A DNA stretch of 64,000 nt from Zavarzinia marina. GTDB lineage: Bacteria > Pseudomonadota > Alphaproteobacteria > Zavarziniales > Zavarziniaceae. A program made the position numbers and the translations under genes. Below the pieces are notes generated by a model. That model ran no database searches, was not told the DNA's origin, and was given only the letters and a program-made list of their open reading frames with translations. Where the stretch lies: positions 124,001-188,000 of the forward strand of contig NZ_JAKGSB010000006.1 of assembly GCF_021568905.1 (NCBI RefSeq). Reading direction: 5' to 3'. Position 1 is the first letter of the stretch, and each line of letters opens with the position of its first letter. This document shows positions 1 to 64,000 of this stretch, in pieces.

Positions 1-23
1 ATCGGGGAGGCGTAGAGCCGGCA

Positions 24-58
24 TTCCAACGTCTTCATTTTTGATTATAATGAAGACG
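24..58 (+). promoter_or_regulatory. parDE promoter with overlapping palindromic operator
   Basis: Two perfect 10-bp arms (CGTCTTCATT at 30-39 and AATGAAGACG at 49-58) flank a 9-nt spacer. A perfect -10 box TATAAT (46-51) lies across the spacer and the right arm, with TTCCAA (24-29) as -35 at 16-nt spacing. A repressor on the palindrome would cover the -10, which is the usual layout of autoregulated ParD-type antitoxin operators. The sites are seen directly; the binding protein is inferred. Confidence 0.7.
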
Positions 59-78
59 CATATCTTGGAGGATGGCCC

Positions 79-333
79 GTGTCCCGCACCACGACGATGA
101 CCGTCCGCGTCAGCGGCGCCCTCAGCGAATTTGTCGCCTCGAATGTCGGCGAGGACGGCAGCTATGAAAACGTCAGCGAATATATTCGCGACCTCATTCG
201 CCGCGACAAGGAACGGGTGGAGCGTGAAGCCTTCGACCGCCTGAAGGCCGAACTGACGCGAGCTTTCGCCGCGCCCGAGACATCCTACCGGCCGATCACC
301 GCCGCCGAAATCGTCGCCCGCAACGAAGACTGA
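79..333 (+). CDS. parD: ParD-like ribbon-helix-helix antitoxin
   Basis: An 84-residue protein with the ParD layout: an N-terminal strand (TMTVRVSGALSEFV), then helices ending in the ENVSEYIRDLIRRD signature of RHH antitoxins, and a charged C-terminal tail (residues 45-84) expected to wrap the toxin. By family knowledge it neutralises the ParE toxin and represses its own promoter. The GTG start at 79 is chosen because GGAGGA (66-71) sits 7 nt upstream; the nearby ATG at 72 is out of frame. It is followed 7 nt later by the toxin gene, so the two are co-transcribed. The upstream palindrome over the -10 box is the likely operator. Confidence 0.85.
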   Translation: MSRTTTMTVRVSGALSEFVASNVGEDGSYENVSEYIRDLIRRDKERVEREAFDRLKAELTRAFAAPETSYRPITAAEIVARNED

Positions 334-340
334 GCGGCCC

Positions 341-652
341 ATGGCCACGGTCCGCGTCCAGGAATCCGCCACGTTCCGGCTCGACGAGATTTATCGCTAT
401 ACCCGCGACCGCTGGGGCCGCGATCAAGCCGCCGCCTATATCACCGGCCTCTTCGCCAGCTTCGACATGATCGAGCGCCGGGGCGTGACCTCCCGCCCCA
501 TCCCCGCCGAATTCGGCCTCGACGGTTACGTTTATCGTTACCAGCGCCACTTTGTCTATTGGCGCCGGCTCTCTGACGGCGACATCGGTATCGTCACCAT
601 CCTGCACGAGCGCATGCATCAGATCGACCGCTTCCGCGACGATTTCGTGTGA
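341..652 (+). CDS. parE: ParE/RelE-superfamily toxin
   Basis: 103 residues with the small RelE/ParE fold pattern: an N-terminal strand and helix (RLDEIYRYTRDRWG), a central helix (AAAYITGLFASFDMI), and C-terminal strands with the ParE-typical segment YRYQRHFVYWRR followed by DIGIVTILHERM. ParE members poison DNA gyrase and RelE members cut mRNA; the wording RxHFVYWR and ILHERM fits ParE better. It starts 7 nt after the antitoxin. Its stop lies about 100 bp from the rpoC terminator, so the TA pair is convergent with the RNA-polymerase operon. Confidence 0.82.
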   Translation: MATVRVQESATFRLDEIYRYTRDRWGRDQAAAYITGLFASFDMIERRGVTSRPIPAEFGLDGYVYRYQRHFVYWRRLSDGDIGIVTILHERMHQIDRFRDDFV

Positions 653-749
653 CGGAACTTGCCCCCATTATCATCCTGACCCGGGCCGAAACCTTTCACG
701 AGCGGGCGCCTTTTCCGGATGAAAGCGTCGGGGCGGCCCGTCCTTTGGC

Positions 750-785
750 AAAAGAAAAGGCCCGGGACGTCACCGTCCCGGGCCT
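750..785 (-). terminator. Intrinsic terminator of the rpoBC operon
   Basis: A 12-bp stem (AGGCCCGGGACG at 758-769 pairing with 774-785) closes a 4-nt loop. Read on the minus strand it is followed by TTTTCTTTT (749-757 complement). It lies 23 bp past the rpoC stop, the expected place for rho-independent termination. Confidence 0.85.
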
Positions 786-808
786 TGTCGTTCGTGCCGT
801 CACACCGC

Positions 809-5002
<4,194 letters not shown>

Positions 5003-5084
5003 TCAGGCGCCGCGGGCGTCCCCGCGCGCTCGGTTGCGAAAATCATCATCGTCGAATGCGGCATGAACATGGACGTCGCGCGGA

Positions 5085-9200
<4,116 letters not shown>

Positions 9201-9343
9201 GGGACCCTCGCGACAACATCTCTCTGCGCTTCATTCGATCGGATGCGGAACGGCGCGCAGTCCTCGTTCCAACATCGCCCATCCGGGCCGGCCCTTCGAC
9301 GGAAGGGAAGGAACCGGGGACGGGCGAACCCGCCCCCGATCCG

Positions 9344-9363
9344 AATTCGGCGAAAGCCGAATT
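9344..9363 (-). other. rplL-rpoB intergenic hairpin (attenuator or processing site)
   Basis: An 8-bp stem (AATTCGGC / GCCGAATT) with a 4-nt loop starts inside the rplL stop codon. It has no T-tract, so it is not a classical terminator. Partial termination or RNase processing at this gap is known in enterobacteria; its role here is inferred from position only. Confidence 0.45.
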
Positions 9364-9742
9364 ACTTGACGGTGACCTTGGCGCCAGCCGACTCGATCTG
9401 TTCCTTGATCTTGTTGGCTTCGTCCTTGGACACGCCGGCCTTGACTTCCTTCGGCGCGGCTTCGACCAGGTCCTTGGCTTCCTTGAGGCCGAGACCGGTG
9501 ACGGCGCGGACTTCCTTGATCACGTTGATCTTCTTGTCGCCGGCGGCTTCGAGGATCACGGTGAACTCGGTCTGCTCTTCGGCAGCGGGGGCAGCAGCGG
9601 CGGCACCACCGCCAGCGGCGGCAACGGCGACCGGAGCGGCGGCGGAAACGCCCCACTTGTCTTCGAGCATCTTCGACAGTTCGGCGGCTTCGAGAACGGT
9701 CAGCGCCGAGAGTTCTTCAACGATACGGGCCAGATCAGCCAT
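9362..9742 (-). CDS. rplL: 50S ribosomal protein L7/L12
   Basis: 126 residues. The N-terminal dimerisation helices ([30 protein letters not shown]) are followed by the Ala/Gly-rich flexible hinge (residues 34-55) and the globular C-terminal domain ending in AGAKVTVK, which contacts translation factors. It is the multicopy stalk protein that binds L10. An AAGGA ribosome-binding site lies about 10 nt before the ATG. It follows rplJ by 45 nt and precedes rpoB by 161 nt. Confidence 0.98.
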
Positions 9743-9787
9743 TTTGATACGTCCTTACTTGAGACTGGATTGGGTTGGTACGGAGGC

Positions 9788-10312
9788 TCACGCCGCCTGC
9801 TCTTCGTCCTTCTTGGCATAGGCCGCCAGCACCCGGGCGACCTGACCGCCGGGCGCCTGCAGCACCGAAGCGATCCGAGACGCGGGGGTCTGGAGCATGC
9901 CAAGCAGCTTGCCACGCAGTTCGTCCAGCGACGGCAGGGTCGCGAGGGCTTCGATACCCCCGACGTCCAGCGCCTGGCCGCCCATGACCGCGCCCTGAAG
10001 AACGTATTTCTTGTTCTTCTTGGCGTATTCGACCGCGACCTTGGCCGCGGCGACGGGATCGGTCGAATAGGCGATCGCGGTCGGACCCTTCATGAGATCC
10101 GACAGGCCTTCGAACTTCGTGTCCTTGAGAGCAAGCTTGGTGAGCCGGTTCTTGGAAACCTTGAAGCTGGCACCGGCAGCACGCATCTGGCGACGGAGAT
10201 CGGTGATCTCCGAAACCGTCAGCCCGCTGTAGTGACCGACAACCACCAGCGACGTCTCGTTGAAGACGTCCGAGAGGTTCTCGACCAGCTCCTTCTTTGC
10301 GGCTCTGTCCAC
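9788..10312 (-). CDS. rplJ: 50S ribosomal protein L10
   Basis: 174 residues from a GTG start at 10312, with GGGAG 7 nt upstream. The open frame extends 30 codons further (to 10402), but that extension (AGHAPRFWQKRPGG...) does not resemble any L10, so I reject it. The body VDRAAKKELVENLSDVF...VVVGHYSGLTV matches the L10 N-terminal RNA-binding domain, and the C-terminal helix (residues 135-174) is the L7/L12 docking platform. L10 with L7/L12 normally autoregulates this mRNA through a leader; the 341-nt structured gap upstream fits that. Confidence 0.96.
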   Translation of the reverse strand: MDRAAKKELVENLSDVFNETSLVVVGHYSGLTVSEITDLRRQMRAAGASFKVSKNRLTKLALKDTKFEGLSDLMKGPTAIAYSTDPVAAAKVAVEYAKKNKKYVLQGAVMGGQALDVGGIEALATLPSLDELRGKLLGMLQTPASRIASVLQAPGGQVARVLAAYAKKDEEQAA

Positions 10313-10653
10313 CTTGTTACTCCCGAGTTGCCCGATGGCGCGACCTGCGCCGCCGGGCCGTTTCTGCCAGAACCGAGGGGCATGCCCCGCGATCCGTGAC
10401 ACCTGTCCCAGGAAAGACCCAATCGCAGTCCCCGACGCATGGCCGGGGCCGAATTCTGTCTACTCCCGTCTATGCTGGCGAATTTTAAGCACCCAGGGCA
10501 GGAACCCGGGGCGCGCCGGCAGTCTCGGACAGGGCGACGATCCGTTGCCGGACCGCCCCTTCCCGGAAAGAATGCGAGCATTCTCGCCGGGAAACCTCGA
10601 AAGTCCCCCGGCCCTGCGGCCGGGAGACCCTCGAATTCACATTGGGTGAAGCG
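10313..10653 (-). ncRNA. Probable L10 leader (structured rplA-rplJ intergenic region)
   Basis: This 341-nt gap holds no gene. Two hairpins are clear: 10561-10592 (outer arms TCCCGG/CCGGGA, a 2x2 internal loop, inner arms AGAATG/CATTCT, 4-nt loop) and 10607-10624 (CCCGGCC/GGCCGGG, 4-nt loop). Neither has a T-run, so they are not terminators. By analogy with other bacteria, an L10-L7/L12 binding leader is expected here. The assignment rests on position and hairpins, not on a covariance match. Confidence 0.5.
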
Positions 10654-11349
10654 TCAGGAAACGACCGACGACACTTCGACCCGGATGCCGGGGCCCATGG
10701 AGGAGGACACGGCCACCTTCTTCAGGTAGGTGCCCTTGGCGCCCGTCGGCTTCGCGCGCGACACCGCGTCGACGAAAGCCTTGATGTTCTCTTCCAGCGC
10801 TTCCGGCGAGAAGCTCGCCTTGCCGACGCCGGCCTGCATGACGCCGGCCTTCTCGACGCGGAACTGGACCTGACCGCCCTTGGCCGCCTTGATCGCCTCG
10901 GCGACATTGGCGGTCACGGTGCCGAGCTTCGGGTTCGGCATCAGGCCGCGCGGGCCGAGCACCTTGCCGAGCTTGCCGACCACCACCATCATGTCGGGGG
11001 TGGCGATGCAGCGGTCGAAGTTGATGTTGCCGGCCTGGATCTCGGCCGCGAGGTCGTCCGCGCCGACGAGATCGGCACCGGCGGCCTTGGCCGCATCGGC
11101 CTTGTCGCCCTTGGCGAAGACGGCGACGCGCACGGTCTTGCCCGTGCCGTGCGGCAGGGTGACGGCGCCGCGCACCATCTGGTCGGCGTGACGCGGATCG
11201 ACGCCCAGGTTCAGCGCGACCTCGATGGTCTCGTCGAACTTCGCGGTGGCGCGTTCCTTGATCAGCTGGACCGCATCGGCGAGCGGGTAGTTCTTGTTGC
11301 GGTCGATACCTTCCGCGGCCTTCTTCAGGCGCTTACCGACGAAAGCCAT
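10654..11349 (-). CDS. rplA: 50S ribosomal protein L1
   Basis: 231 residues with the L1 pattern: N-terminal [28 protein letters not shown], the [24 protein letters not shown] strand-helix segment, the [14 protein letters not shown] motif of domain II (near residues 131-144) and the C-terminal [20 protein letters not shown]. It builds the L1 stalk at the E site and binds 23S rRNA; in many bacteria it also represses the rplK-rplA mRNA. It begins 4 nt after rplK, so the two are translationally close. Confidence 0.98.
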
Positions 11350-11353
11350 CCGA

Positions 11354-11782
11354 TTACTCCTTCACCTGGAGGCCCATCGACCGGGCGGAGCCGGCGATCT
11401 GGCGCGCGACGGCGTCGACGTCGTTGGAATTCGAGTCCTGGATCTTGATGGCGGCGATCTCGTTGATCTGCGCCATGGTGATCGAACCCACGGTGCCGCG
11501 ACCCGGGGTGGTGGAACCCTTGTTCAGGTTCACCGCCTTCTTCAGGAAGTAGGTCACCGGCGGCGTCTTGGTCACGAAGGAGAACGACTTGTCCGAATAG
11601 ACGGTGATCACCACCGGCACCGGAATGCCCTTCTCCATGCTGGCCGTCGCCGCGTTGAACTCCTTGCAGAAGCCCATGATGTTGACGCCGCGCTGACCGA
11701 GCGCGGGGCCGATGGGCGGCGAAGGGTTGGCGGCGCCAGCCTTCACCTGCAACTTGATATAACCATCAATCTTCTTCGCCAT
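11354..11782 (-). CDS. rplK: 50S ribosomal protein L11
   Basis: 142 residues, standard length. The N-terminal domain holds the Pro-rich hinge and thiostrepton-region motif [20 protein letters not shown] (residues 18-37). The C-terminal rRNA-binding domain contains [23 protein letters not shown] and ends SARSMGLQV. It sits in the GTPase-associated centre and is needed for stringent-response signalling on the ribosome. It is followed by rplA after 4 nt; nusG lies 148 nt upstream. Confidence 0.98.
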
Positions 11783-11930
11783 AACATCCCTCCTGGCCGA
11801 CCTTCACGCGAAGGCGGCCGGTTGTTCCGGGAGGTCGTGGGTACGGCCCCTGGTGGACTTTTCCAGGATGGCCTCCCTCACCGGCCCCGCGACCGCCATC
11901 GGGCGGACCGGAGCCCCTCGCCTATTCCCC

Positions 11931-12461
11931 TCAGATCTTCTCGACCTGAGAGAATTCCAGTTCGACCGGGGTCGCCCGGCCGAAGATCGAAACCGCGACC
12001 TTGAGGCGCGAACGCTCCAGGTCGACATCCTCCACCACGCCGTTGAACGAGGTGAAGGGGCCGTCGGCCACGCGCACCTGCTCGCCGATCTCGAAGGTGA
12101 TGGTGCTCTTCGGCCGCTCGATGCCCTCCTGCACCTGATGCAGGATGCGCTGAGCCTCGGCCTCGGAGATCGGGGTCGGCTTGCCGGCCGGCCCCAGGAA
12201 ACCCGTCACCTTCGCGGTGTTCTTGATCAGGTGATAGCCCTGATCGCTCATCTCCATCTTCACCAGGACATAGCCGGGGAAGAACTTGCGCTCGGCCGAG
12301 ACCTTCTGGCCCCGGCGCACTTCGACCACCTCTTCGGTCGGGACCAGCACCTCGAGGATCTGGTCCTCCATGCCGTGCTGCTCGACCTGCTCGCGGATCG
12401 AGCCCGCGACCTTCTTCTCGAAGCCCGAATAGGCGTGAACGATGTACCACCGTGCCGTCAT
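11931..12461 (-). CDS. nusG: Transcription termination/antitermination factor NusG
   Basis: 176 residues from the ATG at 12461 (GGAG about 10 nt upstream), giving the normal N-terminus [18 protein letters not shown]. An ATG-like start five codons upstream would overlap secE and lacks a site. The NGN domain (residues 1-115, with [21 protein letters not shown]) binds RNA polymerase. The KOW domain (near 125-160, [19 protein letters not shown]) binds S10 or Rho. It lies 4 nt after secE, the usual secE-nusG pair. Confidence 0.97.
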
Positions 12462-12465
12462 GGCC

Positions 12466-12663
12466 TTACGCTCCAAAGCCGAGGACGAATTCGACCGCCT
12501 TGGAAAGGCCGATGTCGACCACCAGGAAGAACAGCGACGCCACCACCACCATGATGAAGACCATCAGGGTCGTGATGCCGGTCTCCTTGCGCGTCGGCCA
12601 GGTCACCTTGGAGACTTCCTGGCGGACCTGCCGGGCAAATTCGATCGGACTCGGCTTGCTCAT
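12466..12663 (-). CDS. secE: Preprotein translocase subunit SecE
   Basis: 65 residues, the short single-helix form found in alphaproteobacteria. The amphipathic segment with the conserved [12 protein letters not shown] motif (residues 16-27) lies on the cytoplasmic face and is followed by one membrane helix (about 31-55). SecE clamps SecY in the inner-membrane translocon. It lies between tRNA-Trp and nusG, its near-universal position. Confidence 0.97.
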
Positions 12664-12840
12664 GCCCTGTCACTCATCCTTGTGCGGCCAACGGCCTTCA
12701 GCGGACGTCCCGGCCCGGCATCGGCGCCCGCCCCCTCGCGGGGCCGAAGTACCGACAACGAGCCGAGGGCCGGGACGCGGTCGCCCGCGTCCGGCCCTGG
12801 TCCCATTCCTATCTACCGACCGTTCGCCACCCTCGAGAAG

Positions 12841-12916
12841 TGGCAGGAGTGGAGGGGCTCGAACCCCCAGCCCCCGGTTTTGGAGACCGGTGCTCTACCA
12901 ATTGAGCTACACTCCT
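12841..12916 (-). tRNA. tRNA-Trp (CCA)
   Basis: The 76-nt cloverleaf is complete: acceptor AGGAGTG pairs with CACTCCT, the anticodon stem ACCGG/CCGGG carries the loop CTCCAAA with anticodon CCA, the T-arm is GGTTCGAGCC, discriminator G, and the 3' CCA is encoded. It lies between tuf and secE, the conserved place for this gene in proteobacteria. Confidence 0.97.
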
Positions 12917-12945
12917 GTAGCCCCGGCCGGGTACCAATCAATACC

Positions 12946-14136
12946 TTACTTGTCGATTCCGGCGACGACGCCGGCACCGACGGTGCGGCCGCCCTCGCGG
13001 ATCGCGAAGCGAAGACCTTCGTCCATCGCGATCGGGGCGATCAGCTCGACCGTCATCGCGACATTGTCACCCGGCATCACCATCTCGACGCCGTCCGGCA
13101 GCGTCACGATGCCGGTCACGTCCGTCGTCCGGAAATAGAACTGCGGACGGTAGTTGGTGAAGAACGGGGTGTGGCGCCCGCCCTCTTCCTTCGTCAGGAT
13201 GTAGGCTTCGGCCTTGAACTTCGTGTGCGGCGTGATCGAGCCCGGCTTCGCCAGAACCTGACCGCGCTCCACGTCGTCGCGACCAACGCCGCGCAGCAGC
13301 GCGCCGATGTTGTCGCCCGCCTCGCCCTGGTCCAGCAGCTTGCGGAACATCTCGACGCCGGTCACCGTCGTCTTCTTCGTCGCGCGAAGACCGACAATCT
13401 CGATTTCCTCGCCGACCTTCACGATGCCGCGCTCGACACGGCCGGTCACGACGGTGCCGCGGCCCGAGATCGAGAACACGTCCTCGATCGGCATCAGGAA
13501 CGGACGGTCCTTCGGACGCTCCGGCTGCGGGATGTAGTCGTCAACCGCCGCCATCAGCTCCAGAACCGCGTCATGACCCAGCTTCTTGTCCGAGTCGTTC
13601 AGCGCGCACAGCGCCGAGCCCCGGATCACCGGAATGTCGTCGCCCGGGAAGTCGTAGGACGACAGCAGCTCGCGAACCTCGAGCTCCACAAGGTCCAGCA
13701 GCTCCTCGTCGTCGACCATGTCGCACTTGTTCAGGAACACCACCAGCGACGGCACGCCCACCTGGCGCGCCAGCAGAATGTGCTCGCGGGTCTGCGGCAT
13801 CGGGCCGTCGGCAGCCGACACGACCAGGATCGCGCCGTCCATCTGCGCCGCACCCGTGATCATGTTCTTCACATAGTCGGCGTGGCCCGGGCAGTCGACG
13901 TGCGCGTAGTGCCGGTTCGCCGTCTCGTATTCGACGTGCGCCGTCGAGATCGTGATGCCCCGCGCGCGCTCCTCCGGCGCCTTGTCGATCATGTCATAGG
14001 CCGTGAACGACGCACCGCCCGTCTCCGCCAGGACCTTGGTGATCGCCGCCGTCAGCGACGTCTTGCCATGGTCGACGTGACCGATCGTACCGATGTTGCA
14101 ATGCGGCTTGTCCCGCTTGAAACTTTCCTTGGCCAT
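12946..14136 (-). CDS. tuf: Elongation factor Tu
   Basis: 396 residues. The GTPase motifs are readable in order: GHVDHGKT (P-loop), the switch I segment [22 protein letters not shown] and SAL. Domains II and III follow, ending in the family-typical [12 protein letters not shown]. It delivers aminoacyl-tRNA to the ribosome. The ATG at 14136 gives the standard [13 protein letters not shown]-terminus; a longer frame (10 codons) is not supported. It lies between tRNA-Gly and tRNA-Trp and is probably co-transcribed with them. Proteobacteria often carry a second tuf near fusA, outside this window. Confidence 0.98.
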
Positions 14137-14245
14137 TTCTGCAGTCCGTCTAAAACATCGACCCAAGATGAAGGGACAGACGGCTTTCGCCGCTGTCCTG
14201 AAACTCTCTCAATGCCGGCCGCGGCCGGCGATTTCCTTCCGAGCT

Positions 14246-14319
14246 TGGAGCGGGTGATGGGAATCGAACCCACACAACCAGCTTGGAAGGCTGGGGCTCT
14301 ACCATTGAGCTACACCCGC
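14246..14319 (-). tRNA. tRNA-Gly (TCC)
   Basis: A 74-nt cloverleaf: acceptor GCGGGTG / CACCCGC, anticodon stem CAGCC/GGCTG-type pairing around loop CTTCCAA with anticodon TCC, T-arm GGTTCGATTCC, discriminator T, encoded CCA. It is 109 nt upstream of the tuf start codon and 94 nt downstream of tRNA-Tyr. Confidence 0.96.
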
Positions 14320-14413
14320 GCGCCAGACAATTCAGCAAGCCACCCGCTTTCGCGTTCCGCCCGTCCGTCGCCGCCGGTCCGCCGCCCTTGCCCGCCCCAG
14401 ACCCTTAAGTCGA

Positions 14414-14499
14414 TGGTGGAGGGGGTTGGATTCGAACCAACGTAGACATTCGTCGGCAGATTTACAGTCTGCTGCCATTGACCGCTCGGCCACCCCTCC
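14414..14499 (-). tRNA. tRNA-Tyr (GTA)
   Basis: An 86-nt class II tRNA with a long variable arm. The acceptor is GGAGGGG / CCCCTCC, the anticodon loop in GCAGACTGTAAATCTGC gives GTA, and the 3' CCA is encoded. It is the first gene of the tRNA-tuf-secE run, directly behind a promoter. Confidence 0.97.
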
Positions 14500-14542
14500 A
14501 CTCGGGGCTGACGTTCAGGGCGACCTGCCCGCCAGAGCGCCG

Positions 14543-14571
14543 CACTATGGTCATTTGGCGCGTGCTGTCAA
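14543..14571 (-). promoter_or_regulatory. Sigma70-type promoter of the tRNA-Tyr/tRNA-Gly/tuf operon
   Basis: On the minus strand a perfect -35 TTGACA (14571-14566) is followed after 16-17 nt by CATAGT/ATAGTG as -10 (14549-14543). Initiation would fall about 35-40 nt before tRNA-Tyr. Both hexamers are seen directly; activity is inferred. Confidence 0.6.
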
Positions 14572-14734
14572 TCGGAAACAGAGAAGATTCGAAGGCCCGC
14601 GCGAAGGGCGCGGAAAGCGTCGGCCACGGCGGGGGCCCGACAGGCGCCATATGGGGATGCTCGGCCCCGATTCCCAGGGGGGCGGCCCGGCCGGCGACAA
14701 AGATCTTGCGCCGATTCCATCTTTCGTCATTAAT

Positions 14735-14752
14735 AACTGAACAGTCAGTTAC
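14735..14752. promoter_or_regulatory. Palindromic operator, probably for the adjacent TetR regulator
   Basis: TAACTGA and TCAGTTA arms with the 4-nt centre ACAG lie 16 nt before the TetR start codon. The position and the ACTGA-N4-TCAGT form resemble AcrR/CecR-type operators, so autoregulation is likely. Inferred from sequence only. Confidence 0.55.
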
Positions 14753-14767
14753 TAGAAACCATACCCC

Positions 14768-15469
14768 ATGGCCGATCATCCCGACACCGCCGAGGCTTCG
14801 CCGCCGCCGCCCGGATCCGGTTCCGAATCCGGTTCCGGACCGCGCTGGCGCCGGCGCAAGGACGCGCGCCCTTCCGAACTGCTGGATGCCGCCCTCGCCG
14901 TCTTCATCGAGAAGGGCTTCGCCGCCGCGCGGACGGAGGACATCGCGCGCGCCGCCGGCGTCACCAAGGGCACGGTCTATCTCTATTTCCCGTCGAAACA
15001 GGCGATCTTCGAGGCGGTGGTCCGCCGTACCGTGTTCGCCCGGCTGGACCGCGTGCAGAGCCTCTTTTCCGGCCACAGGGGCCCGGTCGCCCCCGTGCTG
15101 CGCCGGGTGATCGAGGAATTGGGCACGGAGGTCGCGACCACCGACCTCGCCGCCGTCGCCAAGCTGGTGATCGCCGAGGCCGGCAATTTCCCCGACATCG
15201 CGCGCTTCTACCGCAAGGAGGTGATCGCCCGGGGCGAGACCCTGTTCGGCCATGTCTACGGCCTTGGCCGGGCGGCGGGCGAATTTCCCGATCTGCCGGT
15301 CGAGACCGTGACCAAGCTGATCATGGGCCCCGTGCTGATCGCCGCCATCTGGCGCACCACCTTCGCCCCGGTGGACGACCGGCCCTTCGATCCCGCCGCC
15401 CTGATCCGTGCCCATGCCCGGGTCCTGACCGCCGGCCTCGGTGCTCTCGCCCTGGAGGAAAGACCTTGA
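14768..15469 (+). CDS. TetR/AcrR-family transcriptional regulator
   Basis: 233 residues. After a Gly/Ser/Pro-rich start, the TetR DNA-binding domain spans about residues 30-85, with the helix-turn-helix DIARAAGVTKGTVYLYFPSKQAIFEAVV fully typical. The remainder is a helical ligand domain. It is the first gene of an operon with an HlyD-type adaptor, an ABC ATPase and an ABC-2 permease. That is the order of E. coli cecR-ybhG-ybhF-ybhS/R, so it probably represses the exporter in response to a drug-like molecule. Its stop overlaps the next start by 4 nt. Confidence 0.9.
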   Translation: MADHPDTAEASPPPPGSGSESGSGPRWRRRKDARPSELLDAALAVFIEKGFAAARTEDIARAAGVTKGTVYLYFPSKQAIFEAVVRRTVFARLDRVQSLFSGHRGPVAPVLRRVIEELGTEVATTDLAAVAKLVIAEAGNFPDIARFYRKEVIARGETLFGHVYGLGRAAGEFPDLPVETVTKLIMGPVLIAAIWRTTFAPVDDRPFDPAALIRAHARVLTAGLGALALEERP

Positions 15470-16443
15470 TCCGCCCTCTCGCCACCGCCCTTCTCGCCCT
15501 TGCCCTCGCCGCCCCCCTCGCCGCCTGCGACGACGGCCCGCCGACGACGGTCCAGGGCTATGCCGAAGGCGATTTCGTCGATGTCGCGGCCAACGAGGGC
15601 GGGCGCCTGACCGCGCGCCTGGTCGAGGCCGGCGACCGGGTGGCAGCGGGCCAGCCCCTGTTCACCCTGGACGACACGGCCGCGAAGGCCGAGCGCGAAC
15701 GCGCCGCCGCCAGCCTCGCGGAGGCCCGCGCCCGCCTCGCCGATATCGAGAAGGGCGCGCGCCCCGCCGATCTCGCCGTCCTCGACGCCAATGTCGCCGA
15801 AGCCGAGGCCGCCCTCGACAACGCGAGGACCGAACTGGCCCGCACCCGTCGGCTCGAAGTGAGGGCGACCGCCAGCCGCCAGGCCCTGGACCGGGCGGAA
15901 ACCGCCGCCGCCCAGGCCGAAGCCCGCCTCGCCGCCGCCAGGGCCCAGCGCGCCGCCGCCGCGCTCCCCGCCCGCGACGACCAGTTGAGCGCGGCCACCG
16001 CCGCCGTCCGCGCCGCCGAGGCCGCTCTCGCCCAAGCCGACTGGCGCCTCGCCGAACGCCGGGTGGCGGCACCAGCCGCCGGGGTCGTCAGCGAAGTGAT
16101 CCGCGATCCGGGCGAGGTGGTGGCCGCCGGCGCCCCGGTGCTGACCCTGCTGCCGCCCGACGGCATCAAGATCCGCTTCTTCCTGCCCGAGCCGATGCTG
16201 CCCCGGATCGCGCTCGGCGCGACGGTGCGCCTGTCGTGCGACGGCTGCGCCGACGATCTTTCCGCCCGCGTCACCTATATCGCGCCGAAGGAGGAATTCA
16301 CGCCGCCGACGGTCTATACGATCGAGAACCGGCGCACCTTCGTCTTCATGGTCGAGGCGCGGCAGGCGAGCGGCGCGGCGCTCCGCCCCGGCCAGCCCCT
16401 GAGCGTCGATCTGGGGGGTATCAATCTGGAGCCCGCGCCGTGA
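15466..16443 (+). CDS. HlyD-family periplasmic adaptor lipoprotein of an ABC exporter
   Basis: 325 residues from a TTG start (TTGA overlap with the TetR stop; GGAGGAAAG just upstream). A short signal peptide ends in the lipobox LAAC, with Cys21 as the lipidated residue. Then come a lipoyl half-domain (about 33-70), a long Ala/Arg/Glu-rich coiled-coil hairpin (about 75-190), the second lipoyl half, and a beta-barrel with the segment KIRFFLPEPMLPRIALGATV. YbhG-like adaptors link an inner-membrane ABC pump to an outer-membrane channel. No channel gene is present here. Confidence 0.9.
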   Translation: MIRPLATALLALALAAPLAACDDGPPTTVQGYAEGDFVDVAANEGGRLTARLVEAGDRVAAGQPLFTLDDTAAKAERERAAASLAEARARLADIEKGARPADLAVLDANVAEAEAALDNARTELARTRRLEVRATASRQALDRAETAAAQAEARLAAARAQRAAAALPARDDQLSAATAAVRAAEAALAQADWRLAERRVAAPAAGVVSEVIRDPGEVVAAGAPVLTLLPPDGIKIRFFLPEPMLPRIALGATVRLSCDGCADDLSARVTYIAPKEEFTPPTVYTIENRRTFVFMVEARQASGAALRPGQPLSVDLGGINLEPAP

Positions 16444-17369
16444 ACGGCGAACTCGCGATCGACGTCACCGGCCTGACCAAGAGCTTCGGCGGCCGCAATG
16501 TGGTCGACGACGTCTCGGTCCGGGTCCGGCGCGGCGAGATCATGGGTTTCCTCGGCCCGAACGGCAGCGGCAAGACCACCACCATCCGCCTCCTCTGCGG
16601 CCTTCTGGTGCCGGATGCCGGCGAAGGCACCTGCCTCGGCCACGACGTGCTCCGCGAAGGCGAGGCGATCCGCCGCCAGGTCGGCTACATGACCCAGAAG
16701 TTCAGTTTCTACGAAGACCTGACGATCGAGGAAAATCTCGCCTTCGTCGCCCGCGTCTTCGAGCTGGACGACCGGCGCGGCCGGGTCGAACGCACGTTGG
16801 AACGTCTCGGCCTCGGGAACAGGCGGCGCCAGCTCGCGGGGACACTGTCGGGCGGCTGGAAACAGCGCCTGGCGCTCGCCGCCTGCATCATGCACGAGCC
16901 CCGCCTGCTGCTGCTCGACGAACCGACGGCGGGTGTCGACCCCAAGGCCCGGCGCGATTTCTGGGACGAGATCCACGAACTGGCCGAGGACGGCATGACC
17001 GTCCTCGTCTCCACCCACTATATGGACGAGGCGGAACGCTGCCACCGCATCGCCTATCTCGCCTACGGCCAGAAGCTGACCGAGGGCACGGTGGACGAGG
17101 TGGTGGCGGGCGCCGGCCTGTCCACCTTCACCGTCGACACGCCGGGCGCCGCCGCCCTCTCGCGGCGCCTGCAGGGCCGGCCCGGCGTCGATCTGGTCGC
17201 CCCCTTCGGCAATGTCCTGCACATCTCCGGCCGCGACGGCGCGGCGCTCAGGGCGACCCTGGCGGCGGCCGCGGCGGAAGGCCCGGCCTTCGACTTCATC
17301 GCCGACCGGCCGACGCTCGAGGATGTGTTCATCCTGCTGATGAACCAGTCGACGGATAATTTCGCATGA
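16440..17369 (+). CDS. ABC transporter ATP-binding protein (YbhF-like, single domain)
   Basis: 309 residues from a GTG at 16440 that overlaps the adaptor stop (GTGA). Walker A GPNGSGKT, signature LSGGWKQR, Walker B LLLLDEPTAG and the H-loop STHYMDEAE are intact. After residue about 215 there is a C-terminal extension typical of ABC-2 drug or polysaccharide export ATPases. E. coli YbhF carries two such domains in tandem; this one has a single domain and would act as a dimer. It overlaps the permease start by 4 nt (ATGA), so the four genes are tightly coupled. Confidence 0.92.
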   Translation: MNGELAIDVTGLTKSFGGRNVVDDVSVRVRRGEIMGFLGPNGSGKTTTIRLLCGLLVPDAGEGTCLGHDVLREGEAIRRQVGYMTQKFSFYEDLTIEENLAFVARVFELDDRRGRVERTLERLGLGNRRRQLAGTLSGGWKQRLALAACIMHEPRLLLLDEPTAGVDPKARRDFWDEIHELAEDGMTVLVSTHYMDEAERCHRIAYLAYGQKLTEGTVDEVVAGAGLSTFTVDTPGAAALSRRLQGRPGVDLVAPFGNVLHISGRDGAALRATLAAAAAEGPAFDFIADRPTLEDVFILLMNQSTDNFA

Positions 17370-18508
17370 GCGCGCACACCGGCCGCTTCCGCCTCTCCCT
17401 CGCCCGGCTCTGGGCCATGGTGGTGAAGGAATTCATCCAGATGCGGCGCGACCGCCTGACCTTCGCGCTGCTGGTCGGCATTCCCATCATCCAGCTCACC
17501 CTGTTCGGCTTCGCCATCAACAATGATCCCAAGGGCCTGCCGACCATCGTCCATGTCGCCGACGCCGGCCCCCACGGCCGCAGCGTTCTCAGCGCGCTGC
17601 GCAATTCCGGCTATTTCCGCCCGACCGAGGAGGCGGTCTCGCGGGCCGAGATAGACCGCGCCCTGGAACTGGGTCGGGTGCAATTCGCCGTCACCATTCC
17701 GGCCGGATTCGAGCGCGCGCTGCGCCGGGGCGAACATCCCCAGATCCTGATCGAGGCGGACGCCAGCGACCCCGCCGCCACCGGCAATGCCATCGCCGCC
17801 CTGTCGCGGGTGATGACCAATGCCCTGGTTCACGACCGGGGCGACGTGACGCCGGCCGCGCCGCCGCCCTTCGACATCGCCGTGCACCGCCGCTTCAACC
17901 CGGAGGGCATCACCCAATACAACATCGTGCCCGGCCTGATCGGCGTCATCCTGACGATGACCATGGTCATCGTCACGGCCATGGCCATGACCCGCGAGCG
18001 CGAGCGCGGCACCATGGAGAATCTGCTGGCCATGCCGGTCCGCCCGATCGAGGTCATGCTGGGCAAGATCGTGCCGCCCATCGGCATGGGCGCCATTCAG
18101 GTCGCCGTCGTGCTGCTGGCCGCCCGCGCCCTGTTCGACGTGCCCATGACCGGCTCCTTCCCCGCCCTGATGATCGCCGTCATGCTGTTCATCGCCGCCA
18201 ATCTCTGCGTCGGCTTCACCTTCTCCACCGTCGCCCGCAACCAGTTGCAGGCGATGCAGATGTCCTTCTTCTTCTTTCTCCCGTCGATCCTGCTGTCGGG
18301 TTTCATGTTCCCCTTCCGGGGCATGCCGGTCTGGGCCCAGACCATCGGCGAATGCCTGCCGCTGACCCATTTCCTGCGGGTCGTGCGGGGTGTCATGCTG
18401 CGCGGCAACGGCTTTGGCGAAGTGGCGGCCAATGCCTGGCCGCTGGTGGTGATCCTGGTGGTGGTCACCTTCGTCGCGCTGCGGCGCTACAAGCGCACGC
18501 TCGACTGA
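17366..18508 (+). CDS. ABC-2 type transporter permease (YbhS/YbhR-like)
   Basis: 380 residues with the ABC-2 permease layout: one membrane helix near residues 30-50 (FALLVGIPIIQLTLFGFAI), a periplasmic domain of about 130 residues, then five further helices (about 185-375) including VILTMTMVIVTAMAMTRERERGTMENLLAMPVRP, the conserved cytoplasmic coupling segment. Only one permease gene is present, against two (ybhS, ybhR) in E. coli, so a homodimer is likely. It closes the exporter operon; the next gene starts 36 nt later. Confidence 0.92.
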   Translation: MSAHTGRFRLSLARLWAMVVKEFIQMRRDRLTFALLVGIPIIQLTLFGFAINNDPKGLPTIVHVADAGPHGRSVLSALRNSGYFRPTEEAVSRAEIDRALELGRVQFAVTIPAGFERALRRGEHPQILIEADASDPAATGNAIAALSRVMTNALVHDRGDVTPAAPPPFDIAVHRRFNPEGITQYNIVPGLIGVILTMTMVIVTAMAMTRERERGTMENLLAMPVRPIEVMLGKIVPPIGMGAIQVAVVLLAARALFDVPMTGSFPALMIAVMLFIAANLCVGFTFSTVARNQLQAMQMSFFFFLPSILLSGFMFPFRGMPVWAQTIGECLPLTHFLRVVRGVMLRGNGFGEVAANAWPLVVILVVVTFVALRRYKRTLD

Positions 18509-18544
18509 TTGGCTTGGACGCGCGGGCGCTCTATAACCTCGGCC

Positions 18545-19423
18545 ATGGACAAGCGAAAATCCGGCGGTCGCGGCCCCGCCCCAAAGCAAGGCGCCCCTTC
18601 TCGCCCGGCCGGTGGCCGGGGCAGCCGTCCCGCCGGCGGCAAGCCCAACGCGGGCAGGCGCCCCGAGGCGAAGCCGGAAGCGCGCCCGCCGCGCGAGGGC
18701 GGGCTGTGGCTCTACGGCCAGCATCCGGTCGTCGCCGCGCTCGAGAATGCGGCGCGGCGCTGTCACCGGCTGGTCGCGGTCGCGACCGACATGGAGGATC
18801 TGCCGCCCCCGGTCCGCCGCGCCGTCGAGGCCCGGGGCCTTCCCGTCGAATTCGCCGAGCGCGACGTGCTGGAGCGGATCCTGCCGCCCGCCTCGGTCCA
18901 TCAGGGTCTCGCCCTCAAGGTCGAGCCGCTGGAGGAACTGGCGCTGGACGAAGCCTGCGCACGGGACGACGGCGAACGGGCCGTGGTGGTCGTGCTCGAC
19001 CAGGTGACCGATCCCCACAACGTCGGCGCCATTCTCCGCTCCGCCGCCGCCTTCGGGGCCCGCGCCGTCGTCGTCACCGACCGCCATGCCCCCGGTGCAA
19101 CCGCCGTGATGGCGAAATCCGCCTCGGGCGCGCTGGACGTCATTCCGCTGGTCCGCGTCGTCAACCTCGCCCGCGCCCTCGACGATCTCGGGGCCATGGG
19201 TTACTGGCGGATCGCCCTCGATGCCGACGCCCCCGCGACCCTGGCCGCGACCGATACCACCGGCGCCGTCGCCATCGTCCTCGGCGCCGAAGGGGTGGGG
19301 CTGCGCCGCCTGACGCGGGAGCGTTGCGACGCCGTCGCCAAACTGCCGATCCGGGGCATGGAATCGCTGAACGTGTCGAACGCGGCGGCGGTCGCCCTCT
19401 ATGAATTGATCCGCGACGCCTGA
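18545..19423 (+). CDS. rlmB: 23S rRNA (guanosine-2'-O-)-methyltransferase RlmB
   Basis: 292 residues. A basic, Gly/Lys/Arg-rich N-terminal extension (1-55) precedes the SpoU substrate-binding domain (LWLYGQHPVVAALENAARRC) and the knotted SPOUT catalytic domain with the motifs DPHNVGAILRSAAAFGA, VLGAEGVGLRRL and ESLNVSNAAAVALYEL. It methylates the ribose of G2251 in the 23S rRNA P-loop. I take the ATG at 18545; a TTG 36 nt upstream is possible but directly abuts the permease stop. It is commonly found near the tRNA-tuf cluster in alphaproteobacteria. Confidence 0.93.
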   Translation: MDKRKSGGRGPAPKQGAPSRPAGGRGSRPAGGKPNAGRRPEAKPEARPPREGGLWLYGQHPVVAALENAARRCHRLVAVATDMEDLPPPVRRAVEARGLPVEFAERDVLERILPPASVHQGLALKVEPLEELALDEACARDDGERAVVVVLDQVTDPHNVGAILRSAAAFGARAVVVTDRHAPGATAVMAKSASGALDVIPLVRVVNLARALDDLGAMGYWRIALDADAPATLAATDTTGAVAIVLGAEGVGLRRLTRERCDAVAKLPIRGMESLNVSNAAAVALYELIRDA

Positions 19424-19448
19424 CGAAGAAGAACCGGGGGGAAGAGAC

Positions 19449-20378
19449 ATGGCCTGGACGATCAACGACGTGCCCGATCAGAGCGGCCGGACGGCCGTCG
19501 TCACCGGCGCCAATTCGGGCCTCGGCTATCACACCGCCAATGTCCTGGCGGCGCGCGGCGCCCGCGTGATCCTGGCCTGCCGCGACGGCGCCAAGGCCGA
19601 GCCGGCGGTCGACGCCATCCGCGCCAATCACCCGGGCGCCCAGGCCGAATTCCGCCATCTCGACCTCGCCGACCTGCAATCGGTGGAGAGTTTCGCCACG
19701 GCGCTGGCGGCCGACCTCGAAAGCCTCGACCTGCTCGTCAACAATGCGGGCGTGATGGCCCTGCCGCTCACGCGGACGCGGGACGGCTTCGAGATGCAGG
19801 TGGGCACCAACCACCTCGGCCATTTCGCCCTGACCGGCCGCCTGCTGCCGCTCCTCGCAAGGACGCCGGGGGCCCGTGTCGTCACCGTCGCCAGCCTCGC
19901 CCACAAGATGGGCCTGATCGACGCCGAGGATCTGAATTGGGAGAAACGGCGCTACGACAAGTGGCAGGCCTACGGCCAGGCCAAGCTCGCCAATCTGGTC
20001 TTCGCCCATGAATTGGACCGGCGCCTGAAGGCGGCGGACAGCGCGCCGATCTCGGTCGCCGCCCATCCGGGCTTCGCCGCCACCAACCTCCTGATGGCCG
20101 GCCCGCGCATGGAGAATTCGCGTCTCGGCAAAATGGCCATGGCGGCGGGCGGTGCCTTCTTCGCCCAATCGGCCGATCGGGGCGCCATCCCGATCCTGCA
20201 TGCGGCGACGGCCCCCGGGGTCGACGCCGGCTCCTACTGGGGGCCCGACGGCATGGGTGAACTCTGGGGCCGGGTGCCGAAACCGGCCCGCGCCCTGCAG
20301 AAGGCCCGCAATCCCGAGACCGGGCGCAAGCTCTGGGCTCTCTCGGAACGGCTGACCGGCGTCCAATACCTCGACTGA
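19449..20378 (+). CDS. Short-chain dehydrogenase/reductase (retinol-dehydrogenase-like)
   Basis: 309 residues. The NAD(P)-binding TGANSGLG motif is at residues 19-26, followed by ACRDG, which suggests NADP preference; NNAGVM lies near 97. The catalytic Tyr and Lys are in YGQAK, preceded by the active-site Ser of VVTVASLAH. The extended C-terminal region is shared with the retinol dehydrogenase/WW-domain oxidoreductase group. The substrate is unknown. GGGGGG-AAGAG precedes the ATG. It follows rlmB by 25 nt but is probably functionally separate. Confidence 0.88.
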   Translation: MAWTINDVPDQSGRTAVVTGANSGLGYHTANVLAARGARVILACRDGAKAEPAVDAIRANHPGAQAEFRHLDLADLQSVESFATALAADLESLDLLVNNAGVMALPLTRTRDGFEMQVGTNHLGHFALTGRLLPLLARTPGARVVTVASLAHKMGLIDAEDLNWEKRRYDKWQAYGQAKLANLVFAHELDRRLKAADSAPISVAAHPGFAATNLLMAGPRMENSRLGKMAMAAGGAFFAQSADRGAIPILHAATAPGVDAGSYWGPDGMGELWGRVPKPARALQKARNPETGRKLWALSERLTGVQYLD

Positions 20379-20467
20379 TCGCCCCCCGGTTCCGCAACCG
20401 GCGCCATCGCTCCCGCCCCGCCGGCGGCGGGCGGCGGCGCTCCGCGCCCTGCCCCCGCACCTTGACC

Positions 20468-20487
20468 ATATGTGCAAAGTGTCATAT
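20468..20487. promoter_or_regulatory. Palindromic operator upstream of the PadR gene
   Basis: ATATG and CATAT half-sites separated by 10 nt (each lies in a CATATG hexamer, 20467-20472 and 20483-20488) sit 23 nt before the PadR start codon. PadR proteins bind dyads with about 10-nt centres, so autoregulation of this operon is likely. Confidence 0.55.
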
Positions 20488-20510
20488 GAAACTTGCGGGG
20501 AGATCAGACA

Positions 20511-21095
20511 ATGGCGCTGCGTGACGCAATTCTCGTCAGCCTCGGCGACGGACCGATGTCCGGCTACGACCTCGCGAAGCATTTCGACGAGACCATCGGC
20601 TTCTTCTGGCGCGCCACCCATTCCCAGATCTATCGCGAACTCGCCAAGCTGAAGGATCGCGGCCTCGTCACCAGCGAGCACGTGCCACAATCCGGGCGGC
20701 CGAACCGCATCCTCTATTCCGTCACCGACAAGGGCCGCGAGGCGCTGCTGGAATGGTCGCGCCAGCCGGCGGCGGCGGACCCCGTGAAGGATGACTTCCT
20801 GGTCCGCCTCTACGGTCTCGAGCACATGGACATGGATGCCCTGCTGGAGCATCTGAACCAGCGCCTCGAAGGCCATCGGGAACGCCTGGCGAAATTCAGC
20901 CGGATCGCGGCCGAGGCGAGGCCCCGGACCCTCGGCGAACTCGGCCGGCTGCGCGGTCTCGAGATCGGGCTGCGCTACGAGCGCGAATGGGCGCAATGGT
21001 GCGAGGAGACCTTGCAGGCCCTCTCGCCCGAGAACATCGCGCGGTTCGACACGGTCGTCCCGCTCGACAATAAGAAAGGGAGGCCCAAACAATGA
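20511..21095 (+). CDS. PadR-family transcriptional regulator
   Basis: 194 residues. The N-terminal winged helix carries the PadR signature ILVSLGDGPMSGYDLAKHF...ATHSQIYRELAKLKDRGLV...SVTDKGREAL (residues 4-80). The C-terminal helical part (about 90-180) matches the Vir_C-like dimerisation region. PadR repressors often respond to small phenolic or aromatic compounds. The ATG at 20511 has GGGGAG about 8 nt upstream, better than the ATG 18 nt earlier. Its stop overlaps the next start by 4 nt, making it the first gene of a three-gene unit. Confidence 0.9.
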   Translation: MALRDAILVSLGDGPMSGYDLAKHFDETIGFFWRATHSQIYRELAKLKDRGLVTSEHVPQSGRPNRILYSVTDKGREALLEWSRQPAAADPVKDDFLVRLYGLEHMDMDALLEHLNQRLEGHRERLAKFSRIAAEARPRTLGELGRLRGLEIGLRYEREWAQWCEETLQALSPENIARFDTVVPLDNKKGRPKQ

Positions 21096-21964
21096 CGGCA
21101 ACGACCAAGCCGCACGACATCGTCGTCCGCAGGATACCCTTCGCCTTCGACGAGCGCATCGACCCGGTCTGGAACCCCGCGAAGCCGGAATGGAGCCATA
21201 TGGTCAACGGTGCCTCGCTGACCATGCCCTATCTCGAACCCTTTCTGATCCGGACGGCCCGCGAGGCGATGGCGCAGGTCGAAGACCCCGGCCTGAAGGA
21301 AGACATCCGCGGCTTCATCGCCCAGGAAGGCCAGCACTATCAGAACCACCGACGCTACAACGAGCTTCTGAAGGCCAAGGGCTATCCCGAACTGGCGGAC
21401 GTCGAAGCGGAAATGGAAGCCGATTTCGCCCGCATCCAGGAAAAGCCGCTGCGCTGGCGGGTCGCCTATACGGCCGGCTTCGAGACCATGACCATGGGCA
21501 TCACGGAATGGCTGATCACCAACCGCCGGGACCTGTTCGGCGGCGCCGACCCTGCCGTGACCTCCTTCGTGCTGTGGCACATGGTGGAGGAGACCGAGCA
21601 CAAGACCGTCGCCTTCGATCTCTACAAGGCGCTCTACGACGATTACTGGCCGCGTGTCTGGGGCATCGTCTGCGGCAGCCTGCATGTCATGAAATACAGC
21701 CGCAAAGCCTATGTCCTCATGCTGAAGAAGGACGGGCGCTGGCGCGACTGGCGCAGCCGGCTGCGCACCATGCGCATGGGCGCCGCCTTCCTGATCAACG
21801 TCGGCCGGCTGCTCGTCGGCTCGATGCGGCCGGGCCATCACCCGGACCGGGTGTCCGATCCCGACTGGGTCCGCCAGTGGACGGAGGCCTATGCCGGCCT
21901 GCCGGCCCAGCACATCCCGCTTCTGGATACGGCCGATCCCGACATACCCGCACGCTTCGCCTGA
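21092..21964 (+). CDS. PF10118-type metal-dependent protein with a diiron-like ligand pattern
   Basis: 290 residues, recognised as the family annotated 'metal-dependent hydrolase' (PF10118). The helical core shows two ExxH motifs, E79-GQ-H82 and E167-TE-H170, plus further acidic residues in helices at E49, E131 and E139. This is the arrangement of carboxylate-bridged diiron proteins; the two ExxH motifs are seen, the metal centre is inferred. No enzyme activity of the family is known to me. It is translationally coupled to PadR upstream (ATGA) and precedes a styrene-oxide-isomerase-like membrane protein by 31 nt, which hints at oxidative aromatic or alkene metabolism. Confidence 0.75.
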   Translation: MTATTKPHDIVVRRIPFAFDERIDPVWNPAKPEWSHMVNGASLTMPYLEPFLIRTAREAMAQVEDPGLKEDIRGFIAQEGQHYQNHRRYNELLKAKGYPELADVEAEMEADFARIQEKPLRWRVAYTAGFETMTMGITEWLITNRRDLFGGADPAVTSFVLWHMVEETEHKTVAFDLYKALYDDYWPRVWGIVCGSLHVMKYSRKAYVLMLKKDGRWRDWRSRLRTMRMGAAFLINVGRLLVGSMRPGHHPDRVSDPDWVRQWTEAYAGLPAQHIPLLDTADPDIPARFA

Positions 21965-21995
21965 AGAAAAGCGCCGACGACGAGGGAAGGAAGAC

Positions 21996-22508
21996 ATGAA
22001 CGACCAACAGAACATCAAGGCGGTCCAGCGGATGCTGATCGGCCACGGCGCCCTGCTGATCTTCGCCGCCGGCGTGATCGGCTTCGGCTTCCTGTTCTTC
22101 CTGATGGGCAAGATCGCGCTCTGGCCCATTCCGTGGGAAGTCGACTATCAGATGCCCGGCACCTATGACGCCTGGCGCATGGCCCATATGGAAGGCATCG
22201 CCAACGGCCTCCTGCTGTGGCTGACCTGCGCCGTCCTGCCCCTGCTGCCGTTCGGCGCGAAGGGCCGGCGCCGGATCGCCCTTGCCATGATCGTCATCGC
22301 CTGGACCATCGTCGTCGCCTCGGCGCTGGATCCCCTGTTCCCCGAAAGCCGGGGCCTACAGTTCGGCGGGCCCCTGACCAACCAGTTCGCCTTCTTCCTG
22401 TTCTATGTCGGCGTGCTGGGCGCCATGATCGTCCCCGCCCTCATCGCCTACCGCTGCCTGCGCCCCGCCGCCCGGACGGCCGAGGAAACGGCGGAAGTTC
22501 GCCATTGA
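21996..22508 (+). CDS. Four-helix membrane protein resembling styrene oxide isomerase
   Basis: 170 residues with four membrane helices (about 18-38, 66-88, 93-112, 125-150). Compared from memory with Pseudomonas StyC, it shares MxGHGxLxIF at the N-terminus (H17), then a PG...W..AHxxxxxNG block, and RGLxFG before helix 4. In StyC the His of AH...NG is the axial ligand of haem b and the Asn (here N70) lies in the active site; both (H64, N70) are present. The catalytic Tyr before the RGLxFG segment appears to be Ala here, so the reaction may differ. GGGAAGG precedes the ATG. Alternative: a haem-binding membrane protein of unknown role. Confidence 0.6.
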   Translation: MNDQQNIKAVQRMLIGHGALLIFAAGVIGFGFLFFLMGKIALWPIPWEVDYQMPGTYDAWRMAHMEGIANGLLLWLTCAVLPLLPFGAKGRRRIALAMIVIAWTIVVASALDPLFPESRGLQFGGPLTNQFAFFLFYVGVLGAMIVPALIAYRCLRPAARTAEETAEVRH

Positions 22509-22563
22509 CTGGTTCGACGCGGGCGGCGACATATACGCCCTATTCCAGCCATCCCGATGGCAT

Positions 22564-22638
22564 GCCCTTGTAGCTCAGCGGTAGAGCAGCGGTTTTGTAA
22601 ACCGAAGGTCGCGGGTTCAATCCCTGCCGGGGGCACCA
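22564..22638 (+). tRNA. tRNA-Thr (TGT)
   Basis: A 75-nt cloverleaf: acceptor GCCCTTG / CGGGGGC (two G-T pairs), D-arm GCTCAGCGGTAGAGC, anticodon loop TTTGTAA giving TGT, T-arm GGGTTCAATCCC, discriminator A, encoded CCA. It stands alone between the isomerase-like gene and the DUF4332 gene. Confidence 0.96.
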
Positions 22639-22879
22639 ATCCCTTTGCCGCCCCTGCCGAATGCCGCACAACGGTGCGACGAAACGCCGGGTGGCCGCTC
22701 GCCGTTTCGCCGAAGCGCGATGAGGAAAAATGATCCGCATTCGCGGATTGGCGAGTTTTGACAATTGCCAAGCCGGGTTCAGGTTGTACCCTCGGCACGC
22801 CGCGTCTGGCACGCGGGCGAATCTGGCCAAAGGAAGCTGGCCGAAGGAATCTGGCACGTCAGCGAAGGGGAGTCGCTCC

Positions 22880-23290
22880 ATGTCGTCTTATCCGATCGAG
22901 AAGATCGAGGGCATCGGCCCTGTGTTCGGTGCCAAGCTGAAGGAAGCCGGGATCGACACCACCGGCGATCTGCTGGCAGCGGCGGCCAGCCCCGCCGGGC
23001 GCAGCGCGCTGGCCGAAAAGACCGGTCTGACCACCAAGCAGATCCTGGAATGGGCCAACCGCTCCGACCTGATGCGGATCAAGGGCGTGGGCGAGGAATA
23101 TGGCGACCTTCTGGAAGCCTCCGGCGTCGACACCGTGAAGGAACTGAAGCACCGCGTGCCGGCCAACCTGCACAAGAAGATGGCCGAGGTGAACGAGGCC
23201 AAGAATCTGGTGCGTCGCCTGCCGAGCGAATCCGAAGTAGCCAATTGGGTCGAACAGGCCAAGGACCTGCCCCCCACCCTGACCTATTGA
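22880..23290 (+). CDS. DUF4332 helix-hairpin-helix protein
   Basis: 136 residues containing two helix-hairpin-helix-like repeats: IEKIEGIGPVFGAKLKEAGIDTTGDLL (5-31) and LMRIKGVGEEYGDLLEASGVDTVKEL (63-88). This is the DUF4332 pattern, related to the tandem HhH folds that contact DNA. No signal peptide or membrane helix is seen. The function is not known. The ATG at 22880 has AAGGGGAG 8 nt before it. A perfect TTGACA at 22758-22763 could be its -35. It is 30 nt upstream of the DUF2491 gene, so it may head that operon. Confidence 0.78.
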   Translation: MSSYPIEKIEGIGPVFGAKLKEAGIDTTGDLLAAAASPAGRSALAEKTGLTTKQILEWANRSDLMRIKGVGEEYGDLLEASGVDTVKELKHRVPANLHKKMAEVNEAKNLVRRLPSESEVANWVEQAKDLPPTLTY

Positions 23291-23320
23291 GCGACACGAC
23301 GTCCTGACGGCGTCGCCGCC

Positions 23321-24907
23321 ATGACCGGCCATCGGGGAAGCCGCCGCGGGCGTGGGCTCGCGGCTCTTCTACTGTCCGCCGCCGTCGCCTGCGCGCCCAA
23401 CCTGCCGGCGCTTTCGGGTATCGGCGCGGCCGTCTCGGGCGCCGTCGTCACCGTCGCCGCATTGGCCCCCGCGCCGGCCGAGGCGCGCAGTTCGTCGAGC
23501 GGGGGCTACAGCCGGCCCGGCGGCGGCGGCGCCACGCGCACCCCGTCCTTCGGCGGCGGCGGGTCGAGCGGCGGCTATGCCAGGCCCGGCGGCGGATCAT
23601 CGGGCGGCGGCCTGTTCGACGGCTGGTCGTCCGGCAGCGGCTCCGACCGCGATGCCTCGCGCGGGCAGTCGCGCAGCGCCCTCGACGATTTCCTGGCCCC
23701 GCCGCGCACGCCGTCGACGCGGGATTCCGGCGGCACGACGACGCGGCGCCCCAGCACGACCGGCACCGGCACGACCCGCAACCGCGATTACGACTATGGC
23801 TATGACGGCTATGGTTCGCGCGACTATCGGACGCCCAGCACCGTCGGACGCTCGCGCTACGGCGTCTTCGATGCAGTGATGCTGTGGTATCTGCTGGATA
23901 CGCTGAACGATCGCGGCCACGCCGATTTCTTCCGCGACAACCGCGACGACGCCGGCTATCGCGCCTGGCGCGCCGATGCCGAACGCGCCGCCGCCCGCGA
24001 TCCCGAGATGCGGGGGAAGCTCGCCGCCCTCGACCGCGAACTGGCGGCGGGGCGCGGCGATCCCGCCAATGCCGGACGAATCCCGGCGGATCTGGCGCGC
24101 GACCAGGGCACGCCCGGAGGCGGTTCCCTCGGCCTCGTCATCGCTCTGCTGATCCTCGGTATCGTCGTCTTCATGGCCTGGAACGCGATGCGCAAACGAT
24201 CCTCCAGGGGCGCCCCCCCGCCCCGCACCGTCGGCGGCGACGGCAGCGCGCTGGGGACCGCCACGGCGATCCTGCGCAACAAGATGTCCGGCGCCGTCTA
24301 TCGGCCCGATCTGTTCCGCGTCGGCATGCCCATGGTGCTGGACCCGACCGCCTTCGTGCTGGCGGAGGGCGCCACCAAGGTGACGGCGCCCAAGGCGCTC
24401 TCCGACAATGGCACCATCGGCGTCGACGCCGTCGGCACGCTGACCGATACGGCCGGCACCTATCACCGGCTCTATCTCGAGGACGAGGCGTCCTTCTTCC
24501 AGATTGTCGTCGACGGCGAGGGCAATCCGGCCGAATGCCGCTACTTCAAGCGGATCGACGAGGTGCAGCCGGCCGACCGCGAGGAATGGGCGTTCTGGCT
24601 GGACAAGCAGGAAGGCATGATCGGCTGGCCGGAATTCGAGACCAAGGACGGCCAGCGCTACGACCGCGTCTGGTCCCCGGGCAAGAGCCACATCCAGCCG
24701 CGCCAGTTCACCGAACGGATCGAGCAACTGCGCGGCGAGAGCGAGCGCCATCAGGCCGCCATGCTCTATGGCCGTCGCACCGGCGCCAAGGCACCGGCGC
24801 CCGAGATCGAATATCTGCTGGTGACGGCGGTCCAGACCAAGACCCAGGCCTTCGTCGAGCTTCACGCCGGCATCGACTTCAACCCCGCGGCGCTCACCCT
24901 GAGTTGA
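23321..24907 (+). CDS. DUF2491 protein (YjfK-like) with N-terminal Gly/Ser-rich exported region
   Basis: 528 residues. A hydrophobic N-terminus (about 11-50) is followed by a low-complexity Gly/Ser/Arg/Thr region (50-180), a second membrane helix near 267-287 (GLVIALLILGIVVFMAW), and a cytoplasmic DUF2491 domain (about 300-528). The domain is like E. coli YjfK, but E. coli YjfK lacks the long N-terminal part. No clear ribosome-binding site precedes the ATG, so the start is uncertain. It lies directly before a DUF350 membrane gene and a PspA-like gene, the E. coli yjfJ-yjfK-yjfL set in a different order. Function unknown; an envelope role is inferred. Confidence 0.75.
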   Translation: MTGHRGSRRGRGLAALLLSAAVACAPNLPALSGIGAAVSGAVVTVAALAPAPAEARSSSSGGYSRPGGGGATRTPSFGGGGSSGGYARPGGGSSGGGLFDGWSSGSGSDRDASRGQSRSALDDFLAPPRTPSTRDSGGTTTRRPSTTGTGTTRNRDYDYGYDGYGSRDYRTPSTVGRSRYGVFDAVMLWYLLDTLNDRGHADFFRDNRDDAGYRAWRADAERAAARDPEMRGKLAALDRELAAGRGDPANAGRIPADLARDQGTPGGGSLGLVIALLILGIVVFMAWNAMRKRSSRGAPPPRTVGGDGSALGTATAILRNKMSGAVYRPDLFRVGMPMVLDPTAFVLAEGATKVTAPKALSDNGTIGVDAVGTLTDTAGTYHRLYLEDEASFFQIVVDGEGNPAECRYFKRIDEVQPADREEWAFWLDKQEGMIGWPEFETKDGQRYDRVWSPGKSHIQPRQFTERIEQLRGESERHQAAMLYGRRTGAKAPAPEIEYLLVTAVQTKTQAFVELHAGIDFNPAALTLS

Positions 24908-24929
24908 GCGCCGCACAACGGACGAGACC

Positions 24930-25355
24930 ATGCAGGTGACCTTCGACCAGATCCTCGCCACCCTGGGCACCGGCCTGCCCGTGCTGCTCAGCCAGTTGGG
25001 CGCCACCATCATCCTGCTGGCGATCGGCATCGCCATCTATCAGGCGATCACGCCCTTCAACGAGCGGCGCCTGATCGCCGAGGGCAATATCGCCGCCGGC
25101 ATCGTGCTTTCGGGCTCGATCCTGGCGCTGGCGATCCCGCTGGCCGCGACCCTCGCGACCTCCAGCCTGCTCGTCGACATCGTCGTCTGGGGCATCGTCG
25201 CCCTGGCGATCCAGCTCGTCACCTTCGTCGTCGTCGCGCTCCTGTTCCGGGGCCTGAAGGCGGGGGTGGAGGCGGGCAATGTCGCCGCCGGCCTCGGCCT
25301 CGCGGCGGCGCAGATCGCCGTCGCCCTCCTGAATGCCGGCGCCATGGCCGGCTGA
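24930..25355 (+). CDS. DUF350 membrane protein (YjfL-like)
   Basis: 141 residues with four membrane helices (about 16-40, 55-75, 85-105, 118-138). The two halves repeat the same pattern, shown by EGNIAAGIVL and AGNVAAGLGL, as expected for the internally duplicated DUF350 family. It is located in the inner membrane and its function is unknown. It follows the DUF2491 gene by 22 nt and precedes the PspA-like gene by 43 nt, in the same orientation, so the three are one operon. Confidence 0.82.
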   Translation: MQVTFDQILATLGTGLPVLLSQLGATIILLAIGIAIYQAITPFNERRLIAEGNIAAGIVLSGSILALAIPLAATLATSSLLVDIVVWGIVALAIQLVTFVVVALLFRGLKAGVEAGNVAAGLGLAAAQIAVALLNAGAMAG

Positions 25356-25398
25356 GACCCTTTCCGTTTCCCTGACCCTTCCACGCAGTGAGGAAGCC

Positions 25399-26169
25399 AT
25401 GTTCACCTTCATCAAGAATCTGATCGGCGTGAAGACCGACCAGGCGGTCCAGTCCGGGGTCGAGGCCCTGGTGCGCTGGGACCCGCAGGCCGCGACCGAG
25501 GCCGAGCTCCGCACCATGGAGCAGCACCTCGACGAATTGGGCACGGAAGTCGCTCGCGCCCGCCTCGCCCTCGGCAAGGAGAAGAAGGAAGCGGACGCGA
25601 TCAAGGCGCTGTCCGAACAGCGCCTCGCCGCCGCCGAGAGCCTGCAGGCCCAGGCCGCCGCCGCCAATGACCCGGACCGCAAGGCCGATCTCGAAAAGAG
25701 CCTGGCCCGCCTCCTCGGCCTGCTCGAGGAAATGGCGCCCGATATCGACCGCGAGGTCGGCGACGCCGAGGACGCCCAGGCCTTCCTGACCCAGCTCGAG
25801 GATGCCTATGCCAGCGCCGGCACCAAGCTGAAGGAAGCCCGCAGCCAGCTCGAGCGCGCGGAGCGCCAGATGGTCCGCGCCGAACAGCAGCGCGATATGG
25901 CCGAGCGTCAGGCCGATGCCGCCAAGCGTGCCGCCGGCCTCGCCAGCACCACGTCCGGCCTCAACGTCGCCCTGAAGGCGATGCAGGATTCGGCGGAGAA
26001 GGATCTGGTGGCGGCCGAGGCGGCCAATGCCAAGGCGAGCCTGCTGAAGCCGACCAAGCCCGAGGAAGACGACGCCAATATCGCCGCCGCGCTGGCCGAG
26101 GCCGCCGGCCCGAAGCCGACAACCGTCACCGACCGCCTGGCCGCCATCAAGGCGAAGCTGGCCAAGTGA
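25399..26169 (+). CDS. PspA/IM30-family protein (YjfJ-like)
   Basis: 256 residues, almost entirely a charged Ala/Glu/Lys-rich coiled coil (about 30-215), starting with the amphipathic MFTFIKNLIGVKTDQ that fits a PspA-type membrane-binding helix. PspA/IM30/Vipp1 proteins form oligomers or filaments that protect or remodel the inner membrane. The ATG at 25399 is preceded by GAGGAAG; a longer frame upstream is not supported. It is the last gene of the DUF4332-DUF2491-DUF350-PspA run and is followed by a strong hairpin terminator. Confidence 0.85.
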   Translation: MFTFIKNLIGVKTDQAVQSGVEALVRWDPQAATEAELRTMEQHLDELGTEVARARLALGKEKKEADAIKALSEQRLAAAESLQAQAAAANDPDRKADLEKSLARLLGLLEEMAPDIDREVGDAEDAQAFLTQLEDAYASAGTKLKEARSQLERAERQMVRAEQQRDMAERQADAAKRAAGLASTTSGLNVALKAMQDSAEKDLVAAEAANAKASLLKPTKPEEDDANIAAALAEAAGPKPTTVTDRLAAIKAKLAK

Positions 26170-26208
26170 TCACGCCTGCCGCGTGATTGCTTTTGCCGCG
26201 TGATGCTT

Positions 26209-26249
26209 TCGGGCGCCCCCTTCTCGGCCAGGCCGCGGGGGGCGCCCGA
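26209..26249. terminator. Bidirectional hairpin terminator between convergent genes
   Basis: A 12-bp stem (GGGCGCCCCC core at 26211-26220 with GGGGGCGCCC at 26238-26247, extended by 2 bp) and a 17-nt loop separate the PspA gene from the convergent small exported-protein gene. The T-tract is weak on both sides (GATTTCATTT on the plus strand). Confidence 0.6.
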
Positions 26250-26251
26250 TT

Positions 26252-26554
26252 TCATTTCACCGCCGAACTGCCCTCGTTGGTGAAGGGGCGCTGGGTCGCC
26301 GAGGGCGGCACCACTTCCGGCGGATACTGGGTGAAGAAATCCTGCACCGGATCGGTCTGGATCGGAACGCCGTCCTCGGGCGCCGCGGGCCGCGTGATGG
26401 TGATGCCGCCGGGCGGCGGCGCCGACAGCAGCGGGGGACGGTCGGGGTCGTCCGGCCCCTGGGCCTGCTGGGCGCCGACCATGGCGGGCGTCAGCAACGG
26501 CAGGGCGACGACGAGGGCGAGGCCTCGCTTGGCTAAAAACCGGCGCGCGATCAT
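26252..26554 (-). CDS. Small exported Pro-rich protein of unknown function
   Basis: 100 residues. A signal peptide (about 1-28, RRFLAKRGLALVVALPLLTPAMVGA) is followed by a Pro-rich mature part with the pieces PPPGGITITRP and FFTQYPPEVVPPSATQRPF. No family is recognised. AAGGAG lies 7 nt before the ATG, which supports the gene. It is convergent with the PspA operon and separated from it by the hairpin at 26209-26249; the amidohydrolase gene lies 111 nt upstream in the same direction. Confidence 0.65.
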   Translation of the reverse strand: MIARRFLAKRGLALVVALPLLTPAMVGAQQAQGPDDPDRPPLLSAPPPGGITITRPAAPEDGVPIQTDPVQDFFTQYPPEVVPPSATQRPFTNEGSSAVK

Positions 26555-26665
26555 GACGCTGCTCCTTGCGCGACTCGGACGGGGGGCGGTCCGGCGCGCG
26601 GAATCGAGAATGTCCTTCGAAGGTAAGAGCGCCCCGACGCGGGGGCAAGAGGCGTCAGGAAGCGT

Positions 26666-28021
26666 TCACCCCGCCGCCAGCACTCGCGCCAGCCGGTTGT
26701 GACGCTCGATCACCAGGGGCAGGTCCAGGGTCGCGACACGGCCGTCGCGGACCACGACGCGGCCGTCGATCACCGACAATGCCACCCGTTCCGGTGCGCA
26801 GAAGACCAGCGCCGCGACCGGATCATGCCCCGCCCCGGCGAAGCCGACGGCCGAGAGATCGAAAGCGACGAAATCCGCCGACATGCCGGGGGCGAGCGCG
26901 CCGATGTCGTCCCGCCCCAGCACCCGCGCGCCGCCAAGCGTGGCGATTTCGAGCGCCTCCCTGGCGGTCATGGCGTCGGGCCCGAAGCCGACGCGCTGCA
27001 GGAGGAGCGCCTGACGCACCTCGCCGATCATGTTGCCGCCGTCGTTGGAGGCGGAACCGTCGACCCCCAGGGCGACGGGCACGCCCCGGTCGCGCATGCG
27101 CCGCACCGGCGCGATGCCGGAGGCGAGGCGCATGTTGGAACAGGGGCAATGGGCGACGCCGGTCCCCGTGCGGGCGAAGAGATCGATCCCCGCCTCGTCG
27201 ATCTGGACGCAATGGGCGTGCCAGACGTCGGGCCCGACCCAGCCCAGGTCCTCGGCATATTCGGCCGGCGTCATGCCGAAGGTTTCGCGGCTGTAGGCGA
27301 TGTCGTTTGCATTCTCTGCCAGATGGGTGTGCAGCGACACGCCGTAAGCCCGTGCCAGCGTTGCCGCCTCGCGCATCAGGTCGCGGCTGACGGAAAAGGG
27401 CGAACAGGGGGCGACGGCGATGCGCAGCATCGAATGGCGCGCGGGATCGTGGAAGGTTTCGATCAGACGCCTTGCATCGGCGAGGATCGCGTCCTCCCCC
27501 TCCACGACACTGTCGGGCGGCAGGCCGCCCTTGGAGGCGCCGACGCTCATGGCGCCCCGGCAGGCATGGAAGCGCATGCCGACGTCGCGTGCCGCCGCGA
27601 TGGCATCGTCCAGCCGGCAGCCGTTCGGATAGATGTAGAGGTGATCGCTGGAAGTGGTGCAGCCCGACAGCAGCAGTTCCGCCATGGCGAGCCGTGTCGA
27701 GACGTCGATCATCTCCGGCGTCAGCCGGGCCCAGAGGGGATAGAGGCTGGACAGCCAGGTGAACAATTCGCCGTCCTGGGCGCCGGGCACCACGCGGGTC
27801 AGGCTCTGATACATGTGGTGATGGGTATTGATCAGGCCGGGTACGACGATGTGACCGGCAAGGTCGATCACCTCGTCCGCCGTTGCCGGCAGGTCGGCCG
27901 CGGGACCGACGGCGATGATGCGGTTGTCTTCGACATAGAGACCGCCGCCCGCGATCTCGCGCCGCTCCGCGTCCATGGTGACGACGACGGTGGCATTCCT
28001 GATCAGCTTCGTCCTCGCCAC
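26666..28021 (-). CDS. Amidohydrolase, 8-oxoguanine deaminase type
   Basis: 451 residues of the COG0402 deaminase group. The metal ligands are visible: HHH in INTHHHMYQSL (near residue 66), the His of LHTHLAEN (near 233), the His of WHAHCVQI and the Asp of VDGSASNDGGNM (near 317). The wording NTHHHMYQ and SASNDGGNM matches the 8-oxoguanine deaminase/hydroxydechloroatrazine ethylaminohydrolase branch rather than guanine deaminase. It would convert 8-oxoguanine to urate, a purine salvage or clean-up step in the cytoplasm. It is divergent from the exported-protein operon at 28093. Confidence 0.85.
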   Translation of the reverse strand: MARTKLIRNATVVVTMDAERREIAGGGLYVEDNRIIAVGPAADLPATADEVIDLAGHIVVPGLINTHHHMYQSLTRVVPGAQDGELFTWLSSLYPLWARLTPEMIDVSTRLAMAELLLSGCTTSSDHLYIYPNGCRLDDAIAAARDVGMRFHACRGAMSVGASKGGLPPDSVVEGEDAILADARRLIETFHDPARHSMLRIAVAPCSPFSVSRDLMREAATLARAYGVSLHTHLAENANDIAYSRETFGMTPAEYAEDLGWVGPDVWHAHCVQIDEAGIDLFARTGTGVAHCPCSNMRLASGIAPVRRMRDRGVPVALGVDGSASNDGGNMIGEVRQALLLQRVGFGPDAMTAREALEIATLGGARVLGRDDIGALAPGMSADFVAFDLSAVGFAGAGHDPVAALVFCAPERVALSVIDGRVVVRDGRVATLDLPLVIERHNRLARVLAAG

Positions 28022-28092
28022 GTGACCTCACCATGAAAATCGTCAGCACCGCCGGAATGCGCTATTCTGCCACCATCTTCAGGAGCCTAGCC

Positions 28093-28830
28093 ATGCCCGG
28101 GTTGCGTTCCCGCCCGACGAATACCGTTGCCGCCCTACTTCTCGCCCTCGCCGTGCCGGGTGCCGCCGCGGCCGAGACGCTGGCGCTGGCCGAGGGCGAC
28201 TACCGCGAAGCCTTCGCCGGATTGGCGCCGGTCTCGGGCCGGCTCCTGACCGGGCTTTCCTTCGCCGCCGCCGGCACCTTCGAGACCGGTTCCGTGCGCC
28301 TCGGCCTGGGCGCGGCGCGGACGTCGGAATTCGTCTGCGTCCGGGTGCAGAGCCAGGACGGCCTCTATTGGTCGGAAAACGTCTATCGCCTGCCGCCTCA
28401 GGGGGAGGCCGCGCCGGGGCTGGAGATCAAGACCGGCTATGCCCGCGAACTGGCGCGTTACGGTGTCGGCCAGATCGGCATCCGCGCCCTGACCGGCCGC
28501 GACTGCGCCGCCGCCGAAGGCGCGCTGGTGCCGGCGCTGCCGGCCACCCAGGTGGATTTCGCCCGCCTGACGTTCCAGCTCAATGCCAGCGGGCGGCGCC
28601 CGTCGGCCCGCCTGTTCGACGGTGCCGGCGCCGAAGTCGCCGCCGCCGCCTGCGCGCCGGCCGAGGACGGCGCCGCCGTCGCCTTCAACTACGCCTGCGA
28701 GATCGCGCTGCCGGCCGAACTCGCCGACGGCGCCTATCGCCTGGAGGTCACGCTGCGCGGCATGACCGGGGCCCGCACGGTCGAACGCTTCGACGTGCTG
28801 GTGCGGCGGAACGCGGTGCATGGCGGCTGA
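28093..28830 (+). CDS. Exported protein of unknown function (first gene of the secreted protease-like operon)
   Basis: 245 residues with a signal peptide (1-27, cleavage near AAAA-ET) and a mature part of mixed beta pattern. There are Cys pairs at SEFVCVRVQ, RDCAAAEG, AAACAPA and NYACEIAL, as in an oxidised extracytoplasmic domain. The C-terminal 100 residues (FQLNASGRRPSARLFDG...YRLEVTLRG...VERFDVLV) look like a beta-sandwich. No family is recognised. The ATG at 28093 has AGGAG 8 nt upstream; an ATG at 28033 is less likely. It overlaps the next gene by 11 nt. Confidence 0.72.
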   Translation: MPGLRSRPTNTVAALLLALAVPGAAAAETLALAEGDYREAFAGLAPVSGRLLTGLSFAAAGTFETGSVRLGLGAARTSEFVCVRVQSQDGLYWSENVYRLPPQGEAAPGLEIKTGYARELARYGVGQIGIRALTGRDCAAAEGALVPALPATQVDFARLTFQLNASGRRPSARLFDGAGAEVAAAACAPAEDGAAVAFNYACEIALPAELADGAYRLEVTLRGMTGARTVERFDVLVRRNAVHGG

Positions 28831-29815
28831 ACCCGGCGCGTTTCCGGCCCGCGCCCGGCGCTTCCTGGGCCGGCGCCTTCGCCCCGTTCTGGGCTGGCTG
28901 GCGCCGCGCTTCTGGCCGGTGGCGGCGATCGCCGTCGGGCTTGCCTATGTCGTGCTCTCCATCACCCTGCCGCCGCCCGCCACCGTCAGCGTGATCGAGG
29001 CCGAGAGCGAGAGCCTGCGCTTCGACGTCATGAACCCGGACCTCGCCGCCTTCCGCCTGGGCGGCATGCGCCTGATCGACCCGGATTCGGACGACGACCC
29101 CGCCTGCATCCAGGGCCTGCTGGTCCCCGCGCTGGATGCCCGCGTCACCTATCGCCTGGAGGAGATCGGCCTCGTCGTCGGCGTGCGCGGCACGGGGCCC
29201 TTGGCCGGACGGATCGAGCGCGACGGCCCGCCCCTCCCCCTGCCGGCCGAAGCCTGGCTGGTGCCCGATGCCGATTGCCCGGGCCGCTTTCCCCGGCGCC
29301 TGCCGGTGGTCGGCCCGACCGTGCTGGGGGAGGAACTGCGGCCGGAGGTGCTGGACCCGTCGGGCGGGGCGCGGCCCCTCGTCTCCGGCACCATCGCCGT
29401 CTATGGCCGCGCCGTCGAGGTCGACATCGGCATCTATCGGGCGGAAGCGACGCTCTATCCCGTTTCCGAGATCGAACTGCCCGGCGGTTCCCGCCTGTTC
29501 GCCGGGCCGGCGGACGGCCGGCCGGCACCCTGGCACGGTTTCGTGACCCCCGGCGCCTGCGATCCGGACGGGGCCTGCGCGGCTTTCGCGGTCCAGGTCT
29601 CGACCGGGGCGACCACCCTGCACCTCGTCCGTCCGGGGGTCGAGGTGAAGCCCGAGGTCATCGCCATCTCCACCTTCGCGCGCCTGTTCTCCGATCCCTC
29701 GATCGTCTTTCTCTGGGTTCTCGTCGGCGTGCTTTCCCTGATCATCCAGACCATGGGCGGCGCCAGCGACCTTTTCGGCAAGCTGCGACGTGACGACGAT
29801 GCCCCGATCGCATGA
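28820..29815 (+). CDS. Membrane-anchored protein with a large extracytoplasmic domain, unknown function
   Basis: 331 residues. A basic cytoplasmic N-terminus is followed by membrane helix 1 (about 33-51, PVAAIAVGLAYVVLSITL), a periplasmic domain of some 240 residues with several Cys (e.g. DPACIQG, DADCPG, GACDPDGACAAF), and helix 2 near 294-314 (VFLWVLVGVLSLIIQTM), ending in a short cytoplasmic tail. No family is recognised. It overlaps both neighbours (11 nt upstream, 26 nt downstream), so the three proteins are made together. It could anchor or regulate the protease-like protein encoded next. Confidence 0.75.
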   Translation: MAAEPGAFPARARRFLGRRLRPVLGWLAPRFWPVAAIAVGLAYVVLSITLPPPATVSVIEAESESLRFDVMNPDLAAFRLGGMRLIDPDSDDDPACIQGLLVPALDARVTYRLEEIGLVVGVRGTGPLAGRIERDGPPLPLPAEAWLVPDADCPGRFPRRLPVVGPTVLGEELRPEVLDPSGGARPLVSGTIAVYGRAVEVDIGIYRAEATLYPVSEIELPGGSRLFAGPADGRPAPWHGFVTPGACDPDGACAAFAVQVSTGATTLHLVRPGVEVKPEVIAISTFARLFSDPSIVFLWVLVGVLSLIIQTMGGASDLFGKLRRDDDAPIA

Positions 29816-30833
29816 CCGCCTGATCCCCTTGCTGCTGGCCGTTCTGCTGGCCGCCGTGCCGGCCAGGGCCGAAGTGGTGCGCGTCGAATCCCCGGACGGC
29901 GCCTTCGGCCAGGGCTGGATGTATGTCGCCCGCGACGGCACCTGCCGCGTCGCCATGCCGGCCCATGTCGTGCCGGCGGGCGGCCGGGGTCTCGCGGGGG
30001 ACGGGGCCGGGCGCCAATACGAATTGACCGCGCCCTATCGCCCGGATCCGGAGACAGACCTCGCCCTGATGACGGTGCCGGTGCCGCGCGGCACGATCTG
30101 CACCCCGTCGCGTCTCGGCGCCTCGGATCTGGAGCGGCGCATCGCCACGCTGCGCGACGCGCAGCTGGTCAGTCTCGACACAGCCGAGAAGCGGACCATG
30201 GCCGTCGAACTGGTGGCCGCCACGGTCGATGCCGGCGCCGGCACCGTCCTCGCCTTTCGGCCGCGCAACCCGGCCGACCGTTTCCGCCAAGGCATGAGCG
30301 GCAGCACGATCCTGGCGCAGGACGGCACCATGATCGCCATGCTGACCGACGTCGATCCCGCCAGCGGCATCGGCATCGCACTGCGCTTCGACGTCATCCG
30401 CCGCCTCGCGGAACGCGCCCCCGCCACCGATGCCGCCGATCTGCCGGGGATCGCCATGGTCATCGAAAAAGGCGCGGCCGCCGATCCGGGGGCGCCCCCG
30501 TCCCTGCTGCTCGAAGGCGCGGCCTGGCGCGGCACGCCCGTGGACGGGCGCCTGTCCCTGGTCGTCGCGCTGGAGACGGAAAGGGTCGTCACCGGCCTTG
30601 CGCTGACGGCGACATGCGGGACCGACGGTGTCCGCCATATCGCCGCCTCGGTCCGGCGCGCGCCGGACAATCCGTTCTCGGTGGAAACGCCCTGTTCCCT
30701 CGATCCGGCGGCGGCGGGCGCGGCCATCACCTGTCCCCTGCCGCCCCGAAGGGCGCGCCAGATCCGTCTCACGCTATGGACGGGGGACGAAACGCTCTGT
30801 CTGGCCGATCTCGGCCTGTCGCTGTCTCAGTAG
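29790..30833 (+). CDS. Exported chymotrypsin-like serine-protease-fold protein with a C-terminal beta domain
   Basis: 347 residues. A signal peptide (about 1-27) precedes a domain in which a His-Asp-Ser set occurs in trypsin order and spacing: H59 in MPAHVV, D90 in TDLALM and S170 in QGMSGSTIL. Cys52 and Cys104 could form a disulphide. The GMSGS segment replaces the classical GDSGG but keeps the GxSG core. The C-terminal part (about 240-347) is a second beta domain ending in ARQIRLTLWTGDETLCLADLGL. Whether it cleaves peptides is unknown; it may be a degenerate member. The start could also be the ATG at 29799. Its stop overlaps the convergent gene by 7 nt. Confidence 0.65.
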   Translation: MTTMPRSHDRLIPLLLAVLLAAVPARAEVVRVESPDGAFGQGWMYVARDGTCRVAMPAHVVPAGGRGLAGDGAGRQYELTAPYRPDPETDLALMTVPVPRGTICTPSRLGASDLERRIATLRDAQLVSLDTAEKRTMAVELVAATVDAGAGTVLAFRPRNPADRFRQGMSGSTILAQDGTMIAMLTDVDPASGIGIALRFDVIRRLAERAPATDAADLPGIAMVIEKGAAADPGAPPSLLLEGAAWRGTPVDGRLSLVVALETERVVTGLALTATCGTDGVRHIAASVRRAPDNPFSVETPCSLDPAAAGAAITCPLPPRRARQIRLTLWTGDETLCLADLGLSLSQ

Positions 30834-31459
30834 AACTTGCGCGTCACATCCGCCGTTACGGCATTGCCGCCGTCGATGCACATGATGGTGCCCGTGAGGT
30901 CCAGCGCCTCGCCGACGCGGAGCGAGGTGCGGCAGTTGGCGAAATTGTGCCAATAGGTCTGGAACGAGACCGTCGTGCCGGTGACCTGACCGTCCATCGG
31001 GTCGCCATGGGCCTGGAAGCGGATCTTGAAGGCGCCGGTGCCGACATCGAAATCGCTGACCTGGAAATTCAGCCCGGTCTGCTGCAACTGGGTCAGGATC
31101 GGCTTGGCCTTGGCGTCGTCGCCACCGGTGACGCGCGCATTGGCGAGGTCGAGGGAGAAGGTCTGGAGCCCGCTGAAGAACATCCGGGCCGCCAGCGCCT
31201 GAAGATCGGGATCGGCGATGCCGATCGCCTGGCGCAGCGCCATGCTGCGGAGCAGCGCATCCTCGCTGGTCGAAACCTCCTCGAGGGTGATCAGGCGGAC
31301 CAGGGGATCCGGATCGTTCAGCCCGTCCCGCACCTTTTCGAGCGCCGCGCGACGTTCGGCCACATCGGCGCGAACGGTGCCGACGGAAACCGCCATCGCG
31401 GCCGCCGCCACCGCCATCACCGCCACGATCTTCACCGGAAAACGCCACAGCCCCCGCAT
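30827..31459 (-). CDS. Exported protein with a HEAT-like N-terminal segment, unknown function
   Basis: 210 residues. The signal peptide or anchor (about 8-31, VKIVAVMAVAAAAMAVSVGTVRA) is followed by a helical part reminiscent of a HEAT repeat (RDGLNDPDPLVRLITLEEVSTSEDALLRSMALRQAI, 44-80) and then a beta-rich domain ending in DGGNAVTADVTRKFY. No family is recognised. GGGGG lies just before the ATG. Tail-to-tail overlap of 7 bp with the protease-like gene suggests no terminator between them. Upstream lies a 222-nt region shared with the CoA-transferase promoter. Confidence 0.68.
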   Translation of the reverse strand: MRGLWRFPVKIVAVMAVAAAAMAVSVGTVRADVAERRAALEKVRDGLNDPDPLVRLITLEEVSTSEDALLRSMALRQAIGIADPDLQALAARMFFSGLQTFSLDLANARVTGGDDAKAKPILTQLQQTGLNFQVSDFDVGTGAFKIRFQAHGDPMDGQVTGTTVSFQTYWHNFANCRTSLRVGEALDLTGTIMCIDGGNAVTADVTRKFY

Positions 31460-31681
31460 CTGAACCCCCGGATTTCCTGCCGTCCGGCGACACTATGGCG
31501 GCAAGACCGGGGCCGCACAACCGCTTAGGGCCGCCGCCGGCCCGGCCCGGACGGCGGCGCGGGTGTCATTCGACTTTGGTCAAAATCATGCGAAAACGCG
31601 CCTGAGCCATGCAATTCCGCAAGGTGCCAATGTGAATTACCGGCGTTAACTATCCACCGTCGCGTACCGGCGGAGAAAGAT

Positions 31682-33187
31682 ATGAGCCAAGAACGCATCC
31701 GGTTGGCCAGCCTGAAGGACAAGGTGGTTTCGGCCGACGAGGCCGCGAGCCTGATCGAGGACGGCATGATCGTCGGCATGAGCGGGTTCACCCGCGCGGG
31801 CGAGGCCAAGGCGGTGCCCATGGCCCTGGCGGAGCGGGCCAAGCGCGCGCCGATGAAGATCACGCTGATGACCGGCGCCTCCCTCGGCAATGATCTCGAC
31901 AAGACCTTCGCCGAGGCGCATCTCCTCTCGCGCCGCCTGCCGTTCCAGGCCGATCCCGCCATGCGCAAGGCGATCAACGCGGGCGAGGTGATGTTCATCG
32001 ACCAGCACCTGTCCGAGACCGTCGAGATGCTGCGCTCGAACCAACTCGGCCCGATCGACTATGCGATCGTCGAGGCGATCGCCATCACCGAGGACGGCGG
32101 CATCGTCCCCACCACCTCGGTCGGCAATTCGGCGACCTTCGCCATCCTGGCGAAGAAGGTGATCGTGGAGATCAACGTCAACCAGACCCTGGACCTCGAG
32201 GGGATCCACGACATCTACATCCCCACGCGGCGCCCCTACCGCCAGCCGATTCCGGTGATGCGCCCGGACGACCGGCGCGGCACGCCCCATATCCCGATCC
32301 CGCCGGAGAAGATCGCGGCGATCGTCATGACCGGCAAGAAGGACTCGACCTCCAACATCCTGCCGCCGGATGCCGAGACCAAGGCGATCGCCGACCATCT
32401 GATCCGTTTCTTCGAGGGCGAGGTGGCCAAGGGTCGCCTGACCCATGCCCTGCAGCCCCTGCAATGCGGCATCGGCACCATCGCCAACGCCGTGCTCCAC
32501 GGCTTCATCGACAGCCCCTTCAAGGATCTGACGATGTATTCCGAGGTTCTGCAGGACAGCACCTTCCAGCTCATCGATTCGGGCAAGATGCTCTTCGCCT
32601 CCGGCGCTTCCATGACCCTGTCCCATGCGATGGAAGCCAAGGTCCTGCCCAACCTGGCCCGCTACCGCGACAAGCTGATCCTGCGCCCGCAGGAAATCTC
32701 CAACCACCCCGAGGTCATCCGCCGGCTCGGCATCATCGCCATCAACACCGCGCTGGAATTCGACATCTACGGCAACGTCAATTCGACCCATGTGAACGCG
32801 ACCCACATGATGAACGGCGTCGGCGGCTCGGGCGATTTCGCGCGCAATGCCTATCTCTCGATCTTCGTCACCAAGTCGATCGCCAAGCATGGCGACATTT
32901 CCTCGGTCGTGCCCTTCGTCACCCATGTCGATCATTGCGAACACGACGTCGACATCCTGGTGACCGAACAGGGCCTCGCGGATCTCCGTGGCCTGGCGCC
33001 GCGCGAGCGGGCGCAGGTGATCATCGACAATTGCACCCACCCGGACTACCGCCCGGCCCTTCAAGCCTATTTCGACGCGGCGAAGAAACGCGGCGGACAG
33101 ACACCCCATATCCTGGAACAGGTCTTTTCCTGGCATATCGCCTTCCGCGAGACGGGTTCGATGAAGGCGGCGTTCCAGGCGGGTTGA
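31682..33187 (+). CDS. Acetyl-CoA hydrolase/transferase, succinyl-CoA:acetate CoA-transferase type
   Basis: 501 residues. The catalytic Glu is in YSEVLQDS (E288), matching the active-site Glu of AarC-type enzymes, and the conserved GVGGSGDFARNAYLS glycine loop is present near residue 380. It transfers CoA between succinyl-CoA and acetate (or hydrolyses acetyl-CoA). That links acetate with the TCA cycle and would serve the acetyl-CoA from the beta-oxidation genes further right. GGAGAAAG precedes the ATG. It stands alone, flanked by a 222-nt upstream region and a lipoprotein gene 55 nt downstream. Confidence 0.92.
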   Translation: MSQERIRLASLKDKVVSADEAASLIEDGMIVGMSGFTRAGEAKAVPMALAERAKRAPMKITLMTGASLGNDLDKTFAEAHLLSRRLPFQADPAMRKAINAGEVMFIDQHLSETVEMLRSNQLGPIDYAIVEAIAITEDGGIVPTTSVGNSATFAILAKKVIVEINVNQTLDLEGIHDIYIPTRRPYRQPIPVMRPDDRRGTPHIPIPPEKIAAIVMTGKKDSTSNILPPDAETKAIADHLIRFFEGEVAKGRLTHALQPLQCGIGTIANAVLHGFIDSPFKDLTMYSEVLQDSTFQLIDSGKMLFASGASMTLSHAMEAKVLPNLARYRDKLILRPQEISNHPEVIRRLGIIAINTALEFDIYGNVNSTHVNATHMMNGVGGSGDFARNAYLSIFVTKSIAKHGDISSVVPFVTHVDHCEHDVDILVTEQGLADLRGLAPRERAQVIIDNCTHPDYRPALQAYFDAAKKRGGQTPHILEQVFSWHIAFRETGSMKAAFQAG

Positions 33188-33242
33188 AGCGGCTTTCGCG
33201 GGTGTCCTAAGGTACGCGCCCGCGAGAGACGAGACCGCCCCC

Positions 33243-34253
33243 ATGCCACGCCTCACGATTCTGCCGCCCACCGCCGCCTTGGTGCTGCTGCTGTCGGCCT
33301 GCATGCCGATCGAGCGCCAGGATGCCGCCACCCTGCCGGCCCCGAGCACCGCCATCGGCGGGACCGGCGTGCTCGCGGTCCAGGTCGGCCCCGACGGGCC
33401 GGGGACGGCGCAGGCCTTCCGCGACGGCGTCGCCGCCTATTTCGCCGTGCACGGCAAGGGCTGGCGTATCGCCGATGCAGCCACGGCCGGCCGGTCCGAC
33501 CGCACGCTTGCCTGCACCGCCGCCCCGGCCAGCGAAGACTTCTGCGCCGATGTCGTGACCCGCTGCACGCTGTCGGCCGGCAGCCGGGTGCTGAGCCGGA
33601 TCGAGCGCCGGCACGAGGATCTGAACTGCTGGAACGACGGCGACATGGAGAGCATCCAGGCCGACGCCTTCAACCACGGTCTCGACATCGCGGCCGCCGT
33701 GGCCGAGGGCATGGCGGCCCCGCCGGAAACCGCGAGCCGGCCGGCGCCGGCGGCCTCACCTGTCCCCGCAAGCGCGGACGACGCACGTCGGCGCGGTCTG
33801 GAGGAAGCCCTGGCGAGCCGCAGTCAGGACCGCCTGCTGCGCTTCGCGCTCGACAATTTCGGCACGCCGGAGGCGGAGCGCGCCCTGCGCATCGTGCTGC
33901 AATGGCGCCAGCAGGACCGGGCGGCGGCACCACCCGCCCGCGCCCCGACAGGCCCGGCGGCCGGGATCCTGCCGGCCACCCCCGCCACGACCCTGACCTG
34001 CATCGATCGCGAAGGCCGGATGTGCGGCGACTACAGCTTCGCCGATGCCGAACGCCGGGCGGAATTCGCCGGCAAATGCGAGGCGCTGGGATCACGCGTG
34101 ATGGCCGGCGGCTCCTGCCCCCGGCCCGCCAATACCGTCGGCTGCCGCCAGCGCGCCGAGGGATCCGAGGTCGTCACCTGGGCCTATGACGCGCCGGCCA
34201 GCGAAGCCGCCGCCGCCTGCGAGGCCGAGGGCGGCAGCGTCGTCAGGCCATAG
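33243..34253 (+). CDS. Putative lipoprotein with a Cys-rich C-terminal domain, unknown function
   Basis: 336 residues. The signal peptide ends in the lipobox LLSAC, with the lipidated Cys near residue 20. A central domain (about 40-155) with C..C pairs is followed by a Pro/Ala-rich linker (157-178), a helical segment, and a C-terminal part with six Cys (TCIDREGRMCG, GKCEALG, SCPRPANTVGC, AACEAEG) that probably form disulphides. No family is recognised. It is convergent with another lipoprotein gene, with only 12 nt between the stops. Confidence 0.68.
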   Translation: MPRLTILPPTAALVLLLSACMPIERQDAATLPAPSTAIGGTGVLAVQVGPDGPGTAQAFRDGVAAYFAVHGKGWRIADAATAGRSDRTLACTAAPASEDFCADVVTRCTLSAGSRVLSRIERRHEDLNCWNDGDMESIQADAFNHGLDIAAAVAEGMAAPPETASRPAPAASPVPASADDARRRGLEEALASRSQDRLLRFALDNFGTPEAERALRIVLQWRQQDRAAAPPARAPTGPAAGILPATPATTLTCIDREGRMCGDYSFADAERRAEFAGKCEALGSRVMAGGSCPRPANTVGCRQRAEGSEVVTWAYDAPASEAAAACEAEGGSVVRP

Positions 34254-34265
34254 GCCGCGCCGGCC

Positions 34266-34844
34266 TCAATAGCTGCCGATATCCACGCGCCCTTCGGCCA
34301 GGACTTCCTGGGTCGGGCCGATCGCCTTCACGACGGCGAAATAATCGTGGTCCCGACCGCCGGAGCACGGCGGCAGATAGCCGGGGCGCGCGAAATCGCC
34401 GGTCGCCCGGTTCTTGGCGGCGATGCGGACGCCAGGCGGCATCTGATCGGTCTCGCCCGGCACGGCGGGGAGATAGGCTTCGCCCGGGCCGACCTCGAAG
34501 TCGATCTTGCCATGGCCGCCGTCGTAGGAGAGCGGCTGGAAATCCTCGTCGTTGAATTCGACGATGACCCGCAGCGTGCCGATGGGCAGGCCCGAGACCT
34601 TCAGCGGCGGGGTCATCGGCGCCACGGCGCCGAACTTGGTGCATTGCTGACCGTCCGGAATGGCGCCACCGGTCCACGCGGGATCCGACAGGGTCACGAT
34701 CAGTTCCCCCGTGGCGGGCTGTGCCGCCGGCGCCGTTCCCGCGTCGGTGACGGCGGCTTCCGGTTCCAGCGGCATCTCACAGCCGGCCAGCAGCAGAAAA
34801 CCGGCCATGGCGGCCCCCATGCGCCAGTTCACGCGATCGATCAT
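34266..34844 (-). CDS. Putative lipoprotein of unknown function
   Basis: 192 residues from the ATG at 34844 (GGGGAGG about 8 nt upstream). The signal peptide ends in LLLAGC, a good lipobox with Cys near residue 21. The mature part (TGELIVTLSDPAWTGGAIPDGQQCTKFG...VSGLPIGTLRVIVEFNDEDF...GHGKIDFEVGPG) resembles a carrier or beta-sandwich domain of the phosphatidylethanolamine-binding (YbhB/PEBP) kind: the pattern DPAWTGGAIPDGQQC and the later GGRDHDYF recall PEBP motifs, but I am not certain. It is convergent with the lipoprotein at 33243. Confidence 0.62.
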   Translation of the reverse strand: MIDRVNWRMGAAMAGFLLLAGCEMPLEPEAAVTDAGTAPAAQPATGELIVTLSDPAWTGGAIPDGQQCTKFGAVAPMTPPLKVSGLPIGTLRVIVEFNDEDFQPLSYDGGHGKIDFEVGPGEAYLPAVPGETDQMPPGVRIAAKNRATGDFARPGYLPPCSGGRDHDYFAVVKAIGPTQEVLAEGRVDIGSY

Positions 34845-34930
34845 GGAAGAACCTCCCCGATTTCCCGTCGATGACGGGGGCATGTTGGCCCGGCGGGCGC
34901 GGCAGGTCCACCCGCATTTGCCGCCCCGCG

Positions 34931-35257
34931 TCAGATCTCGGAAATCGGGAACAGGGCCCCCGGGCGTTTGACCTCGATCTCGACGAAGGCCATGGGCGCG
35001 TCGCCGCCGTTCATCACGTCGTGACGCACGCCGGCGGGGCGGCGATAGCTGTCGCCGGCCTTTCGCGCGACATCGGTCACCCTCTCGCCGTCATGGACCC
35101 GCATCACGCCGTCGGTCAGCATGACGACGAAATAGGGCCAGCCGTGCTCGTGCCAGCCGGTGATCGCGCCGGGCCCGAAGTCCCACCGCGTGATGCGCAC
35201 GTCGGCGTCGTCCGCCTGCACGGTCGGCACCGCCGGAATATCGCATGTGAACGCCAT
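34931..35257 (-). CDS. Cupin-domain protein
   Basis: 108 residues forming one cupin barrel. Motif 1 is GWHEHGWPYFVVMLTDGVMRVHDG, with the metal-type His pair, and motif 2 is RPAGVRHDVMNGG. The ATG at 35257 has AAGGGA 6 nt before it; the longer frame runs into the aminotransferase gene and is rejected. It follows the aminotransferase by 11 nt in the same direction, so they are one operon. The function (small-molecule binding or a dioxygenase-like role) is not determined. Confidence 0.8.
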   Translation of the reverse strand: MAFTCDIPAVPTVQADDADVRITRWDFGPGAITGWHEHGWPYFVVMLTDGVMRVHDGERVTDVARKAGDSYRRPAGVRHDVMNGGDAPMAFVEIEVKRPGALFPISEI

Positions 35258-35268
35258 GACGATTCCCT

Positions 35269-36615
35269 TCAGGCGAGGCCGGTGATGGCGTCGTTCAGGA
35301 CGTTCATCAGGCCGTCGATGTCCTCCGTCTCCGAAATGAAGGGGGGCGCGAGCTGGATCGTGTCGCCGCCGTAGCGGACGTAATAGCCCGCCTCCCAGCA
35401 TTTCATCGAGATCCGATAGGGCCGGAGCGCGGGCTCGCCCGGCGCCGCCTCGATCTGCAGGGCACCGGCGAGACCGAAGTTGCGGATGTCGGTGACGTAT
35501 TTCAGGCCCTTCAGGCCATGGATCGCCTCCTCGAAATAGGCCGCGAGCTGGCGCGCGCGTTCGGGGATGCGGTCCTTCTCGAACACCTCGAGCGCGGCGA
35601 GGCCGGCGGCGCAGGCGACCGGATGGCCGGAATAGGTGTAACCATGAGGGAATTCGACCAGATAGTCGGGGCCGCCCGCCGCCATGAAGGTGTCGTAGAT
35701 CGCCTTGCCGGCGATCACGGCGCCCATGGGCACGGTGCCGTTGGTCAGGCCCTTGGCGACGGTCATGATGTCCGGCGTCACACCGAAGGCATCGGCGCCG
35801 AAATTATAGCCGGTGCGCCCGAAGCCGGTGATGACCTCGTCGAAGATCAGCAGGATGCCGTGCTTGTCGCAGAGCGCCCGCAGGCGTTCCAGATAGCCCT
35901 TGGGCGGCACCACCACGCCGGCCGAGCCGGAAAACGGTTCGACGATCACGGCGGCGATGTTGGAGGCGTCGTGCAGGGCGACGATCTCTTCCAGCGCGTC
36001 GGCGAGCGGGACGCCGCCGGTCTCCGGCATGCCCTTCGAGAAGGCGTTTTCCGCCAGCAGCGTATGGGGCAGATGGTCGGTGTCGAGGAGCGTGCCATAG
36101 AGCTTGCGGTTGGCGCCGATGCCCCCCAGGCTCATGCCGCCGAAATTGACGCCGTGATAGCCCTTGGCGCGGCCGATCAGCTTGGTCTTGGTGGGCTGGC
36201 CCTTCAGGCGCCAATAGGCCCGCGCCATCTTCAGCGCGGTATCGGCGGATTCGGAACCGGAGCCGGTGAAGAAGACATAGTCGAGGCCCTGGGGCGTCAG
36301 GCTGGCGACCTTGTTGGCCAGCTTGAAGGCGGCTGGATGGCTGAACTGGAAGCCCGGCGCATAGTCGAGTTCGGCGATCTGGCGCGCCACCGCGTCGACG
36401 ATTTCCTGCCGCCGATGGCCCGAACCCGTGCACCAGAGGCCGGAGAGACTGTCGTAGATCCGCCGCCCCTTGGCATCGGTGTAGTGACAGCCTTCCGCCG
36501 CCACGATCATGCGCGGATTGTCCTTGAACTCGCGGTTGGCGGTATAGGGCATCCAATAGGCTTCGAGATCGTCGCGGGACAGGCCCGCGGCGGCGGCCGG
36601 ATCGAACAGGGTCAT
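35269..36615 (-). CDS. Class-III aminotransferase, beta-alanine/omega-amino-acid:pyruvate type
   Basis: 448 residues. PLP-binding features are complete: GSGSESADTALKMAR for phosphate contacts, FDEVITGFGRTG with the ring-contacting Asp, and Lys288 in TVAKGLTNG as the Schiff-base residue. The start motif YWMPYTANREFKDNPRMIV and the LSGLWCTGSGHRR segment are typical of beta-alanine:pyruvate transaminases. It would move the amino group of an omega-amino acid to pyruvate. The ATG at 36615 is chosen for the usual MTLFDP-type start. A LysR gene is divergent from it and probably controls it. Confidence 0.87.
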   Translation of the reverse strand: MTLFDPAAAAGLSRDDLEAYWMPYTANREFKDNPRMIVAAEGCHYTDAKGRRIYDSLSGLWCTGSGHRRQEIVDAVARQIAELDYAPGFQFSHPAAFKLANKVASLTPQGLDYVFFTGSGSESADTALKMARAYWRLKGQPTKTKLIGRAKGYHGVNFGGMSLGGIGANRKLYGTLLDTDHLPHTLLAENAFSKGMPETGGVPLADALEEIVALHDASNIAAVIVEPFSGSAGVVVPPKGYLERLRALCDKHGILLIFDEVITGFGRTGYNFGADAFGVTPDIMTVAKGLTNGTVPMGAVIAGKAIYDTFMAAGGPDYLVEFPHGYTYSGHPVACAAGLAALEVFEKDRIPERARQLAAYFEEAIHGLKGLKYVTDIRNFGLAGALQIEAAPGEPALRPYRISMKCWEAGYYVRYGGDTIQLAPPFISETEDIDGLMNVLNDAITGLA

Positions 36616-36708
36616 GACGCGCTCCATGAAGGTTGCCGCCAGCATGCGCCCTGATTTACTTCCCTAAAATCCCAATGTATTTTCATTCAGTTCAATGATT
36701 GTTGACCT

Positions 36709-37614
36709 ATGGCACGCAAACCCGCCGCCACCGTCGGCGACATCGAAATCCGGCTGTTGCGGATCTTCCATACGGTGGTCGAATGCGGCGGCTTCACCGC
36801 GGCGGAAGCGGCCCTGAACATCGGTCGCGCCGCCATTTCGATGCATATGGCCGACCTCGAGAAACGGCTCGGGCTCCGGCTGTGCCGGCGCGGCCGGGCC
36901 GGTTTCGCCCTGACGGACGAGGGCCGGCAGGTCCATGACGCCTGTCTTCCCCTCTTCGCCGCGCTGGAGAATTTCCAGGGCGAGGTGAACACGATGCACG
37001 CGCGCCTGCGCGGCAGTCTCGACATCGGCATCATCGACAATCTGGTGACCATGCCCCGGATGCAGGTGACCGACGCGCTTTCGGCCCTGAAGGACGTGGG
37101 GCCCGACGTCCGGGTGAACATCCGCATGATCCCGCCGACGGAGGTCGAGATCGGCGTCCTCGACGGGCGTCTCCACGTCGGGATCGCGCCGGCGCTGCGC
37201 AACCTGCCGGGTCTCGACTATCGCCCGCTCTATGACGAGGAGTCGCAACTCTATTGCGCCGCCGGGCATCCGCTGTTCGAGGTGGCGGAGACGGGTATCC
37301 GCGACGAGATGATCGCGGAGGCGGAGGCAGTGGCGCCGACCTACGGCCAGAGCCTGGAAGTGCGCGCCCTGCACCGCCCGCTGCGCACCACGGCGACGGC
37401 GAATGACCGCGAGGGCGTCGCCTTCCTGATCCTGACCGGGCGCTACATCGGCTATCTGCCGACCCATTACGCCGCCCTCTGGGTCGACCAGGGGCGGCTG
37501 CGTGCCCTTCGCCCCGGGGATTATCACTATGTCACCGAATTCCGCGTGGTCACGAGGAAGGGCGGACGCCCCAATCTGATCCTGCAGACCTATCTGGATC
37601 TGCTTGAAAGCTGA
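36709..37614 (+). CDS. LysR-family transcriptional regulator
   Basis: 301 residues. The N-terminal winged helix-turn-helix is RIFHTVVECGGFTAAEAALNIGRAAISMHMADLEKRLGLRLCRRG (residues 15-60). The periplasmic-binding-like effector domain follows (about 90-300). It is divergent from the aminotransferase across a 93-nt AT-richer gap, the classical arrangement for a LysR regulator and its target. No strong ribosome-binding site is visible before the ATG. It probably activates the aminotransferase-cupin operon in response to its substrate. Confidence 0.88.
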   Translation: MARKPAATVGDIEIRLLRIFHTVVECGGFTAAEAALNIGRAAISMHMADLEKRLGLRLCRRGRAGFALTDEGRQVHDACLPLFAALENFQGEVNTMHARLRGSLDIGIIDNLVTMPRMQVTDALSALKDVGPDVRVNIRMIPPTEVEIGVLDGRLHVGIAPALRNLPGLDYRPLYDEESQLYCAAGHPLFEVAETGIRDEMIAEAEAVAPTYGQSLEVRALHRPLRTTATANDREGVAFLILTGRYIGYLPTHYAALWVDQGRLRALRPGDYHYVTEFRVVTRKGGRPNLILQTYLDLLES

Positions 37615-37708
37615 CGTCTCGCCCCCCATCTTGGGAGCGAGCGATCCCGGCCCGATGCCGGACGCCCGATGGAGATTTCATGCTGGAGCTTGTTGCTGGT
37701 CGCTGAAG

Positions 37709-37756
37709 CCTCGCGCCGATCGCGAGGGTCTTCGCCCGCCGGAAGGATCGCGAGGG
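37709..37756. repeat. Hairpin plus direct repeats upstream of the YjhX-like gene
   Basis: An inverted repeat CCTCGCG (37709-37715) / CGCGAGG (37721-37727) with a 5-nt loop overlaps the first of two 11-bp direct repeats GATCGCGAGGG (37718-37728 and 37746-37756). It lies 53-100 nt before the toxin-like gene and could be a LysR transcript end or an operator of that gene. No T-run. Confidence 0.4.
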
Positions 37757-37808
37757 ATTGATCCCGCGCGCCGGCGGTCTGTCGCGACCCCGTTGCAACG
37801 AGTTTCCC

Positions 37809-38063
37809 ATGAACATCTCGAAGGGCGAGCAGCGCACGCTGCACGCACTGGCCCAGGGCGGCCATATCCGTCATACCCGCGACGGCGACCGGATCGTCGC
37901 CATCGAATGCATCACCCGCGAAGGCCATCGCCTGGTCGATTGCACCATGGACGTCTTCCGCCGGCTGCGGCAGCGACGGCTGATCCGATCCGCCGGCGGC
38001 AGGCCCTATCGCATCTCGCAGAAGGGTCTTGCCGCCGTGCGCGCCCAGTTCGACAACCGCTAG
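37809..38063 (+). CDS. YjhX-family (UPF0386) putative toxin, no partner seen
   Basis: 84 residues, full length for the family. The protein follows E. coli YjhX closely as I recall it: MNxSxxEQRTLHxLAxGGxIxHxRD at the start, then ECxxREGxxLxDCTxxVFxxL, and GQPYRI-like and VRAQxDNR ends. YjhX is described as a toxin paired with the acetyltransferase-like antitoxin YjhQ. No such gene is next to it: LysR lies upstream and a P1 peptidase gene ends 4 nt beyond on the other strand. The ribosome-binding site is weak (AACGAG). It may be a chromosomal orphan with another role. Confidence 0.8.
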
Positions 38064-38067
38064 GGCA

Positions 38068-39150
38068 TCACGCGAACAGGGCCGCCAGGCGGTCCGGATC
38101 GATGGCGGGGACCATGCGGCCCAGACGGCCGGTCATGGTCTCCGCCGCCACCATGGCATTGACCACCGCTTCCTCGACGCATTCGACCGCCGCCATGTAG
38201 AAACCGTCGAGATCGTCGTTGGCGATCGCATCCAGATGCATCAGCGCCGGCTCCGGCAGGGGACCGGGGTCGTTGGCCGTCGTAAAGGCGATGAAGATGT
38301 CGCCCGACGAATTGCCGGACGGCGTGCCGTGGCGCCCGATGCCGATGGCGGCACGGCGCGCGATCCGTTCCAGCTGGCCGGGCAGCAACGGCGCATCCGT
38401 CGCCAGCACGACGATGATGGAGCCCGTCTCCTTGCGAAAGATCGCCGGCGGCAGCATGGCCTCGCCCACGCGCCGGCCGCAGATCTCCAGCCAGGGACCG
38501 CGCCCGTGGTTGGCCTGCACCAGGCAGCCCATGGTGTAATCCCCCGCGCGCACCGGGACGCGGCGCGACGCCGTGCCCGTGCCGCCCTTCCATTCATAGG
38601 CGATCATGCCGGTGCCGCCGCCGACATTGCCCTCCGCCACCGGGCCCGACGCCGCCGCCTCGATCGCGGCGATGGCATCCCCCTCGGTCACATGGAGGTC
38701 GTGGATCTCGTTCAGGAAACCGTCATAGGTCTCGCCGACCACCGGCAGCAGCCAGAGATCCTCCACCGCGTCGCGAAAACGCCCGATCATCCAGCGGTTG
38801 ACCGCGTGGTGGACGATGCCGAGGGAGGCGGTGTTGGTGATCATGATCGGGCCCGAGGCCCAGCCGCCGTCGCGCACCCAATGCGCCCCCGTCATCTCGC
38901 CGTTGCCGTTCATCGAAAAGACGCCGGACCAGACCGGATGCAGCAGATCGTCCGCCGGCCGGGGCAGGATGGCGGTGACGCCCGTGCGCACCGGCCGTTC
39001 CGCCCCGATCAATGTAGTAAAGCCCACGGTTACGCCCGGCACGTCGGTGATCGCGTTCAGGGGGCCGGGCGCACCCCGAAACGGCAGGCCGAGGCCCCGG
39101 CCGCGCCGTCGTCCGTTGGGGGCATGAAGGATCGGATCGCGCTGGGTCAC
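38068..39150 (-). CDS. P1-family self-processing peptidase (DmpA/BapA-like)
   Basis: 360 residues. The family segments ITDVPGVTVGFTTL (35-48), GNVGGGTGM (174-182) and PSGNSSGDIFIAFTTAND (278-294) are present. These enzymes cut themselves before a Ser to expose an N-terminal nucleophile. Here the expected cleavage is in GN-SSGD, so Ser281 is the likely nucleophile, giving alpha (about 280 residues) and beta subunits. Family members release N-terminal D-, L- or beta-amino acids from peptides and amides. It overlaps the upstream LysR gene by 4 nt and its stop nearly touches the YjhX-like gene. Confidence 0.88.
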   Translation of the reverse strand: MTQRDPILHAPNGRRRGRGLGLPFRGAPGPLNAITDVPGVTVGFTTLIGAERPVRTGVTAILPRPADDLLHPVWSGVFSMNGNGEMTGAHWVRDGGWASGPIMITNTASLGIVHHAVNRWMIGRFRDAVEDLWLLPVVGETYDGFLNEIHDLHVTEGDAIAAIEAAASGPVAEGNVGGGTGMIAYEWKGGTGTASRRVPVRAGDYTMGCLVQANHGRGPWLEICGRRVGEAMLPPAIFRKETGSIIVVLATDAPLLPGQLERIARRAAIGIGRHGTPSGNSSGDIFIAFTTANDPGPLPEPALMHLDAIANDDLDGFYMAAVECVEEAVVNAMVAAETMTGRLGRMVPAIDPDRLAALFA

Positions 39151-40061
39151 GGGGTCTTTCCGTCGGGAGCGGCCCTGCCGCGCGCGACATAGTCGCCGAG
39201 CGCCCGGGCGAGAAAATCGAAGACCGCCTGGATGCGGCGGCTGGCCCGCAGGTCTTCGTGGCGGACCAGCCAGACCGGGAGCATGGGACGGAACAGGTCC
39301 GGCAACAAGGGCACCAGATCCGGATCTTCCGCCGCCAGCGCATGCTGGCAGACGCCGATGCCGATCCCGGCACGGATCGCCGCCATCTGCGCCACCTGGC
39401 TGTCGACCCGGAGCACGAAGCGAAAGCCCGAAAGATCCGCCGCCCCCGCCAGACCGCGAAGGGCCGCCATGTCCCGATCCGGTCCGATGACGCCCTGTTC
39501 CGCGATTTCGGCCAGGGAGGTCGGCGTGCCGGCGAAATTCAGATAGTCCCGGGTCGCATAGAAGCCGAGGCCGACCTCGCCGATGAATTTCGCCACCAAT
39601 GCTCCCTGGCTGGGCCGGACCATGCGCACCGCGATGTCGGCTTCCTGGCGCAGCAGATCGGCGGACAGGTTGGACGGCGCCAGTTCCACCACGATCCCCG
39701 GCAGGGCCCGGCGCATGTCCGCCAGGATGCGCGGCAGCACGAGCCCGCCGACCACGTCGCTGGCGGAAATCCGCACATGGCCGGACAATTCCCCCGCCCC
39801 GCCCGACGCCGTCCGTTCGAGGGCCGCCGCCGCCAGCGCCATCGCCTCCGCATGGGGGCGAAGCGCCAAAGCCGTCTCGGTCGGGGTCAGGCCGCGCGGG
39901 GAGCGCGTGAACAGGGGCACGCCCAGCGCCGCCTCCAGCGCGGCGATGTGATGCCCGACCGTCGGCTGGGTCAGGCCGAGACGGCGCGCCGCCGCCGACA
40001 GGCTGCCCCCGTCGAGCACGGCGCGCAGGCTTCGGTAGTGGTCCCAGCCCGGATCAGTCAT
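39147..40061 (-). CDS. LysR-family transcriptional regulator
   Basis: 304 residues. The DNA-binding domain is YRSLRAVLDGGSLSAAARRLGLTQPTVGHHIAALEAALGVPLFTRSPRGLTPTE (residues 9-62) and the effector domain follows (about 90-295). It belongs to the group that starts with a very short leader before the helix-turn-helix. It is co-transcribed with the P1 peptidase (4-nt overlap) and divergent from the epimerase-like gene at 40152, so it may control either. The AT-rich gap between them contains the ATAA-N6-TTAT site described below. Confidence 0.87.
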   Translation of the reverse strand: MTDPGWDHYRSLRAVLDGGSLSAAARRLGLTQPTVGHHIAALEAALGVPLFTRSPRGLTPTETALALRPHAEAMALAAAALERTASGGAGELSGHVRISASDVVGGLVLPRILADMRRALPGIVVELAPSNLSADLLRQEADIAVRMVRPSQGALVAKFIGEVGLGFYATRDYLNFAGTPTSLAEIAEQGVIGPDRDMAALRGLAGAADLSGFRFVLRVDSQVAQMAAIRAGIGIGVCQHALAAEDPDLVPLLPDLFRPMLPVWLVRHEDLRASRRIQAVFDFLARALGDYVARGRAAPDGKTP

Positions 40062-40073
40062 AAATTTACTTAT
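40060..40073. promoter_or_regulatory. Possible LysR-type operator
   Basis: ATAA-N6-TTAT inside an unusually AT-rich 90-nt gap between the divergent LysR and epimerase-like genes. It overlaps the LysR start codon, which would suit autorepression. Weak evidence. Confidence 0.3.
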
Positions 40074-40151
40074 ATCTGATGTTTCATCTCATGCAATTTT
40101 CAATGATACGGCGGCACGCCATCCTCCCGCCGTCACAGAAGGAGGATGACG

Positions 40152-41138
40152 ATGGAACGGACGAGACGGGCCCTGATTCTGGGGGCCACGGGCGGCGTGG
40201 GCGGGGAGACCGCGAAAGCCCTGGCCCGGCGGGGCTGGCACCTGCGCGCCCTGACCCGACGCGACGGCGATCTGCCCGACCTCGGCGCCGTCGACTGGCG
40301 CCGGGGCGATGCCATGAACCCGGCCGACGTGATCGCGGCGGCGGAAGGCTGCGACGTGATCCTGCATGCCGTGAACCCGCCCGGTTATCGTGACTGGGCC
40401 GGCCGCGTGCTGCCCATGCTGGACGCGACGCTGGCCGCCGCCGCGCGCCACGGCGCCCGCATCGCCCTGCCCGGCACGATCTACAACTACGGCCCTGACC
40501 ATCCGCTCCTGACCGAGGACACGCCGCAGCATCCCGTCTCGGTGAAGGGCGCGATCCGGGTCGAGATGGAACGCCGACTCGCCGCCTCGGGCCTGCCGGT
40601 GCTGATCCTGCGCGCGGGCGATTTCTTCGGCCCCCATGCCGGCAATTCCTGGTTCGGCGAGAGCATGGTGAAGCCGGGCCGTCCGCTGTCGTCCATCACC
40701 TATCCGGGCGAGCCGGAGGTGGGCCATGCCTGGGCCTATCTGCCCGACGTCGGCGAGACCTTCGCCCGCCTGCTGGCGCGCGAAGCCGACCTGCCGCGCG
40801 TGGCCCGCTTCCATTTCGCCGGCCATTGGTGCGACCGGGGCATCGACTTCGCCGAGGCGGTGCGCGATGCCGCCGGCCGGCCCGACGCGGCGATCCGGCG
40901 CATGCCCTGGTGGGCGCTCCGCCTCGCCGCCCCCGCCGTGCCCCTGTTCCGCGAAATCCTGGAGATGCGCTATCTGTGGCGCTGTCCCCTGCGCCTCGAC
41001 AATCGCCGTCTGGTCGATTTCCTGGGCGAGGAACCGCATACGTCCCTGCCTACGGCCCTTCGCGACAGTCTCGCGGCGCTCGGCTGTCTCGACGGCGCGG
41101 TCAGACCAGGGGGGCACCCGTCCGCAGCCGGCGCCTGA
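40152..41138 (+). CDS. NAD(P)-dependent epimerase/dehydratase-like (extended SDR)
   Basis: 328 residues from the ATG at 40152, which has GGAGG 6 nt upstream; the ATG two codons earlier abuts that site. The nucleotide-binding glycines are in ILGATGGVGGETAKAL. The region where extended SDRs carry YxxxK reads PVSVKGAIRVEMERRL, so both catalytic residues look replaced (Val and Arg). That suggests a NAD(P)-binding or regulatory role, or a different chemistry. GTIYNYGP is retained. Its last 38 bp overlap the convergent MpaB-like gene. Confidence 0.78.
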   Translation: MERTRRALILGATGGVGGETAKALARRGWHLRALTRRDGDLPDLGAVDWRRGDAMNPADVIAAAEGCDVILHAVNPPGYRDWAGRVLPMLDATLAAAARHGARIALPGTIYNYGPDHPLLTEDTPQHPVSVKGAIRVEMERRLAASGLPVLILRAGDFFGPHAGNSWFGESMVKPGRPLSSITYPGEPEVGHAWAYLPDVGETFARLLAREADLPRVARFHFAGHWCDRGIDFAEAVRDAAGRPDAAIRRMPWWALRLAAPAVPLFREILEMRYLWRCPLRLDNRRLVDFLGEEPHTSLPTALRDSLAALGCLDGAVRPGGHPSAAGA

Positions 41139-41967
41139 AATCCCGCAACACCAGGAGGAACGGCGCCTGGCGCAGCACCCTCGGCAACAGCGCGTTGAGC
41201 GTGCCGAGGCGCCGGGCGACCCGCTCGAAGCGGCGCTGGCGCCTCTCGTCCCAGGGCAGCCCCATGGCCGTGCGCAGTTCCGGGGGCAGGAAGCCCGTGG
41301 TCATGAAGCGGTTGAAGCGCCCGAACAGCAAGGGCAGCGGCGCCGGCAGAAAACGCAGATCGGCCAGCGCGCCCAGAAAATCGCGCGTCGCGGGATCGAT
41401 CCGCGCCGCCGCCAGCCCCGCCGCCCAATAGGCGTCGAAAGCGGCGATATCCTTCGGCCAGATGCCGGGCCGGACCTGCAGCATGGTGCCGAGCCCCGCG
41501 GCCCGCGCATGGAAATCCTCGCCCCGCCCGGCCGAGGTCTCGCCGCGAAAGGCCGCGACCGCATCGACGAAACCGCGATAGAGACAGGCGGCGACCCAGA
41601 GCTGAAGGTTCGGATCCATGGCGCTGTAGGAAACCGCGGCCCCCGGTTCGGAACGGACCTGGGCGTGGACCCGGTTCACCGCCGCCGCATAGGCCGCCTT
41701 TTCCGCCGCCGTGCCCATGGTCGCGACCGCGAGATAGGTCAGCGTGGTGCGGGTGCGCTTGAACGGATGCTTGAACAGGCTGCCGCTCTCGACCTTGCTG
41801 TCCTTCACGCCATGGCCGACACCCGGCCACGACAATTGCATGATCACATTGGCGCCGCCCGCCAGGATGTTGATGCCGTCCAGCACGCCGGGGACCCATC
41901 GGTCGAGGTCACGCGCGGAAAGCGGGATGTCCTCGGTCGCCCGATCGGCCTGAAGGGAGAGTGTCAT
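41101..41967 (-). CDS. MpaB-like oxygenase (DUF2236 family)
   Basis: 288 residues from the ATG at 41967. Landmarks of the rubber-oxygenase/MpaB group are visible: LAGGANVIMQLSWPGVGHGV near residue 35, the SLFKHPFKRTRTTLTYLAVATMGT block, and NRVHAQVRSE...YSAMDPNLQLWVAACLYRGFVDA in the middle. Family members are b-type haem proteins; some cleave polyisoprene, others are peptide-natural-product enzymes. The substrate here is unknown. The ribosome-binding site is weak. It is divergent from the DEAD-box helicase and overlaps the epimerase-like gene tail to tail. Confidence 0.83.
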   Translation of the reverse strand: MTLSLQADRATEDIPLSARDLDRWVPGVLDGINILAGGANVIMQLSWPGVGHGVKDSKVESGSLFKHPFKRTRTTLTYLAVATMGTAAEKAAYAAAVNRVHAQVRSEPGAAVSYSAMDPNLQLWVAACLYRGFVDAVAAFRGETSAGRGEDFHARAAGLGTMLQVRPGIWPKDIAAFDAYWAAGLAAARIDPATRDFLGALADLRFLPAPLPLLFGRFNRFMTTGFLPPELRTAMGLPWDERRQRRFERVARRLGTLNALLPRVLRQAPFLLVLRDFRRRLRTGAPLV

Positions 41968-42240
41968 GGCGTCCGCACCGTCGCTTTCTACCTTCCCGGA
42001 CTCTCGCGGTGTCGCGCGCGGGCCACAACTCGCAATGGATCTTGCCCCGTTCCCTGCGCAAAAGGCGGGCAGCCATGCGCGGTGCGGCATGGTGTTTCGC
42101 CGCGCGCTCGTGTAATGAAAGCGGCCATATGCGCCCGACGCGCGCCAGCGCCGTTCTCTCGACCGCGATTTCGCGGCGCGGGGCGGCCGGCTCTCCCAGC
42201 CTCCACGCCGCCGTCGAGGCCCCCCTTCTACAGAGACCCC

Positions 42241-43947
42241 ATGCCCTTTCCCTTCATCAATACCCATGTGAACGGCGCCCTTGCCGCGCGCGACTATGCC
42301 GAACCGACCGCCGTCCAGACCGCCGTCCTCGAACCGGCGGCCGAGGGCCGCGACCTGCTGGTCTCGGCCCAGACCGGTTCCGGCAAGACGGTCGCCTATG
42401 CGCTCGCCATCGTGCGCGACCTGCTCGGCGATGCCGAACGCTTCGCCCAGGCCCGCGCGCCGCTGGCGCTGGTGATCGCGCCGACCCGCGAACTGGCCAT
42501 GCAGGTCCATGCCGAATTGAGCTGGCTCTACGGCCCGGCCGGGGCCCGCGTCGTCTCCTGCGTCGGCGGCATGGATCCCCGGCAGGAAGCCCGCGCCCTC
42601 TATGGCGGCTGCCATGTCGTCGTCGGCACGCCGGGACGGCTGCGCGATCATCTGGAACGCGGCCGGATCGAGACCGCCGAGATGCGCGCCGTCGTCCTCG
42701 ACGAGGCGGACGAGATGCTGGACCTCGGCTTCAAGGAAGACCTCGAATTCATCCTGGAGGCGACGCCCGAAAGCCGACGCACCCTCCTCTTCTCCGCGAC
42801 CATCGCGCCGGAGATCGCCCGCCTCGCGACCCAGTACCAGAAGGACGCGCTCAGGATCGAGGCGACGGCCAAGGGCGAGGCCCATGGCGACATCGAATAT
42901 CGCGCCATCCGCGTCGCCCCCAACGAGATCGAGCATGCGGTGGTGAACGTGCTGCGTTACTACGACAGCCGCGTCTCGATGATCTTCTGCTCGACACGCG
43001 AATCCGTGCGCCACCTCTCGGCCCGGCTGCAGGAGCGCGGCTTCGCCACCGTGGCCCTGTCGGGCGAATTGTCCCAGAACGAGCGCAGCCACGCCCTGCA
43101 GGCGGTGCGCGACGGCAGGGCCCGGGTCTGCGTCGCGACCGACGTCGCGGCGCGCGGCATCGACGTCGCCGATCTCGGCCTCGTCGTCCATGCCGAACTG
43201 CCGAACAACCGCGAAACCCTGCTGCACCGCTCGGGCCGTACCGGGCGCGCCGGGCGGAAGGGCACCTGCGTCATCCTGGTGCCCTACAACCGCCGGCGCC
43301 GGGCGGAACAGCTTCTGTTCGGCACGCGCCTCAACATCGTCTGGTCGGGCCCGCCCACGGCCGACGAGATCCAGCGCCTGGACCACGACCGCCTGCTGGC
43401 CGATCCCCTGTTCGAACAGGCGGCCGGGGAGGACGATCTGACGCTTGCCCGCGAACTTCTCGAACGCCATGGCGCCGAAACCCTGGTCGCCGCCCTGATC
43501 CGGCTGCGCCGCGCCGACCTGCCGGCGCCGGAGGAGATTTCGGCGGAAGCCCCGCCGCCGCCCGCCGCGCGCGGCCCGCGCATCGCCGGCGGCCGGGGCC
43601 CCGGCGGTGACGGTGTCTGGTTCCAGATGAATGTCGGCCGGCGCAACAATGCCGATCCGAAATGGCTGCTGCCGATCATCTGCCGCCTCGGCAAGGTGAC
43701 CAAGCAGGACATCGGCGCCATCCGCATCTTCGACCGCGAGACCCGCTTCGAGATCGCGCCCGACATGGCCGGCGCCTTCGCCGACAGCGTGCGCGACGCG
43801 AATGATCCCAAGATCCGGATCGAACCGGCCGGCGCCGGCGGCGAAACCATGCCGCCCCGCCCGCCGAAGCGCCCCCATCGCGGCCAGGCCCCGCGCGACG
43901 GCGCGGGCCACGCCCCGCCCCGCCAGAAGAAGCGCCGCCACGCCTGA
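42241..43947 (+). CDS. DEAD-box RNA helicase with a DbpA-like RNA-binding domain
   Basis: 568 residues. All core motifs are present: Q-motif region AEPTAVQTAVL, AQTGSGKT, PTRELAMQ, GTPGRL, VLDEADEML, SATI, IFCSTRE, VATDVAARGIDV and HRSGRTGRAG. After the two RecA domains comes a linker and a DbpA/CsdA-type RRM (about 440-530, VWFQMNVGRRNNADPKWLLPIICRLGKVTKQDIGAIRIF), then a basic tail with PPKRPHRGQAPRDG. It probably acts in ribosome assembly or cold-related RNA unwinding. A 273-nt leader precedes it. The stop codon lies in the loop of a GC hairpin. Confidence 0.93.
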   Translation: MPFPFINTHVNGALAARDYAEPTAVQTAVLEPAAEGRDLLVSAQTGSGKTVAYALAIVRDLLGDAERFAQARAPLALVIAPTRELAMQVHAELSWLYGPAGARVVSCVGGMDPRQEARALYGGCHVVVGTPGRLRDHLERGRIETAEMRAVVLDEADEMLDLGFKEDLEFILEATPESRRTLLFSATIAPEIARLATQYQKDALRIEATAKGEAHGDIEYRAIRVAPNEIEHAVVNVLRYYDSRVSMIFCSTRESVRHLSARLQERGFATVALSGELSQNERSHALQAVRDGRARVCVATDVAARGIDVADLGLVVHAELPNNRETLLHRSGRTGRAGRKGTCVILVPYNRRRRAEQLLFGTRLNIVWSGPPTADEIQRLDHDRLLADPLFEQAAGEDDLTLARELLERHGAETLVAALIRLRRADLPAPEEISAEAPPPPAARGPRIAGGRGPGGDGVWFQMNVGRRNNADPKWLLPIICRLGKVTKQDIGAIRIFDRETRFEIAPDMAGAFADSVRDANDPKIRIEPAGAGGETMPPRPPKRPHRGQAPRDGAGHAPPRQKKRRHA

Positions 43948-43957
43948 CGGCGTGGCG
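43936..43957 (+). terminator. Hairpin at the end of the helicase gene
   Basis: CGCCACGCC (43936-43944) pairs with GGCGTGGCG (43949-43957) over a 4-nt loop that contains the stop codon. No T-run follows, so termination here may be weak or Rho-assisted. Confidence 0.4.
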
Positions 43958-43994
43958 CCTGCGTCCGGGCTGTTCCGGTCTTAGTGCCCCATTC

Positions 43995-44615
43995 TTACTG
44001 GCCCATCATGCCGGGCAGGGCGCCCATCATGGCGCCCATGGGCATGACCTGGACGCCCGGCGGCACACGGAAGCGCGAGGCGTCCTGCGGGCCGACGTCG
44101 ACGCGCGTGGCGGTGACCGTATAGGTCTTGCCGCCTTCGACGGATTCGGAGAACAGCATGACGTTGTCGCCGGTCAGGCAGACCTTGGATTCCATGCGAT
44201 CGCCGTTCAGGGTGCCGACGGCGTCATAGAGCGTGCAGTCGTGGCCCGCGACGGTCTTGGCGCCGATCGCGGTCAGGGTCACGTCGCCTTCGGTGAAGAC
44301 CTGCTGGGGCGACACGCCGCCTCCCATGCCGCCGGGCATCGGCTGGTTCATGTCCATCTCGAACGCCATCTTCATGGGCGCGGTCATGATCACCGTCATC
44401 TTGTCGGTCTTCAGGTTCATCAGCCCGGTCATGGACTGGCCCTGCTCGTTCATGTCCATGCGCATGATGCCGTCGTGATGGGCCATGTCCATCGCATGGC
44501 CGCCCGGCTGCACCAGATAGGAGATCGAATAGTCGACCGTCGGCAGCGGCACCGGATCGGCGAGCGCCACCCCGGGCAGAAGCACGGCGGCGGCGAGGAC
44601 GGCAAGACGAGACAT
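43995..44615 (-). CDS. Exported Met-rich DUF4412-like protein
   Basis: 206 residues from the ATG at 44615 (AGGGAG about 7 nt upstream); the longer frame to 44765 is not supported. The signal peptide (1-19, ending in GVALA-D) precedes a mature protein with about 23 Met, clustered in HAMDMAHHDGIMRMDMNE, PMKMAFEMDMNQPMPGGM and the tail MPMGAMMGALPGMMG. A DUF4412-type core (GHDCTLYDAVGTLNG...RFRVPPGVQVM) lies between. Met/His clusters of this type can bind Cu(I) or Ag(I), but no such role is known for the family. Confidence 0.75.
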   Translation of the reverse strand: MSRLAVLAAAVLLPGVALADPVPLPTVDYSISYLVQPGGHAMDMAHHDGIMRMDMNEQGQSMTGLMNLKTDKMTVIMTAPMKMAFEMDMNQPMPGGMGGGVSPQQVFTEGDVTLTAIGAKTVAGHDCTLYDAVGTLNGDRMESKVCLTGDNVMLFSESVEGGKTYTVTATRVDVGPQDASRFRVPPGVQVMPMGAMMGALPGMMGQ

Positions 44616-44871
44616 GCGGTTACTCCCTGTTTTCGGGCATGGTGCCATGGCGGGTCCCGGAAGACCAACCGCCAGGGCCGCCTGCGGTTCCCGCCATGCG
44701 CGATCGAAGCGAATCGCGGCCGCACCATGGCATGAAGCCGCCCGCGCCAAAGTGACCGCCGTCACCGCGCCGCCGCGTCACCCTCGGCCCGGGCGTGACG
44801 CTTGCGGGGGGCGGAAAGCCGGGGCACCCTTGGGCAAAAGACGGCGCCCGGACGCCGCCGGAGGAGAGCTC

Positions 44872-46050
44872 ATGACCGAAATGCCCGTGTTCGATCCCCT
44901 GCTGCGGGAAGTGCCCAGCCCCTATTACACCCCCGCGCACCGCGAATTTCGCGCCACCATCCGCCGCTGGGTCGACGAGCATGTCGCGCCCTTCGTCGAG
45001 CAATGGGACGAGGCCGGCACCTTCCCCCGCGAGCTCTATGGCAAGGCGGCGGAGATCGGCCTGATCGGCATGGGCTTTCCCGAGGAATATGGCGGCATCG
45101 AAGGCACCGACCTGTTCCACATGATCGTCGCGACCGAGGAATTGGCGCGCGCCGGCTCCGGCGGCCTGATCGCCTCCTTGATGAGCCACAGCATCGGCGC
45201 GCCCCCCATTGCGGCCCTGGGCAGCGACGAGTTGAAGGCGCGGGTGCTGCCCGGAATCCTTTCCGGCGAGAAGATTTCCGCCCTCGCCATCACCGAACCC
45301 TCGGGCGGTTCCGACGTCGCCAACCTGCGCACCACGGCCCGCCTCGACGGCGATCACTACGTCGTCGACGGGGAGAAGGTGTTCATCACGTCGGGCATCC
45401 GCGCCGACTACGTCACCACCGCCGTCCGCACCGGCGGCAAGGGCTTCGGCGGGATCTCCCTCCTCCTGATCGAGACGGACCGGCCGGGCATCACCCGCAC
45501 GCCCCTGAAGAAGATGGGCTGGTGGATGTCCGATACCGCCGCCATCCATTTCGACGGCGTCAGGGTGCCGGCGGCCAATCTGGTCGGGCCCGAAAATGCC
45601 GGCTTCCTCGGCATCGTGCGCAATTTCAACGGCGAACGCATCGGCCTTGCCGCCGGCGCCAATGCCTTCGCCCGCGTCGCCCTCGAGGAGGCGATCGACT
45701 GGGCACGCCAGCGCCAGACCTTCGGCAAGCGCCTGGCCGACCATCAGGTGATCCGCCACAAGATCGTCGACATGGCCCAGCGCATCCAGGCCACCCAATG
45801 CATGCTGGAGAACCTGGCCTGGCGCGTCGAACAGGGCGATGCCCCGATCGCCGAGATCTGCATGCTGAAGAACCAGGCGACCCTGACCATGGAATTCTGC
45901 GCCCGCGAGGCTATGCAGATCCTGGGCGGCGCCGGCTACATGCGCGGCGTGAAGACCGAACGCATCTATCGCGAGGTGCGGGTGAACGCCATCGGCGGCG
46001 GCTCGGAGGAAATCATGCGCGATCTGGCGGCCCGGCAGCTGGGGCTGTAG
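44872..46050 (+). CDS. Acyl-CoA dehydrogenase
   Basis: 392 residues. FAD and acyl-CoA sites are visible in ITEPSGGSDVANLRTTA (140-156) and in the C-terminal GGAGYMRGVKTERIYREVRV. The base usually found in the C-terminal xEGT position is replaced by GGGS; the catalytic Glu is instead probably E255 in NGERIG, as in isovaleryl- and long-chain-type enzymes. The substrate is not known; a branched or isoprenoid acyl-CoA is possible. GGAGGAG precedes the ATG. It is followed after 37 nt by a HAD phosphatase and a hotdog thioesterase in the same direction. Confidence 0.9.
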   Translation: MTEMPVFDPLLREVPSPYYTPAHREFRATIRRWVDEHVAPFVEQWDEAGTFPRELYGKAAEIGLIGMGFPEEYGGIEGTDLFHMIVATEELARAGSGGLIASLMSHSIGAPPIAALGSDELKARVLPGILSGEKISALAITEPSGGSDVANLRTTARLDGDHYVVDGEKVFITSGIRADYVTTAVRTGGKGFGGISLLLIETDRPGITRTPLKKMGWWMSDTAAIHFDGVRVPAANLVGPENAGFLGIVRNFNGERIGLAAGANAFARVALEEAIDWARQRQTFGKRLADHQVIRHKIVDMAQRIQATQCMLENLAWRVEQGDAPIAEICMLKNQATLTMEFCAREAMQILGGAGYMRGVKTERIYREVRVNAIGGGSEEIMRDLAARQLGL

Positions 46051-46087
46051 GATCCGCTCCGCTCCCCTTCGGTCAAGGAATTGTCGG

Positions 46088-46738
46088 TTGCGTCCTTCCC
46101 TCGTGATCTTCGATTGTGACGGTGTCCTGGTGGATTCCGAAGGGATCGCCAACCGTGCCCTGGCCGAGGCGGTCACCGCCCTCGGCCATCCGCTGGGCGA
46201 GGCGGAGAGCCGGCGCGACTTCGTCGGCCTCTCGATGAAATCGGTCATGGCGGGCATCGAGGCGCGGATCGGCCGCCCCTTGCCGGACGGCTGGCTCGAC
46301 GATCTCCAGGTCAGGACCTATACCGCCTTCCGGGCCGAGCTCGGCCCGGTGCCCGGCGTCGCCGACGCGGTCCGCGCCGTGCAGGCCGCCGGTATCGCGA
46401 CCTGCGTCGCCTCTTCCGGCACCCCGGACAAGCTCGCCCTCACCCTCGGCCTGACCGGGCTGGCGCCCCTGTTCGAAGGGCACGTGTTCTCCGCCGTCTC
46501 CGTTGCCCGCGGCAAGCCGGCACCGGATCTCTTCCTCCACGCCGCCGCGCGCATGGGCCATGGGCCCGAGACCTGCGTCGTCGTCGAGGACAGCGTGCCG
46601 GGCGTCACCGGCGCGGTCGCCGCCGGCATGCGCGCCCTCGGCTTCTCGCGCGAGACTTCGGCCGGCCTGCTGGCCGGCGCGGGGGCCGATGTCTTCGACG
46701 ACATGGCCGCCCTGCCCGGCCTCATCGGACTGGAATGA
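46088..46738 (+). CDS. HAD-superfamily hydrolase (beta-phosphoglucomutase/phosphatase type)
   Basis: 216 residues from a TTG start (AAGGA 8 nt before it). HAD motifs are complete: FDCDGVLVDSEG with the nucleophile Asp, SSGTPDKL (motif II Ser), GKPAPDLFL with the Lys, and VVEDSVPGVTGA. The helical cap between motifs I and II is of the subclass I type found in phosphoglycolate phosphatases and phosphoglucomutases. The substrate is unknown. It overlaps the next gene by 4 nt, so it is co-translated with the thioesterase. Confidence 0.86.
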   Translation: MRPSLVIFDCDGVLVDSEGIANRALAEAVTALGHPLGEAESRRDFVGLSMKSVMAGIEARIGRPLPDGWLDDLQVRTYTAFRAELGPVPGVADAVRAVQAAGIATCVASSGTPDKLALTLGLTGLAPLFEGHVFSAVSVARGKPAPDLFLHAAARMGHGPETCVVVEDSVPGVTGAVAAGMRALGFSRETSAGLLAGAGADVFDDMAALPGLIGLE

Positions 46739-47628
46739 TGATCGACAATGCGAATTTCGCCGTCACCTGGCGCGGCGGCACCGATGCCTGGGAATGCGAT
46801 CAGATGGGCCATATGAACGTGCAGTTCTATGGCGCCAAATTCGACATGGCGGAAGCGGTATTGCTCGCCCGCCTGGGCCTGCCCGCCGGCAGCCCCGTCC
46901 GCCCCCTGACCGAGCAGATCGTCTTCCGCAAGGAAAGCCGCGTGGGCGCGGCGTTGTGGATCCAGAGCGCGGTGATCGGCGTCGATCACCCGGGCGACGC
47001 GCTGCGCCTGCGCCACGTCATGCACCATTCGCCCAGCGGCGCCATCGCCGCGACGGTCGATACCACGGTCGGCCATCTGCCCCCCGAGGTTCTCGCCGCC
47101 GGCGAGAAGGTGGGGGTCGAGCCGGCACTGACCGGCGCCCCCGACCTGGCGGAGCCGGTCGGCAGCCACGACGGCGTCACGCTGGCCCGTGCCCGCGACC
47201 TCGGCCTGATCGAGACCGGCGTCTCCTGCCTCTCGCCCGACGATCTTCACCCGAGCGGCATGATGACCCGGAAAGGCCTGATCGGGCGCCTGTCCGAAGC
47301 GGTCGGCCATCTGATCGCGTCCGAGGACACGGCCGCCGAATTCCTGCGCGAACGCCACATCGGCTCCGCCGCCCTCGACTACAAGATCCGCTGGGCGGAA
47401 CCCCGGGCTTTGGGCGATGTCGTGGTGCTGCGCTCCGGCGCCTCCGGCACCGTGGGCCGCACCCTTCGCTTCTTCCACTGGATGCTGGACGAGGCGACGG
47501 GAGATCCCGTCGCCTCGGTCGAGATCGTCGCCGTCTATTTCGACATGTTGGCCCGAAAGGCGATCCCTGTCCCGGAAGAGATCCTGAAGCTGTTCGACGG
47601 CAGGCTGGTCAACTGGCCGGCTGCTTGA
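46735..47628 (+). CDS. Double-hotdog acyl-CoA thioesterase-like protein
   Basis: 297 residues. Two hotdog units are seen. The first has WECDQMGHMNVQFYGAKFD (residues 18-36), the signature of 4HBT-type thioesterases, and MHHSPSGAIAATVDTTVGHL. The second, near 165-290, has HPSGMMTRKGLIGRLSEA and the helix-strand repeat ending RFFHWMLDEATGDPVAS. It would hydrolyse acyl-CoA, in line with the nearby acyl-CoA dehydrogenase. Its end overlaps the convergent PepSY gene by 20 bp. Confidence 0.83.
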   Translation: MMIDNANFAVTWRGGTDAWECDQMGHMNVQFYGAKFDMAEAVLLARLGLPAGSPVRPLTEQIVFRKESRVGAALWIQSAVIGVDHPGDALRLRHVMHHSPSGAIAATVDTTVGHLPPEVLAAGEKVGVEPALTGAPDLAEPVGSHDGVTLARARDLGLIETGVSCLSPDDLHPSGMMTRKGLIGRLSEAVGHLIASEDTAAEFLRERHIGSAALDYKIRWAEPRALGDVVVLRSGASGTVGRTLRFFHWMLDEATGDPVASVEIVAVYFDMLARKAIPVPEEILKLFDGRLVNWPAA

Positions 47629-48796
47629 CCAGCTTTCGCCTTTTGGACGCGACGCGCCCCTTCCGCTTGTAGCCCCAGATCACGATCCCGGTGATCGAGA
47701 GGGTGGCGACCACCACCCCCATGATCGAGATCAGGATCCGGCCGGGCAGACCGATGATGCGCCCCGAATGCAGCGGATATTGAATCTGCAGGAAGAGGTC
47801 GCCGACGGTGCCCTCGCCCGGGTTCTCGGTCAGCAGGGGCTCGCCCGTCTGGTCGTCCAGATAGATGGTGGCGACGCCGAGACCGACGGGATGTTCCGCC
47901 TCGCCATAGGTCACCATATAGGCCCTGAACATCGAGAAGCGATAGGCGCCGAGGACACGGCCTTCGAAACCTTCGGCCTCGGCCTTCGCGGCGCCCCGCG
48001 CCATCGCTTCCTCGATCCCGACCTTGGCCGGCGGCGGATCCTCGACGAAGCGGGGCATGCCGACCTCGATCGGGCCCGGCGTGACCTCCGTCACCAGGGA
48101 AACCAGCGGCCGGAACACCTCGTACTGGAGATTGAGGGCGACACCGGACATGGCGATAACCGCCAGCAGCGCCCAGGGCCAGAGCCCCCCGGCGCGGTGG
48201 ATGTCGACATTGCGGCGATAGAAGGCGGCCTTCTTCTTCATGGTGAAGGCCGGCCACCAATTGGTGAAGAAAGGCCGGTTGCGCGGCATGGTCAGAATGG
48301 CGCCGACGAAACAATCGACGAACCAGAAGATCGAGACCAGCCCCATGAACCACATGCCCCAGCGGTCCGGCAGGGCCAGGGAATAATGGAAGACGTAGAG
48401 GAAGGGGATCAGGTTCTCGGCCGAGAAGCAGCATTCGCCGAAATGGCGCGCGCCCAAGACCTCGCCCGTCACCGGATCGACGAAGATCTGATTGGGGACG
48501 GCGTCCTCCTCGATGCCCTTCTCCGGCTCGGCCCAGAAGACATAGGGATGGCCCGCCTCGTCGGGCAATGAAATACCCGAGATTACGACGTCCGGTATCG
48601 TTTCCTCGGTCCGCCGGGCCAGGGTGTCGACCGCCAGGGGCTCGCCCTCCGTGTCCACCTGGAAGAGCGAGGGGTTCAGCCATTCGTCGAGTTCGTGGTG
48701 GAACGCGATGACGCTGCCGGTCAAGCCCGACATCGCGAGGAAGGCGGCGATCGCGAGACCGACGTAGCGGTGAACGGCGAGGAGTTTCGTGCGCAT
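47609..48796 (-). CDS. PepSY-associated membrane protein (ferric-siderophore reductase type)
   Basis: 395 residues of the PepSY_TM family. Four membrane helices are visible (about 8-33, 140-170, 195-225, 350-380), with His residues in helix 1 (HRYVGLAIAAF, VIAFHHELDEW) and in FLYVFHYSLALPDRWG and DIHRAGGLWPW that could bind haem. Two PepSY-like periplasmic stretches lie between. It starts 4 nt after the end of a TonB-dependent receptor gene, so it is in one operon with it and probably helps to release iron from a siderophore by reduction. Confidence 0.85.
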   Translation of the reverse strand: MRTKLLAVHRYVGLAIAAFLAMSGLTGSVIAFHHELDEWLNPSLFQVDTEGEPLAVDTLARRTEETIPDVVISGISLPDEAGHPYVFWAEPEKGIEEDAVPNQIFVDPVTGEVLGARHFGECCFSAENLIPFLYVFHYSLALPDRWGMWFMGLVSIFWFVDCFVGAILTMPRNRPFFTNWWPAFTMKKKAAFYRRNVDIHRAGGLWPWALLAVIAMSGVALNLQYEVFRPLVSLVTEVTPGPIEVGMPRFVEDPPPAKVGIEEAMARGAAKAEAEGFEGRVLGAYRFSMFRAYMVTYGEAEHPVGLGVATIYLDDQTGEPLLTENPGEGTVGDLFLQIQYPLHSGRIIGLPGRILISIMGVVVATLSITGIVIWGYKRKGRVASKRRKLVKQPAS

Positions 48797-48800
48797 CGTC

Positions 48801-51131
48801 CTAGAACCTGTAGCCGAGGGTCAGTTGCACCTCCGTCGGGGCGCCTGGCAGGACGTAGAAGGCGTCGTAGGAACCGACGTAATATTCCGCATCGAAGAGG
48901 TTGCTGACGTTGAGCCGCACCGTGAGCGGGCCGCGTTCCCAGGAAACGGCGGCATTGACCAGCGTATAGGCCGGCAGGATGAAACTGTTCGGCAGGGTGC
49001 CTTCCTGCTTCGTGTAATGCTGGACGCCCGCGCCGAAGCCGAGGCCGGCGAGCATGCCGTCCTGAACGCGGTAATGGGCCCAGGCGCTGAAGATGTGATC
49101 CGGCACGTTGCGCACACGGTTGCCCACCTTCGCGGCGTTGGTGTCGGCCGTCACCACGGCGTCGGTATAGGTATAGGCCGCGAGCAGGTCGAGCCCCCTC
49201 ACGGGCGACCAGCGCACATCCGCCTCGATGCCCCGGCTGCGCTGTTCGCCCGTGACGTCGTAGAACTGCGTGCCGGTGCCGAGGTCGATGGTCGGCACAT
49301 CCTCGACCACGTTCTGGCGTGTCAGATGGAAGAGCGCGATGGTGCCGGCCAGGCCGCCGTCCTCGGTCTCCGCCTTGAGGCCGATTTCCCAATTCTCGCC
49401 CGTCTCCGGCGGCGCGTTGCCGCCGGCGGCGACGGGCTTGCCCGGTTGCGGCATGAAGGACTGGCTGTAGTTCGCATAGGCCGCGAAGCCGGGGGCGAAT
49501 TCATAGGTCAGGCCGACCTTGGGACTGAACTCGCCGTCGGTCGAACTCGCATAGGGCGCCGTCGCATTCGTCCCGACGAGGCCCGCCGCGATGAGGTCGA
49601 CGATGCCCGACGCGGCCCCCGTGTCGTCCTGCCATGTGGTCGTCAGAACCTCGGCATGATCGTAGCGGGCGCCGAGGGTGACCGTCAGCAGGTCGAGGCG
49701 GATCTGGTCCTGGACGTAGAGACCGAGCTGGCGCGCGACCGAATCCTTGTGACTGGTCAACGGCTGATCCGGCACGGTCGCGCCATAGTCGGGCTCGAAG
49801 ACGTCGATGGTGCCGAAGGTCCCGATGCCGAATTCGGATTCCGAGGCGCTCTCCTCGAAGTAGCTGTAGTCGATGCCGAAGGCGAGGAGATGGTTCATGC
49901 CCGCGATGTCGAAGCGGGCCTCGAGCGCGGTGTCGATATTGGCGATCAGCGCCTCGCCTTCGCGGGAATAGAAGAAGCGGACCAGGGTTCTGTCGTCGGG
50001 CGCGGCGCAGAGCGGGGTCGGGATCAGGAAACCGTCGAAGCAGAAGGGATAGACGATGTTCCGCCAATCCTCGTCGTGCCAGGTGATGCGCGCCTTCTGG
50101 CGCAGCGCCATGGCCTCGCTGAATTCATGGAGGAATTCATAGCCGATGCGCGCCTCCGTGGTCTCGCTGAGCGCCGGCGTTTCGGGTTCGCCCAGATAGC
50201 GGTCCTCGGGGATGGAACCATTGGCGTTCGGCGCCACCGTGCCCGCCGCCGGCAATGTCGGCGCGCCCCGGTTGCGGCTGTTCAGATATTGGCCGAGCAG
50301 GGTGAGACTGGTCGCATCATTCGGCTTCCAGGTCAGGGAGGGCGCGACCAGGACGCGTTCCGACGGATGGACATGGTCGATGAAACTGCCGTCCGACGTA
50401 TAGGAGAAGAGGAGACGGCCGTAGAGGCTCTCGTCTTCCGTCAGGACGGCGCCCGCGTCCAGGCGGCCGATATAGTCGGCTTGCGAGCCATAGACGAATT
50501 CGACCTCGGCGAAATCATCGGCCACGGGACGCTTGCTGACGGCGTTGACCATGCCGCCGAGCGAACCCGCGCCATAGAGGGTGGAGGCCGGCCCGCGCAC
50601 CACTTCCACCCGGTCGAACAGGAAGGGATCCAGCGCGGTACTGACGTAATAGGAATTGGACAGGCCGTCGACGAAGAGCGAGCTGTCGGCATCGAAGCCG
50701 CGGATCCTGAAATAGTCCCAGCCGTAGTAATAGCCGCCCGGCATGACACCGGCGGCGTTGCGCAGGATATCGGTCATGGAGCGGCTGCCCTGATCGTCCA
50801 TCAGGCGGCGCGTGAACACCTGCACCGCCTGGGGCGTCTCGAGGATGCTGGTCCCGGTCTTGGTCGCAGACTGGCTGGTCGGGGCGCGATAGCCGTCGCC
50901 CGGGCCGAGCGGATCGCGGCCCGGATCATCGCCCGTGACCGTGATGACGCCGAGCAGCGTCGCCTCGACCGCCGCACCGTCGCTTTCGTGCCGGCTGCCT
51001 TCGGGGCCGCCGGTACCGCTGCCGTCGGCGACGGCACTCTCGTCCATCGTCTGCGCGACCGCGGCGGCCGCCAGGGACACCGCGAGGGCACAGAGCGAAA
51101 TCCGCAATACGCGATACTCGAACACTCTCAT
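48801..51131 (-). CDS. TonB-dependent siderophore receptor (first paralogue)
   Basis: 776 residues from the ATG at 51131. A signal peptide is followed by the plug domain with KTGTSILETPQAVQVFTRRLMDDQGSRS and the VRGPASTLYGAGSLGGMVNAVSKRP segment typical of siderophore receptors. The 22-strand barrel ends with the C-terminal aromatic residue in VQLTLGYRF. It imports ferric siderophores with TonB-ExbBD energy. A PepSY membrane gene follows after 4 nt. A Fur-box-like site lies upstream (51191-51209). It is clearly related to the next receptor, so a local duplication is likely. Confidence 0.93.
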   Translation of the reverse strand: MRVFEYRVLRISLCALAVSLAAAAVAQTMDESAVADGSGTGGPEGSRHESDGAAVEATLLGVITVTGDDPGRDPLGPGDGYRAPTSQSATKTGTSILETPQAVQVFTRRLMDDQGSRSMTDILRNAAGVMPGGYYYGWDYFRIRGFDADSSLFVDGLSNSYYVSTALDPFLFDRVEVVRGPASTLYGAGSLGGMVNAVSKRPVADDFAEVEFVYGSQADYIGRLDAGAVLTEDESLYGRLLFSYTSDGSFIDHVHPSERVLVAPSLTWKPNDATSLTLLGQYLNSRNRGAPTLPAAGTVAPNANGSIPEDRYLGEPETPALSETTEARIGYEFLHEFSEAMALRQKARITWHDEDWRNIVYPFCFDGFLIPTPLCAAPDDRTLVRFFYSREGEALIANIDTALEARFDIAGMNHLLAFGIDYSYFEESASESEFGIGTFGTIDVFEPDYGATVPDQPLTSHKDSVARQLGLYVQDQIRLDLLTVTLGARYDHAEVLTTTWQDDTGAASGIVDLIAAGLVGTNATAPYASSTDGEFSPKVGLTYEFAPGFAAYANYSQSFMPQPGKPVAAGGNAPPETGENWEIGLKAETEDGGLAGTIALFHLTRQNVVEDVPTIDLGTGTQFYDVTGEQRSRGIEADVRWSPVRGLDLLAAYTYTDAVVTADTNAAKVGNRVRNVPDHIFSAWAHYRVQDGMLAGLGFGAGVQHYTKQEGTLPNSFILPAYTLVNAAVSWERGPLTVRLNVSNLFDAEYYVGSYDAFYVLPGAPTEVQLTLGYRF

Positions 51132-51190
51132 CGCGGACCCGCCCCCTCCGCGGAACCATGCGTACAATCCTGTCCATAGACTAGGGAATT

Positions 51191-51209
51191 GCTATTGATA
51201 TCCATTATC
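51191..51209 (-). promoter_or_regulatory. Fur-box-like site upstream of the first receptor
   Basis: On the minus strand GATAATGGATATCAATAGC matches 14 of 19 positions of the consensus Fur box, with a perfect left half. It is 60 nt before the receptor start codon. Iron-dependent repression is inferred. Confidence 0.6.
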
Positions 51210-51283
51210 AAATAAATGGATCACCAAAGGCGATGCGGCCCGCCCGGCGCCACCGGCGCGTGCGGGCCGCGAATGGTCCTGGT

Positions 51284-53422
51284 CTAGAATTTGTAGCCGA
51301 CCGTCAGTTGCGCCTCGGTCGGCGCCCCCGGCAGGACGTAGAAGTCGCTGTAGGAGCCGACGTAATATTCCTCGTCGAGAACATTGTTGACGTTGAGCTG
51401 CACCGAGAACGGCCCCGTCTCGTAGGAGACGGCCGCGTTGACCAGCGTATAGGCGGGCAGGGTGAAGCTGTTCGGCAGGGTGCCTTCCTGTTCGGTGTAG
51501 TGATTGACCCCCGCGCCGAACCCGAACCCGGCGAGCGGCCCTTCCTGCAGACGGTAGTGCGCCCAGGCGCTGAAGATGTGTTTCGGCACGTTACGCACGG
51601 TCTGGCCGATCTTGGCCGCATTGGCATCGTCGGTTACCTCGGCATCGGTATAGGTATAGGCCGCCGTGACGTCGAGGCCGGCTATGGGCGACCAGCGGAC
51701 GTCCGCTTCGAGCCCGCGGCTGCGTTGCTCGCCGGTCACACCGTAAAAGAACGAGCCGGACGGCAGGACACCGCTCGGATTGTCGTCGACCACATTCTGG
51801 CGGGTGAGTTGAAAAACGTCGATGGTGCCGCTCAGCGTACCGTCCTCGCTCTCGACTTTGAGACCGACCTCATAGTTCTCGCCCGTTTCCGGATCGGCAT
51901 TGGCGCCGGAGGCCGTCAGGTAGCCGGGTTGCGGCATGAAGGACTGGCTGTAATTGGCGTAGGCCGCGAAGCCGGGCAGGAATTCATAGGTCAGGCCGAC
52001 CTTGGGGCTGAATTTGCTGTCCGATGATTTCTGGGTCAGATCCTCCACCGAGGCGTCGTCGATGCGCCCCCCGAGCGTGAGGGTCAGGTCCTCGTAACGG
52101 ATCTGGTCCTGCAGGTAGACGCCGAACTGGCGCATCGTTGTCTTCGCCGGCGCCACCAGCGGCTGGGCCGGCACGGTGCCGTTGTAGTTCAAGGTGAAGA
52201 TGTCGATCGTGTCGAATTGCGTGAAGTTCGATGCGGTCGCATCCTCGTCGAAGTAGCCGTAGTCCAAACCGAAGGCGAGAAAGTGCTCGAAGCCGCCGAC
52301 ATCGAAGCGGGCTTCGAGAGCCGTGTCGATATTGCCGATCAGCGCCTTGCTTTCCCGGGAGTAATAGAACCGCAACAGGGTGCGATCGTCGCCTAAGGGA
52401 AAGCCGGAGGGATAGATGATGTTCGCCCAGTCCTCATTGTGCCAGGTCACGCGGGCGTTCTGGCGGATCGCGATGGAATCATTGAATTCATGGCGAAACT
52501 CATAGCCGATGCGGGCCGTTTCGAGTTCCACACTCTCCGGCGCATCGGGCTCGCCGAGAAAGGTGTCGAGGGGGATGGAACCATTGGCGTTCGGCAGCAC
52601 CGTGCCATAGGCCGGTAGGGTCGGCGCGCCCTCGTTGTCGTCGGTCGCATATTGGGTCAGCAGGGTGAAGCTGGTCGCCGTCGTCGGGTTCCAGGTGATC
52701 GACGGCGCGATCGCCAGATGTTCCGACGGATCGACCTCATCGATGAACGTATCGTCGGAGCCATAGGAAACCAGCAGGCGGCCGAGCAGGGTTCCGTCGT
52801 CCGTCAGTACCCCGCCCGCATCCACGCGGCCGATGTAATCGCCCTCGGTACCATAGATGAATTCGAAGTCCGCGAAATCGTCCATGATGGGGCGCTTGCT
52901 GACGGCATTGACCATGCCGCCGAGCGAACCCGCGCCGTAGAGGGTGGAGGCCGGACCGCGCACCACTTCGATGCGGTCGAACAGATAGGGATCGAGCGAC
53001 GTGCTGACGTAATAGGAGTTGGACAGGCCGTCGATGAAGAGGGAAGCGTCGGCATCGAAGCCACGGATGCGGAAATAATCCCAGCCATAGTAGTAGCCGC
53101 CCGGCATGACACCGGCGGCGTTGCGCAGGACGTCGGTCATGGAGCGGCTGCCCTGGTCATCCATCAGGCCGCGGGTCAGCACCTGCACCGCCTGGGGCGT
53201 TTCCAGGATCGGCGAGCCGGTCTTCGTCGCGCTCTGGCTGGTGGTGGCGCGATAGCCGTCGCCCGGGCCGGTCGGATCCGAGGCGATGCCTTCCCCCTCC
53301 ACCGTCACGGTGCCGAGCATGATGCCCTCTTCGGCGCCCTGCGCCCGCGCCGGCCCCACGCCCGCCATCGCCGCCAGTACCGCCAGGGAACCGGCGACGC
53401 CCCTCGCCCCAATGCTCTTCAT
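51284..53422 (-). CDS. TonB-dependent siderophore receptor (second paralogue)
   Basis: 712 residues. The signal peptide (MKSIGARGVAGSLAVLAAM...ARA) is followed by the plug with KTGSPILETPQAVQVLTRGLMDDQGSRS and the same VRGPASTLYGAGSLGG segment as the first receptor; the barrel ends in LTVGYKF. Much of the sequence can be aligned by eye with the first receptor, including runs such as GGYYYGWDYFRIRGFDAD. It is shorter by 64 residues, mostly at the N-terminus and in extracellular loops, so the ligand probably differs. It is preceded by its own Fur-box-like site. Confidence 0.93.
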   Translation of the reverse strand: MKSIGARGVAGSLAVLAAMAGVGPARAQGAEEGIMLGTVTVEGEGIASDPTGPGDGYRATTSQSATKTGSPILETPQAVQVLTRGLMDDQGSRSMTDVLRNAAGVMPGGYYYGWDYFRIRGFDADASLFIDGLSNSYYVSTSLDPYLFDRIEVVRGPASTLYGAGSLGGMVNAVSKRPIMDDFADFEFIYGTEGDYIGRVDAGGVLTDDGTLLGRLLVSYGSDDTFIDEVDPSEHLAIAPSITWNPTTATSFTLLTQYATDDNEGAPTLPAYGTVLPNANGSIPLDTFLGEPDAPESVELETARIGYEFRHEFNDSIAIRQNARVTWHNEDWANIIYPSGFPLGDDRTLLRFYYSRESKALIGNIDTALEARFDVGGFEHFLAFGLDYGYFDEDATASNFTQFDTIDIFTLNYNGTVPAQPLVAPAKTTMRQFGVYLQDQIRYEDLTLTLGGRIDDASVEDLTQKSSDSKFSPKVGLTYEFLPGFAAYANYSQSFMPQPGYLTASGANADPETGENYEVGLKVESEDGTLSGTIDVFQLTRQNVVDDNPSGVLPSGSFFYGVTGEQRSRGLEADVRWSPIAGLDVTAAYTYTDAEVTDDANAAKIGQTVRNVPKHIFSAWAHYRLQEGPLAGFGFGAGVNHYTEQEGTLPNSFTLPAYTLVNAAVSYETGPFSVQLNVNNVLDEEYYVGSYSDFYVLPGAPTEAQLTVGYKF

Positions 53423-53489
53423 CGTGCCTCCGAACGTCCGATGCGCCGGCCCTGGAAGGGCGCGCTTCTCGTCGGCACCTTAGGTATTT

Positions 53490-53508
53490 GATAACGATTC
53501 TTATTATC
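53490..53508 (-). promoter_or_regulatory. Fur-box-like site upstream of the second receptor
   Basis: The plus-strand sequence GATAACGATTCTTATTATC matches 15 of 19 positions of the consensus Fur box. It lies 68 nt before the receptor start codon (minus strand), in an AT-rich patch. Iron-dependent repression is inferred. Confidence 0.68.
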
Positions 53509-53615
53509 GAATTAATCTATTGTTGCAGAGCAACAACGAACCCACGGAATCCGTGCCCTCGCGGCCATGGGAACGAATGAACATCAAACATATGTTCAAC
53601 GTGGGAGAGACGGCT

Positions 53616-53957
53616 TCAGCGCTTCCGCTTGCCGGGCTCGAACAAGCGGCCGACGCCATCCAGGGCGGAGGCGGCGGTGCCGAGGGGATCGCCGGCCGCC
53701 GCCTGGGCGGCGTTGCGGAACCGTTGGTTCGCGGCGGCGGCCGAACCGGCCACCGCATCGGCCATGGTCGCGCCCGGCGTCTTCGGCCGCCGGGCCAGCA
53801 CGGCGGCCGGCGCCATGAACAGGGCGCCGGTGACGGCGGCGGCGAAGACACTGCCGATCAGCGGGCGCAACACCTCATAGAGGGCAAAAGCCAGAAATGC
53901 GGCCCCGACGAGAGTCGGGCCCGCCAGCATCAAGGCCCGTGCATAACCCCGTTCCAT
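53616..53957 (-). CDS. Small membrane protein of unknown function
   Basis: 113 residues from the ATG at 53957, with GGGGAGGAG 6 nt before it. Two membrane helices are predicted by eye (about 8-30 and 36-55, LVGAAFLAFALYEVLRPLIGSVFAAAVTGALFMAP). They are followed by a charged/Ala-rich tail (DAVAGSAAAANQRFRNAAQAA). The longer frame to 54311 crosses the Tag gene and is rejected. The two-helix layout resembles phage-holin-like or DUF membrane proteins, but no family is firmly recognised. It is divergent from the glycosylase gene. Confidence 0.62.
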   Translation of the reverse strand: MERGYARALMLAGPTLVGAAFLAFALYEVLRPLIGSVFAAAVTGALFMAPAAVLARRPKTPGATMADAVAGSAAAANQRFRNAAQAAAGDPLGTAASALDGVGRLFEPGKRKR

Positions 53958-54106
53958 TGCCGCTCCTCCCCGGTAAGTCGCCGCCTTGCCGACGATGATC
54001 CGCCAGTCTCCGCCGCCATGCAATGCGGCGGCGCGGCCACTCTCTGGCGCGCGCCCCGCAATCCCGCCATAGTCCCGCCTGGACGATCGAGAATGGGAGA
54101 CCCGGC

Positions 54107-54796
54107 ATGACGCCCTTCGCCGAAATTTTTGCCCGGGCAGCGGCCCGCAAGGGTGGCCCCAAGGCGCTGGAGGCGATCCTGGCCGAAACGCCGTCCAAGA
54201 CGCCGGACGAGATCGCCGCCACCCCGGACGACCGGATCCTGGCCCTGATGACCCGGCGCATCTTCTACGCCGGCTTTTCCTGGAAGGTGATCGACGACAA
54301 ATGGCCGGCATTCGAGGACGCCTTCTTCGGCTTCGATCCCGCCGCCTGCGCCCTGATGTCGGACGAGCACTTCGATGCCCAGCTGAAGAATGCGGCGATC
54401 GTGCGCAACGGCGCCAAGATCCGCACCATCCAGGTCAATGCCCAGCTCATCCAGGATCTCCGCCGGGAACACGGCAGTGCCGCGCGCTTCTTCGCCGACT
54501 GGCCGGATGCGGACTACGTCGGCCTGCTGGAGATCCTGAAGAAGCAGGGCAGCCATCTCGGCGGCGATTCCGGCATGCGTTTCCTGCGCATGCTGGGCAA
54601 GCCCGCCTTCGTCACCTCGCGCGACGTCGTTGCCGCCCTGATCGCCGATGGCGTCGTGGCCAAGGCACCGGGCGGCAAGCGCGACATGGCCCTGGTGCAG
54701 GATGCCTTCAATGCCTGGTCCGCCGAAAGCGGCCGCGACCTGACGGCAATCAGCCGGACCCTCGCCATGAGCGTCGACGCGCCCGACGCCCATTGA
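54107..54796 (+). CDS. DNA-3-methyladenine glycosylase I family protein
   Basis: 229 residues of the Tag-type HhH glycosylase family. Recognisable segments are RIFYAGFSWKVIDDKWPAFEDAFFGFDP (residues 49-76), ARNGAKIRTIQVNAQL-like helices near 100-115 and the conserved HLGGDSGMRFLRMLGKPAFV (near 147-166). It removes methylated purines from DNA. The N-terminal zinc Cys and W-rich start of E. coli Tag are absent, so it belongs to the shorter subgroup. It is followed after 8 nt by the DUF455 gene. Confidence 0.83.
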   Translation: MTPFAEIFARAAARKGGPKALEAILAETPSKTPDEIAATPDDRILALMTRRIFYAGFSWKVIDDKWPAFEDAFFGFDPAACALMSDEHFDAQLKNAAIVRNGAKIRTIQVNAQLIQDLRREHGSAARFFADWPDADYVGLLEILKKQGSHLGGDSGMRFLRMLGKPAFVTSRDVVAALIADGVVAKAPGGKRDMALVQDAFNAWSAESGRDLTAISRTLAMSVDAPDAH

Positions 54797-54804
54797 TCCA
54801 CACC

Positions 54805-55611
54805 ATGTCCGATTGCCTGGCCGCGCGCGCCGTCGATGTCCTGACCACGGCCGACGCGCTGGAGAAGAGCGCCAAATCCCGCGCCCATGCCGGGGCCTGG
54901 TTCGAGGCCAGGGCGGCGGGACGGCCCCTGCCCATCGGCCGGGCCGAACCGCCGCCGCGCCCGGCGCGCCCGGCCCGGCCCGAACTGCTGGCCCCGCGCG
55001 AGATGCCGCGCCGGCGCCCGGGCACGGCCCAGGGGCGGAAGGCCCTGCTCCACGCCGTCGCCCATATCGAGCTGAACGCCGTCGACCTGCATTGGGACAT
55101 CGTCGCCCGCTTCACCGATACGCCCATGCCGCCCGACTTCTACGACGATTGGGTGCGGACGGCTGACGAGGAGGCCCGCCACTTCCGCCTGCTGCACGAT
55201 TGCCTGACGGCGCGCGGCAGTTGCTATGGCGAACTGCCCGCCCATGCCGGCATGTGGCGCGCGGCCGAGGATACGGCCGACGACCTGCTGGCCCGCCTCG
55301 CCATCGTGCCCATGATCCTCGAAGCGCGCGGCCTCGACGTCACCCCGCCCATGATCGAGATCTTCCGCAAGGCCGATGAGGCGGACGCCGTCGCCGCCCT
55401 CGAAACCATCTATGCCGAGGAGGTCGGCCATGTCGCCCATGGCGCCAAGTGGTTCCACGTTCTCTGCGACCGGGATGGCCTCGACCCGACGGCAACCTTC
55501 CACGCCCTGAAGCGCCGCCATTTCCACGGCGCCCTGAAGCCCCCCTTCAACGACGAGAAACGCGCCGAAGCCGGCATCCCGCCGGATTTCTACTGGCCAT
55601 TGGCGGAATGA
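54805..55611 (+). CDS. DUF455 ferritin-like protein
   Basis: 268 residues from the ATG at 54805. A Pro/Arg-rich segment (45-80) precedes a ferritin-like four-helix region. Candidate metal ligands are in HIELNAVDLHWD (E in helix 1), DEEARHFRLLHD (ExxxHF-type), ILEARGLD and EEVGHVAHG (ExxH). The family is often near Fe-S or tRNA-modification genes but has no assigned function that I can confirm. It starts 8 nt after the Tag-type gene, so the two are co-transcribed. Confidence 0.82.
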   Translation: MSDCLAARAVDVLTTADALEKSAKSRAHAGAWFEARAAGRPLPIGRAEPPPRPARPARPELLAPREMPRRRPGTAQGRKALLHAVAHIELNAVDLHWDIVARFTDTPMPPDFYDDWVRTADEEARHFRLLHDCLTARGSCYGELPAHAGMWRAAEDTADDLLARLAIVPMILEARGLDVTPPMIEIFRKADEADAVAALETIYAEEVGHVAHGAKWFHVLCDRDGLDPTATFHALKRRHFHGALKPPFNDEKRAEAGIPPDFYWPLAE

Positions 55612-55615
55612 ACGC

Positions 55616-55999
55616 TCAGAGCGCCCGCGCGACATCGGTACTGGCGAAGTCCTGGCCGACGAAGAGCAAGGGGCAGTCATGGGCGATCGCCTCGGCATAG
55701 GCGAAGCAATCCCCGAAGTTGAGCCCGGCGGGATGGATGCCCTTACCCCAGCGGCCATAGGCGTCGGCCACCTGCTTCGCTCCCGCCGCCGACAGCGGAA
55801 CGATATCGAAGCCCAATCCGTCGATCAGCGTCTCCATCTCCGCGCCCACGTTCCGCAGACGCGCGACGATCATCGCTTCCGCGACGGTTCCGGCCGAAAT
55901 CAGCAGGCGATCGGCGGTCTCGAGCGCGGCGATACAGACCTCACCCTCGGCCTCGCCCAGCAGAATGGCCATCAGGGCCGAGGTATCGACGACGATCAT
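55616..55999 (-). CDS. PIN-domain (VapC-like) toxin
   Basis: 127 residues with the PIN-domain acidic set: D5 in VVDTSALM, E41 in VAEAMIV, D97 in NFGDCFAYA and D117 in VGQDFAS. VapC-type PIN toxins are Mg-dependent ribonucleases, often acting on tRNA or rRNA. It overlaps the upstream Phd-like antitoxin gene by 4 nt. It is convergent with DUF455, only 4 nt apart. The group is probably the one paired with Phd/YefM antitoxins rather than AbrB-type VapB. Confidence 0.88.
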   Translation of the reverse strand: MIVVDTSALMAILLGEAEGEVCIAALETADRLLISAGTVAEAMIVARLRNVGAEMETLIDGLGFDIVPLSAAGAKQVADAYGRWGKGIHPAGLNFGDCFAYAEAIAHDCPLLFVGQDFASTDVARAL

Positions 56000-56247
56000 T
56001 CGGGCAAGCCATCGCCGCCGTAGAGGACATCCTGGCTGCGCGCCGCTGCCGGGCCCAGTGTCGGCGCGGCCGCCGCGCGCAGGTGTTCCAGCAGGCGCCG
56101 CCTTGCGGCGGGATCGACGGCAGCCTTGATGGGCGCCAGTCGCGCGACGGCATGGCCATGGCGGGTGAGCACGACCTCCTCCCCCGCTTCGGCACGGCGC
56201 ACCAATTCCGTCAATTGCGCCTTGGCGTCACTCACGGATATCCGCAT
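55996..56247 (-). CDS. Phd/YefM-type antitoxin
   Basis: 83 residues. The Phd fold signature is at the N-terminus: ISVSDAKAQLTELVRRAEAGEEVVLTRHGHAVARLAPI (residues 3-40). The C-terminal tail (50-83) would mask the PIN toxin. It also binds the operator at 56279-56299, 32 nt upstream. The ATG at 56247 fits the usual M-x-I-S-V start. Translation is coupled to the toxin by 4-nt overlap. Confidence 0.85.
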   Translation of the reverse strand: MRISVSDAKAQLTELVRRAEAGEEVVLTRHGHAVARLAPIKAAVDPAARRRLLEHLRAAAAPTLGPAAARSQDVLYGGDGLPE

Positions 56248-56278
56248 GCCCCGGTCTCCGTTCCATGGTTAATCCGAA

Positions 56279-56303
56279 ATGGACCAATAGTTGGTCCATC
56301 ATA
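56279..56303 (-). promoter_or_regulatory. Palindromic operator and promoter of the Phd/PIN pair
   Basis: Two 9-bp arms (ATGGACCAA at 56279-56287 and TTGGTCCAT at 56291-56299) around a 3-nt centre. On the minus strand TATGAT (56303-56298) is a plausible -10, with TTGCTC (56325-56320) as -35 at 16 nt. The palindrome touches the -10, suiting repression by the antitoxin. Confidence 0.62.
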
Positions 56304-56343
56304 TCGCGAACTTGCTTGAGAGCAATATCCAGGGGACCAAACG

Positions 56344-56371
56344 AAAAAAGCCGGCGGGTCGCCCCGCCGGC
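56344..56371 (-). terminator. Intrinsic terminator of the beta-oxidation operon
   Basis: A 9-bp stem GCCGGCGGG/CCCGCCGGC with a 4-nt loop is followed on the minus strand by six T (56349-56344 complement). It is 25 nt past the fadJ-like stop. Confidence 0.83.
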
Positions 56372-56395
56372 CTTTCTCGTTGGTGCCTGGGCCGA

Positions 56396-58573
56396 TTACT
56401 CGGCGGCGGCGGCCAGTTTGGCGGTCTGGTAGAAGGTCTCGCCCTTGGCGGCCATGTCGCGGAGCATCTGCGGCGGGGCGTAGCGCTTGCCGTACTGCTG
56501 GGCGAAGCCGTCGGCCATCTTCACGAATTCGGCGACGCCGATCCGGTCGATGTAGGACAACGGGCCGCCGGTCCAGGGCGCGAAGCCCCAGGCCAGGATC
56601 GAGCCGACGTCGGCATCGCGCACGTCGGTCGTGACCTCTTCCTCGAAGCAGCGGGCGGCTTCGACGGCCTGGCGGACCAGCAGACGGTCGCGGATCTCCT
56701 TGATCAGCGCCGGCGTGCCTTCGGTCTGCTTCACCGGGGCGAGGTCGGCGAGACCTTCCCACAGGTACTTCTTGCCGTCGGCCGGATATTCGTAGAAGCC
56801 CTTGGCGTTCTTGCGGCCATAGCGGCCGAGCTTGACCACCAGGGTTTCCACGATGTCGTCCGCAGGCGTCGCCTCATAGGCATCGCCCAGGTCCAGCCTG
56901 GTCTGGGTGCGCACCTTGTGGCCGAGGTCGAGGGCGACGTCGTCGTTCATCTCGAGGGGACCACGGGGCATGCCCGTCGCACGGCCGACATTGTCGATGA
57001 TGGCGGGCGCGATGCCTTCCGCCAGCATCTCGATGCCCTCGTTGACATAGGTGCCGAAGCAGCGGCTGGTGTAGAAGCCGCGGCTGTCGTTGACGACGAT
57101 CGGGGTCTTGCGGATCTTCTTGACGTAATCCATGGCGACCGCGAGCGCCCGCTGGTTCGTCTGCTTGCCCATGATGATCTCGACCAGCATCATCTTGTCG
57201 ACGGGCGAGAAGAAGTGGATGCCGATGAAGCTCTCGGGGCGCTTCGACGCCTCGGCCAGGCCGGTGATCGGCAGGGTCGAGGTGTTGGAGGCGTAGATCG
57301 CGGTCTCGGGGATCACGGCCTCGGTCTTCCTGGTCGCCTCGGCCTTGACCTCGCGGTTCTCGAACACCGCCTCGATCACCAGGTCGCAGCCGGCGAGATC
57401 GGCATGATCGGTGGTCGGGGTGATGAGGGCGAGGTGCTTCTCCTTCTTCTCAGGGGTCGAGCGACCGCGCGAGATCGCCTTGTCGAGAAGATTGGTCGAA
57501 TAGGCCTTACCCTTTTCGGCGGCTTCGATGGTCTGGTCCAGCAGCACGCATTCGATGCCGGCCATGGCCGAGACATAGGCGATGCCCGCGCCCATCATGC
57601 CGGCGCCGAGGATGCCGAGTTTCTTCACCTCGGTCTCGGGCTCGCCCACCGGACGGCGGGCGCCCTTGTTCAGCTCCTGCATGGAGATGAACAGGGTGCG
57701 GATCATGTTGCCGGCGGTCGGGTCCAGCAGCAGCGAGACGAAGTAACGGGTCTCGACACGCAGGCCGGCGTCGAAGGGAATCTGCAGGCCTTCATAGACG
57801 CAGGACAGGATCGCCTTGATCGCCGGATAATTGCCGAAGCTCTCCTTGTGCGACATGGCGATGCCGCCCATGAGGGTCTGGGCGCCCGTCGGGCTGTAGA
57901 CCGCGCCGCCCGGCACCTTGAACTTCTTGTCGTCCCACGGCTGGGCGCTGACGGGCGAGCCCATCAGATATTCCTTGGCGCGGGCGAGCAGCTGATCGGC
58001 CGGCACCACTTCGTTCACGATGCCTTCGGCCAGCGCCTTCTTCGGATCCAGTTCCTTGCCCTGCAGGAGCAGCGGCAGGGCCTTGGCGATGCCAATGATG
58101 CGGGGCAGGCGCTGGGTGCCGCCGGCGCCCGGCAGCAGGCCGACCTTCACTTCGGGAAGACCGAGCTTGGTCTTCGGATTGTCGGCGGCGATGCGGTAGT
58201 GGCAGGCCAGCGTGATTTCGAGACCGCCGCCGAGGGCGGTGCCGTTGATCGCCGCGACGAAGGGCTTACCGCTGGTCTCGTAACGGCGGAAGATCTTCTG
58301 CAGGGTGCCCGAATTCTCGGTCAGGGCCTTGGCGTCCTTCGGACCGAAGGCGGTCTTCACCAGCATGTCGAGATCGGCGCCGGCGAGGAAGGCATCCTTC
58401 GCCGAGGTAATGATGACACCCTTCACCGCCTCGTCGGCGATGGCCTTTTCGGTCGCTTCGGCGAAATCGCGGATCGAGGACTCGTTCAGCACGTTCATGG
58501 AACGGCCGGCCATGTCCCAGGTGATGGTGGCGATACCGTCGGCGTCGACGTTGTAATTGATGTTGTTGCTCAT
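56396..58573 (-). CDS. fadJ: Enoyl-CoA hydratase/3-hydroxyacyl-CoA dehydrogenase (FadJ/FadB type)
   Basis: 725 residues. The crotonase part (1-190) carries E119 in GGGLEI and E141 in GLPEV, the two catalytic acids. The NAD-binding GAGMMG (323-328) begins the dehydrogenase, with the catalytic His in FIGIHFFSP, followed by two C-terminal helical domains. It catalyses the second and third steps of beta-oxidation. It is the last gene of the MerR-led operon. FadJ versus FadB naming is uncertain; it is one continuous alpha-subunit with the thiolase as a separate gene upstream. Confidence 0.93.
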
Positions 58574-58592
58574 GGCTCTCTTACCCCGTCGC

Positions 58593-59798
<1,206 letters not shown>

Positions 59799-59880
59799 GG
59801 TTCTCTCCTCAGGTGAAGCTTGTCGGTCTTTGATGTTTGCCCGTCATCCAGGCAGCCGGCCGGGATGACGCGGGAATGGA

Positions 59881-61026
59881 TCACAGCATGCGGCTGATGA
59901 GTTCCTTCATGATCTCGTTGGTGCCGCCGTAGATCTTCTGGACGCGGCCGTTCACGAACATCTTCGCGATCGGATATTCCATCATGAAGCCGTAGCCGCC
60001 ATGGAGCTGCAGGCACTCGTCCACCGCCTTGCACTGCAGTTCCGAACACCACCACTTGGCCATGGCCGCGGTCTGGACGTCGAGCTTGCCCTCGACCAGC
60101 AGTTCGATGCAGTGGTCGACGAAGACGCGGGCGATGCGGGCCTCGGTCGCGATCTCCGCCAGCTTGAAGCGGGTGTTCTGGAAGCTGAACACCGGCTTGC
60201 CGAACGCCGTGCGCTCCTTGGTGTATTTGGTGGTGATCGCCAGCGCCAGCTCGACGGTCTTGATCGCGGTGACGCCGATCTGCAGGCGTTCCGAGGGAAG
60301 CTGCTGCATGAGCTGGATGAAGCCCTGGCCCTCCTCGTGCCCGAGCAGGTTCGACGTCGGTACGCGGACTTCGTCGAAGAAGAGTTCCGACGTGTCCTGC
60401 GCCGCCATGCCCACCTTGTCGAGGTTGCGGCCGCGGCGGAAGCCTTCGACCTCATCCGTCTCGACCACGATCAGCGAGGTGCCATGGGCCCCCTTGGTCG
60501 GGTCGGTCTTGGCGACGACGATGATCAGATTGGCGAGCTGGCCGTTGGTGATGAAGGTCTTCTGGCCGTTGATGACGTAGTGGTTGCCGTCCTTCTTGGC
60601 CGATGTGCGGACCCCCTGGAGGTCGGAGCCGGCGCCCGGCTCGGTCATGGCGATGGCGCCGATCAACTCGCCCGTCGCCATGCGCGGCAGCCAGCGCTGC
60701 TTCTGCTCTTCCGAGCCGTAGGCATGGATGTAGGGGGCGACGATGTCCGAATGCAGCGAGAAGCCGGGGCCGGAGGCACCCGCCTCGATCTGGGCTTCCA
60801 TCAGCATGGTGGAGGCACGGAAATTGAGGCCCGAGCCGCCGTATTCCTCGGGCATGGTGGCGCAGAGGAGACCGGCCGCGCCCGCCTTTTCCCAGGCTTC
60901 ACGGTCGATGACGCCCGCCTCGTCCCAGCGTTCGTTGTGCGGCACGCACTCGCGCTCGAAGAACTTCAGCGCGTTGTCGTACACCATCCGGTCTTCTTCA
61001 CTGAGCTTCAGGGTGCGCTCGAACAT
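59881..61026 (-). CDS. Acyl-CoA dehydrogenase
   Basis: 381 residues. It has the usual blocks AMTEPGAGSDLQGVRTSA (126-143), GNLVITNGQLA-type FAD loop ITNGQLANLIIV, and a C-terminal QLHGGYGFMMEYP...IYGGTNEIM. The Glu of the xEGT position is Gly here; E246 in LPSERLQIG sits where long-chain and isovaleryl enzymes carry their base. So it is active by sequence. It is in the same operon as the 595-residue dehydrogenase upstream and thiolase downstream, with a long hairpin between the two dehydrogenase genes. Confidence 0.92.
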   Translation of the reverse strand: MFERTLKLSEEDRMVYDNALKFFERECVPHNERWDEAGVIDREAWEKAGAAGLLCATMPEEYGGSGLNFRASTMLMEAQIEAGASGPGFSLHSDIVAPYIHAYGSEEQKQRWLPRMATGELIGAIAMTEPGAGSDLQGVRTSAKKDGNHYVINGQKTFITNGQLANLIIVVAKTDPTKGAHGTSLIVVETDEVEGFRRGRNLDKVGMAAQDTSELFFDEVRVPTSNLLGHEEGQGFIQLMQQLPSERLQIGVTAIKTVELALAITTKYTKERTAFGKPVFSFQNTRFKLAEIATEARIARVFVDHCIELLVEGKLDVQTAAMAKWWCSELQCKAVDECLQLHGGYGFMMEYPIAKMFVNGRVQKIYGGTNEIMKELISRML

Positions 61027-61101
61027 CGTTTCTCTCCTCTGCCAGGTTGTATGGTCTTGCGGAACCGTGGACGTTCCCCGGTTCCGCTGCCTTTTGTCGT
61101 G

Positions 61102-61134
61102 GCGGGGAACGGCGCTGGCCTCGCCGTTCCCCGC
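61102..61134 (-). other. 13-bp hairpin between the two dehydrogenase genes
   Basis: GCGGGGAACGGCG (61102-61114) pairs perfectly with CGCCGTTCCCCGC (61122-61134) over a 7-nt loop. It has no T-run on either strand. It lies 22 nt past the first dehydrogenase stop, so it may be an mRNA-stability or processing element in the operon rather than a terminator. Confidence 0.5.
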
Positions 61135-61156
61135 GTCTCCTCCGCTTGCGGAGTGA

Positions 61157-62944
61157 TCAGAAGTTGGCCGCGTCCAGCGCCATGATGGTGTCGGCGCCGG
61201 CGGAGATCTTGGCCAGCAGCGACGCCGTCTCGGGCACGATGCGGGCGATGAAGAAGCGCCCGACGATCAGCTTGTTGTCGTGGAACTCGGTCGCCGTGCC
61301 GGCCGCCTTGGCTTCCAGCGCCACCTTGGCCATCTGCGACCACATGTAGGCGAGGACCTGGATGCCGAAGAGGTGCATGTAGTCGACCGAACCGGCGCCC
61401 GCGTTGTCCGGGTTGGCCATGGCGTTCTGCATGAACCACATGGCGCCGTCGCGCAGGTGGTCGGTCGCGGTGCGCAACCCGTCCAGGAAGGGCTTCAGGT
61501 CGGCGTTGCCTTCGTTGTCGGCGATGAAGGCCTCGATCTCGCCGATATAGGCCATCAGCGGCTGGCCGCCCTTGGCGCCGAGCTTGCGGCCGACGAGGTC
61601 GAGCGCCTGCACGCCGTTGGCGCCTTCGTAGATCTGGGTGATGCGGGCGTCGCGAACGAACTGCTCCATCCCCCATTCCTTGATGTAGCCGTGGCCGCCG
61701 AAGACCTGCTGGGCATTGACCGCGGACTCGAAGCCCTTGTCGGTCAGGTAACCCTTCACGACCGGGGTGACCAGGGCGACGATGTCCTCGTTCGCCTCGC
61801 GCACCGCCGCGTCCGGGTCGCGGTGGGCGATGTCGATCTTCAGGCCGGTCCACAGGTAGAAGGCGCGCGCGCCTTCCGTGAAGGCGCGGATCGACAGCAG
61901 CATGCGGCGCACGTCCGGATGCACGATGATCGGGTCCGCCGGCTTCTCGGGGAACTTGGTGCCCGAGATGGAACGCATCTGCAGGCGTTCCTTGGCATAG
62001 GCCGCCGCGTTCTGATAGGCGACCTCGGCCTGGGACAGGCCCTGGACGCCGACGCCGAGACGGGCCGCGTTCATCATGGTGAACATGGCGCGGAGCCCCT
62101 TGTGCGGCTCGCCGATCAGGAAGCCCGTCGCCTCGTCGTAGTTCATGACGCAGGTGGCGTTGCCGCAGATGCCCATCTTGTGTTCGATGTTGCCGGCCTT
62201 CACCGCATTGCGGGCGCCGAGCGAACCGTCCTCGTTGACCATGAACTTCGGCACGATGAACAGCGAGATGCCCTTCACGCCTTCCGGCCCGCCGGGGATC
62301 TTGGCCAGCACGAGGTGGATGATGTTGTCGGACAGATCCTGTTCACCGGCGGAGATGAAGATCTTGGTGCCGGTGATCTTGTAGGTGCCGTCTTCCTGCG
62401 GCTCCGCCTTGGTGCGCAGCAGGCCGAGGTCGGTGCCGCAATGCGGCTCCGTCAGGTTCATGGTGCCGGTCCATTCGCCCGACACCAGCTTCGGCAGATA
62501 GGTCTCTTTCTGCTCGTCCGTGCCCCAGACGTGGATCGCCTCATAGGCGCCGTGGGACAGGCCCGGGTACATGCCGAAGGCCATGTTCGACGACGAGACG
62601 AATTCGTTGACCGCGAAGCCCAGCACATAGGGCATGCCCTGGCCGCCGTATTCGGGATCGGAGGTGATGCCCGACCAGCCGCCCTCGGTGAACAGCTTGT
62701 AGGCTTCCTTGAAGCCCTTGGGCGTGGTCACCACGCCGTCCTCGATGGTGCAGCCTTCCTCGTCGCCCGACTGGTTGATCGGGGCGAGAACGCGCTCGCA
62801 CAGCTTGGCGCCTTCCTCGAGGACCGCGTCGACGACGTCCTTCGGGGCGTCGGCGAAGCCCGACAGGTTGGAATATTTCTCGATGTTCAGAACGTCGTGC
62901 AGGACGAAGCGGATATCGTCCACGGGCGCCTTGAAGCTGGGCAT
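61157..62944 (-). CDS. Acyl-CoA dehydrogenase with C-terminal extension (DmdC-like)
   Basis: 595 residues from the ATG at 62944; the 54-codon longer frame is not supported. It has the normal acyl-CoA dehydrogenase core, with NLTEPHCGTDLGLLRTKA (163-180), and the catalytic Glu (E440) in QIYEGANGVQALDL. The extra C-terminal helical domain (about 470-595) is found in the 3-methylmercaptopropionyl-CoA dehydrogenase (DmdC) group and in related enzymes of medium/long-chain beta-oxidation. It is the first enzyme gene of the operon, 186 nt after the MerR gene. Confidence 0.9.
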   Translation of the reverse strand: MPSFKAPVDDIRFVLHDVLNIEKYSNLSGFADAPKDVVDAVLEEGAKLCERVLAPINQSGDEEGCTIEDGVVTTPKGFKEAYKLFTEGGWSGITSDPEYGGQGMPYVLGFAVNEFVSSSNMAFGMYPGLSHGAYEAIHVWGTDEQKETYLPKLVSGEWTGTMNLTEPHCGTDLGLLRTKAEPQEDGTYKITGTKIFISAGEQDLSDNIIHLVLAKIPGGPEGVKGISLFIVPKFMVNEDGSLGARNAVKAGNIEHKMGICGNATCVMNYDEATGFLIGEPHKGLRAMFTMMNAARLGVGVQGLSQAEVAYQNAAAYAKERLQMRSISGTKFPEKPADPIIVHPDVRRMLLSIRAFTEGARAFYLWTGLKIDIAHRDPDAAVREANEDIVALVTPVVKGYLTDKGFESAVNAQQVFGGHGYIKEWGMEQFVRDARITQIYEGANGVQALDLVGRKLGAKGGQPLMAYIGEIEAFIADNEGNADLKPFLDGLRTATDHLRDGAMWFMQNAMANPDNAGAGSVDYMHLFGIQVLAYMWSQMAKVALEAKAAGTATEFHDNKLIVGRFFIARIVPETASLLAKISAGADTIMALDAANF

Positions 62945-63130
62945 TGGTCTCTCCTCAGACAGCCTGATTCCGGAAGGGGGACGGGGCGCCGCCGTGCGCG
63001 GGCCGCTCCCAGGCCCGCGCGCAACGATGTTGCGCATTCCCGCCGGTTTCCTTCCGGCTCGCATCGCCATAGCGGCTTGGCGAAGACAACTCAAGCATCT
63101 TTCCAAACAAATTTGTCAGCATGGCGGCGG

Positions 63131-63586
63131 TCACGCCGTCCGTGCCCTGCGCTGCCGGGGGGCCGCGATCGCCGCCTCGGGGTCGAGGCCGCGTTCCGCC
63201 AGCAGTTTCTCGAAATAGGTGCAGGCGGTGCCGAGCTCCGCCATGGTCTGATCGATGTCCTGGCGCTGGCGTTCCAGCGCGACCATCTTGTTGCGGGCGA
63301 GCACGAGGGTGAGGCGGATCTGTTCCGTCTGCTGGTCGCCGAGATCGTAGAGGTCCAGGATTTCGCGCAGTTCCGCCAGCGAGAAGCCGACCCGCTTGCC
63401 GCGCAGGATGAGCAGCAGGCGCACCCAGTCGCGCTGGGAATAGATCCGGGTCTGGCCTTCGCGGCGCGGGTGCAGCAGGCCGCGATCCTCGTAGAAGCGG
63501 ATCGCGCGGGGCGTGACGCTGAATTCCTCGGAAAGCTGGGTGATCGAGTAAGTCTTCGATCCCGCGGGCTCCGCCCCTGTCCTCAT
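63131..63586 (-). CDS. MerR-family regulator (LiuR-like) of the beta-oxidation operon
   Basis: 151 residues from the ATG at 63586 (GGAGGAGG upstream). The MerR helix-turn-helix and wing are TYSITQLSEEFSVTPRAIRFYEDRGLLHPRREGQTRIYSQRD (about residues 11-52). A dimerisation helix with LRGKRVGFSLAELREILDLYDL follows. There are no effector Cys residues as in metal sensors. Its place before beta-oxidation genes and the palindrome in its promoter match LiuR-type regulators of acyl-CoA catabolism. It probably represses itself and the operon until an acyl-CoA binds. Confidence 0.88.
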   Translation of the reverse strand: MRTGAEPAGSKTYSITQLSEEFSVTPRAIRFYEDRGLLHPRREGQTRIYSQRDWVRLLLILRGKRVGFSLAELREILDLYDLGDQQTEQIRLTLVLARNKMVALERQRQDIDQTMAELGTACTYFEKLLAERGLDPEAAIAAPRQRRARTA

Positions 63587-63614
63587 GCGACCGCCTCCTC
63601 CTCTGGTTGGCGGA

Positions 63615-63644
63615 GTCATAGGTGACGTTGACGTTAACGTCAAC
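63615..63644 (-). promoter_or_regulatory. MerR-gene promoter covered by a perfect palindrome
   Basis: GTTGACGTTAACGTCAAC (63627-63644) is a perfect 18-bp palindrome. On the minus strand it contains the -35 TTGACG (63643-63638), and after exactly 17 nt comes the -10 TATGAC (63620-63615). A repressor here would block initiation. The core resembles LiuR-type operators as I recall them. It lies in the divergent gap with the Mpo1-like gene at 63800, so both may be controlled. Confidence 0.75.
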
Positions 63645-63799
63645 TGGTCATTTGTCAGATTGGGAAATTTTATATCCCTGCCCATTGCCGAAATATTTCA
63701 TCCATTGCGGAAAACCCCATATGCGAGTGCGCCGGCCGTCAACAGGGTTGTGGCAAAGACCGGCAAACCGGCGCAGGATCACGAAAACGGGAGAGCGCC

Positions 63800-64000
63800 A
63801 TGACCAGCAATCGCGACCAGACGATCGAGCGTTACGCCGATTTCTTCCCCTATTACCTTCAAGAGCACGCCAAGCCGGAGACGCGGGCCCTGCACTATTT
63901 CGGCACCAGCCTGACCTTCGGCTTCCTGGCGGCGGCGGTGCTGACCGGCAATGCCTGGTGGCTGCTGGGCATGCCGCTGGCGGGCTATTTCTTCGCCTGG
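63800..64000 (+). CDS. Mpo1/DUF962-like membrane protein, partial (cut by window end)
   Basis: The first 67 codons are present. Visible features are RYADFFPYYLQEHAKPETRALHYFGTSL, in which LxEHxxPxxRxLHYxGT is the signature of the DUF962/Mpo1 family, followed by the first membrane helices. Yeast Mpo1 is an iron-dependent dioxygenase of fatty-acid alpha-oxidation. GGGAGAG lies 6 nt before the ATG. It is divergent from the MerR gene, so it may belong to the same fatty-acid regulon. Confidence 0.82.
   Translation, partial: MTSNRDQTIERYADFFPYYLQEHAKPETRALHYFGTSLTFGFLAAAVLTGNAWWLLGMPLAGYFFAW

Follow-up and report, generated by a model that had tools for sequence, protein, structure and literature searches.

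Styrene oxide isomerase (SOI or StyC), the closest described relative of the membrane protein reported here, converts styrene oxide to phenylacetaldehyde with a ferric haem b, located at a trimer interface, that serves as Lewis acid, and its partner is the flavin oxygenase StyA/StyB. Alanine exchange of either N99 or Y103 abolishes SOI activity, and exchange of H58 leads to loss of haem (PMC11374702); the H57A and R111A variants of the Rhodococcus enzyme give a picture that matches (PMC12502698), and the roles of H58 and R111/R112 are described in these two studies (PMC11374702, PMC12502698). The authors of the SOI structure found no substantial structural relatives with DALI (PMC11374702). 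SOI is treated as standing alone within styrene degradation; in the present analysis it appears as one branch of a wider family, two clades of which pair with a diiron-type oxygenase, one of them having exchanged its catalytic residues wholesale. The classical arrangement occurs in the genus Zavarzinia as well: at L067:10030-12715, StyA (720 bits; cut-off 550) adjoins a StyC of the branch labelled clade A below. Nearby genes look like ones for phenylacetate degradation, StyA being the one gene checked at this locus.

The window is a stretch of 64,000 nucleotides from Zavarzinia marina, and the locus of interest comprises the following features, numbered from the first nucleotide of the window:

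20468..20487, forward strand: inverted repeat ATATG-N10-CATAT, a likely PadR operator (comparison with shuffled sequence; kept 5' of padR in Henriciella, L023)
20511..21095, forward strand: padR, regulator of the PadR family, 194 aa, with a C-terminal PF10400 domain (Pfam; an orthologue adjoins the PF10118 gene in L023, L026, L027 and L030)
21092..21964, forward strand: PF10118 gene, 290 aa, predicted ferritin-like diiron protein (Pfam, alignment and predicted model)
21996..22508, forward strand: four-helix membrane protein of the SOI superfamily, 170 aa, clade E (sequence, model and tree)
22564..22638: tRNA-Thr, 3' of the operon

The gene order and spacing given in the original prediction, which had been made from the sequence of the window alone, were confirmed: padR overlaps the PF10118 gene by 4 nt (ATGA), 31 nt separate the latter from the SOI-like gene, and all three genes lie on one strand. 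The PadR protein matches PF03551 (E 5.9e-17) and PF10400 (E 9.4e-17) with 61.9 bits each, above the Pfam cut-offs. The inverted repeat reported in the same prediction is found zero times by expectation in shuffled sequence, and it recurs 5' of padR in Henriciella inside a conserved 28-nt block, TTGACCATATGTGCAAAGTnnCATATGA; these two copies are the sole matches in the 947 kb searched. The repeat sits within a TTGACC-17 nt-TATGAA element that looks promoter-like by eye, although the promoter scan did not call it. PadR probably represses its own operon from an operator placed over the promoter.

Sequence and fold both uphold the earlier view of the membrane protein as StyC-like. It matches the NCBIfam StyC model (NF045734) at E 5.9e-15 and the SOI chains of the PDB at E 3.7e-13 and 1.1e-12 by sequence, and it carries each of the motifs previously named (GHG, PG..W..AHxxxxxNG and RGLxFG). 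Its 55.6 bits against the StyC model nevertheless fall below the curated cut-off of 150 bits, which the clade A proteins L011 and L014 exceed; scores of StyC-type proteins from Zavarzinia reach 216-224 bits. The AlphaFold2 model (pLDDT 90) has the SOI fold according to Foldseek (E 4.6e-8; TM 0.78/0.86) and VIA (Z 17.8, rmsd 2.2, 149 aligned residues and 29% identity to PDB 8pnu; next match Z 9.8). With matches to MAPEG-type proteins and haem-copper oxidases (Z < 10) taken as helical-bundle background, SOI is the only significant structural match; Pfam matches to FtsX and MASE7 were discarded as below cut-off. Judged by these comparisons, the protein is a distant yet certain SOI relative. In a tree of 54 SOI-like proteins, it groups with its own relatives as clade E (support 100/98), separate from the group formed by clade A and the PDB SOI chains and from clades B, C and D. 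The letters A-E were assigned in this analysis, and the D label is imperfect in that one long-branch sequence from L025 falls elsewhere.

Alignment places H64, N70 and R119 of the window protein at H58 (the haem ligand), N64 and R112 of SOI, in agreement with the haem His and active-site Asn that had been proposed. The H58 and N64 positions are invariant in the 25 clade E and 26 non-E proteins compared, and at the R112 position all 25 clade E proteins have arginine, which is the commonest residue elsewhere. Clade E keeps the axial haem His and propionate Arg of SOI, and its members likely bind haem, but it has lost the catalytic Y103 and N99: N99, F102 and Y103, invariant in 26/26 non-E proteins, are replaced in clade E (n=25) by Ile, Ala and Ser at 92-96%, and the window protein has I105, A108 and S109 at these positions. 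The Tyr of StyC had previously been read as changed to Ala; its best counterpart is instead S109, taken in preference to A110 because comparison with the sequence L064:1867-2328 locates the single inserted residue of clade E behind the Tyr position. The replacement extends to N99 and F102, and thus to the whole trio. Possible new chemistry, as suggested in the prediction, is supported. M65, E66, W75, D112, P113 and N129 are invariant gains of clade E. L064 itself, a sister of clade E, shows the Ala/Ser change and the Glu while keeping Asn99, and is by its sequence an evolutionary intermediate; no PF10118 gene occurs in the 12 kb read at that locus.

The known SOI mechanism cannot run unchanged in clade E, since the Y103A and N99A exchanges kill SOI and both residues are absent here. 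By the same token, isomerase activity of clade E cannot be assumed from homology (PMC11374702), and ordinary SOI catalysis by the window protein is doubtful from its residues. Clade E is a natural experiment on the SOI haem site without Tyr103. An ordinary Meinwald epoxide isomerase, acting on another epoxide with Ser109 or Glu66 in the role of Tyr103, would account for the retention of the SOI fold, the haem ligand and N64, for the exchange of bulky residues for small ones, which would admit larger substrates, and for the aldehyde-oxidising neighbours of the pair in two genomes (L024 and L045); we nonetheless consider it unlikely in view of the inactivity of SOI lacking Y103 or N99 (PMC11374702) and of a Zhongshania protein (L044) that has Ala at the Ser109 position.

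The second gene of the pair encodes a member of PF10118 (Metal_hydrol; E 1.3e-59, 202.3 bits against a gathering score of 33.2), a family annotated as predicted metal-dependent hydrolase. The two ExxH motifs from which a diiron-like protein had been proposed are both real in alignment (E79xxH82 and E167xxH170), and E49, E79xxH82, E131, H163, E166 and E167xxH170 are invariant. The resulting ligand pattern of E, ExxH, E and ExxH (E49, E79/H82, E131, E167/H170), kept in all 25 proteins compared, lies on four predicted helices in diiron order. The predicted model (pLDDT 90) gives weak fold matches to CmlI, AurF, ribonucleotide reductase (RNR) R2, R2-like oxidases and soluble methane, toluene and phenol monooxygenases; the 50 fold matches listed consist uniformly of chains from RNR R2 and diiron oxygenases, each of them weak taken singly (Foldseek E >= 0.08), with Z values of about 12 that are within the range of unrelated helical bundles. 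No PDB chain has a significant sequence match to the protein, which sets it apart from these diiron enzymes, as does its family. Hydrolase function finds no support among the listed structural matches, and, going by the model and ligand pattern, a soluble diiron oxygenase is a likelier identity for the protein than a hydrolase and the most likely one overall. PF10118 thereby gains a concrete candidate function that can be tested.

When the genomes of about 85,000 species were scanned, a close relative of the membrane protein turned up at 25 loci, distributed over Alphaproteobacteria, Gammaproteobacteria, Binatia, Deltaproteobacteria and Acidimicrobiales. Adjacency in distant taxa, which the original prediction had named as support for a unit, is indeed recurrent: a PF10118 gene is the neighbour in 24/25 loci, L025 being the sole exception. 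Two outcomes named beforehand as refuting the prediction, a lack of structural similarity to StyC and a neighbourhood confined to close relatives, thus did not occur. It lies directly upstream on the same strand in 21 loci (overlapping by 4 nt in eight of these, and cut by a contig end in two), and in three loci of erythrobacter type padR and the PF10118 gene are divergent from the isomerase-like gene. The adjoining regulator is PadR, TetR, AraC or HTH-MEDS according to lineage (examples checked with Pfam). Chance proximity is rejected on the strength of the 24 loci and this exchange of regulators, and the same exchange removes aromatic sensing, at which the PadR operator had seemed to hint, as a general clue. 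The clade E proteins form one clade (100/98) and so do their PF10118 partners (96/96), and the pairwise distances of the two are correlated (r 0.70; 0/5000 permutations as high), a correlation that includes shared species history and supports co-inheritance, not contact. Clade E is patchy, being present in 2 or 3 of 289 sampled alphaproteobacterial genomes. The PF10118 and SOI-like genes are a real unit; very probably they share one job that is not yet described, perhaps in hydrocarbon breakdown. Among the open-access papers searched, none dealt with the chemistry of PF10118 or described the pair.

From the homology, fold, clade membership, adjacency with regulator exchange, correlated distances and conserved haem and diiron ligands computed here, we infer cofactor loading, oxygenation, order of steps, substrate class and regulation in the following scheme. 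A hydrophobic substrate, probably of alkene type, would receive oxygen from the PF10118 diiron oxygenase, and the product, an epoxide or a similar oxygenated compound, would then be converted by the membrane haem b protein with Fe(III) as Lewis acid. The active site of this protein would be a rebuilt one, in which Ser109, Glu66, Asp112 and Asn129 are the candidates to stand in for the Tyr/Asn/Phe set of SOI. Because the site is rebuilt, the substrate and perhaps the reaction would differ from the rearrangement of styrene oxide to phenylacetaldehyde. That the two genes form a conserved cassette of a PF10118 diiron oxygenase and an SOI-superfamily haem b protein for oxidative handling of a hydrophobic compound has, in our estimate, an even chance of being correct. 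The more specific proposal, that clade E is a haem b family that took over the haem cradle of SOI but has a Glu/Ser/Asp site and a non-Meinwald reaction, working with the PF10118 oxygenase in an undescribed pathway of two iron enzymes in several phyla, is put forward tentatively, its chances being somewhat short of even.

This scheme resembles the StyA-StyC styrene pathway in its logic of an oxygenase plus an SOI-family isomerase, and the window protein resembles SOI (PDB 8pnu) in its fold, its equivalents of H58, N64 and R112, its GHG and RGLxFG motifs and the location of its gene beside one of oxygenase type. It differs in the oxygenase class, the partner being a diiron-like PF10118 protein instead of flavin StyA/StyB; in the isomerase clade, with I/A/S for N99/F102/Y103 and invariant M65, E66, D112 and N129; and in that no StyA-StyC cluster lies beside the window pair.

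The operon encodes no reductase, a feature consistent with a different role for the clade E haem protein: not as isomerase, but in the membrane at the service of the diiron site of the PF10118 enzyme, whether by anchoring it, by supplying substrate or as an electron-transfer haem. Such a partner could lose N99, F102 and Y103 clade-wide while H64 and R119 stay invariant, and could acquire the Met and Glu next to H64 that clade E has gained as invariant residues; for SOI itself, a role in anchoring pathway enzymes to the membrane has been proposed (PMC12502698), and in L032 and L034 a canonical SOI-like gene directly follows that of clade E. The ferric haem of known SOI, with its Lewis acid role, and the clade D pairs described below, which keep the isomerase residues beside a sister clade of PF10118, point the other way and leave this explanation rather unlikely. 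Nor, to our knowledge, does any diiron oxygenase use such a haem membrane partner.

Genes near some pairs fit a sequential conversion of substrate, as in the proposed scheme. Zhongshania L045 encodes on one strand a clade D SOI-like protein (SOI-D), an NAD aldehyde dehydrogenase, a TonB receptor, the clade D type of PF10118 protein (PF10118-D), a CoA ligase, PF10118-E and SOI-E, in that order; in Arenicella (L024), molybdenum aldehyde-oxidase-type genes directly follow the pair; and glutathione S-transferase (GST) genes follow it in L023 and L040. HTH-MEDS regulators, present at four loci only, all in gammaproteobacteria, occur in clusters for ethylene, epoxyethane and vinyl chloride, in which sensing is assigned to them mostly by prediction (PMC11507031, PMC8784404, PMC8727900). 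By gene content, the aldehyde-oxidising enzymes, CoA ligases, GSTs and MEDS regulators near some pairs would fit a route from alkene through epoxide and aldehyde to acid. Most loci consist of the pair and a regulator with no further catabolic neighbours, and this stand-alone state with swapped regulators and no fixed catabolic cluster, together with the adjoining GST genes of L023 and L040, would also suit a stress or detoxification cassette that destroys a toxic reactive compound instead of feeding carbon. We consider that function very unlikely, as the aldehyde dehydrogenase, CoA ligase and TonB receptor near the Zhongshania pair look catabolic.

Clade D, which retains the canonical SOI residues, provides a second pair. 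Its gene adjoins a PF10118 gene in 4/5 other alphaproteobacteria examined (L059-L062, not L063) and lies about 10 kb from one in two Zavarzinia genomes. The PF10118 partners of clade D, with one unpaired copy (L079), form the sister clade of the clade E partners and are separate from ten further PF10118 genes. Surroundings of 12-20 kb were read for ten Zavarzinia loci of clades A, B and C and contain no PF10118 gene, and PF10118 pairing as a general habit of SOI-like genes is rejected on this basis (0/10). The original prediction of an epoxidase coupled to an isomerase finds its best match in clade D; for clade E it fits only if an altered active site is allowed for.

Several further arrangements of these genes were observed. 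The genome of the window contains nine PF10118 genes and three SOI-like genes; one of its PF10118 genes (L085:8461-9402) is of clade D type, and the 20 kb read around it contain no SOI-like gene. In the two Zavarzinia genomes with the 10 kb spacing, the clade D gene is clustered with an MMPL transporter, a 2Fe-2S ferredoxin and an aldehyde dehydrogenase (L047), or with a MalT-type LuxR regulator and a CoA ligase (L049). The canonical SOI-like genes directly 3' of the clade E gene (L032:10536-11003 and L034:10535-11002) retain the Asn and Tyr and could encode the real isomerase there. In Zhongshania L044:7467-10483, the paralogous pairs stand side by side in the order SOI-D, PF10118-D, PF10118-E and SOI-E.
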